Source: Clostridia bacterium (GTDB lineage Bacteria; Bacillota; Clostridia; RGIG6154). Taken from it: DNA of 37,648 bases. Position 1 is the stretch's first letter; every line of letters begins with the position of its first letter. Of the stretch, positions 1 through 37,648 are shown one piece after another. Location: the NCBI GenBank assembly GCA_017409875.1, contig JAFQRW010000022.1, positions 72,673 through 110,320 of the forward strand. Direction: 5' to 3'. The notes beneath the pieces were generated by a model. That model had not been told where the DNA came from. It did not search any database and saw only the letters and a program-made list of their open reading frames with translations. The position numbers and the translations under genes were made by a program.

Positions 1-472
1 TTGGATGCTGCTTTTTAATATCAACCTCACCCATATAAACATCGCATTCCATACCAAAATATGCCGCAGCTGTTGCTATTGCAACACCGTGCTGACCTGC
101 GCCGGTTTCTGCAATAATCTTTTTCTTGCCCATGTACTTAGCAAGCAAACCCTCACCCATACAATGATTTAACTTATGAGCGCCTGTATGATTTAAATCT
201 TCTCTTTTAAGATAAATCTGGCAATTACCAAATATTTTAGACAGTCTTTCGCAGTGATATACCGGCGTAGGTCTGCCCTGAAACTCTTTTCTGATTCTGC
301 GAAGCTCGTTTATAAACTGTGCAGAATGACAAATAGCTTCATACGCATCATCAGCCTGTTTAAAAGCCTCCTGAAGCTCTTCGGTAATATAAGACCCACC
401 GTAGGAACCAAAGTATCCGTCCGCTGTGGGGTTTTCTTTAAGATAATTGTCAAAATCTCTGTAATTATTCAT
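1..472 (-). CDS. trpB: Tryptophan synthase beta chain, N-terminal part (runs off the left edge)
   Basis: TrpB condenses indole with L-serine to make tryptophan, using PLP. About 157 codons are present, beginning [20 protein letters not shown]; the C-terminal part lies outside the window. Recognisable TrpB features are the N-terminal FGSYGGSYI segment (residues 22-29), [13 protein letters not shown] (about 67-78), and [16 protein letters not shown] (88-102) with the PLP lysine at K100, followed by ETGAGQHG. The start is set by GGAG about 7 bases upstream of the ATG. No trpA or other trp gene is visible. A Trp-codon leader peptide and a terminator-like hairpin precede it, so expression probably responds to charged tRNA-Trp. 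Family assignment is secure; the rest of the operon cannot be seen. Confidence 0.95.
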
Positions 473-528
473 TATAAAATCTCCTTTTTTAAAATATTTT
501 TAAATCAAATTATGCAGCAGAACAACTG

Positions 529-559
529 CCAAAAAGCACTGTGGGCTTACGCCCAAGTG
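529..559 (-). terminator. Attenuator hairpin overlapping the trp leader peptide
   Basis: On the minus strand CACTTGGGC pairs with GCCCACAGTG across a GTAA tetraloop: nine base pairs with one bulged C, followed by C and five T. The 5' arm contains the TGG Trp codon, and the tetraloop contains the TAA stop codon of the leader peptide. The hairpin looks like an intrinsic terminator, although the T run is short, so a purely translational role is also possible. Confidence 0.6.
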
Positions 560-603
560 TTACCTCCTGATTGATTTAAAATATATTTTTTTAAAAAAGT
601 CAT
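547..603 (-). CDS. trpB leader peptide (18 aa, one Trp codon)
   Basis: A short frame with its own good ribosome site (AAGGAG, 7 bases from ATG) encodes MTFLKKYILNQSGGNTWA and stops 75 bases before trpB. The only Trp codon is the penultimate sense codon. It lies 25 bases or so downstream of the predicted transcription start. The Trp codon, the following Ala codon and the stop codon all lie inside the hairpin at 537-559. This is the layout of an attenuation leader peptide: a ribosome waiting at the Trp codon covers the 5' arm of the hairpin. I infer the function from the layout; I cannot name a described leader family. Confidence 0.7.
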   Translation of the reverse strand: MTFLKKYILNQSGGNTWA

Positions 604-634
604 TTTTCCACTCCTTATTAAACTGTTAAATATA

Positions 635-663
635 ATTTTACCACAAATAAATATGATTGTCTA
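635..663 (-). promoter_or_regulatory. trpB promoter
   Basis: TAGACA (-35, 658-663) and TAAAAT (-10, 635-640) are separated by exactly 17 bases on the minus strand. Predicted start of transcription is near 628, giving a short leader ahead of the leader-peptide ATG at 603. It sits immediately after the stop codon of the CLC gene. Confidence 0.6.
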
Positions 664-666
664 TAT

Positions 667-1896
667 TTATTTTTGTATTTCCTGCGCTGTTAATTTTGAA
701 AAAACTATTTCCTGACTTTTATAGAGGCTGTAATTTCCTGATATTGCATAACTGACTGCACAAGCAAGCGCAAAGAGCAGTATTCCTGCTCCTCCAAACA
801 CCTCATAAGATAAAACAACAGACGCAACAGGACAGTTTACCACTCCGCAAAACAGCGAAACAAAACCAATTGCCGCTGCAAATCCCGCATCTAATCCAAG
901 AAGCGGTGCAACCACGCATCCAAATGTTGAACCAACAAAAAATGCCGGGACTATTTCTCCGCCTTTAAAGCCTGCCGAAAGTGTTATTGCTGTGAAAACC
1001 AGTTTTACAAAAAATGCCTCAGGTTTTGCATTTCCCATAATCGCTCTTTGTATTACTTCAGTACCTGCGCCGTTATAGTCACCCGAATTAAATATTAATG
1101 TCAATCCCAAAACTAAAATTGCTCCTAAAAATGACCTTAAATACCTATTTTTGAAAAATTTTTTCATATATTTTTCGGTTTTTCTTATACCGAAGCAAAA
1201 AACAATGCATAAAAGCGCGCACATTGTTGCCAGCACTAAAACTTTAAACAAATTGCCAAAAGATGTATGAGCAGCATTTTCAAGGACAAAGCGTGTAGGT
1301 TCAATGCCAAACCAATCAGATATTTTAAACGCCACAATAGCTGATATTATGCAAGGCAAAAGTCCCGAATAATTAAGTTTTCCTACACGTATAACTTCAA
1401 GCGAAAAAATTGCCGCTGTAATTGGCGTACCAAAAAGTGCTGCAAAAACACCTGCCATACCCGCCATTACAATTATATGTTTGTCATTTTCATTAAGTTT
1501 AAAAATTCTGCCTAAACTATATCCCAATCCGCCGCCTATCTGAAGTGCCGCTCCCTCTCTTCCTGCAGAGCCTCCAAGCAAGTGCGTGATAACAGTACTT
1601 ACAAAAATTAGCGGAACTGTTACGAATGGAATACTTTGATTATCTTTTACTGCATCAATAATCCTGTTGGTATCAAGCTTTCCCTGTTTCTTAAAAAGTT
1701 GATACATAAATATAATAAAAATTCCGCCGACAGGCAAAAGATATATTATCCAGTTAAAGTTGTGTCTAAAAGATGTTGCCAAATCAATACAAATATGAAA
1801 TAAGCTTCCCAAAAGTCCGCATATTAAACCAACTATAAAAGAAACCGCTATCCATTTAATAAAATTTTTCAAATAATCTAACACGTTTGTAATCAT
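667..1896 (-). CDS. CLC-family anion transporter, fluoride-type (CLC-F-like) features
   Basis: This is a 409-residue polytopic membrane protein of the CLC chloride channel/antiporter family. The gating-glutamate motif GSAGREGA is at residues 109-116 (E114). It is followed by AGMAGVFAALFGTPI and a late AGFKGGEIVPAFF segment. The usual first selectivity motif (GSGIP) is missing and the P after GREG is replaced by A. These changes resemble the CLC-F fluoride/proton antiporters, which carry GREGT and KGGE-type motifs, better than chloride CLCs. No CBS domain follows. It is the last gene of a probable operon with the lipoprotein upstream (26-base gap). The ribosome site is weak. No fluoride riboswitch is seen nearby, so fluoride export is an inference from motifs only. 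Confidence 0.85.
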   Translation of the reverse strand: MITNVLDYLKNFIKWIAVSFIVGLICGLLGSLFHICIDLATSFRHNFNWIIYLLPVGGIFIIFMYQLFKKQGKLDTNRIIDAVKDNQSIPFVTVPLIFVSTVITHLLGGSAGREGAALQIGGGLGYSLGRIFKLNENDKHIIVMAGMAGVFAALFGTPITAAIFSLEVIRVGKLNYSGLLPCIISAIVAFKISDWFGIEPTRFVLENAAHTSFGNLFKVLVLATMCALLCIVFCFGIRKTEKYMKKFFKNRYLRSFLGAILVLGLTLIFNSGDYNGAGTEVIQRAIMGNAKPEAFFVKLVFTAITLSAGFKGGEIVPAFFVGSTFGCVVAPLLGLDAGFAAAIGFVSLFCGVVNCPVASVVLSYEVFGGAGILLFALACAVSYAISGNYSLYKSQEIVFSKLTAQEIQK

Positions 1897-1922
1897 ATAA
1901 AGTTATACACCATTCTTATTAT

Positions 1923-2348
1923 CTATTTTGTATATGTCAGCTCAAAATGTTCTCCGTTATTAAATTTTGTGCTGTCAACGCCTGTCATTATATACTGACC
2001 ATCTTTTGTAAACGACCAATAGCTTTGATTTTTACTGTAATCAGCAGTAATTCCATTTACCTGCTCTATATAAAGTCCATAAGCTCCTTGCGTACCAGAT
2101 ACAAGGTCATGTGTTATAAGTGACTCTCCTACGGTTTCTTTGTCTGTATGGATTGTAAATGTTACAGATTTATCGCCTGCTTTAACTTCTATGAGCAAAG
2201 TCTTTTCACCGCTTCCAAACTCCGTATCTTTTGTGTATACAGCACTTTCCCACAAGTCTGTTTCTTTTGTTTCATTTCCGCAAGATACAATACTAAAGCA
2301 CAATGCCACTAACATAAGAATGCAAACAAATTTTGCTATTCTTTTCAT
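1923..2348 (-). CDS. DUF4430-like lipoprotein
   Basis: A 141-residue secreted lipoprotein. The start is placed at MKRIAKF because AAGGAGGAG lies just upstream; the reading frame continues six codons further. A hydrophobic signal ends in a lipobox with FSIVSC, the lipidated residue being C23. The mature part contains a YWSFTKDGQYIMTGVDS segment and a terminal HFELTYTK strand, typical of DUF4430 (the transcobalamin C-terminal-like fold found on extracellular and ECF-associated proteins). It lies 28 bases downstream of the decarboxylase gene and 26 bases upstream of the CLC gene. Ligand unknown; neither neighbour indicates one. Confidence 0.75.
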   Translation of the reverse strand: MKRIAKFVCILMLVALCFSIVSCGNETKETDLWESAVYTKDTEFGSGEKTLLIEVKAGDKSVTFTIHTDKETVGESLITHDLVSGTQGAYGLYIEQVNGITADYSKNQSYWSFTKDGQYIMTGVDSTKFNNGEHFELTYTK

Positions 2349-2376
2349 TAAACTCCTCCTTAACAAAACGCCTCAC

Positions 2377-3708
2377 CTATTCTTTAACAACCTTTACTTT
2401 ATTTATCCCATAATACTCAAAGCACTTAACATCGCTTTCATCAACTCTTTCTCCGCACAAAACTACAGATACTGCAGGCGGACAACCAATCATACTGTCT
2501 GCAAGTATTTTCCCGATACTGTTTTTTACATCACATTCTTCCTGTAAAGAAAAATATGCCTGTCTTACCGACATTACTTTTTCTTTAACTTTAATTTCAG
2601 GTGGCGTTTTTAAAACAGCATCTTTCTTTTTAATTTCCCCAAATGCTTTTAAAGTCTTTTTAATTCCCTCTGCGCCAATTTCCGGTGTAAACATAAGAAC
2701 AACATAATCAGGATCGCAAAACTCACATTCTATATTATGTTTTCTAAGCTCGTCTGCAAACTCATGTCCTGTGTAGCCGTATGATTTTGGCATAACAGTA
2801 AGTTTTAAAGGTTCTGTTCCTGCCAACTCAAATCCTCTGCCGATAAGATTTGCTTTAAGTGTCTTAATATCTGGCAAAAAATCTTCTAACCTTTTTGTGT
2901 AGCTTTGTAAATATACATTTGCCTTATCCAGAGACTGCAAAATTAAATATGACGGACTTGTAGAACCAAATAAAAGCATTGCATCTTTAGCTTTTCTGAC
3001 TAAATACATATCTGAATTTTCAGATATGTGTAAATATGCTCCCCCTGTTAAAACAGGCAGTGTCTTATGAGCAGAATCGCAGCACATATCAGCTCCCAAG
3101 TCAATAGGATGCATTGACTTTTTTAAGAACTTTAAATATGCCCCGTGTGCATTATCAACAATCAAAAGTACATTATGTTTTCTGCAAACAGAAGAAATAC
3201 TTTTTATGTCACAAATATTACCCAAATAATCTGGCGAGGTTACATAAACTGCAAAAGGCTTATCTTTTGCAGCTAAAAGCATTTCGTCAAGCTTTCGGGG
3301 ACAAATTTCACACGAGAGATAGGAATCTTTCCCACAAATCCACTCAATATCAAAATCAAGAAGTGCCGTTGCCGACAAAAATGCTTTATGTGCATTTCTG
3401 CCCGCAATCACATAAGGTTTGCCGCTTTTGTTTTTATTTAAAAGCATAGCAAGATAAAGCATTGCCCGTATACAAAGTGATGAGCCTGAAGCCGAATAAA
3501 AAGTATGTGCGCCAAAAATTTCTGATGCTATTTCTTCACTTTTTTTAATAATTCCGCTTGCCTGATAAAGGCTGTCAGCACCAGAAATTTCTGTTATATC
3601 AAATTTTTCAATACCTAAAAAACTTTCTCCTTTATGACCGGGCATATGAAGTCTTAAGCAGTCTTGTTCTATGTAATTTTCAACAAAATCACAAATAGGT
3701 GTGTCCAT
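2377..3708 (-). CDS. Orn/Lys/Arg decarboxylase family PLP enzyme (short SpeA/YaaO type)
   Basis: A fold-type I PLP enzyme of the Orn/Lys/Arg decarboxylase major-domain family, about 443 residues. LRLHMPGHKG is at 19-27, the aspartate that contacts the PLP nitrogen is in VDNAHG (D185), and the Schiff-base lysine is in DSAHKTLP (K215). The C-terminal GCPPAVSVVLCGE is the family's second conserved block. It lacks the N-terminal wing domain of inducible decarboxylases, like Bacillus SpeA/YaaO. The start at 3708 lies one base beyond the stop of the SCIFF maturase (GAGGAAG ahead), so the two are co-translated; the longer frame to 3744 would overlap that gene. Substrate (arginine, lysine or ornithine) cannot be read from the sequence. 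Confidence 0.88.
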   Translation of the reverse strand: MDTPICDFVENYIEQDCLRLHMPGHKGESFLGIEKFDITEISGADSLYQASGIIKKSEEIASEIFGAHTFYSASGSSLCIRAMLYLAMLLNKNKSGKPYVIAGRNAHKAFLSATALLDFDIEWICGKDSYLSCEICPRKLDEMLLAAKDKPFAVYVTSPDYLGNICDIKSISSVCRKHNVLLIVDNAHGAYLKFLKKSMHPIDLGADMCCDSAHKTLPVLTGGAYLHISENSDMYLVRKAKDAMLLFGSTSPSYLILQSLDKANVYLQSYTKRLEDFLPDIKTLKANLIGRGFELAGTEPLKLTVMPKSYGYTGHEFADELRKHNIECEFCDPDYVVLMFTPEIGAEGIKKTLKAFGEIKKKDAVLKTPPEIKVKEKVMSVRQAYFSLQEECDVKNSIGKILADSMIGCPPAVSVVLCGERVDESDVKCFEYYGINKVKVVKE

Positions 3709-3709
3709 T

Positions 3710-5086
3710 TTATTCTTCCTCATCAAGTTCATTTGCAGCTGCAAGCATTATTGCACATTCCATCCTTTTTTTGAAAAGCTCACAGCCATATTTATAAACT
3801 CCTTTAATGTTTCCTGTAGAATGATAAGCGTTTGCTGCACACCCTCCCGAGCAATAAAGTCTTGCCCAACAATCTTTGCACTCTTGTCTTTCATAAACAT
3901 TGCAGCTTAAAAATTCGTTTTGAACATCTTTATTTGTAACACCAGAAAAGATATCACCCAGTTTATATTTTTCATCTCCCACAAACTGATGGCACGGATA
4001 AAGGTCACCCCAAGGTGTTACTGCCATATATTCTGTTCCGGAGCCGCAACCTGAGATGCGTTTATAAATACACGGTCCTCCTTTTAAATCTATCATATAA
4101 TGATAAAAAGTAAATGGTCTACCCTCTTTTTTTCTTTCAAGCATAAGGCTTGCTAATTTTTCATACTGCTCAAAAACTATTGGCATATCATCTTTAGTAA
4201 GCTCTTGCTTTTCACCCGGAGCACATACAACCGGTTCCATGCTGAGTTCTGTAAATCCAAGGTCTAACATAACCTTGATATCTTCTAAGAAGTCGGGATT
4301 TGCATGAGTAAAAGTACCCCTTATATAATAATCCTTGTTTCCTCTTTTTTTGACAAACTCCTTAAATTTGGGAACAATTTTATCCCAGCTTCCTTTCCCG
4401 TTATAGTCAACTCTGTACGCATCGTGAATTTCTTTTCTCCCGTCAAGGCTTAAAACAACGTTACTCATCTCTTTATTTGAAAACTCAATTACTTCGTCAT
4501 CAATTAACATACCATTGGTAGTAAGTGTAAATCTGAAATTCTTGTTATGCTTTTTTTCAATGCTTCTTGCATATTCAACAAGCTTTTTTACAACATCCCA
4601 GTTCATTAAAGGCTCTCCGCCAAAAAAGTCCACCTCAAGATTTTTTCTTGTTCCCGAATTTTCAATTAAAAAATCAAGTGCACGCTTTCCTGTTTCAAAG
4701 CTCATAACTGCACGCTCACCGTTGTATTTGCCCTGACTTGCAAAGCAGTATTCACAGTTTAAATTGCAAGTATGCGCAACATGAAGGCAAAGTGCTTTTA
4801 CAACCCCTGCAGTTTTTTCTTTTAAAACTCCCGCCATAGGCTCAAATGTATCCGGGGCAAAAAGGTTGCCTCCATTTTTAAGCTCATTTATCTGATCATA
4901 ACATTCTATTATCTCATCTTGTGAGGTTTTGAAATATTTTGCACATATCTTATTGATTATGCTTTCTTTTGTTTCTTTTTCAAAAAGCTCAATGATGTCG
5001 TACGCAATATCATCCACCAAATGCACAGCACCTGAGCAAACATCCAAAACAATATTAAATCCGCCTAATTTATACTGATGTATCAT
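3710..5086 (-). CDS. scfB: SCIFF radical SAM maturase (thioether-forming)
   Basis: A 458-residue radical SAM enzyme that installs thioether crosslinks between Cys and other residues in the SCIFF peptide. The N-terminal ~75 residues form a RiPP-recognition-type segment. The radical SAM cluster motif is CNLNCEYC (C107, C111, C114), followed by FFGGEPLMNW near 155. The C-terminal SPASM region is rich in cysteines (SGCGSGTEY, YPCHQF, CKDCWARLYCSGGCAANAYH, YGCELF) and holds the auxiliary 4Fe-4S clusters. The substrate gene scfA lies 65 bases upstream, separated by a terminator hairpin, which is the standard arrangement. Length and motifs match the family closely. Confidence 0.96.
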   Translation of the reverse strand: MIHQYKLGGFNIVLDVCSGAVHLVDDIAYDIIELFEKETKESIINKICAKYFKTSQDEIIECYDQINELKNGGNLFAPDTFEPMAGVLKEKTAGVVKALCLHVAHTCNLNCEYCFASQGKYNGERAVMSFETGKRALDFLIENSGTRKNLEVDFFGGEPLMNWDVVKKLVEYARSIEKKHNKNFRFTLTTNGMLIDDEVIEFSNKEMSNVVLSLDGRKEIHDAYRVDYNGKGSWDKIVPKFKEFVKKRGNKDYYIRGTFTHANPDFLEDIKVMLDLGFTELSMEPVVCAPGEKQELTKDDMPIVFEQYEKLASLMLERKKEGRPFTFYHYMIDLKGGPCIYKRISGCGSGTEYMAVTPWGDLYPCHQFVGDEKYKLGDIFSGVTNKDVQNEFLSCNVYERQECKDCWARLYCSGGCAANAYHSTGNIKGVYKYGCELFKKRMECAIMLAAANELDEEE

Positions 5087-5106
5087 CTTTTATCCCCTTT
5101 TATGTC

Positions 5107-5138
5107 TAAAAAAAGGCTGCCCTTTTATGCGGCAGCCC
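5107..5138 (-). terminator. Terminator between scfA and scfB
   Basis: On the minus strand GGCTGCC and GGCAGCC (5131-5137 and 5115-5121) pair over a nine-base loop, followed by a run of seven T. It lies 14 bases past the scfA stop and would make most transcripts end after the precursor peptide, with readthrough supplying the maturase. Confidence 0.85.
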
Positions 5139-5151
5139 AATCCGTTTTAAA

Positions 5152-5304
5152 TTATTTGCTCTGTGCTTTATTTTCGCACTTCTGGTTAGCGATACCACAG
5201 CTTGTTTTGCAAGCTGACTGGCATGATGTCTGGCATTCGCCGCAACCACCTTTTTTAACGCTTGAGCACAAATTACGGGTTTTAATAGTTTTAATATGTG
5301 TCAT
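5152..5304 (-). CDS. scfA: SCIFF precursor peptide (six cysteines in forty-five)
   Basis: A 50-residue Cys-rich peptide that is the substrate of ScfB. It begins MTHIKTIKTRNLCSSVKKGG and continues with a GGCGECQTSCQSACKTSC core; cysteines are at 13, 21, 24, 28, 32, 36 and 43. The core spacing (C-x2-C-x3-C-x3-C-x3-C) is the hallmark of SCIFF precursors. GGAGG lies 9 bases upstream of the ATG, behind a strong promoter. The extra cysteine at position 13 lies in the leader half. The final function of SCIFF in Clostridia is not established. Confidence 0.95.
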   Translation of the reverse strand: MTHIKTIKTRNLCSSVKKGGCGECQTSCQSACKTSCGIANQKCENKAQSK

Positions 5305-5332
5305 AAAAATAAACCTCCGTTTGTTTTTTTAT

Positions 5333-5361
5333 AGTATACCACTTTTTTACTTTAAAGTCAA
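5333..5361 (-). promoter_or_regulatory. scfA promoter
   Basis: TTGACT (-35, 5356-5361) and TATACT (-10, 5333-5338) with a 17-base spacer on the minus strand, placed between the NSS transporter stop and scfA. It probably drives scfA and, by readthrough of the following hairpin, scfB and the genes below it. Confidence 0.8.
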
Positions 5362-5372
5362 TCAATATTTAC

Positions 5373-6731
5373 TTAGATTTTGAAAATACCAAAAGCATCA
5401 AGCACTGACGAAACAAGAATCAGAATAATGCAAACAGGTGCCAGATACTTAATTACAACTTCAAAAAGTGCTTTCCTTTTGAATTTCCCTGAAATTTCAA
5501 CTTCATCAGCGATTGTTTTAGGTTTGATTACATATCCAACAAAAATACTTGTAAAGAATGCTACAACAGGCATAAGCACGCTGTTGCTGATAAAATCAAA
5601 GAAGTCTAAGAACTGAAGCCCTATAATTTTAACTTCGCTCCAAATACCATAGCCTAATGTTGATAAAAGTCCAAGTGCAACCGAGAATATGAAAACTATC
5701 AGGCAAGAAACTCCTCTTTTTACTTTACACTTATCACATACTATTGAAACAACTGTCTCCATGAGTGAAATTGATGAAGTAAGTGCCGCAAAAAACACAA
5801 GGATAAAAAACAATGCACCAACTACTGTGCCTCCTGTCATACTCTCAAAAACTTTAGGCAAAGTTACAAACATAAGACTCGGTCCTTTACCCAACGCCTC
5901 AGGTGTTCCACCCGAAAAAACAAACACTGCAGGAATAATCATCATTCCAGCTAAAAATGCAATACCTGTATCAAAAATTTCAATCTGTGTAACAGATGCT
6001 TCTAAGCTTACTTCCTTTTTCATATAAGAGCCGTATGTAATCATAATACCCATCGCAAGGGACATTGAGTAAAACAGCTGACCTAATGCTGCAAGAACAG
6101 TAGTTGCAGAAAATCTTGAAAAGTCAGGTAAAAGATAATACTTAACACCCTCTGATGCTCCAGGAAGACAAACCGAATAAATCGCAATAAACAGCGATAA
6201 CACAACCAAAACCGGCATCATAATCTTACTTACTTTTTCAATGCCTTTTTCAACTCCGCACAAAACAATTAAAGCTGTTATTCCAATAAAAAGTATAAAC
6301 CAGGATATAGGTTCACCTGTCTGTGAAATAAAGTTACCAAAATATGTATCGTTGGCTGTCTGAAAGGCGCCTCCGCTGATAAAACTCCACAAATATTTTG
6401 CAACCCATCCGCCGATAACAGAATAATATGGCAGAATAATAGCAGGAATAATTGCAGCAAGCCATCCTAAAAATGAGAATTTTTTATTAAGCAACTTAAA
6501 TGCTCCAATAGCACTCAGGCCTGTTTTCCTCCCAATAGCTATTTCAGCTATCATTAAAGCGAACCCAAAGGTAACTGCAAGCAAAATATAAACAAGCAAA
6601 AATATACCGCCGCCGTATTTTGCAGCAAGGTAAGGAAATCTCCATATATTTCCAAGACCTACCGCTGAACCTGCAGCTGCGAGCACAAAACCAATTTTAC
6701 CTGTAAAACTACTGCGTTTTTCTTGTGACAT
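5373..6731 (-). CDS. Sodium-dependent transporter, NSS/SNF family
   Basis: A 452-residue membrane protein of the neurotransmitter:sodium symporter family (LeuT fold), which imports amino acids or related amines with Na+. The TM1 signature GSAVGLGNIWRFPYLAAKYGGG begins near residue 19 and contains the Na+ and substrate contacts. About 11-12 hydrophobic segments follow, ending in a basic-poor C-terminus. The start at 6731 is preferred because MSQEKRSSFTGKIGF matches family N-termini; the open frame continues 38 codons upstream through AT-rich promoter DNA. It is a single-gene unit with its own promoter. The substrate is not evident. Confidence 0.92.
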   Translation of the reverse strand: MSQEKRSSFTGKIGFVLAAAGSAVGLGNIWRFPYLAAKYGGGIFLLVYILLAVTFGFALMIAEIAIGRKTGLSAIGAFKLLNKKFSFLGWLAAIIPAIILPYYSVIGGWVAKYLWSFISGGAFQTANDTYFGNFISQTGEPISWFILFIGITALIVLCGVEKGIEKVSKIMMPVLVVLSLFIAIYSVCLPGASEGVKYYLLPDFSRFSATTVLAALGQLFYSMSLAMGIMITYGSYMKKEVSLEASVTQIEIFDTGIAFLAGMMIIPAVFVFSGGTPEALGKGPSLMFVTLPKVFESMTGGTVVGALFFILVFFAALTSSISLMETVVSIVCDKCKVKRGVSCLIVFIFSVALGLLSTLGYGIWSEVKIIGLQFLDFFDFISNSVLMPVVAFFTSIFVGYVIKPKTIADEVEISGKFKRKALFEVVIKYLAPVCIILILVSSVLDAFGIFKI

Positions 6732-6771
6732 AACACCAAACCCTTTTAACATTTTGTAAATATATACATTT

Positions 6772-6800
6772 ATTTTAACATATAATTTTAAACCTTGCAA
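6772..6800 (-). promoter_or_regulatory. NSS transporter promoter
   Basis: TTGCAA (6795-6800) and TAAAAT (6772-6777) with a 17-base spacer on the minus strand, about 40 bases upstream of the chosen ATG. Confidence 0.55.
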
Positions 6801-6828
6801 TAACAATTTTAAAGTAAAATATATTTTA

Positions 6829-6866
6829 CAAAAAAAACACCGCAAGGCTGTTATGCCCTGCGGTGA
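6829..6866 (-). terminator. Terminator of the sugar ABC operon
   Basis: On the minus strand CACCGCAGGG pairs with CCTTGCGGTG (arms at 6856-6865 and 6838-6847), followed by eight T. It ends transcription from the substrate-binding-protein gene. Confidence 0.85.
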
Positions 6867-6923
6867 AATTTATTAAAGTAAAACAATTTTTATAAAACGC
6901 TACGCAATTTTAAATTTTAACTG

Positions 6924-7952
6924 TTATCCTTCGTAAACCAAGTTCTTTTCAATCATTTCGTCAACATTTGTTGCATCCCACCATGCGCCTGAAATATCAA
7001 CTTTTTCTGAAATTTCATTGCCTTCTAAAGCAAATACAGCCTGTTCAACTGCCTGATATCCAATCTGGAATGAATCCTGAGCAACTGCACCAACAAGTTT
7101 TGGACCTGTTGTCTTCTTCATCCATTCAATCTGTTTTGTGCCTGCATCGTAACCTGCAAATTTAATTGCATCATACTTTGTTCCTGCAGCACCGATCGCA
7201 TCATAAACCTGTTTAACAACGCCTTCGTTTGTCATAAAGATAGCAGATGCACCTTTTTCTGTTAATGCTTCTAAAGCCGCTTTGTAAGCATTGTCAGCAT
7301 CGCCTGGTTTAACTTCTTTTTCAATTTTGTATTTGCCTTTTGTTGTTTCGTCAGCATCAGCAAGTTCAGCAAATTTATCAATAAAGCCCTGAGCTCTATC
7401 AATACCTGTCTGAGTTTCGTCGTGCTGGATAACACCAACAATATAATTATCTGCTGCTGCAATGTCAGCTTTTAAAGCTTCAAAAAACTTTTCAGCTACT
7501 GTACCTGCTGCCAAGTAGTTACTTGTAGCAACATGAGCTACCAACGGATTCTTATCTGCTGCATCAAGAGCTGCAACGTCATTTGCCCAAATACCACTGT
7601 CAAACTGAACTACAGGAATATTGCTGTCTTTAGCCTGTGTTAAAAGGTCAACAAATCCTTCACCGATTGTTGCTAAAACAATAGCGGATGCGTTGTTTGA
7701 AAGAGCTGTTTGCACCATTTCCATCTGTGATGGAAGGTCTTTTGCTGATTCACTTGCAGGACCTCTGAATGTGATTTTATAACCATACTTTTCACCTGCT
7801 GCTTCAGCACCTGCTTTAACTGACTGCCAGAAAGCATGAGATTCACCTTTTGCAACTACTGCGATTGTCTTCTGGCCAGAAGTTCCGCCGCAAGCTGCAA
7901 GAACACCAATTAACATTGTTGCTACCAATAAAACTGCTAATAACTTTTTCAT
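6924..7952 (-). CDS. Sugar ABC transporter substrate-binding lipoprotein (ribose/galactose type)
   Basis: A 342-residue periplasmic-binding-protein-like lipoprotein (type 1, Peripla_BP_4/RbsB family). The signal peptide MKKLLAVLLVATMLIGVLA is followed by the lipobox cysteine at C21. The mature protein begins KTIAVVAKGESHAFWQSVKAG, the usual RbsB-like opening strand and helix. Later segments GFVDLLTQAKDSNIPVVQFD and IGYQAVEQAVFALEG are also typical. It is the third gene after the ATPase and permease, 66 bases below the permease, with a good GGAGG site and a terminator downstream. The ligand (a pentose, hexose or autoinducer-like sugar) cannot be told from sequence. Confidence 0.92.
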   Translation of the reverse strand: MKKLLAVLLVATMLIGVLAACGGTSGQKTIAVVAKGESHAFWQSVKAGAEAAGEKYGYKITFRGPASESAKDLPSQMEMVQTALSNNASAIVLATIGEGFVDLLTQAKDSNIPVVQFDSGIWANDVAALDAADKNPLVAHVATSNYLAAGTVAEKFFEALKADIAAADNYIVGVIQHDETQTGIDRAQGFIDKFAELADADETTKGKYKIEKEVKPGDADNAYKAALEALTEKGASAIFMTNEGVVKQVYDAIGAAGTKYDAIKFAGYDAGTKQIEWMKKTTGPKLVGAVAQDSFQIGYQAVEQAVFALEGNEISEKVDISGAWWDATNVDEMIEKNLVYEG

Positions 7953-8018
7953 AATAATTCCTCCTTTTTTTAATTTCCCTTTTTTTTACAAGCTGAAAAT
8001 GCGTGCGTTTTTATATTT

Positions 8019-9044
8019 TTAACCTTGAGTCTTTTCTTTTTTTGGTTTCTTTTCTACTTTAATTTTATTTGCATTTTTATTTTTTATAACATCCATTAAA
8101 ACTGCAACTACAACGATGATGCCTGTTAAAACATAAGTAACATATGTTGAGTTAACATTAAGATTGAATTTTGCAAGTACAAAGTTAAGTCCGCTTCTGA
8201 TAACAACAAGCATAATCGCACCGATTACTGAGCCTGCAATTGACGCTGTACCGCCGGCCGCAGATGTTCCGCCGATATACACGCCGGCGATTGCATCAAG
8301 CTCCATACCGTTACCAGTAGCCGCTGCAACTGTTGTAAATGATGCTGCCCAGAATATTGCTGCAATACCTGTTGCAACCCCTGCAATAGTGTATGCGATG
8401 ATTTTATATTTATCTGTATCTATACCAGAAAGTCTTGTCGCTTCTTCGTTACTACCTATAGAAAGTATGTATCTTCCAATCTTACATTTATACATAAGAT
8501 ACATACAAATCAAGGCAAAAAGCAACACCCATAAAAGTCCTACAGGAACACCATTGAAGTTTGAAAACACTTTGTTAAACCATGTTCCGCCCGGGAAGAA
8601 TATGTTTGGAATTGAAACTATAATAGCACTTAAGCCCCTTCCAAACATCATTGTGCCAAGCGTAGCAATAAATGCAGGAATTTTAAGCTTTGCAACCAAA
8701 AGACCATTAACAAATCCAACAAGTGTACCTATTGCAATCATAACAGGAATTGTATATCCCAAAGGCATACCGTTCATATATAACTTACCCGCAATAACCG
8801 CTGATGCGATACATGTTGTACCGATTGAAAGGTCAATACCGCCTGTTGCAATTACAAATGTAACACCAAGTCCCATAATAGCATACGGTGCTAATGACTG
8901 TGCCATACTTACTATATTATATTTTCCTAAAAAGTTTGGATTTAGCGCCCAGAATATTAGCACCAAAACTGCAAGTGCAGCAATTATAATCATATTCTGC
9001 ATGCTTTTTTTAAACATTGCAGTTAGTGTATTTGAATTTTTCAT
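8019..9044 (-). CDS. Sugar ABC transporter permease (RbsC family)
   Basis: A 341-residue inner-membrane permease of the BPD_transp_2 family with roughly eight to ten hydrophobic helices. The conserved segment GLGVTFVIATGGIDLSIGT near residues 57-75 is the RbsC signature, and AGVYIGGTSAAGGTASIAG is the late cytoplasmic-loop block. The C-terminus is very basic (KNKNANKIKVEKKPKKEKTQG). It follows the ATPase gene by 33 bases and is preceded by GGGAG. It should form a homodimeric channel with the ATPase and lipoprotein encoded beside it. Confidence 0.92.
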   Translation of the reverse strand: MKNSNTLTAMFKKSMQNMIIIAALAVLVLIFWALNPNFLGKYNIVSMAQSLAPYAIMGLGVTFVIATGGIDLSIGTTCIASAVIAGKLYMNGMPLGYTIPVMIAIGTLVGFVNGLLVAKLKIPAFIATLGTMMFGRGLSAIIVSIPNIFFPGGTWFNKVFSNFNGVPVGLLWVLLFALICMYLMYKCKIGRYILSIGSNEEATRLSGIDTDKYKIIAYTIAGVATGIAAIFWAASFTTVAAATGNGMELDAIAGVYIGGTSAAGGTASIAGSVIGAIMLVVIRSGLNFVLAKFNLNVNSTYVTYVLTGIIVVVAVLMDVIKNKNANKIKVEKKPKKEKTQG

Positions 9045-9077
9045 GTATTAAATTTCTCCCTTCACCTTAGCAATTAC

Positions 9078-10577
9078 TTATTCTTCTCTCATTGTAGCGT
9101 AAGTCATTATTTTTTCCTGAGTTGCATCTTTAATGTCAAGCACTCCGGTTATACGGCCTTCACACATTACAACGACTCTATCGCTGAGCCTTTGGATTTC
9201 TGCAAGTTCGGATGAAATCATAATAACCGACTTTCCGATAGATGCAAGTTCTTCCATAAGGGTATACATTTCACTCTTTGCTCCGATATCAATACCTCTT
9301 GTAGGTTCATCAAAAATAAATATATCCGAGTTTTTAAGTAGCCATCTTGCAATAATAACTTTCTGCTGATTTCCGCCTGAAAGATTTTTGAGCATCTGCT
9401 TCATTGAAGGTGTTTTTGTTTTAAGTTTTGCATTTGCTTTTTCTGCCTCAGTTTCAATCAGGCTGTCGTTAATAAAACCAAGCTTAATATAGCTGTCAAG
9501 TGATGCGAGTACCGAATTTTCTGCAACAGACTTATCAAGCATAAGACCATATCTTTTTCTGTCCTCTGAAAGATAACAAATGCCCTTTTTTACTGCATCT
9601 TTCGGCGTTTTAATCTTTACCTTTTCGCCGTTTATAAAAATTTCTCCGCTATCTAATGGGTCTGCGCCATATATTGCACGGGCAACTTCAGTTCTTCCGG
9701 CGCCCATAAGTCCTGAAAATCCGAGAATTTCTCCTTTTTTAAGTTGAAAACTTACGTCTTTGATTTCTTTGCCTCGGTTTAAGTTTTTAACCTCCAAAAC
9801 CACCTCTGCATTTTCAGGAACATTACTTTGTTCTTTCTTGTCGCCATAAATAACTCTGCCAACCATCATTTTAACAATTTCATCTTTGGTAGTGTCTTTA
9901 GTTATCAAAGTTCCTACATATTCGCCGTCACGCATGACAGTAATACGGTCTGATATTCTGTTAATTTCGTCCATACGGTGAGAGATATAAATCATGCCTA
10001 TGCCCTTGGCTTTAAGGTCGTTCATAATCTTAAACAGTTCTTCAACCTCAACCTGTGTAAGCGCCGCTGTAGGTTCATCAAGAATAAGAATCTTTGAATC
10101 CCTTGAAACTGCTTTTGCGATTTCTACCATCTGCTGTTTACCAACCGTTAAAGTACCTAAAACTGCTGCCGGGTCGATTTTGACACCAATTCTGTCAAAA
10201 AGCGCCTTGGCATCACGTTCCATTTTTTTATCGTCTATGTACACACCGTTAATCATTGGCTCGCGCCCGATATATATGTTTTGGGCAACGGTTAAATGAT
10301 TCATCATGTTAAGTTCCTGATGAATAATACTTATGCCTGCATTCTGGGAATCCTTAATGCCCGCAAAATCTACTTTTTCACCAAAAAGTACAACTTCACC
10401 GCCATCGCGTTTGTGAATTCCGCACAACACTTTCATAAGTGTCGATTTTCCGGCTCCGTTTTCACCCATAAGCGCATGAACTTCACCTTTTTCAAGTTCT
10501 AAACTTACTGATTTTAACGCATGAACGCCGGCAAATCTTTTGTCAATATCTTTCATTTGAAGAATAATTTCACCCAT
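9078..10577 (-). CDS. Sugar ABC transporter ATPase (RbsA/MglA type, two NBDs)
   Basis: A 499-residue double nucleotide-binding-domain ATPase of carbohydrate importers. The first domain has Walker A GENGAGKSTLMK near residue 38 and Walker B ILILDEPTAALT. The second domain has the signature NLSGGNQQKVIIARWL and Walker B IFIFDEPTRGID. Its P-loop equivalent reads GLMGAGRTE, the degenerate form usual in RbsA/MglA. It is the first gene of a three-gene operon (ATPase, permease, binding protein) with its own promoter. No sugar kinase or regulator is adjacent, so the substrate is open. Confidence 0.93.
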   Translation of the reverse strand: MGEIILQMKDIDKRFAGVHALKSVSLELEKGEVHALMGENGAGKSTLMKVLCGIHKRDGGEVVLFGEKVDFAGIKDSQNAGISIIHQELNMMNHLTVAQNIYIGREPMINGVYIDDKKMERDAKALFDRIGVKIDPAAVLGTLTVGKQQMVEIAKAVSRDSKILILDEPTAALTQVEVEELFKIMNDLKAKGIGMIYISHRMDEINRISDRITVMRDGEYVGTLITKDTTKDEIVKMMVGRVIYGDKKEQSNVPENAEVVLEVKNLNRGKEIKDVSFQLKKGEILGFSGLMGAGRTEVARAIYGADPLDSGEIFINGEKVKIKTPKDAVKKGICYLSEDRKRYGLMLDKSVAENSVLASLDSYIKLGFINDSLIETEAEKANAKLKTKTPSMKQMLKNLSGGNQQKVIIARWLLKNSDIFIFDEPTRGIDIGAKSEMYTLMEELASIGKSVIMISSELAEIQRLSDRVVVMCEGRITGVLDIKDATQEKIMTYATMREE

Positions 10578-10648
10578 ATCTAAACCCTTAAACTTTTTAA
10601 GATATTTCTTAAAGTTCTCCTTTCTTTTATATTACTCTCTATACTTCG

Positions 10649-10677
10649 ATTTTAGCATACGAAAAATCTTTCGTCAA
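10649..10677 (-). promoter_or_regulatory. Sugar ABC operon promoter
   Basis: TTGACG (10672-10677) and TAAAAT (10649-10654) with a 17-base spacer on the minus strand. The transcript would start near 10642, about 65 bases ahead of the ATPase ATG. No clear catabolite-repression site was seen. Confidence 0.75.
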
Positions 10678-10812
10678 TACCATTATTTTGACAATTTAAA
10701 CCGTTTATTTTATTCCAAAACCTGTAAATTTTAAACAAAAAAAGCAAGGAAAATCGTAATTTTTAAAATTATTTTATTCACTTTATCTTTAAAATTTATC
10801 CCCTGAATGTCA

Positions 10813-10842
10813 AAAAAAGACACCTTTTTAAGGTGTCTTTTT
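10813..10842. terminator. Bidirectional terminator hairpin
   Basis: GACACC and GGTGTC (10819-10824, 10832-10837) are flanked by A and T runs on both sides, so the hairpin can act in either direction. It lies behind the acyl-CoA synthetase terminator and may back it up. Confidence 0.6.
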
Positions 10843-10886
10843 TACCGTCTACCTCCTTTTTTTATTGTTTCCCCGCAATACAATTA

Positions 10887-10924
10887 TACAAAAACAGCAG
10901 TCCCATAAAAAGGACTGCTGTTTT
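10887..10924 (-). terminator. Terminator of the acyl-CoA synthetase unit
   Basis: An eleven-base-pair stem, AACAGCAGTCC with GGACTGCTGTT (10893-10903 and 10912-10922), abuts the stop codon of the synthetase. A T-rich tail follows on the minus strand. Confidence 0.8.
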
Positions 10925-12631
10925 TTAAATCTTAGAAAGTTGCTTTTCTTCTTCCTCTTTTTCAAGCTCACGGTATGCAACCTTGCCAACTAATGTTTTT
11001 GGCAGACTGTCACGATACTCATATTCTTTAGGAAGAGCATATTTTGCAATGCTCTTTTCGCAGTGAGCCTTTATTGACTCTTTGATTTCATCGGTAGGTG
11101 TAAATCCAGGTTTTAAAACAATAAACGCTTTAACCTTTTGCATTCTGTAGTCGTCTTTTACTCCGATTACAGTTGAAAATAACACCGCTTCGTGCGAATC
11201 AATTACATTTTCAATCTGTGACGGATATACGTTATATCCACTTGTTACAATCATACGTTTGAGCCTCTGTACAAAATAAACAAACCCGTCTTCATCCATA
11301 TATCCAAGGTCCCCTGTGTGAAGATAAACCTTACCATCCTGGTGCTGTTGAAGTGTTTGCATGGTTTCCTTAGGGTTATTAATATATTCCTTCATCAATG
11401 TAGGCCCTGTAAGACAAATCTCTCCCATCTGACCAATTTCTGCTTCATCCTGAGTATTTGGAACTACTATTTTATAGAAAGTATCAGGGAATGGAATACC
11501 TATGCTTCCCTCTCTGTAATAATCTATAGGCGTAAGACAGCTTGCTGTAACACACTCTGTTGTTCCGTACCCTTCACGTACCTGAATTTCTGCGCCGCGC
11601 TCTCTTATGAAAGCATCAATTTTTTTCTTAAGGCTGATTGAAAGCGAATCACCGCCGCTAAACAACCCTTTAAGGCACGAAAGGTCTGAATTTTTCATAT
11701 CTTCATTTCGCATCATAGCTTCAAAAAGTGTGGGAACTCCCGCCATGAAATTAGGACGGTATTTTTTGAAAAGTCCGGCAAATTCTGCAACGTTGAGTTG
11801 CGGAATCAACACACATTTTCCTGCATGTGCTAAAAACGTATGGATTCCTACTCCAAGCCCAAAACCGTGAAAAACCGGCATGATAGAAAGTATGGTATCG
11901 CCTGTTTTATAGCATTCTGCTGCAGCAATTGTCTGCATTGCAAGGGCATTAAAATTAAGATTTGTTAAAAGTATACCTTTTGAAGTTCCTGTTGTACCTC
12001 CACTGAACAAAATTACTGCATCGTCATCGCCTTTGCCCACATGGGTTATTTGACCGTTAAAATTCGTTGCATAATTCAAAAAACCCGGCCACGAGATAAC
12101 ATTTTTGTCCTTTTTAACTTTAGGTTCGCCACCTATAAACTTATACGCAAAGCTTTTAACCACAGGAAGTGCTTCCCCGATTTTAGCAACAATAATTTTT
12201 TCAACCTGTGTTTTTCCTTTAATAGCCTCAAACTTGTCATAAAAACAGCTTAAAGTTATTGCAACTTTACTTTTTGCCTCATTAAGATAAAACATTATCT
12301 CGTTTTCAGCAGAAAGCGGATGTACCATACTTGCAACAGCGCCAATTCTGTTAATTGCATAAAACATAATAACCGCCTGAGGTATATTGGGAAGGCACAC
12401 TGTTACTGTTTCACCTTTTTTTACACCTAACGCTAAAAGTGCTTTTGCACAAGTTTCTATTTCTTCAATAAATAAATTGTATGTTACCGACCTGCCCATA
12501 AAATCATAAGCAATATTTGATGGGTGCTGGTTTCCCGCATTTTTTATCATCTGATACATAGATATATCAGGATAATCAAGCGTGTGAGGAACATTTCCAT
12601 AATATTTATACCATCTTGCCTCAGAATTCAA
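10925..12631 (-). CDS. AMP-binding acyl-CoA synthetase (fatty-acid CoA ligase type)
   Basis: A 568-residue adenylate-forming enzyme of the ANL superfamily that activates a carboxylic acid to its acyl-AMP and then acyl-CoA. The P-loop-like motif ILFSGGTTGTSKG is at 207-219. REGYGTTEC is the A5 block. YLHTGDLGYMDEDGFVYFVQRLKRMI is the A7-A8 hinge region. The catalytic lysine is in LPKTLVGKV (K550). Length and sequence resemble long-chain fatty-acid ligases. It overlaps the upstream acyltransferase-like gene by 11 bases, so translation is coupled and the two proteins probably act together on an acyl substrate. The substrate is not known. Confidence 0.9.
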   Translation of the reverse strand: MNSEARWYKYYGNVPHTLDYPDISMYQMIKNAGNQHPSNIAYDFMGRSVTYNLFIEEIETCAKALLALGVKKGETVTVCLPNIPQAVIMFYAINRIGAVASMVHPLSAENEIMFYLNEAKSKVAITLSCFYDKFEAIKGKTQVEKIIVAKIGEALPVVKSFAYKFIGGEPKVKKDKNVISWPGFLNYATNFNGQITHVGKGDDDAVILFSGGTTGTSKGILLTNLNFNALAMQTIAAAECYKTGDTILSIMPVFHGFGLGVGIHTFLAHAGKCVLIPQLNVAEFAGLFKKYRPNFMAGVPTLFEAMMRNEDMKNSDLSCLKGLFSGGDSLSISLKKKIDAFIRERGAEIQVREGYGTTECVTASCLTPIDYYREGSIGIPFPDTFYKIVVPNTQDEAEIGQMGEICLTGPTLMKEYINNPKETMQTLQQHQDGKVYLHTGDLGYMDEDGFVYFVQRLKRMIVTSGYNVYPSQIENVIDSHEAVLFSTVIGVKDDYRMQKVKAFIVLKPGFTPTDEIKESIKAHCEKSIAKYALPKEYEYRDSLPKTLVGKVAYRELEKEEEEKQLSKI

Positions 12632-13490
12632 AATCGATTTCCTCCCCTAAAGTTTTATCCAAAAGATACGGATTTTTAAACAAGTGCTTAATAAGTTTTA
12701 AAGAACGTGCGAAATAAAATCCGTCTGCAATCCTTTCGTCAAGTGTTGCACCAATATTAACAACGTCACGTATTACAGGATTGTTATTTTCATCAAGCAT
12801 AACTTCTTTGTGAATTTCGCCTATTGTAATAACGATACCGTTTGTGCCAAAATTGTTGAGATGATGATAAACTGCATCGCACTTTATACTACCTAAATTT
12901 GACAAAAGCACCGTGCAATAGTTTGTATCAACACTGCTGAACGACTTTGGCATAAGACCGTTGTTATCCATAAATCTCATAACAGCCATAAAAATATGCA
13001 TTATAGGCTTAGGGAGTTTTTTAACAATATTTAAAATATCATCAACGTTCTGCCCGTTATCGCTTTCTTTTTTTGCTTCTTTTACCTTTGGAGTAAGTCT
13101 GTCCGTAATAGCAACTAGGTTTTCTTCATTCTTTGGTTTGTAAATCATTAAAGTTTCTTCAGCGTGGTCAGTAAACTTTTTCTTTATTGTAAAGCCCATT
13201 GAAATTTCATTGCGGTCATAATAGTGTTTGCCTGAAATATATCTGTTTAAAAGCGGACGCATTTTAATTGTCCTTGCAACTGCCGCAATCATGCAGTGAA
13301 ACATAGTAACTTTACGTATTCCGCTTGCATTTTTTTCTTCAATGTATTTTAAAAGCTCGGTTATATCAAGTTTTTCGTTAATATAAACCTCGGCATCAGT
13401 TCTTTTAGGCATTAAATATGCCATATAGAAATGAAGTCCGTCAATATCACGCACACGTTTTGCGTCGTATCTGTCTCCCCATTTTTTCAT
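12621..13490 (-). CDS. E2-like CoA acyltransferase domain protein without catalytic His
   Basis: A 289-residue protein matching the catalytic (CAT-like) domain of 2-oxo acid dehydrogenase E2 acyltransferases. It has no lipoyl or subunit-binding domain. LLSNLGSIKCDAVYHHLNNFGTNGIVITIG corresponds to the central trimer-forming region. The C-terminal active-site motif, normally DHRxxDG, reads DERIADG, so the catalytic histidine is a glutamate (E252). No E1 or E3 gene is nearby. It is the first gene of a two-gene unit with the acyl-CoA synthetase (11-base overlap) and has its own promoter. It may be a stand-alone acyltransferase with altered chemistry or an acyl carrier or binding protein; function unknown. 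Confidence 0.82.
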   Translation of the reverse strand: MKKWGDRYDAKRVRDIDGLHFYMAYLMPKRTDAEVYINEKLDITELLKYIEEKNASGIRKVTMFHCMIAAVARTIKMRPLLNRYISGKHYYDRNEISMGFTIKKKFTDHAEETLMIYKPKNEENLVAITDRLTPKVKEAKKESDNGQNVDDILNIVKKLPKPIMHIFMAVMRFMDNNGLMPKSFSSVDTNYCTVLLSNLGSIKCDAVYHHLNNFGTNGIVITIGEIHKEVMLDENNNPVIRDVVNIGATLDERIADGFYFARSLKLIKHLFKNPYLLDKTLGEEIDFEF

Positions 13491-13517
13491 ATAATCACTC
13501 CTAAACTATCAGGATTG

Positions 13518-13546
13518 ATTATACCATAGTTTTTAAGCAAATGCAA
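13518..13546 (-). promoter_or_regulatory. Promoter of the acyltransferase/acyl-CoA synthetase unit
   Basis: TTGCAT (13541-13546) and TATAAT (13518-13523) with a 17-base spacer on the minus strand, 28 bases upstream of the acyltransferase ATG. Confidence 0.75.
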
Positions 13547-13574
13547 TTTTTTTGTAAATTTATAGGTTATTATG

Positions 13575-13607
13575 TAAAAAAGACGCTTTTAAAAAGCGTC
13601 TTTTTTA
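13575..13607. terminator. Terminator after the DUF896 gene
   Basis: GACGCTTTTT pairs with AAAAAGCGTC (13582-13600), with A and T runs on both sides. It directly follows the stop of the minus-strand DUF896 gene. Confidence 0.8.
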
Positions 13608-13811
13608 TCATTTTTTTCTTTCAATTTTTTTCTTATTACCGTCTTTATCCATGATGTAAACATTTTCCAATGTATTTGTAACTCCTTGACGGAATTCTTT
13701 TATATACTGCATTCTAAGAGATGCCTGCTCACTTTTTTCCTGCTCAGTAAGCCCTGTTGTTTTTGCTTTGTTTGCAAGAAAATTAATCCTTGATAACAAT
13801 TCTTCTGTCAT
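13608..13811 (-). CDS. DUF896 (YnzC-type) small protein
   Basis: A 67-residue protein with the DUF896 pattern: an N-terminal helical hairpin (ELLSRINFLANKAKTTGLTEQE), then QASLRMQYIKEFRQGVTNTLENV, which is the family core. A short basic tail ends the protein. Bacillus homologues (YnzC, YneC region) are small two-helix proteins of uncertain role. It lies 17 bases below the fumarase beta subunit and may be co-transcribed with it; nothing indicates a shared function. Confidence 0.88.
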   Translation of the reverse strand: MTEELLSRINFLANKAKTTGLTEQEKSEQASLRMQYIKEFRQGVTNTLENVYIMDKDGNKKKIERKK

Positions 13812-13828
13812 AAATATCCTCCATACTC

Positions 13829-14386
13829 TTATCTATTATATTTCAAATAATCCTCTCTCCCGGTTTCATAAAGATTGTTTCCGGAGCTGTCAATTATCAC
13901 AATAACAGGAAAATCTTCTACTTCAAGGCGTCTTATAGCCTCCGCCCCTAAGTCATCATAAGCAACAACCTCTGATTTTTTGATACATTTACTCAAAAGT
14001 GCTCCGCAACCACCTATTGCACCAAAATACACAGCTTTGTGTTTTTTCATAGCATCAACAACTTCAGTTCCTCTTTTGCCTTTTCCTATCATACCTGTTT
14101 GCCCCAGTTCAATCAGAATCGGGCTGTAAGCATCCATACGATATGAAGTAGTAGGTCCGGCAGAGCCTATTACCTGCCCGGGTTTTGCAGGTGTTGGTCC
14201 TACAAAATATATAATGCTGTCTTTTAAGTCAATCGGCAACGGTTTTGACTGTTCAACAAGCTGACAAAGTCTTTGATGCGCCGCATCTCTTGCTGTATAA
14301 ATTACGCCTGATATAAGGCAACTATCTCCCGCTTTAAGGTCTTTTACCATTTCACGTGTAAGAGGAGTTTTAATAGATATTGCCAC
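13829..14386 (-). CDS. Class I fumarate hydratase, beta subunit (Fe-S hydro-lyase)
   Basis: A 185-residue C-terminal-type subunit of the fumarase/tartrate dehydratase Fe-S hydro-lyase family. It supplies substrate-binding residues in the swivelling domain. VGPTPAKPGQVIGSAGPTTSYRMDAYSPILIELGQTGMIGKG is a highly characteristic block (near 67-107), and AIGGCGALLSKCI follows. In two-subunit anaerobe enzymes the beta chain is encoded directly after alpha. The beta ATG follows the alpha stop with no gap, so the two are translated together in 1:1 amounts. Fumarate rather than L-tartrate is the more likely substrate in Clostridia, but that is an inference. Confidence 0.93.
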   Translation of the reverse strand: MAISIKTPLTREMVKDLKAGDSCLISGVIYTARDAAHQRLCQLVEQSKPLPIDLKDSIIYFVGPTPAKPGQVIGSAGPTTSYRMDAYSPILIELGQTGMIGKGKRGTEVVDAMKKHKAVYFGAIGGCGALLSKCIKKSEVVAYDDLGAEAIRRLEVEDFPVIVIIDSSGNNLYETGREDYLKYNR

Positions 14387-15226
14387 TTATATCACCTCCG
14401 TCTTATGTCTTGTAACATGGCAGTTAATATTAACAGCCACAGGCAACCCTGCAATATGCGTAGGACACCACTCGATGTTAACAGCTAAGGCAGTTGTTTT
14501 TCCTCCAAAGCCTTGCGGACCAATACCAAGAGCATTAACCTCTTCAAGCAGTTGCTGTTCCAAATCGGCATAAAATGCAGTTTCATTTTTCTTATCTACA
14601 GGTCTTAGCAACGCTTTTTTTGCCATATATGCAGCTTTATCAAAGGTTCCACCTATGCCAACACCTATCACAATAGGAGGACACGGATTAGGTCCTGCTT
14701 CTTCCGCCGTCTTTAATACAAAATCCTTAACGCCTTTTAGCCCGTCTGACGGACGAAGCATTGCAATACGGCTCATATTTTCACTGCCAAAACCTTTTGG
14801 TGCTACCGTAATCTCAATTTTATCTCCAGGAACAATGTCAAAATATATCATAGCAGGGGTATTGTCGCCGGTATTAACTCTGTCAAGCGGGTCACGCACT
14901 ACACTTTTTCTTAAATATCCCTCTTCATAACCTTGTCTTACGCCTTCGTTTACAGTCTCTTTTACATCTCCGATTATATGTACGTCCTGACCAATTTTCA
15001 AAAACACACACGCCATACCCGTGTCCTGACAAATAGGTTGATTGCTTTCATCAGCAATTTTGTAGTTTTGTATTATTCTCTCTAACACTTCTTTTGCCTG
15101 AGGCCATTTTTCATTTTCATAGAATTGTTCAATGCGCTTTTTTATATCATTTCCCAAATGACAATTTGCCTCTATACACAGTTTTTTTACTGTTTGCGTA
15201 ATAATCAAAGCACTAATTTCTCTCAT
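14387..15226 (-). CDS. Class I fumarate hydratase, alpha subunit (Fe-S hydro-lyase)
   Basis: A 279-residue alpha subunit carrying the oxygen-sensitive 4Fe-4S cluster of class I fumarases. The expected cluster cysteines are visible in QPICQDTGMAC, GPNPCPPIVIGVG and NIEWCPTHI. GFGSENMSR and GIGPQGFGGKTTALAV are further family blocks. With the beta subunit it should interconvert fumarate and malate. GGAGA lies ahead of the ATG. An inverted repeat at 15243-15269 lies in the leader, and a near-consensus promoter is upstream. Confidence 0.93.
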   Translation of the reverse strand: MREISALIITQTVKKLCIEANCHLGNDIKKRIEQFYENEKWPQAKEVLERIIQNYKIADESNQPICQDTGMACVFLKIGQDVHIIGDVKETVNEGVRQGYEEGYLRKSVVRDPLDRVNTGDNTPAMIYFDIVPGDKIEITVAPKGFGSENMSRIAMLRPSDGLKGVKDFVLKTAEEAGPNPCPPIVIGVGIGGTFDKAAYMAKKALLRPVDKKNETAFYADLEQQLLEEVNALGIGPQGFGGKTTALAVNIEWCPTHIAGLPVAVNINCHVTRHKTEVI

Positions 15227-15242
15227 AAGTTATTCTCCTGTA

Positions 15243-15269
15243 AACTATTTAGGTACCGTTAAAATAGTT
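15243..15269. promoter_or_regulatory. Inverted repeat in the fumarase leader
   Basis: AACTATTT (15243-15250) and AAATAGTT (15262-15269) form an 8-base inverted repeat with an 11-base centre, located between the predicted -10 box and the start codon. Its spacing suits an operator or a leader hairpin. No regulator gene is adjacent. Confidence 0.4.
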
Positions 15270-15287
15270 GTAAACATTATTATTAAA

Positions 15288-15317
15288 ATATTAGTTTATA
15301 TTATATGATTTTGTCAA
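15288..15317 (-). promoter_or_regulatory. Fumarase operon promoter
   Basis: TTGACA (15312-15317) and TAATAT (15288-15293) on the minus strand, spacer 18 bases. Confidence 0.55.
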
Positions 15318-15324
15318 GTCGGGG

Positions 15325-15480
15325 TCAAAAATTATATAAATCTTTTTTGAACTCTCCTTTGCGGGATTCATATACGCAATCAAACCTAGCATCATGCAGG
15401 ATATATTCCGTTTCTGTAAAGTAAAAATTAAATGTATCAACACTATGGCTGTCAGAAGAAAGTATCACGAAAAGAATTAT
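15325..15480 (-). pseudogene. C-terminal remnant of a PHP-domain protein
   Basis: An open stretch of 51 codons with no good start encodes VILSSDSHSVDTFN, then FTETEYILHDARFDCVYES and RKGEFKKDLYNF before a stop. The SSDSHS metal-site motif followed by an ETxxxLxxAxF helix is the usual C-terminal end of PHP phosphoesterases. Two in-frame stops precede it. With the fragment at 15715-15819 it looks like the other end of the same broken gene. The identification rests on short motifs. Confidence 0.4.
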
Positions 15481-15502
15481 TTATTATAAAAGTTCGATTC
15501 GG

Positions 15503-15728
15503 TTACTGATCATAACATTTGCCAGTGCTTTTGCCATCAATAAAGTATACGTTTTCATCGCCTGTTGAAATTGCATTTTTGTATGTAGTTTCTATGACAT
15601 TACGTCTGTCTTTTTCCTTGTCTGTAAGTTTAAATTTTGATCTGGACATAATTATAATATGAATGTCCGGATTTTCATCTCGGACTGCTTTGAACATTTT
15701 TTTCGTGAGTCATTTCAAGATGTTCTAC
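15503..15728 (-). pseudogene. SGNH/GDSL hydrolase fragment, frameshifted
   Basis: The readable piece MFKAVRDENPDIHIIIMSR, then NVIETTYKNAISTGDENVYFIDG, matches the C-terminal half of SGNH hydrolases common in gut Clostridia. A further nine codons (VEHLEMTHE, 15702-15728) belong to the same family but are in another frame. One extra A in a seven-A run at the junction explains the shift. The conserved C-terminal DxxH active-site block is missing: the frame stops after STGKCYDQ. Both ends are therefore lost. Confidence 0.6.
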
Positions 15729-15819
15729 TTGCTTGCGTAGCGCAAATTCTTTCGTTAGTTTGTTCCGGATCATCAGAACATATAGATATTTTTGAATGGA
15801 TGTGTAAATTATGATGCAT
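15715..15819 (-). pseudogene. N-terminal remnant of a PHP-domain protein
   Basis: An ATG with GGAAAGG upstream opens a 34-codon frame that begins MHHNLHIHSKISICSDDPEQ and stops in unrelated sequence. The HxH (LHIHS) and CSDDPEQT segments are the start of PHP phosphoesterases of this kind. The frame ends where the SGNH fragment begins, so the gene was interrupted or partly replaced. A 34-residue functional peptide is unlikely. Confidence 0.45.
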
Positions 15820-15866
15820 CTTTGCCTTTCCATCAAAAATCATCAGTTATTACATTTTTATTATCA

Positions 15867-16700
15867 TTATGTAAGCTTTAGTTTATTTAACAAATCAGGT
15901 ATGCACTGTTCAAAATTGACACCGTAAAACACACCGAGTTCTTTGGTTTTTTCAATGCACACAGGAATGAATTTTGCAGCAATTTCTCCAGCCTCTTTTA
16001 AAGAAAATCCATTTAAAAGCCCTGCCAAGAGCGTACTTGCAAAAACATCCCCTGTCCCATGATACATACCTTCGCTCTCTTTTTCGGTAATATACTCAGT
16101 ATTTCCATCATGACAAATTACAACGCCTGTCTGACCTTTTTTTAGTACTGCACCTGTTATAACAATATCTCCGGCGCAGATTTTTTTAAGTCTTTCAATG
16201 ATTGTATCAAAATAGTCTGTTGTAAACGGAGGATTTATGTACTTAACGCCTGTCATAAACGCGGCCTCAGTAACGTTTGGAACAATAATATCTGCCATTT
16301 TGCAAAGTGAAGCCATTTCTTTTGCAAAACTCATATCAAATCCCGCATACAACTTTCCGTTATCTCCCATTACGGGGTCAACCATAACAAGGGTATCTTG
16401 TTGTTTAAACATTGAAATTATTGTCTTCATGTATTCAATTTGCTTAAACGAACCAAGATATCCGGAATATATAGAGTTAAATTTTATATCAAGCTCTTTA
16501 AAATGCTTTACAACAGGCAGCATATTATGTGTAAGGTCCTCAAATGTGTACCCTTCAAATCCGCCGGTATGCGTAGACAAAATTGCTGTTGGTACAGGGC
16601 AAACCTCAATACCTGCTGCCGAAAGAATCGGCAATGCTGCAGTAAGCGAGCATTTACCAAAGCATGATATATCATGAACTGCCATTACTCTTTTTTGCAT
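15867..16700 (-). CDS. Pyridoxamine/pyridoxal kinase (PdxY-like)
   Basis: A 277-residue ribokinase-fold kinase that phosphorylates vitamin B6 vitamers to give PLP precursors. The opening VMAVHDISCFGKCSLTAALPILSAAG is the pyridoxamine kinase form. VMVDPVMGDNGKLYAGFD is the central conserved block and GTGDVFAST holds the catalytic aspartate (D218). The start is placed at 16700 because GGAGGAG lies five bases upstream. The gene begins 12 bases after the stop of the MATE exporter and may be transcribed with it. Confidence 0.88.
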   Translation of the reverse strand: MQKRVMAVHDISCFGKCSLTAALPILSAAGIEVCPVPTAILSTHTGGFEGYTFEDLTHNMLPVVKHFKELDIKFNSIYSGYLGSFKQIEYMKTIISMFKQQDTLVMVDPVMGDNGKLYAGFDMSFAKEMASLCKMADIIVPNVTEAAFMTGVKYINPPFTTDYFDTIIERLKKICAGDIVITGAVLKKGQTGVVICHDGNTEYITEKESEGMYHGTGDVFASTLLAGLLNGFSLKEAGEIAAKFIPVCIEKTKELGVFYGVNFEQCIPDLLNKLKLT

Positions 16701-16711
16701 AAACTCCTCCA

Positions 16712-18052
16712 CTAATTTACAAGGTCATGAATCCATTTTTTAGATTTATACCTTTTAAAACCAACAATACCCTTTAAAACCTCTTCACTGTTTAATGCGA
16801 TAATAACAAATATCACCGGCAGACCAAGCCAAAGTCCGGTTAAATACACGGCAGGAACACCGATAAACCACACCGCACACATATCAAGCACAAAGCAGTA
16901 TAAAGTATCTCCGCCGCCTCGTAAAACCCCTACTATATTTACATAGTTAAACATTTTAAACGGCATTGCAATTGAAATCACAAGTAAAAACTGCCAGGCA
17001 TAAGTCATTGCAAGAGGTGAAATTTTGTATGGCATTAAAACTACGTTTGACAGCAAAATCAAAACTACCCCTACCACTGCACCAAGACCTGTTGAAATCA
17101 AGACCAAGCGCTTTGAGTAAATCCAAGTGCCTGTTTTGTCCCCCTCGCCGATTTTTTTACCTACCATAACAGCAGCGGCACTTCCTACGCCAATGCAAAG
17201 CGAAGTTAAAATCTGTTCAATATTTTTTACAATCTGATTTGCAGCAACAACCTCTCTGCCAATTCTTCCAAATACTGCGTTATAAACACTTATTCCAAGT
17301 CCCCACATTGTTTCGTTTCCGATTACAGGTAAAACTTTTAGTATATACTTGCGTAAAAAATGCTTGTCAAGCTTAAAATCTTTTGGTTTTAATGCTACAA
17401 TGTTCTTTTTAGCATAAATATAAACAATAAACACAATAACCTCAGTAAATCTTGCAACAAGTGTCGCAATTGCTGCACCTTTTACGCCAAGTGGCGCAAA
17501 TCCCAGTTTCCCAAAAATAAGGCAATAATTCAAAACAGTATTTACCACCAAAGCTGCTGCCGTGATAATAAGCGGCACATGCGCTTTTTCTGTTGATCGA
17601 AGTGCAACTGCAAAACAAAAACTGATTCCAAACATTGGATAGCAAAATGCTGCTATTTTTAAATAGTCTGCACCAAGTGCAATTACTTCAGGGTCATTAG
17701 TAAAAAGTGCAAGGCAGTTTTCGGGAAATAATAAAGCTAAAACGTTAAAAACAACCGAAACTACAACGCACATAACCACTGAATAGGCAATTGGTTTTTT
17801 TAAAGAATCATAATCTCGCTTGCCGAAAAACTGAGCAACAAAAACTGAGGTTCCGCTTGCAATCCCAAAAACCACAAGTGAAAGTATAAAAAACACCTGA
17901 TTTCCAAGTCCTACTGCCGCAACTGAAAGATCTCCCAGTGAGCCAATCATAACAGTGTCTACCATATTCAAAAACGACATCAAAAGGTTTTGAAGTGCAA
18001 TAGGTGTAGCTACTTTTATAAGCAATGAAAAAAACTCTCTGTCTTTAAGCAT
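16712..18052 (-). CDS. MATE family efflux transporter
   Basis: A 446-residue inner-membrane multidrug/toxin extrusion protein with twelve hydrophobic segments in two pseudo-repeats. The first repeat carries PIALQNLLMSFLNMVDTVMIGSLGD and the second VLPVIGNETMWGLGISVYNAVFGRIG, the standard MATE helix 1 and helix 7 blocks. The start at 18052 (MLKDREFFS) follows AAAGGATT; a longer frame to 18097 has a poor start. Substrate and coupling ion are unknown. It lies between the glycerate kinase unit and pyridoxamine kinase. Confidence 0.9.
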   Translation of the reverse strand: MLKDREFFSLLIKVATPIALQNLLMSFLNMVDTVMIGSLGDLSVAAVGLGNQVFFILSLVVFGIASGTSVFVAQFFGKRDYDSLKKPIAYSVVMCVVVSVVFNVLALLFPENCLALFTNDPEVIALGADYLKIAAFCYPMFGISFCFAVALRSTEKAHVPLIITAAALVVNTVLNYCLIFGKLGFAPLGVKGAAIATLVARFTEVIVFIVYIYAKKNIVALKPKDFKLDKHFLRKYILKVLPVIGNETMWGLGISVYNAVFGRIGREVVAANQIVKNIEQILTSLCIGVGSAAAVMVGKKIGEGDKTGTWIYSKRLVLISTGLGAVVGVVLILLSNVVLMPYKISPLAMTYAWQFLLVISIAMPFKMFNYVNIVGVLRGGGDTLYCFVLDMCAVWFIGVPAVYLTGLWLGLPVIFVIIALNSEEVLKGIVGFKRYKSKKWIHDLVN

Positions 18053-18139
18053 CTGATAATCCTTTCTGCATAACTCTACAGTATATAATTTTATCATTTT
18101 TAGGGGTATTTGTCAATGTAAGTGTACCCTTAAAACAAA

Positions 18140-18176
18140 ATAAATAATCACCACCTGTTAGCCTGGTGGTGATTGT
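18140..18176 (-). terminator. Terminator of the glycerate kinase gene
   Basis: AATCACCACC and GGTGGTGATT (18147-18174) form a ten-base-pair stem just past the glycerate kinase stop. The tail on the minus strand is T-rich but interrupted. Confidence 0.7.
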
Positions 18177-18186
18177 TATTCTACGA

Positions 18187-19329
18187 TCAAATGAGTGTTT
18201 TTATGAGCCTGAATACCTGGGATGCTGTGTCTTTTAAGTTTTTATACGCATTGTCACAATCCATTGCTTCTTGTAAGGTGCAAGGTTTTCTTACGATTGG
18301 GAAAAACGCGTCAATTCCATGTTTATTACATTCAATAGCATCATCTGTTACGCAACCTGAAAAAGCAATTACGGGTTTGTTGTATTTTTTAGCAAGCATA
18401 GCGACACCAACAGGTGCTTTGCCCATATATGACTGTCCGTCAAGTCTGCCTTCACCTGTAATAACAACATCTGTATCTTTGATATAGTTTTCCAGTTCAG
18501 TTTCTTTTATTACCAGCTCAATTCCCGATTCAAGGGTCGCTTTTAAATAAGACAGCAAAGCAAAACCCAGCCCTCCTGCTGCTCCTGTTCCGGGCATGTC
18601 TGCATCAGAATCAGGGATGACCTGTTTTGTTAATTCAGCATATTTTTTAAGCCACAAATCCATATCCCTTATCATTTCAGGTGTCGCGCCCTTTTGAGGT
18701 GCGTAAATTTTGCTGCATCCATTTTCTCCGCACAAAACATTTTTTACATCACACGCAACACGGAAAGAGCATTCTTTTAGTTCTTTTGCTACATTATCTG
18801 TCTTAATTCTTACAATATCTTTAAGTCCTTTTGCGCCGAGCGCAACCTGATTTCCGTTTTTATCCAAAAATTCAAATCCAAGTGCCTGAAGCATACCAAT
18901 TCCGCCATCGTTGGTTGCACTTCCACCTATTCCAATAACAAATTTTCGGCATCCTCTTGAAATTGCATCCATTATCATTTCGCCAACACCATATGTAGTT
19001 GTGTTCATTGGATTTCTTTCTTTTTCATCTATAAGGGTGATACCTGCCGCTGCTGACATTTCAATAATAGCCGTTTTTGTTTTTGTTATAATTCCGTAGC
19101 TTGCCTCAATCTTGCTGCCAATTGGATCGGAAACAACAGTCTTTATCATTTCGCCATTTGTTGCAGAAACAATAGCGTCAACTGTACCTTCTCCACCATC
19201 TGCAATGGGAGATATAATTACTTTTGCATCATTATACACCTGCAAAACGCCATCTTTAATAGCTTTTCCAGCCTGAAATGTGCTAAGACTCCCTTTAAAA
19301 GAATCTATTGCAACAACAACGTTCTTCAT
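18187..19329 (-). CDS. glxK: Glycerate kinase (GlxK/GarK family)
   Basis: A 380-residue kinase that phosphorylates glycerate to 2- or 3-phosphoglycerate. The N-terminus VVVAIDSFKGSLSTFQAGKAI and the ADGGEGTVDAIV block (about 43-54) are diagnostic. IGGSATNDGGIGMLQALG and ADMPGTGAAGGLGFALL are later family blocks. The length is normal for the family. It forms a single-gene unit closed by the 18147-18174 hairpin. No tartronate or glyoxylate pathway gene is close by, so it probably serves general glycerate salvage. Confidence 0.93.
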   Translation of the reverse strand: MKNVVVAIDSFKGSLSTFQAGKAIKDGVLQVYNDAKVIISPIADGGEGTVDAIVSATNGEMIKTVVSDPIGSKIEASYGIITKTKTAIIEMSAAAGITLIDEKERNPMNTTTYGVGEMIMDAISRGCRKFVIGIGGSATNDGGIGMLQALGFEFLDKNGNQVALGAKGLKDIVRIKTDNVAKELKECSFRVACDVKNVLCGENGCSKIYAPQKGATPEMIRDMDLWLKKYAELTKQVIPDSDADMPGTGAAGGLGFALLSYLKATLESGIELVIKETELENYIKDTDVVITGEGRLDGQSYMGKAPVGVAMLAKKYNKPVIAFSGCVTDDAIECNKHGIDAFFPIVRKPCTLQEAMDCDNAYKNLKDTASQVFRLIKTLI

Positions 19330-19386
19330 TACATTTCACCTCAAACTTATTTTATCACTTTTTGCCTGCACAGTAAACTTTTTTGG

Positions 19387-19950
19387 CTACATATTTTCAT
19401 ACAGATTTATTTCTTTTAAACATTTTCTCCATTTTTTCCAGTCAGGGCAAATTTTTTCTAATTCTTCATAAAATTTGCTTGAATGATTTGGTTGTAAAAA
19501 ATGCGTAAATTCATGAAGTACTACATATTCTATGCAACCGGCCGGAGCATACATCAGATTAATATTAAATGTTAAAACTTTTTTTGTTATATTACAGCTA
19601 CCCCACCGTGAAACCATCTTCCGGAACTTAATTTTAGGGTGTTCGATTCCGCGACTTTCAAAATATGGGTAAATATTTTTACAAAGCTTTAAAATTACAT
19701 CCTTTATCTCATCTTCGTTAAAATACTTTTTATTTACTTGTTCTGATTTGTCCTTATAATTTTTTAAAGCTTTTGTTATAAAATCTGCTCTTGAAAGTAC
19801 AAACTCATCAATAATTTTTAAGGGTATACCTCTGTTTGCAGACACAAAAACCGTAGCGTTTGGTTTTATGCGAAGATTTATATTTTTAACATTTTTTAAA
19901 GTAAGCTCATAGCTTAATTCATTACCGTTATATGTAACTGTTCTTATCAT
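19387..19950 (-). CDS. YgjP-type zinc metalloprotease (DUF45)
   Basis: A 187-residue protein of the YgjP/DUF45 metallopeptidase family. RWGSCNITKKVLTFNINLMYAPAGCIEYVVLHEFTHFLQPNHS contains the zinc motif HEFTH (146-150) and the third ligand H156. The preceding RWGSC block is also typical. The start at 19950 (MIRTVTYNG) fits family N-termini and follows AGGTG. It lies on the minus strand between glycerate kinase and the PqqD-like gene. Substrates of the family are not established. Confidence 0.88.
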   Translation of the reverse strand: MIRTVTYNGNELSYELTLKNVKNINLRIKPNATVFVSANRGIPLKIIDEFVLSRADFITKALKNYKDKSEQVNKKYFNEDEIKDVILKLCKNIYPYFESRGIEHPKIKFRKMVSRWGSCNITKKVLTFNINLMYAPAGCIEYVVLHEFTHFLQPNHSSKFYEELEKICPDWKKWRKCLKEINLYENM

Positions 19951-19965
19951 ACAAGCACCTACCCA

Positions 19966-20005
19966 ATAACTGCAAAAAGTCTGTGCTTTTAACACAGACT
20001 TTTAA
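19966..20005 (-). terminator. Terminator of the PepD-OPT-PqqD unit
   Basis: AAAAGTCTGTG and CACAGACTTTT (19975-20003) form an eleven-base-pair stem directly after the PqqD-like stop codon. A five-T run lies at the base of the 3' arm on the minus strand. Confidence 0.75.
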
Positions 20006-20341
20006 TTAATCAACAAACCCATAGCTTTGCAAAATACTGATATATTTTGATAATCTCTCATACAGTGGATTTGCCTTTTCTCCAAATTTTTCTTCAACAA
20101 GTTTTCCAATGTCAACCAAAGACGTCTCGCCGTCTAAATGTTTCCATATAAAACTGCCCATTTCATCAAGATGGATATAACTTGTTTTAGGTTTTTTAAA
20201 GAATTTCTGAGCAATTCTGTTGAAAAAGCCTTTATTTTCAATTTCAAGTGTTACTACATCATTTTCAATATGCCACTTAATGTGAACAGCCCTCTTTGGC
20301 TTTTTCTCCAAAAAATCCTGCGGGATAACATTCTTTTTCAT
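20006..20341 (-). CDS. PqqD-family (RRE-like) protein
   Basis: A 111-residue PqqD-like protein. The C-terminal half (SYIHLDEMGSFIWKHLDGETSLVDIGKLVEEKFG, then a helix ending ILQSYGFVD) is the winged-helix PqqD fold that in RiPP pathways binds precursor leader peptides. The N-terminal ~45 residues are basic (FLEKKPKRAVHIKWH). Its ATG is three bases past the OPT transporter stop, so the genes are co-translated. No precursor peptide or radical SAM gene is next to it; the nearest RiPP pair (SCIFF) is 15 kb away and the maturase has its own recognition domain. Role unknown. Confidence 0.8.
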   Translation of the reverse strand: MKKNVIPQDFLEKKPKRAVHIKWHIENDVVTLEIENKGFFNRIAQKFFKKPKTSYIHLDEMGSFIWKHLDGETSLVDIGKLVEEKFGEKANPLYERLSKYISILQSYGFVD

Positions 20342-20344
20342 AGT

Positions 20345-22252
20345 TTAGCTTCTCTTTTTCCAAACAGAAAACTTAAGAACAGTTAATATTATAATTGCAA
20401 ATAAAGCCAGACCGCCAATATTCATTAAAGGAGCAGACAGTCCAAGCTTGCTTGATAAATCAATCATTTCACCGAAACCAAACACAGCCAAAAGTGCCAG
20501 CAGTATTCCAACTAAGCCTTCACCTGCAATCATTCCCGAGCAGAATAAAACACCGTCGTTTATAATAGCTTTCTTTTCATCTTCATTTTTCTTGATTTTT
20601 TCAAGTGCCAGACGTACAAGACCGCCAACCATAATACAAGCATTAAGCTGAACAGGAAGATAAACACCTATTGCAAAAGGAAGTACCGGAATTCCAACAA
20701 CCTCAACAACTATAGCAATAAACACACCGATAAATACAAGTGCCCAGGGAAGATTTCCTTCCATAACACCTTCTATAATGAGTTTCATAAGTGTTGCCTG
20801 AGGAGCTGCTAACTCGTCTGTTCCAAATCCCCATGCCATATCTAAAAGATAAAGTGTTCCGCCGATTGCAAACGCTGAGGCAATTACTCCAACAATTTCA
20901 CCTATCTGTTGTTTTTTAGGTGTTGCACCTAAAAGATATCCTGTTTTTAAGTCTTGTGAAGTGTCGCCTGCTATTGCAGAAACTATACAAATAATTGAGC
21001 CGATAGCAATAGCACTGCACATTCCTGCAATACCCTGGTAACCAGTAAGCTTTAAGATTAGTGTTGCTATTAAAAGTGTCGCAATAGCCATTCCTGAAAC
21101 TGGGTTGTTACTGCTTCCAACCAAACCAACCATTCTTGAAGAAACAGTTGCAAAAAAGAAACCGAACACAACAACAATTATCGCACCGATTAAAGTAACC
21201 GGAATAGCAGGAACAAGCCAAACCAAAAGTGTAAGAACTGCTATTACAAGCAAAACCACCTTGATATTTATATCACGTTCTGTTCGTTCATTTGAGTTAG
21301 CGCCTCCGGCAGAAGATATACTTTTCATCGCACCGCTGAAAGTTTTTACAATTAAAGGAAGCGACTTAATAAGACTGATTATACCACCTGCTGCCAAAGC
21401 ACCTGCACCAATATATCTTATATAAGAGCTCCAGATTGCACCTGCACCGCCTGCTGCGTGCATTTCACCAATCGGAACAGTGCCGGGATAGAGAGTAATA
21501 TCTGCGCCAAAAAGCACAATTAAAGGAATGATAACAAGCCAGCTTAATACACCGCCTGCGAACATATATGATGAAATTCTTGCTCCGCAAATGTAACCCA
21601 CGCTCATAACTGCAGGATAAATCTGTGTACCAATTTCACCCGCAAAGCCTTTAACACTTGCAGAAATTTCACCTGAAACAACCCTAAGACCGTCAATAAT
21701 GAATTTGAAAAGCGCTGCAAAGCCCATACCTGCAAATACTGTAGATGCCTTTGCGCCACCTTCTTCACCTGCAAGCAAAACCTCTGCACAAGCAGTACCT
21801 TCAGGATATGGTAAAACGCCATGTTCTTTAACAATCAGCGCATTACGAAGAGGAACCATAAAGAACACACCCAAAAGTCCGCCTAAAAGTGCGATTAATG
21901 TAATTTCTATAATGCTTGGATTTTCTGTTTTTCCCTCTGCTGCCCACAAAAATAAGGCAGGAAGAGTAAATATAGCACCTGCAGCTAAAGACTCTCCGGC
22001 AGAACCGATTGTCTGCACGATATTACTTTCTAATATTGAATTCTTTCGCATAATCACTCTGATAACGCCCATTGCAATAACTGCAGCAGGAATTGAAGCA
22101 GACACTGTCATGCCGACTCTTAAGCCTAAATATGCGTTAGCTGCACCAAATACAACAGCTAAAATAACACCGATAATAATTGAAGTAACAGTTATTTCAG
22201 GTGTTACTTTTTCTGCCGGTATATACGGCTTAAAATCATTTTTGTTATTCAT
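20345..22252 (-). CDS. Oligopeptide transporter, OPT family
   Basis: A 635-residue OPT-family transporter, a proton-coupled importer of peptides or metal-peptide complexes. GAANAYLGLRVGMTVSASIPAAVIAMG near residue 36 and LPYPEGTACAEVLLAGEEGG near 145 are the bacterial OPT signatures. About sixteen hydrophobic segments are visible. It lies below pepD in the same direction and overlaps tightly with the PqqD-like gene. The three genes make a peptide-uptake and hydrolysis unit. Confidence 0.93.
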   Translation of the reverse strand: MNNKNDFKPYIPAEKVTPEITVTSIIIGVILAVVFGAANAYLGLRVGMTVSASIPAAVIAMGVIRVIMRKNSILESNIVQTIGSAGESLAAGAIFTLPALFLWAAEGKTENPSIIEITLIALLGGLLGVFFMVPLRNALIVKEHGVLPYPEGTACAEVLLAGEEGGAKASTVFAGMGFAALFKFIIDGLRVVSGEISASVKGFAGEIGTQIYPAVMSVGYICGARISSYMFAGGVLSWLVIIPLIVLFGADITLYPGTVPIGEMHAAGGAGAIWSSYIRYIGAGALAAGGIISLIKSLPLIVKTFSGAMKSISSAGGANSNERTERDINIKVVLLVIAVLTLLVWLVPAIPVTLIGAIIVVVFGFFFATVSSRMVGLVGSSNNPVSGMAIATLLIATLILKLTGYQGIAGMCSAIAIGSIICIVSAIAGDTSQDLKTGYLLGATPKKQQIGEIVGVIASAFAIGGTLYLLDMAWGFGTDELAAPQATLMKLIIEGVMEGNLPWALVFIGVFIAIVVEVVGIPVLPFAIGVYLPVQLNACIMVGGLVRLALEKIKKNEDEKKAIINDGVLFCSGMIAGEGLVGILLALLAVFGFGEMIDLSSKLGLSAPLMNIGGLALFAIIILTVLKFSVWKKRS

Positions 22253-22339
22253 AAAAAACTCCGTTCCGCCAATTTAATGGGCTTAGTAAATATTGATGAC
22301 ATTTTATCATATATAACAACAAAAAGCAACATTTTTCGG

Positions 22340-23773
22340 TTATTTGCACTTTTTTAGTATTTCTAATACGCACTCAAAAATATCCTTCACAGAAGAAATC
22401 CTTAATTTTTCGCCTGTTGTATGGACATCAATAATTTCCGGACCGATTGCAACACAGTCAAGGTCGTTTATTTTATCTGCAAACATACCGCACTCAAGTC
22501 CTGCGTGTATCGCTACAATTTCAGGGGTAAACCCGAGCTTTTCTTTATAAGCCTGTTTACATATTTCCTGTAGTTTTGAATCTGATTTAAACTCCCAAGG
22601 ATAGTATGCACCGTACGATTTCGTGTTACAACCAAATAATGAGAAAAACGTTTTTAACTTCTCTTCCAAAGCACAAAGTGCTGTTCTTTTATTGCTCCTT
22701 AACAAGAAATGAAACCCTATATTATCGTCATTAGTACTTACAATCCCAAGGTTTAATGATGTTTCTACCAAGCCTTCGATTGACGCGCTCATCTTGATAA
22801 CGCCATCAGGAACCTGACTTAGCATATATACTATTTTTTCAGTCTCTGGCAAGGCAATAACATCAAACTCACCGCCTGACATTTCAATTTCCCAATCAAA
22901 ACCTTCCTCACGATCTGAAATTTCACACTTGATTTGTTCAAGATATTCCTTAAGCGGCTGTGTAATTTTTTCATCAGCAAAAATTTCAATTTCGCATCTG
23001 TTTGTAATAGCATTACCCTTATCTCCGCCATTTACCGAAATAATTTCAAAATTTTCTTCAAAGCTTAAATGGTTTAAAATTCTGCCTGCCAAAACATTTG
23101 CATTTGCTCTTCCTTTATCTATTTCAACGCCTGAATGTCCGCCTTTTAACCCTTTTACTACGAGCTTGATGCATTTGCCAGGCTTTCTTTCTTTTTTTAT
23201 TGGAATTAAAGCCTCAACATCACAACCGCCTGCACAAGAAACTGTAACTGTTTTAGGATCTTCTGCATCAATATTTATCATTTTTTTTGATTTTAAACCG
23301 GAACAATCTATCTTTGATGCGCCAATTAGCCCTATTTCTTCATCAACTGTAAATACAGCTTCAATATCAGGATGGCAGATGGTTTTATCCTCTAAAATTG
23401 CCATAATCATAGCCATAGCTATTCCGTTGTCGGCACCAAGGGTTGTCCCGCTTGCCTTAATAAAATCGCCTTCAATACGAGGTGTAATTCCGTCTTTTTT
23501 AAAATCAAATTCCAAACCGGATTCTTTTTGACACACTATATCCATATGCCCTTGAAGCATTACTGTATCTGAATTTTCATATCCTTTTGAAGCGGGTTTG
23601 AAAATAACTATATTTCCTGCTTCGTCTTTATATGCATTAAGTCCGTTTTTATCTGCAAATTCAAGACAGTAATCTCCTATTTTTTGCATATCTCCCGAAC
23701 CTCTGGGCACACTGCAAATCTCTTCAAAAATTTCAAACACTCTTTTTGGGTCTAAATTACTTAAATTTCCCAC
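22340..23773 (-). CDS. pepD: Aminoacyl-histidine dipeptidase (PepD, M20 family)
   Basis: A 477-residue M20C metallopeptidase that cleaves Xaa-His and similar dipeptides. The di-zinc site is visible as QGHMDIVCQ (H76, D78), ADNGIAMAM (aspartate bridge) and TVDEEIGLIGA (general-base and metal glutamates). C-terminal IHAGLECGMFADKIND and DVHTTGEKLRISS complete the active site. The start codon is GTG, with GGGAG nine bases upstream. It heads the unit with OPT and PqqD, consistent with hydrolysis of imported dipeptides. Confidence 0.94.
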   Translation of the reverse strand: MGNLSNLDPKRVFEIFEEICSVPRGSGDMQKIGDYCLEFADKNGLNAYKDEAGNIVIFKPASKGYENSDTVMLQGHMDIVCQKESGLEFDFKKDGITPRIEGDFIKASGTTLGADNGIAMAMIMAILEDKTICHPDIEAVFTVDEEIGLIGASKIDCSGLKSKKMINIDAEDPKTVTVSCAGGCDVEALIPIKKERKPGKCIKLVVKGLKGGHSGVEIDKGRANANVLAGRILNHLSFEENFEIISVNGGDKGNAITNRCEIEIFADEKITQPLKEYLEQIKCEISDREEGFDWEIEMSGGEFDVIALPETEKIVYMLSQVPDGVIKMSASIEGLVETSLNLGIVSTNDDNIGFHFLLRSNKRTALCALEEKLKTFFSLFGCNTKSYGAYYPWEFKSDSKLQEICKQAYKEKLGFTPEIVAIHAGLECGMFADKINDLDCVAIGPEIIDVHTTGEKLRISSVKDIFECVLEILKKCK

Positions 23774-23827
23774 TTTTTAATGCTCCCTTAACTGTTTTTT
23801 CTTATTGTTTGCGAAATTTCAAATAAA

Positions 23828-23875
23828 TATTAAAAAACCGGCAATATCCTTTTTGCAGAACATCGCCGGTTTAAT
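23828..23875 (-). terminator. purC terminator
   Basis: AAACCGGC and GCCGGTTT (23835-23842, 23865-23872) pair over a 22-base loop, with a T run following on the minus strand, just after the purC stop. Confidence 0.75.
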
Positions 23876-23882
23876 AGCTAAA

Positions 23883-24566
23883 TTATCTGTTTAAAATCAA
23901 CTTAGTAAGTTCAACAGGGTCAACGATTTTTCCATCTTTATAAACTCTCATATTTCCTGATGCTATTTCGTCAATCAAAATAACTTCACCGTTGTTATAA
24001 CCAAATTCAAACTTAATATCCCACAAATCAAGACCGATTGATTTGAGATCGTCAGCAACAATCTTTGTGATTTTAAGCGTTTGCTGTTTCATGCTTTCAA
24101 ACATTTCAGCAGTCATAATACCAAGTGCTGCAAGACCTTCAGCTGTAACAAGCGGATCGCCCTTTGCGTCATCTTTTAATGTGCATTCAACATAACCACC
24201 ATCTAATATGGTACCGTCTTTAATATACTCACCATATCTTCTGATAAAGCTTCCTGTAGCGACAAGACGGCAAATAACTTCAAGTCCGTGTCCGAATACT
24301 GTTGCAGGAAGAACTTCCATTGTTGCATCATCAACATTTGCATTTACATAATGAGTTTTGATTCCTGCATCCTTTAACATATCGAAATAATAAACAGAAG
24401 TTCTAAGATTAGCTTTTCCTATTCCTTCGATTGTTAAACCAACTGAATTTTCACCCGGATCGAAAACACCGTCTTTACCTGTGCAGTCGTCTTTGAATTT
24501 GAGCATTACGTTACCGTTTTCAAGTTCAAAAACATCTTTAGTTTTACCTTCATAAATTTTTTTCAT
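23883..24566 (-). CDS. purC: SAICAR synthetase (phosphoribosylaminoimidazole-succinocarboxamide synthase)
   Basis: A 227-residue enzyme of de novo purine synthesis that joins CAIR and aspartate with ATP to give SAICAR. The sequence starts [20 protein letters not shown], the standard PurC opening. [16 protein letters not shown] and [27 protein letters not shown] are the conserved substrate and metal segments. The length is normal. It is alone rather than in a pur operon, with its own promoter, terminator, and a palindrome in its 5' leader. Confidence 0.96.
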
Positions 24567-24591
24567 AAATCAAAACTCCTTTTGTTATATA

Positions 24592-24606
24592 GTAATGTAA
24601 CATTAC
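24592..24606. promoter_or_regulatory. 15-bp palindrome in the purC leader
   Basis: GTAATGTAACATTAC is a perfect inverted repeat of two 7-base arms around one A. It lies about 25 bases downstream of the predicted -10 box and 26 bases upstream of the purC ATG, a position where a bound repressor would block transcription. It does not resemble the Bacillus PurR box. Confidence 0.5.
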
Positions 24607-24631
24607 ATATGTTGTAAATTTAACACAGTGT

Positions 24632-24660
24632 ATTTTACCACATCATCTTTAAAAAATCAA
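24632..24660 (-). promoter_or_regulatory. purC promoter
   Basis: TTGATT (24655-24660) and TAAAAT (24632-24637) with a 17-base spacer on the minus strand. Confidence 0.65.
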
Positions 24661-24696
24661 TATTTATCCATAGTTTTTTTACAAAAAAACACAAAA

Positions 24697-25476
24697 CTAT
24701 ACTTTAAGAACAGGCTTAACAAGTTTTAGAGCTTTTATCAGCTTAATACCGTATTCTTGTGCAAGTATTTTGCCCTGTGTTTCTGCCTGATCATCTAAAA
24801 ACGCATCAGGAGTGTGTGCATCACATCCGAGTATAACATCGTTTCCGGTCTTTGATGCTATTTCCCAAAACTCTTTATTAGGATAATTCCTGTTATCTTT
24901 GAGACCGAGCATGTTTATTTCAAGTGGGATATTAAGCATTTTTGCTGCCTGACAAAGTCTTGACATTTCAAATTTATAAAGAGATAAATCATTATCGTAG
25001 TTTATGAGGTCAGGGTGTGCTAAGCAAGAAAATACTCCTGTTTTCATACCTTCAATGGTTTGATTGACATAATCGACTAACATTCCCTTATCTTTAGTAT
25101 TAATTACAACATAAGGCTCATTAATTTCATCATTTAAAAAATGTTGACCTAAAATCAGATAATCACATTCAAACTGCAATATAAACTTAAGAGTTTTTTC
25201 AAAATACTTGGGATAATATTCCATTTCATACCCTATATATATTTTTATATCGTCTTTGTACTCTCGCTTAAGCTTCAAAATTTCATTTACGTAGCTTTCA
25301 GTTTCATTTGGATGCATTCTGTATGTTGAATAATAATCCCCGTCAAATATGTAAGGACTATGATCAGAAAATCCCAAAATTTTAATACCTGCTTTTATTG
25401 CATTTTCCACATATTGTTTAACATCACCGTCTGCATGCCTGCAAAGCGATGTATGTGTATGATAGTTTGCATACAT
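24697..25476 (-). CDS. PHP-domain phosphoesterase, histidinol-phosphatase-like
   Basis: A 259-residue PHP-fold metallophosphoesterase. The metal motif HTH is in MYANYHTHTSLCRHADG (H6, H8). GFSDHSPY supplies the next ligands, and ILGCDAHTPDAF near residue 230 is the C-terminal DxH motif. Such proteins are annotated as HisK-type histidinol phosphatases, but no his genes are present, so another phosphoester is possible. The start at 25476 follows GGGGGGA. It occupies the position below ybaB where recR is usually found. Confidence 0.87.
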   Translation of the reverse strand: MYANYHTHTSLCRHADGDVKQYVENAIKAGIKILGFSDHSPYIFDGDYYSTYRMHPNETESYVNEILKLKREYKDDIKIYIGYEMEYYPKYFEKTLKFILQFECDYLILGQHFLNDEINEPYVVINTKDKGMLVDYVNQTIEGMKTGVFSCLAHPDLINYDNDLSLYKFEMSRLCQAAKMLNIPLEINMLGLKDNRNYPNKEFWEIASKTGNDVILGCDAHTPDAFLDDQAETQGKILAQEYGIKLIKALKLVKPVLKV

Positions 25477-25553
25477 TAAAATCCCCCCCAAGCAAAGATT
25501 TGTCCCAATAACTAAAAGAAAAGTATATCGCAGAAACTACGATATACTATGTT

Positions 25554-25904
25554 TTACATAAGTCCCGGTATGTTAAGTCCACCTGTAATTTTGCTCATTT
25601 GTTCTGCGGAAATCTTTTCAGCTTTAGAAAGTGCCTCTCTTACAGCACTTAAAACCAAATCTTCAAGCATTTCAACATCATCAGGGTCAACCGCCTCGGG
25701 ATTAATTTTGATTGAGATAATTTCTTTTTTTGCATTTGCAGTAACTGATACCATTCCACCGCCTGCAGATGCTTCACAGGTTAAAGTATCTAATTCTTCC
25801 TGCATTTTTATCATATCCTGCTGCATTTTCTGAGCCTGTTTCATCATCTGGTTGAAATTTGCTCCTCCCATGCCGCCGCCCATTGGGAATCTGTTTTTAG
25901 CCAT
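25554..25904 (-). CDS. YbaB/EbfC family nucleoid-associated protein
   Basis: A 116-residue DNA-binding protein of the YbaB/EbfC family. The Met/Gln-rich N-terminus ends in a coiled helix ([21 protein letters not shown]). Then follow [40 protein letters not shown], the tweezer-fold core, and a C-terminal helix. The start at 25904 is chosen because AAAGG lies nine bases upstream; upstream ATGs lack spacing. It lies just after dnaX, as in many bacteria. Confidence 0.93.
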
Positions 25905-25917
25905 TTTTGTCATCCTT

Positions 25918-27498
25918 TCACTCTTCTTCAATAGTTACAATATCGGGGAATTTCTGAGCAAGCTCTTCCAAAGAATGTGTGTTTACTTTCTTTGGTGCTT
26001 TGTCGCCAAGACTTGATTCACTTCTTAAAACAAACCTTGCTGTGTAATCATTTCCCGTAATCTGTTTAAGCTGTTTTTCAATATATTTCGCATTATCATA
26101 ATTGTCAACCATACTTTTTAAGAATTTCTTGTCATCGTCAAATATAATCACGAACACCCCGTCATTTGCAACAGGTGCTGCAGACTTTAAAGCACTGCTA
26201 AGCTGCATTTTTTTATCTTTTAAAGCGCTGTCTATTAATTCAAGCCATACATCAGTAATTTTAGAAGAATCAACTTTAGAAGATTCTTGTTTTTCTTCAA
26301 TTTTCTCCTCTTTATCTTCCTTTTTCTCTTCCTGCTTGGCTGGTGTTTCATAAACAGGTTGGTCATACTCAGGAGGCAAAGCATAGCTTAAAGTCTCTTT
26401 TTTAGCAGGTGTTTCTTTAACACTCAGTGTAACTATCCCAGCTTCAAGCATAACCTTAGGATTGGGACTTTCCTTTTGTGTTTTATACAAACTGCTTAAG
26501 TTTTTTATAATATTTGTGATTTCCTCAGTTTTAAATTTCTTCGCCTGAGATACAAATCTGTGCGCTCTTTCTTTTGCCATCTGCAATACACTTTCAGGTT
26601 TTTTTACTAAAAGGGCAATTAACAGGCATCTGAAATGCTCTATTAGATATGTTGTAAGCAAGATAGGGTCTCTTCCCTCTCTTATCGTTTCTTCAATTTT
26701 CTCTAAGCACACACCCATATCGTTGCTGCAAATTGCATCTGCAATTTCAAACAATGTATTATCATCTGCAATACCTAAAATTTTAGTAACAATTTCACCT
26801 GAAATATCCCCATTTGCAAACGATACACATTTATCTAAAATAGCCAGACTGTCTCTCATGGAACCGTCTGCTGCATAAGAGATTACATTTAATGCTTCGT
26901 CATCTATTTTTACATTCTTTTCGTCACATACAAATCTGATTCGCTTTTTTATGTCCTCAGATGATATTCTTTTAAAATCAAATCTCTGGCATCTTGATAA
27001 AATAGTTGCCGGCACTTTGTGATATTCAGTAGTCGCCAAAATAAATATTACGTGTTCAGGAGGTTCTTCCAATGTTTTCAAAAGAGCATTAAATGCACCG
27101 GTTGACAACATATGCACTTCATCAATAATGTACACTTTATACTTAAGCATTGTAGGCGGATACATAACCTCATCACGAATATCACGTATATTTTCAACAC
27201 TTGTATTAGATGCTGCATCAATCTCAACAACATCAATAGCTGTTCCTGCCATAATACTTTTACACGATTCACATTCATTGCAAGGATTCGCGTTTTGAGG
27301 GTTCTCACAGTTAACAGCTCGTGACAAAATACGGGCAGTACTTGTCTTACCCGTGCCTCTTGTTCCGCAGAAAAGATAAGCATGCGAAACCTGACCTGAT
27401 TCAATTTGATTTTTCAGTGCCTGAACAATATGCTCCTGACCAATCATATCATCGAATATTTCAGGTCTGAACTGTCTGTATAAAGCCTGATATTCCAT
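25918..27498 (-). CDS. dnaX: DNA polymerase III subunits gamma/tau
   Basis: A 526-residue clamp-loader ATPase that assembles the beta clamp and links the replicative polymerase to the helicase. Walker [10 protein letters not shown] begins at residue 45; the four-Cys zinc module is at C64, C73, C76 and C79. [11 protein letters not shown] is Walker B, and a sensor region SRCQRFDF follows. A Lys/Glu-rich linker near 385-405 divides the ATPase part from the tau-specific C-terminal part. The start at 27498 ([12 protein letters not shown]) is the family start. The SRP RNA gene lies immediately upstream. Confidence 0.96.
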
Positions 27499-27524
27499 TC
27501 GCTTCACCTACAAAAAAAATAATA

Positions 27525-27793
27525 CGCTATACAGCCCGACTTTGAAAAAGAAATATGTGCGTTTATTAAGGCCTTTGCTCAAACAGAGCTACCTTACATC
27601 ACATCACAGGTTTTACTTATTGCTGCTCGGTTCCCCGCCTGACAAGGTTCGTAAATTGCGATTGTGCAAGACTCTGCTCTCAACACAAAAAACAAAACAA
27701 CAGCCACACATTTCAGTCCCGAGGCCGGGCGTTCACCCTTGCTACAGCGGATTGCAAGTACAGGGCACCGCTACCTCCCCGGTTAGTATAGCT
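27525..27793 (-). ncRNA. ffs: Signal recognition particle RNA, large bacterial type
   Basis: The S-domain motif is plain on the minus strand: CTTGTCAGG, a variable trinucleotide, then GGAACCGAGCAGC, the 4.5S/SRP apical loop. The 5' part (GGGAGGTAGCGGTGCCCTGTACTTGC) is the Alu domain of the large Firmicutes type. The two ends pair: GCTATAC near the 5' end with GTATAGC at 27526-27532, giving a length near 269 nt. A T run at 27508-27520 follows the 3' end. Its place directly upstream of dnaX is conserved in Firmicutes. Confidence 0.9.
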
Positions 27794-27928
27794 TTGGTTA
27801 TTTAAGCCATTTGGCATAAATACTGTTTCAAAAACATTACCACACTAAAAAGCGGTAATAAAAGTAGTTTTTGTGTTTTATAGAATTTAATTCAAATGCC
27901 ACAAAAACATTTTGAACACTTGAATAAA

Positions 27929-27957
27929 ATTGTATCACAAAATATTAAGATAGTCAA
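27929..27957 (-). promoter_or_regulatory. Candidate SRP RNA promoter
   Basis: TTGACT (27952-27957) and TACAAT (27929-27934) with a 17-base spacer on the minus strand. The RNA 5' end inferred from pairing is about 130 bases further on, so a processed leader or a nearer promoter is possible; TTGTGG/TATAAA with a 16-base spacer near 27870-27900 is a weaker candidate. Confidence 0.5.
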
Positions 27958-28002
27958 GAAAACAAAGAAAAATGTTGAGCATATAAACGACAAATTACGT
28001 TT

Positions 28003-28094
28003 CTTTTTGCCCTCTTATGGTTCAAGTCCCTCTTAATTTACAAAACAAAAAAGACACCTCAGGGTGTCTTTTTCGTTTTGGTGCGGGCGAAGGG
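28003..28094. repeat. 92-bp direct repeat, copy 1
   Basis: The segment is identical to 28207-28298, 204 bases away. It contains a tRNA-TPsiC-like GGTTCAAGTCC on the plus strand, a GACACC/GGTGTC terminator hairpin with T runs (28053-28068), and the last 16 bases of a tRNA-Leu acceptor (28079-28094, minus strand). The tRNA homology then ends abruptly, so this copy contains no complete gene. Confidence 0.85.
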
Positions 28095-28206
28095 TACGCA
28101 GCTTGCTTTGCAATCTGCCCTGCTTGCCGACCGCAAACTATTGTTTGCAGTACCCGCCTGCGCATCAAAAAGCTGAAAACTTGCCTTTTGGCAACTTTTC
28201 TTGTCG
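28095..28206. repeat. Structured 112-bp spacer between the repeats
   Basis: This non-coding stretch is rich in short hairpins: GCAAAC/GTTTGC around TATT, TTGCC/GGCAA around TTTT, and GGGTAC (end of copy 1) with GTACCC. It is GC-richer than its surroundings and looks like a palindromic dispersed repeat unit. I see no coding or known RNA motif. Confidence 0.4.
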
Positions 28207-28298
28207 CTTTTTGCCCTCTTATGGTTCAAGTCCCTCTTAATTTACAAAACAAAAAAGACACCTCAGGGTGTCTTTTTCGTTTTGGTGCGGGCGAAGGG
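28207..28298. repeat. 92-bp direct repeat, copy 2
   Basis: The second copy of the repeat. Here the acceptor-end homology continues without a break into the tRNA-Leu 3' half, so this copy is probably the original terminator region of the tRNA gene. Its hairpin at 28257-28272 would end the tRNA transcript. Confidence 0.85.
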
Positions 28299-28332
28299 AC
28301 TTGAACCCCCACGGTTGCCCACTAGATCCTAA
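28283..28332 (-). tRNA. 3' half of tRNA-Leu(UAG): attachment site of an integrated element
   Basis: On the minus strand the 50 bases run from TTAGGATCTAG (the TAG anticodon and 3' anticodon arm), through a variable arm with TGGGCAACC, the TPsiC arm GGGGGTTCAAGTCCC, to the acceptor TTCGCCCGC with encoded CCA. It is a class II tRNA (long variable arm), as expected for leucine. The 5' half should follow at 28333 but the sequence there (TGGTTATATAGC on the plus strand) is unrelated. The gene is not functional. This is the footprint left when an element recombines into the tRNA 3' end. Confidence 0.85.
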
Positions 28333-28337
28333 TGGTT

Positions 28338-28387
28338 ATATAGCATATGTGAAAGAATTATATTTCTTTTGCATATGCTATTTTTTA
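28338..28387 (+). terminator. Terminator at the element boundary
   Basis: ATAGCATATG and CATATGCTAT form a long stem over an inner GAAAGA/TTTCTTT pairing, followed by six T on the plus strand. No plus-strand gene lies just to the left, so it seems to insulate the element operon from read-in from the chromosome. Confidence 0.7.
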
Positions 28388-28437
28388 TCCAATTACAAAA
28401 ATGTTATTGGATAAATGATGAAATTTAGTCAAAATCA

Positions 28438-28466
28438 TTGATAATATTGGAAAACTATGCTATAAT
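28438..28466 (+). promoter_or_regulatory. Promoter of the leader-RNA/ligase/adhesin operon
   Basis: TTGATA (28438-28443) and the consensus TATAAT (28461-28466) with a 17-base spacer. Transcription would start at about 28473, exactly at the 5' strand of the leader RNA's first stem. Confidence 0.85.
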
Positions 28467-28471
28467 ATTTT

Positions 28472-28608
28472 ACGCTAGACTATACTCACTATAATGGGTG
28501 AAGTATATTTCCTGTTACAAAGTGTACGCTAATAAGGTAAAAGCGTACACTCTGACTAATCATACTTTGTAATGGGAAGTAGTGAGTAAGCGTCTAGCAA
28601 CCTTATCG
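28472..28608 (+). ncRNA. Structured leader RNA with pseudoknot (riboswitch or antiterminator candidate)
   Basis: All pairings are perfect Watson-Crick. P1: 28474-28480 with 28592-28598 and 28483-28489 with 28582-28588. P2: 28509-28512 with 28575-28578 and 28515-28523 with 28564-28572. P3: 28521-28529 with 28543-28551. The P3 loop ATAAGGT (28532-28538) is complementary to ACCTTAT (28600-28606) just past P1, giving a pseudoknot that closes the fold. The 5' P1 strand can also pair with GTGAAGTA at 28497-28504, an alternative hairpin. It does not match any riboswitch class I recognise, including c-di-GMP-I/II, SAM, THF, preQ1 and T-box. Confidence 0.75.
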
Positions 28609-28663
28609 TCAGAGCTTGTATGTTTTTCGTGCGTAGCTCTGAAATATGGGCTACGCATTTTTT
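28609..28663 (+). terminator. Conditional terminator with alternative hairpin
   Basis: TGCGTAGC and GCTACGCA (28630-28637, 28650-28657) followed by six T form an intrinsic terminator ahead of the first gene. TCAGAGC (28609-28615) can instead pair with GCTCTGA (28636-28642), which uses the end of the terminator's 5' arm and its loop. The alternative strand starts three bases after the pseudoknot strand. This is an expression-platform arrangement. Confidence 0.75.
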
Positions 28664-28678
28664 ATGGGAGTACATATT

Positions 28679-30022
28679 ATGAAAAAAGCAATTGATCAAT
28701 ATAAATTACCAAAAACAATCACAGATATTTTTATATACATAATGTTAACTGTATTCATCCTCTGCTGTGGTACAAGTGGATATTCTGGGATGTTTGAATC
28801 TAAATTTAATATATTTTGTTTTACTTGCGGCGGCTATGTGTTTATTACATTATTAATACTATTTGAGTTAATATTAATTGGGCATATTAAATTTGAACCG
28901 ACTAAATTAATAAAAAATATGGGTATTCCTCAAAAATTAGCTATCGTTTATTTGATTTTTACATGGTTATCAGCACTTATATCCCCTTATTTTCCCGACA
29001 CTTTAATTGGGGTCAGTAGATACGAGGGGGCAATAACGATATCAATATATTGTCTTGTTTTTGTTTTGGTTTCATATTTTGGGAAAATAACCAAGCATAT
29101 GATATATGTTTTTTCGGGAACTGTGACTATATTCTCTGTTATATGTATTTTGCAAATACACGGACTAAATCCATTTATGTTTTACCCAGAGGGGTATAAT
29201 TACAATGATGCATACATTGCGTATAATGGTCAATTCCTTGGCACAATTGGAAATACTGATACTGTAGCAGCTTTTTTATGTATTGCAATTCCAATATTAT
29301 GGATGTCTTTAATTCATTTAACTGATAAAAAAAGATTTTTTATTATTTTACCATTGATATTATCTATCTATGTGTTAGTTAAGATGTGGGTGCTTGCCGG
29401 AATTGTCGGCGTAGCTATTGGAACATTACTCTCAATTCCATTCTCTATTAAAATGACTAAAGCACAACGAAAAATTGTTTTGTTGACAACAAGCATTATA
29501 TTTATAGTTGGAATTGTAAGTATATATTTTTCCAAGACAGAAAGTGGTTTGTTTTTTGAAATAAGAGCGTTATTGCATGGAAATTTCGATGATGCATTTG
29601 GTTCTGGTAGAATGTATATTTGGAAAAGTGTATTAAAAGAAATACCCAAAAATCTTTTATTGGGGACAGGTCCGGATACGATGTTAAACACAAATATACA
29701 GCCGTTCATCAGATTTGATACACGACTCGATGCTTCCATTGTTGGGCAAATTGACATTGCTCATAATGAATACATAAATATACTTTTTCATCAGGGAATT
29801 TTTGCTTTTTTGTCATACTGTGCATTAATTGTTTCAGTTGGGTATGGTTGGCTAAAACATGGAAATCGATTTAAATATATAGGAATACTTGGGAGTTCAT
29901 TTATGTGTTATCTCATTCAAGCATTTTTTGGATTTAGTTCCTGTGTGGTAAGCCCACTTTTTTGGATGATAATGGCATTAATAATAAGCAAACGAAATAC
30001 TAAGGAGAATACATATGAATAA
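28679..30022 (+). CDS. O-antigen ligase/Wzy-like membrane protein
   Basis: A 447-residue polytopic membrane protein of the O-antigen ligase/polymerase superfamily (Wzy_C region). About eleven hydrophobic segments are visible. The large external loop carries FGSGRMYIWKSVLKEIPKNLLLGTGPDTML near 307-335 and AHNEYINILFHQGIFAFLSY near 360-378, the arginine- and histidine-containing pattern of these enzymes. Family members transfer lipid-linked glycans to acceptors such as polysaccharide or, in the PglL/O-OTase branch, protein. The ATG at 28679 follows GGGAG and lies 15 bases past the terminator T run. Its last codons overlap the next gene by eight bases (ATGAATAA). Confidence 0.85.
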   Translation: MKKAIDQYKLPKTITDIFIYIMLTVFILCCGTSGYSGMFESKFNIFCFTCGGYVFITLLILFELILIGHIKFEPTKLIKNMGIPQKLAIVYLIFTWLSALISPYFPDTLIGVSRYEGAITISIYCLVFVLVSYFGKITKHMIYVFSGTVTIFSVICILQIHGLNPFMFYPEGYNYNDAYIAYNGQFLGTIGNTDTVAAFLCIAIPILWMSLIHLTDKKRFFIILPLILSIYVLVKMWVLAGIVGVAIGTLLSIPFSIKMTKAQRKIVLLTTSIIFIVGIVSIYFSKTESGLFFEIRALLHGNFDDAFGSGRMYIWKSVLKEIPKNLLLGTGPDTMLNTNIQPFIRFDTRLDASIVGQIDIAHNEYINILFHQGIFAFLSYCALIVSVGYGWLKHGNRFKYIGILGSSFMCYLIQAFFGFSSCVVSPLFWMIMALIISKRNTKENTYE

Positions 30023-33000
30023 AAAACTAATAGCAATTAACATAGTATTAATACTACTAATTTCAATTTTTTCAAACGCAGTATTTGCAGCATCGGGTGT
30101 CGATGGCTCACAAGCAGCTCCTGGAGGTGTGAGTAGGCCAAATGGTGATGGCTCACAAAGTGTGAGTAATAACAGTTGTGGAGATAATGCTACTTGGCAG
30201 CTTGATGACAATGGAACTTTAACTATAAGTGGAACAGGAGACATGTATTCTTATACGCATGTGACACAACCTTGGAAAAACGAGAGAGAAAATATTAAAA
30301 CTGTTGTCATTGCTGATGGCATAACATCAATAAGTGATTGTGCGTTTTATGGTTGCTCAAATTTGATTGCTATAACCATTCCTAACAGTGTTGCTATTGT
30401 TGGCGAGCACGCTTTTCTTGCGTGTACTGGTTTAACAAATATTACATTTCCTGATAGTATAAATGAAATTGGTAAAGGTGCATTTTATCAGTGCAGCAAC
30501 TTAACGGATATTACGCTTTGTAACGGCGTTACAAGTATCGGCGGGCATGCATTTTATGATTGCAATAAATTAGAAAACCTTATTTTGCCTGACACTATTT
30601 GTAGTATAGGAGAATATGCATTTTATAACTGTACCAGTTTAACAAGCATAGATATACCAAATAGCATTACATATCTATCTAATAATATTTTTAACAATTG
30701 TGAAAATTTAGCAGATGTTTCATTGCCTACTAATTTAACAACTATAGGCTATATGGCATTTTGCGATTGTTCAAGTTTAAACAGTATAACTATACCTGAA
30801 GGTGTAACAACCATCGGATTTAGCGCATTTTCTGGTTGTAATAACATAAAGAATATCACAGTCCCAAAGAATGTATCAAGTATTGGCAGATGGGCATTGA
30901 TATGTGGCGAAAACTTAGAATTAATTAATGCTGATGAAAGTAGTCAATATTTTAAATCTATAGATGGTGTTTTATTTAGTAAAGATGGTACAAGAATTGT
31001 ACAATATCCAAGTGGCAGGAGCGGTGATTATACTATACCTACAGGCGTGACAAGAATAGGCATAGGAGCATTCAATGATTGTACCAAGTTGACAAATGTA
31101 ACTATCCCGGATGGTATAACTGACATAGAAATGGCGGCATTTCAGGAATGTACATCTCTAGAAAAAGTAACGCTCCCCGAATCTGCCGTAAATCTGAGTG
31201 AGCAGTTGTTTATGATGTGCACTAATTTGAAAGAAGTAAACATACCAAATGGTGTGACAGCTATCAAGGAAAGAACTTTTAATTCCTGCAAAAGCTTAAC
31301 AGAAGTAAACATCCCCGGCAGCGTAACCAGTATAGGTAGCCGTGCATTTATGGGATGTGATAATTTAATTGATATAACAATACCTGATAGTGTAACAAGC
31401 ATAGGAATGGAAGCATTTAAATCCTGTTGTAATTTAACAAATATTATCATTCCTGATGGTGTAACAAGTATTAGTGATAGCACTTTTAGCGGATGTAGTG
31501 GTTTAACAAATATAAGCATCTCGGATAATGTTCATACCATCGGAAGCAATGCTTTTAAAGATACTTATGTATATGATGATGAGAACTGGGAAGGAAATTT
31601 TTTATACTTTGAAAACTTCTTGATTCAAGCAAAAACCGACATTAGCGGAGAGTGTCATGTTAAGGAAAATACAAAAGGCATTGCAGGTTCTGCTTTTTCA
31701 GAGTGTCGTGCACTGACACACATATATATTCCTGAGAGTGTAACTTCTATCGGCAATAATGCATTTTATAATTGTAACAATCTTACAAGTATAATAATTC
31801 CAGAAGGATTAACTTCCATTGGCGGCGGTGCGTTTTATCAGTGCAGTAGTCTTGAAAATATAACAATACCTGAAGGAATAGCTTCGATTGATAAATCCAC
31901 ATTTTTGGGTTGTGATAATCTAAAAAGCATTACATTACCATCAACGATTAAAACAATAAATGATTATGCGTTCTCAAATTGTGATGCATTAATCGATGTG
32001 TACTATTCTGGCACACAATCACAGTGGAATAAAATTATAATTGCAGAAAATAATGAATATCTTTTAAATTCCAATATACATTTTTTAGGCACTGAGGAAG
32101 TTGAAAAGCATTTGGTCGTTGATGGTGCCGAATTAGATGCAGAAATTAGTCATTCCGGCAGCGGATGGGCATATCAACCCAATCAAAATGGAGGACAGAT
32201 AACTTTAAATGGTTATAACGGTGGTTCGATATATGCAAATTTCAATTTGTATATAGATGTTGCAATAGAAAATGAATCTATTATAAAAGCAGACAGAGAA
32301 TACGGGATATATGTTGAAGGCAATCTCGGTTTTGCAGTATCATCAAACAGAAAAAAGCATTCCAAACTTACAGTTTATGGCAGCAAAAATCACGAGGCAA
32401 TATATGTCACAAAAACATTAGCACCATCGTATGGGATAACTGCAATCGGCAATAATTGCCGTGCAATATACGGAAATCCGATTGACATTTCCAATAACCT
32501 TACCGCTTTTGTCGGAAACAATGCAAATGATGCAGTTATTGGAGAATATGATGAACATCAATATATTAGTATTACTGATAAACACTATCAGTTCTCACTT
32601 ACACTTGATGCAAATGGCGGCAAAGATTCAAACGGAGAATCAACACATAATGTTATATTTAGCTCGGCTACTCCTGCAACATTAAAGTTATTTGATTATA
32701 ATAATTTGTTTGAGAATGGTACTAAAAAACTAATCGGTTGGCAAGATAATAATAAAGATTTCTGCAAATACAATATTTATACATTTGATGCATACGATTT
32801 TGATGAAACTTTATATGCACTCTGGGAAGATGAAGAGCAGAAAGCTGTTTATTTAAATAATTATTATATGCCATATAGTTATGACGATAACATTGAATTA
32901 AATGGTGGAACTGTTATTGAACCTGTAAAAATCAACGAAGATTTTGTTCTTCCTAACATAACAAGACTTGGGTACATTCTTGATGGTTGGTTATCTTCTG

Positions 33001-35123
33001 ATGGCACGCTTTACAAGCAAGGAGATACCATAAAAATAACAGAAACAATTTCATTGACAGCAAAATGGTCAATAAATAAAGATGTTTTAGTCATAGATGG
33101 CAAAGAATATAATGCTAATGAGATATGTCGTGGTATAGGTTGGGATTATCACCCGAATCTAAACTATACATCACAGCGACCACATATCGAGGCACAGTTG
33201 ACCATACACGAAAACTATTCTGGATTGCCTATTGTAATTCCTAAAAATGTTTATATAGGTATAAATGGAAATGTTAAGGCTGACGAATTAAATCCTGCCA
33301 TAACTGTATATGGCGATGTGGATATATCCTTATTTAATCATGCATATGAAACCTTAAATGATATATTGTTGAGGGGATGTGGAGAACAACCAGCAATTAA
33401 AGCCGATGGAGCTGTATATTTAGGAGGAATACACGATAGCAATGATTCGTTTGCAATACATGGAGGCAACGCCGATACTCCTGCAATTATTGCTTCAAAA
33501 GTAGGTTTTTATGATAAGTTTTTCTATATCGGTACAAGCCCTGACAATCTTACAGTCGCGTCAAGTTATACAAATGAACATATACTTAAGTTAGTTCCAA
33601 ATGGAAACATATATTCTATAATGGTATCAAAAGGAGATATAGTTACGACGCCTCCGCAACATAATGACTATATGTTTATTGGTTGGAGAGTAACAAGTGG
33701 ATTAGATTTCGTTCATCCAAATAATACTTTAAAATGGTATATGCCGGGAGATGTTGTAGACATTGACTCGAATAACATAATATTGCAAGCAGCATACTTA
33801 GATAATAACCGTTCCTCGGTTGCCATAGCTCTTCATGGTAATGGTGGTGCGACGGCCGAAGGTTCTAAATATTATATCACTCTAGCTTCTACTGCAAGAT
33901 TATCTCTTTATGATATCCCGGAAAAGTCATTTACAAAAGATGGCTACAGTTTTACTGGGTTCAACACTGCATCTACAGGAAATGGAACTTCTTATACATA
34001 TGGCGATAATCTAAACGATGACGGGGAAACTTTTGTTTATAATTTATATGCACAGTGGAAGAAAAATGAAACCCCATCAAATCCTCCATCAGGTGGTGGC
34101 GGAGGTGGCGGAGCACCATCACCAAGCAAAGAAATAATAAAAAATGATGATGGCTCAACCACAACAATACAAACGGACAAAAAGACCGGAACTGTTATAG
34201 AAGTAACAAAGTATACTGATGGTTCTACAGAAGAAATTGTTACTCAAAAAGATGGTTATACAAAAGTCACCAGAACTGATAATGATGGTAATAAGAATGT
34301 GATAACCAAAAATACAGATGGTTCACAAACTGTTACTACTGTGAAAAAGTCTGGCGTTAAAATGGATGCAACTATTTCTACTAATGGAGAAACAACTGCA
34401 AAAATCTCTATTCCCAAAGGAACAAAGAATGAAGATGTTGTAATCCCTGCCCGGAATCTCACAAGCGGAACTGTTGCTGTGTTGATAAAGGAAAATGGCG
34501 AAGAAGAAATAATTACAAATAGTATTGTTGTTGAAGAAGGTGTTTTAGCCACATTCGAAGGAGATGCAACTGTAAAAATCATAGATAACTCGAAAGAGTT
34601 CCTTGATGTTGAAAACCATTGGGCAAATGATTCTGTTGATTTTGTAACGGCAAGAGGTTTGTTTAATGGAACAAGCGAAAGCGTATTTTCTCCAGACAAA
34701 ACTATGACAAGAGGTATGTTAGCGGTTGTTCTTCACAATTATGAAAGAAACCCAGAATATAGCTATGATGGAAAATTCACAGATGTAATGACGGATAGTT
34801 GGTATGGTGAAGCGGTTGGATGGCTTTCTGACAAAGGTATAGCAGCAGGTTACGAAAATGGTAATTTTGGTGCTGAAGATAGCATAACCCGCGAACAACT
34901 TGCCGTGTTCTTGTATCGATATGCCGGATTGCCCGAACATAGTAGTACAACATCATTTGATGATAATGATAAGATAAGCAACTATGCAATTGATGCAATC
35001 TCATGGGCTACCGAAAATGGTATATTGAACGGCAAGGAAAATAATATGCTCGATCCACAAGGATTTGCAACAAGGGCAGAAGTTGCTACCATGATTTCTC
35101 GATTCGTAAAGAATATTAGGTAG
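30015..35123 (+). CDS. Giant LRR / InlB-repeat / SLH surface protein
   Basis: A 1702-residue exported protein. A signal peptide ends near residue 26. A cap (CGDNATWQLDDNGTLTISGTGDMY) leads into some twenty-five LRR_5/BspA-type leucine-rich repeats to about 690, each with an xxxFxxCxxLxxIxIPxxVxxIG pattern. Then come two modules with a GxGWxYxP motif (about 697-870 and 1020-1260), each followed by InlB/Listeria-Bacteroides repeats (about 875-1018 and 1268-1345). A Pro/Gly linker (PSGGGGGGGAPSPS) and a Thr/Asp-rich region with GSTTTIQTDKKTG-type strands precede three SLH domains at about 1529-1702, which bind secondary cell-wall polymer. It is a probable adhesin; the upstream ligase overlaps it by 8 bases. 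Confidence 0.92.
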   Translation: MNKKLIAINIVLILLISIFSNAVFAASGVDGSQAAPGGVSRPNGDGSQSVSNNSCGDNATWQLDDNGTLTISGTGDMYSYTHVTQPWKNERENIKTVVIADGITSISDCAFYGCSNLIAITIPNSVAIVGEHAFLACTGLTNITFPDSINEIGKGAFYQCSNLTDITLCNGVTSIGGHAFYDCNKLENLILPDTICSIGEYAFYNCTSLTSIDIPNSITYLSNNIFNNCENLADVSLPTNLTTIGYMAFCDCSSLNSITIPEGVTTIGFSAFSGCNNIKNITVPKNVSSIGRWALICGENLELINADESSQYFKSIDGVLFSKDGTRIVQYPSGRSGDYTIPTGVTRIGIGAFNDCTKLTNVTIPDGITDIEMAAFQECTSLEKVTLPESAVNLSEQLFMMCTNLKEVNIPNGVTAIKERTFNSCKSLTEVNIPGSVTSIGSRAFMGCDNLIDITIPDSVTSIGMEAFKSCCNLTNIIIPDGVTSISDSTFSGCSGLTNISISDNVHTIGSNAFKDTYVYDDENWEGNFLYFENFLIQAKTDISGECHVKENTKGIAGSAFSECRALTHIYIPESVTSIGNNAFYNCNNLTSIIIPEGLTSIGGGAFYQCSSLENITIPEGIASIDKSTFLGCDNLKSITLPSTIKTINDYAFSNCDALIDVYYSGTQSQWNKIIIAENNEYLLNSNIHFLGTEEVEKHLVVDGAELDAEISHSGSGWAYQPNQNGGQITLNGYNGGSIYANFNLYIDVAIENESIIKADREYGIYVEGNLGFAVSSNRKKHSKLTVYGSKNHEAIYVTKTLAPSYGITAIGNNCRAIYGNPIDISNNLTAFVGNNANDAVIGEYDEHQYISITDKHYQFSLTLDANGGKDSNGESTHNVIFSSATPATLKLFDYNNLFENGTKKLIGWQDNNKDFCKYNIYTFDAYDFDETLYALWEDEEQKAVYLNNYYMPYSYDDNIELNGGTVIEPVKINEDFVLPNITRLGYILDGWLSSDGTLYKQGDTIKITETISLTAKWSINKDVLVIDGKEYNANEICRGIGWDYHPNLNYTSQRPHIEAQLTIHENYSGLPIVIPKNVYIGINGNVKADELNPAITVYGDVDISLFNHAYETLNDILLRGCGEQPAIKADGAVYLGGIHDSNDSFAIHGGNADTPAIIASKVGFYDKFFYIGTSPDNLTVASSYTNEHILKLVPNGNIYSIMVSKGDIVTTPPQHNDYMFIGWRVTSGLDFVHPNNTLKWYMPGDVVDIDSNNIILQAAYLDNNRSSVAIALHGNGGATAEGSKYYITLASTARLSLYDIPEKSFTKDGYSFTGFNTASTGNGTSYTYGDNLNDDGETFVYNLYAQWKKNETPSNPPSGGGGGGGAPSPSKEIIKNDDGSTTTIQTDKKTGTVIEVTKYTDGSTEEIVTQKDGYTKVTRTDNDGNKNVITKNTDGSQTVTTVKKSGVKMDATISTNGETTAKISIPKGTKNEDVVIPARNLTSGTVAVLIKENGEEEIITNSIVVEEGVLATFEGDATVKIIDNSKEFLDVENHWANDSVDFVTARGLFNGTSESVFSPDKTMTRGMLAVVLHNYERNPEYSYDGKFTDVMTDSWYGEAVGWLSDKGIAAGYENGNFGAEDSITREQLAVFLYRYAGLPEHSSTTSFDDNDKISNYAIDAISWATENGILNGKENNMLDPQGFATRAEVATMISRFVKNIR

Positions 35124-35133
35124 ACAATACAAA

Positions 35134-35172
35134 ATTATAAGCACTTTGCTATGTGGCAGAGTGCTTATTTTA
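35134..35172 (+). terminator. Terminator of the ligase/adhesin operon
   Basis: ATAAGCACT(T)TGC and GCA(G)AGTGCTTAT pair around TATGTG, followed by TTTTA, starting about 12 bases after the stop codon of the surface protein. Confidence 0.75.
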
Positions 35173-35280
35173 TGCGTTAAAATTTGATATACATTAACCA
35201 AAGATAAATGCTTTGAAAAAACTTCGTAGACTTTCCCTCTCTTCTGTGGTATGTTTGTGTTGCAAAGGAGGTGAAATAAG

Positions 35281-35565
35281 ATGAAAGTGCTTGAAGAATT
35301 CTGGTATGGGAATATTAATCCTATGGAAAGACCATTCCAAAGCCAAAGGAAGTTCGACAAGGTATTTAGGTTACTTACCAAAAATGAAGAAGAATTGCTC
35401 AAGAATCTAAATGAGCAAGAAAAAGAATTGTTTGACAAAGTCAAAGCCTGTTATGACGAAATGATACAAATAACAGAATGTCAAACCTTTATAAAAGGAT
35501 TCAAATTAGGAGCAAGGTTCTTTATAGAATGCTTTGAAAATGATACCGACATATTCGATGAATGA
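35281..35565 (+). CDS. DUF6809-like small protein
   Basis: A 94-residue protein with a very strong ribosome site (AAAGGAGGTGA). FWYGNINPMERPFQ at the start, a central Lys/Glu-rich helical pair, and the end pattern FIKGFKLGARFFIECF match DUF6809 proteins, which occur often on mobile elements of gut Bacillota. The charged middle (residues 30-57) is probably coiled coil. No catalytic residues are evident. Its last codons are part of the terminator stem that follows. Function unknown. Confidence 0.75.
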   Translation: MKVLEEFWYGNINPMERPFQSQRKFDKVFRLLTKNEEELLKNLNEQEKELFDKVKACYDEMIQITECQTFIKGFKLGARFFIECFENDTDIFDE

Positions 35566-35590
35566 AATTCGAGTATGTCGGTATTTTTAT
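35543..35590 (+). terminator. Terminator overlapping the end of the DUF6809-like gene
   Basis: A sixteen-base stem with one mismatch: ATACCGACATATTCGA (35543-35558) with its complement at 35569-35584, then TTTTT. The 5' arm encodes the last Asp-Ile-Phe residues and the stop codon lies in the loop. Confidence 0.85.
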
Positions 35591-35613
35591 GCCCAAAATG
35601 AAAGGATGAGACT

Positions 35614-36162
35614 ATGAAAAATAAAATAATATGTATGGCACTTGCTACAACGATGCTATTATCGACATCAGCATCAGCGGCACCCTGGCAGATGAGACGG
35701 AATCAGCTTATATTCGATAGCGAAATTAAATTCATAGGAAATGTAACCTTGCAATTCGCATCGGATGGTGGTAGTTTTATTAGGCCAATAACCAAAAGTT
35801 ATGGCGAAAGCATCAGTCTTGAAAGTTATGTCCCAACAAAATATGGATACACATTCAAAGGGTGGTTTACTGATCCCCGAACAAAGCAGAATCAGGTGAC
35901 AACATTCAAATTCACAATGCCTGATGTTCTCTATGCGAAATGGGAAAAGAATTTGGAAGAACCCATAAATCCAAATAATGAAATCATGGCAAAGGACACC
36001 TGCTACCTCACGGATGAAGAAACTAAAATACGAAATGAAATTATAGAAGAGAAAAATAAATCCAACATAGACGGATTTGGCTATGTGGCTCCAAGCAAAA
36101 TCAAAACCATCGTCGTAGACTCGGATGGTGACATAAATAAAATTGTCGGCTCAATGGAATAG
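35614..36162 (+). CDS. Secreted protein with one InlB B-repeat
   Basis: A 182-residue exported protein. The signal peptide MKNKIICMALATTMLLSTSASA is cleaved near residue 22. Residues about 45-112 form one InlB/Listeria-Bacteroides repeat: VTLQFASDGGSF, then KYGYTFKGWFTDPRTKQNQ and VLYAKWEKN. The C-terminal 70 residues are charged and unassigned, with no SLH or LPXTG anchor. AAAGGATGAG precedes the ATG. The repeat type also occurs three times in the giant surface protein 500 bases upstream, so the two may contact each other or a shared ligand. Confidence 0.8.
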   Translation: MKNKIICMALATTMLLSTSASAAPWQMRRNQLIFDSEIKFIGNVTLQFASDGGSFIRPITKSYGESISLESYVPTKYGYTFKGWFTDPRTKQNQVTTFKFTMPDVLYAKWEKNLEEPINPNNEIMAKDTCYLTDEETKIRNEIIEEKNKSNIDGFGYVAPSKIKTIVVDSDGDINKIVGSME

Positions 36163-36174
36163 GATATTGGAACA

Positions 36175-36215
36175 GAAAAATCCCTGCCAATATGAAATTG
36201 GCGGGGATTCTGCTT
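36175..36215. terminator. Terminator hairpin between converging genes
   Basis: AATCCCTGCCAA and TTGGCGGGGATT (36179-36209) pair with one mismatch around TATGAAA. A five-T run lies on the minus-strand side and a weaker CTTTTT on the plus side, so it can serve both converging transcripts. Confidence 0.65.
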
Positions 36216-36243
36216 TTTAGCCGTTTGTTTACTTCCAATCGAC

Positions 36244-36281
36244 CCGTACATCGTATGACGGATTTCTGTTCGATTGTACGG
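36244..36281. repeat. Imperfect inverted repeat
   Basis: CCGTACATCG (36244-36253) and CGATTGTACGG (36271-36281) pair with one bulged base over a 17-base loop. The sequence is more GC-rich than its surroundings. Nothing coding is seen in this 36,216-36,420 stretch. Confidence 0.4.
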
Positions 36282-36420
36282 ACTATGGGTGTAATATGCA
36301 CAAAGATTATGGGAATTTGGATGGTTTGAAATCACTTTTTAAGGTCTTTTCCTGCCAATAACCCCTCTTTTTCTGTTGCTTTTGACGAAGATTTTTAGAG
36401 CTGATTTTATATCAAAAAAA

Positions 36421-37644
36421 TTACTCCATAATAATGCCCTTAGATTTGCGTTTGCCCGGTTTGTCGGGATACGGAATCGCCTTTATATCGGCAATGAATT
36501 TTTCGCCAAGCTTTTGCTTTTTGCTATATTTTTGTTTCGAGGAAAGATTGGGATTTTTACTGATAGCATCACGGGTATCAACATATTCTTTACGCAAATC
36601 CTGTGCCTCTTGGCTCCATTCGTAATATTCGTCAAATGTCATATCCTTTCCGCTTAACTCTTGGTCAGACCATACATCGTTTACACGGTAATATCGCTGA
36701 TACATTTTTTCGGTTATTTTGGAATACTCTTTCAAAAACGGGTCATTAAGCGACTCCTTATATTTTTCAATGGATGCAAGTTTTGCACAGGAATATCCGC
36801 TTTCGTTTATATTTTTACAGTATTCCACATCACGAGCCGTAATGACAAGAAAATACTTTTCGCACATTTTACAACGATTTATTCTGTATCCGTTTTTTAT
36901 AAGCTCTGAAAATTCATAGAATAGAGCCTCATTAAGAGAATGAATTTGAATTGCATACAAGGGTTTAAACTCTGAAGAATCATCATATACCATATCAGAT
37001 TTCTCCATGATATCTATGTCCAAATCATTTATTCCCTGTATATAATCCAAATCGAACTTACCGTCCTTGATGGGTGCTGATGTCAGAGTACGAGAAAGAT
37101 TTGTTCTGCTTATGTCAGGGAAGTCGTTATATGCTTTCAAAATTGCCTTGTTTAAATCCTCAAATCGGTTTCGCTTTAAATTAAATATATAGTCAATAAA
37201 TTTTCTGTATCGTTTATAAAGCCTGAGATATTCTTTGAGCCAATTATACCACTCCCTGTATACCTTCTTTGGAAGATATATAGGGATATTTTTTTGAGCA
37301 TACACCGCCAGCTCATCAAAGGCACACTTTATTGGGAAGTATGCATATGCGGCAAAAAGAAATCCGCACTTATGAGCATGGAAATCGATAAAATCCATAA
37401 ACGGAATAAACAAATCAAGCATACTCGTTATCTCTGTCTTATAAACAACATCATATATCTTTTTCAAACCTTCTTCATATCCGCTTAGGTCTGCATTTAG
37501 AAACTCAACAAGGAATTCTCCTATAGGTTTTATGTACTCATACTCATGAGAATCTGTTAAATTTGATACGAAATAATACTCTCTTTTCGGACATTCCATA
37601 TAAATATAATTTATTTCTACATTTCTAAAATTTGAAACAGACAT
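36421..37644 (-). CDS. DUF6076-like protein with Cys4 motif
   Basis: A 407-residue protein on the minus strand, opposite to the other element genes. The N-terminal ~230 residues are helical and rich in aromatic and charged residues (YREWYNWLKEYLRLYKRYRKF). A zinc-binding pattern CKMCEKYF (C258, C261) with YC (C276) and SC (C286) follows. The C-terminal ~110 residues form a basic, helical tail ending KRKSKGIIME. This resembles DUF6076 proteins from Clostridia integrative elements, whose function is unknown. The ATG is four bases from the window edge, so its ribosome site is not visible and a longer frame cannot be excluded. Confidence 0.65.
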   Translation of the reverse strand: MSVSNFRNVEINYIYMECPKREYYFVSNLTDSHEYEYIKPIGEFLVEFLNADLSGYEEGLKKIYDVVYKTEITSMLDLFIPFMDFIDFHAHKCGFLFAAYAYFPIKCAFDELAVYAQKNIPIYLPKKVYREWYNWLKEYLRLYKRYRKFIDYIFNLKRNRFEDLNKAILKAYNDFPDISRTNLSRTLTSAPIKDGKFDLDYIQGINDLDIDIMEKSDMVYDDSSEFKPLYAIQIHSLNEALFYEFSELIKNGYRINRCKMCEKYFLVITARDVEYCKNINESGYSCAKLASIEKYKESLNDPFLKEYSKITEKMYQRYYRVNDVWSDQELSGKDMTFDEYYEWSQEAQDLRKEYVDTRDAISKNPNLSSKQKYSKKQKLGEKFIADIKAIPYPDKPGKRKSKGIIME

Positions 37645-37648
37645 TATA

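Follow-up and report, generated by a model that had tools for sequence, protein, structure and literature searches.

Judged from sequence comparison, the leader RNA that precedes a surface-protein operon in the 37,648-nucleotide stretch of Clostridia DNA analyzed here (the window) is probably a cis-acting transcription attenuator and one of a new family of multi-copy RNAs, an assessment that covers the switch itself and excludes the nature of the signal to which it responds. The family is widespread and, on the basis of Rfam 15 and open-access papers, apparently undescribed, and a regulatory RNA that is present in about one-fifth of the sampled genomes of the class, in up to 25 copies and without an Rfam entry, is unusual; moreover, it appears to govern which surface proteins these gut bacteria make. 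An initial annotation of this sequence had proposed a pseudoknotted leader that is transcribed from a promoter of its own and ends in a conditional terminator, arguing from the improbability of such complementarity arising by chance in a single sequence. The comparison of 157 homologous copies, which keep the architecture and have covarying stems, supports that proposal on far stronger grounds, although the pseudoknot that is conserved is a different one.

The leader is located between an SRP RNA and a Wzy_C / BspA-LRR/SLH operon, and its layout is that of a transcription attenuator: a leader in front of genes, started by a separate promoter and closed by an intrinsic terminator. Its features and the genes behind it are as follows, in window coordinates.

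28438..28466, plus strand: promoter, with a −35 box TTGATA at 28438-28443, a 17-nt spacer and an extended −10, TG-C-TATAAT (TATAAT at 28461-28466).
28474..28491, plus strand: 5' strand of P1 (GCTAGAC + TACTCACTA), from the sequence and the P1 swap test.
28474-28480/28592-28598 plus 28483-28491/28580-28588 (the latter 9 bp), plus strand: P1 helix, located by script.
28511..28522, plus strand: 5' strand of P2, from the sequence and the P2 swap test (z = −42).
28511-28522/28565-28576, plus strand: P2 helix, 9+4 bp, interrupted, from the sequence and the P2 swap test.
28522..28530, plus strand: strand A, the 5' strand of P3 (GTGTACGCT), from the A:B swap test (z = −11.5) and column covariation.
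28522-28530/28542-28550, plus strand: P3 helix, located by script.
28532..28538, plus strand: P3 loop ATAAGGT, complementary to ACCTTAT at 28600-28606 in the window copy only.
28539..28556, plus strand: strand B (AAAAGCGTACACTCTGAC), the P3 3' strand with CTCTGAC, whose partner is A or A', from the B:A' swap test and column counts.
28565..28576, plus strand: 3' strand of P2, from the P2 swap test.
28580..28598, plus strand: 3' strand of P1, from the P1 swap test.
28608..28627, plus strand: strand A' (GTCAGAGCTTGTATGTTTTT), the pseudoknot partner of B, or the antiterminator 5' arm and U-loop.
28630..28642, plus strand: T5' (TGCGTAGCTCTGA), the terminator 5' arm or antiterminator 3' arm, from the A':T5' swap test.
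28629-28657 (hairpin) and 28658-28663 (U-tract), plus strand: intrinsic terminator, from a terminator scan and stem covariation.
28679..30022, plus strand: first controlled gene, a Wzy_C (O-antigen ligase-like) membrane protein (Pfam PF04932, E = 1.8e-12).
30015..35123, plus strand: second gene, a 1702-aa BspA-type LRR protein with three SLH domains (Pfam LRR_5, SLH).

The promoter is of the sigma-70 type and matches the consensus at 11 of 12 positions, and from its position the 5' end of the RNA corresponds to the first base of P1 or its neighbor. Promoter, P1-P3 and terminator were located by script at the places claimed in the initial annotation, as was the interrupted P2 of 9 plus 4 bp; of the two 7-bp segments attributed to P1, the first has that length and the second has 9 bp. 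A single terminator-like site is present in the 341 bases scanned (0.1 ± 0.2 in shuffled sequences), and the fold of 28438-28670 has a z-score of −5.2 relative to dinucleotide shuffles. The first gene has a Shine-Dalgarno sequence GGGAG at 28666-28670 and an ATG at 28679, and the second overlaps it by 8 nt, the operon spanning 6.5 kb.

Further upstream, the SRP RNA (bacterial large) is on the minus strand at 27527-27791, with a score of 173.5 bits, and lies upstream of a minus-strand dnaX. Just upstream of the leader there is a perfect 92-nt direct repeat (28003-28094 and 28207-28298, 204 nt apart), and in both copies a GACACC/GGTGTC terminator-like hairpin adjoins TTCAAGTCCC. ARAGORN identifies no intact tRNA, and the repeat may be what is left of a tRNA-associated integration or duplication.

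A BLAST search of the leader against its own genome revealed partial matches at two more loci, and a fourth copy was recovered with a covariance model. The homologous loci have a common layout of −10 box, P1, P2, P3, P1 3' strand, CAGAG...TGCGTTTTT, terminator and gene. A covariance model built from nine homologous sequences (R1) identifies the element in all six genomes of the order and, at E ≤ 1e-4, in 88 of the 391 class genomes searched. Per-genome counts saturate in the 391-genome search, because only seven candidates per genome were scored, and fuller counts were obtained with a second model (R2) of 112 copies; these range from four copies in the window's genome through 15 in G001 and G012 and 20-21 in G055 and G238 to 25 in G274. 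A sample of 398 genomes of the phylum contains no match apart from the window's genome; four pattern scans of IMG/VR returned no viral copies, and a check of phage DNA likewise returned no mobile or viral ones. The named carriers, mostly from rumen, caecum and hindgut, are Monoglobus sp., Ca. Avimonoglobus, and Oscillospiraceae and Clostridia bacteria; all are metagenome-assembled genomes, and thus no cultured carrier is identified.

BLAST also revealed a copy with 83% identity to the window leader in G015, a genome from a different family of the class, which suggests recent horizontal transfer; this copy (G015:C50:38208-38401) is close to the end of a contig, and no gene was recognized immediately after it. 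In genus g20, the single-contig genome G152 yields no copy at E ≤ 1e-5 although sister species have 12-25, and the family may have been lost or have diverged in G152. Placement of the promoter is uniform across the family: among 113 copies the −10 box matches at least five of six positions in 109, mostly 3-5 nt before P1, and the −35 box at least four of six in 82. Two units are present at 14 of the 143 loci read (about 10%), and at 12 of these 14 the model match of the second starts 71-178 nt after the first, little above what is needed for the second unit's promoter and P1 5' region. Tandem complete promoter-leader-terminator units, recorded at thirteen loci, are situated mostly ahead of one gene and are sometimes of differing sequence subtypes.

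The pairings were evaluated with 155 of the 157 copies, which could be parsed and were dereplicated to 113, using a swap test that compares, for every copy, the energy of the duplex formed by its own two strands with the energy after exchanging one strand among copies. The test gives z = −36.7 for P1, −42 for P2, −11.5 for P3 (A:B), −15.0 for the B:A' pseudoknot and −13.3 for the A':T5' antiterminator (113 copies each); controls with reversed strands, shifted regions or B with the terminator range from +1.9 to −3.2, except for reversed P1 (−6.4). The conserved pseudoknot is the one in which the P3 3' strand and CTCTGAC pair with GTCAGAG...TATGTTTTT, and not the pairing of the P3 loop ATAAGGT with ACCTTAT that the initial annotation had put forward alongside P1-P3. 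While P1-P3 are borne out by the homologue model and its covariation, the loop complementarity holds in the window copy and fails as a family pseudoknot, scoring no better than controls (z = −2.4 in the family, −1.5 among the 11 closest copies). The antiterminator proposed there, TCAGAGC/GCTCTGA, corresponds to A':T5' and stands, with the terminator stem overlapped in 113 of 113 copies.

Pairing was also counted by columns. Since P3 and the terminator served to fit the model-based alignment, the bias-free counts are those of B:A' and A':T5' only. In the B:A' columns 89.7% of cells are paired, with 149 both-side changes, where shuffling yields 53.6 and sliding the strands no more than 43; in the A':T5' columns 76% are paired, with 49 double changes compared with 26.7 and pair-type counts no better than shuffles, a weaker result that is probably due to the poor alignment of the loop region. 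P3 and terminator columns are 91.4% paired (236 both-side changes versus 68.7 shuffled), and the terminator stem is 99.8% paired with both sides changed in all eight pairs (112 copies). With mean lengths of 18 bp for B:A' and 12.6 bp for A':T5', the two rival pairings have at least 3 nt of A' in common in 113 of 113 copies; the antiterminator, which overlaps the terminator stem in all of them, is conserved and mutually exclusive with the terminator, its column test being weaker than the alignment-free swap test.

Some segments are conserved in sequence as well as in pairing. Invariance reaches 99-100% in the A-run of B and in the U-run of A', amid neighboring pairs that covary, and we infer that these runs act through their sequence, for example in a pause, in a base triple or as a binding site; the U-run has a length of 5-6 in 108 of 113 copies, and T5' begins 0-3 nt later in nearly all. 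The single-stranded bulge CUCUG..CAUAC is also conserved (CATAC in 49 of 113 copies, 1.4 expected). Conservation outside the helices is modest, below that typical of a compact aptamer.

Because A' is complementary to both B and T5', the chain A-B-A'-T5'-T3' has two self-consistent states, and a read-through (ON) state of A:B with A':T5' is predicted to exclude a termination (OFF) state of B:A' with T5':T3'. Folded from +1, the window transcript has a nested optimum of P1-P2-P3 with the antiterminator at −69.0 kcal/mol; with the terminator 3' arm blocked, the antiterminator state is at −67.8 kcal/mol, and with A' blocked, the terminator forms at −65.9 kcal/mol. When A' and B are mutually occupied the remainder is at −58.4, to which B:A' adds about −17 to −21, minus the pseudoknot cost. 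These energies ignore pseudoknot loop costs, and the states are near each other, as expected of a switch. An earlier minimum-free-energy fold that favored the terminator was discarded; it had included untranscribed upstream bases, and from +1 the nested minimum is the antiterminator state.

In the mechanism that we envisage, the promoter sets the start of the RNA at P1, and P1 and P2 together make up a long clamp with the P3 hairpin (A:B) at its closed end. P3 presumably folds first as the RNA emerges, and the invariant U-run of A' may then slow the polymerase such that A' gains time to invade P3. As T5' emerges within 0-3 nt of that U-run, the outcome would be set by whether or not P3 holds, and expression would be set by a signal that either stabilizes P3 with its conserved 3' bulge or opens them. 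The anatomy of the switch has good comparative support, and regulation, and its direction under each condition, are predictions of this reading of the nucleotide sequence, and the strand-exchange pseudoknot makes clear ones that are testable in vitro without culture of the host.

The distance from element to start codon has a median of 21 nt and is within 40 nt for 87 of 125; some elements have no evident gene behind them. Distinct first genes number 115, and the products of 46 of them have 120 aa or fewer. First-gene proteins above that size have a signal- or TM-like N-terminus in 50 of 69 cases by a simple hydropathy rule, versus 9 of 67 in the background set taken from those loci, extending to the family the surface-protein target that had been suggested for the window operon. 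The commonest downstream Pfam families are LRR_5, SLH, Cu_amine_oxidN1, MazE/AbrB-like and YpsA SLOG, and among the small families that recur are a Cys-rich GNGGKDCPGNGE...ECCCDEC protein and an acidic one of 77 aa. The regulon would appear to comprise cell-surface or exported proteins and small accessory proteins, too diverse to indicate a ligand.

Attenuators built of chained hairpins, including the trp leader (1:2/2:3/3:4), the T-box and transcriptional riboswitches, use exclusive pairings between neighbors to decide the formation of an intrinsic terminator. The present family does likewise, but with a five-segment chain in which the anti-antiterminator is a pseudoknot, B being inside the P1/P2 clamp and A' outside it, and it matches no riboswitch or leader in Rfam. 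Neither gathering nor permissive thresholds gave an Rfam 15 match at the element in the window or at 28 homologous loci, in agreement with the initial annotation, which had not recognized a class; a T-box match at locus L164 is a separate element. Searches of open-access papers gave no description of the element, although an unnamed listing elsewhere is possible. A human-microbiome survey reports large sets of unclassified leader RNAs of gut bacteria, with 3161 candidates (PMC8040213), and this family could be among them; the cis-acting section of its main text does not contain the element.

As to the signal, direct binding of a small molecule or ion to the P2-P3 domain, which would make the RNA an orphan riboswitch, is the most likely and has roughly an even chance of being correct. 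Equally balanced is the wider proposal that a new riboswitch class of very large size, or else a sensor of elongation rate that needs no ligand, acts through pseudoknot strand exchange as a genome-wide surface-remodeling regulon, with as many as about 25 autonomous promoter-switch-terminator cassettes in a single genome, among uncultured gut Clostridia. It is possible, but clearly less probable, that the same switch takes its input from an RNA-binding protein that secures P3 or A' in the manner of protein-dependent attenuators: the conserved bulge together with P3 could serve as a protein site and the high copy number per genome resembles a protein regulon, but known antiterminators do not track the RNA. 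The CAT_RBD of BglG/LicT-type antiterminators is found in 0 of 20 RNA-positive genomes and an ANTAR protein in eight of 20, being absent from the other 12, including the window's genome, and both types of control are disfavored by these counts; LoaP scores over the cut-off in 0 of 40 RNA-positive genomes compared with 10 of 36 RNA-negative ones. A ligand-free kinetic attenuator, in which the speed of the polymerase at the A' U-run (as influenced by UTP level, (p)ppGpp or NusA/NusG) picks P3 invasion (OFF) or T5' pairing (ON), is unlikely. It would account for the invariance of the two runs, the regular length of the U-run and its spacing from T5', and the near balance of the two states; however, a base triple or a protein site could be the reason for the invariance instead, and the length variation of P1 and P2 would be unexpected for a precise timer.

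Other readings depart further from a signal-sensing attenuator. The separate promoter, the stable fold, the 5' end enclosed in P1 and the closing terminator, along with the tandem complete units and the elements that lack an evident gene, would suit a trans-acting small RNA of roughly 190 nt whose downstream genes are mere read-through targets, but most elements are just before a start codon, the downstream genes are strongly non-random and the terminator-antiterminator switch is conserved, making this quite improbable. More doubtful still is a processive antitermination RNA (EAR-, LoaP- or put-like) that modifies the polymerase for a long operon, for which the 6.5-kb operon in the window and the analogy drawn in the initial annotation provide the motive. 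Like the eps-associated RNA (EAR) of Bacillus, the window leader precedes a surface-polysaccharide-type operon, but it has no Rfam EAR match, belongs to a multi-copy family with its own terminator switch, and that family controls short as well as long genes, the small first-gene proteins counted above among them; the RNA contains a complete local attenuator. LoaP-dependent leaders resemble it in having a leader hairpin upstream of a terminator in Firmicutes, the LoaP site of the dfn and mln leaders being a UNCG-tetraloop hairpin (PMC12691694), but the lack of LoaP over the cut-off in all 40 RNA-positive genomes runs counter to LoaP-type control.

The c-di-GMP-I and -II riboswitches are present in several copies per Clostridia genome, have surface and motility targets and, in class II, contain a pseudoknot. 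Similarities in copy number, surface targets and pseudoknot notwithstanding, the present family has no Rfam match to them and does not require GGDEF proteins: of 40 RNA-positive genomes, nine lack them, among which are G274 with its 25 copies and G022 with its 12. Gaps in metagenome-assembled genomes could account for some of these absences, but not all, and a c-di-GMP riboswitch of an unrecognized class, c-di-GMP being one of the ligands named in the initial annotation, is disfavored as extremely improbable. Diadenylate cyclase is encoded in 40 of 40 RNA-positive genomes, so that c-di-AMP is a possible input, but the count is uninformative because the enzyme is near-universal, and the Rfam c-di-AMP riboswitch has no match at the element. 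For the orphan riboswitch that we prefer, as for the other inputs, the ligand or trigger, once found, would expose a signal used by a large part of the uncultured gut and rumen microbiota.

A minor association concerns one leader subtype. At eight loci, leaders with a long P1 are followed by genes for YpsA/YspA-type SLOG proteins with a C[CF]xFGHRK-like start, and these are possibly nucleotide-binding proteins tied to the signal.
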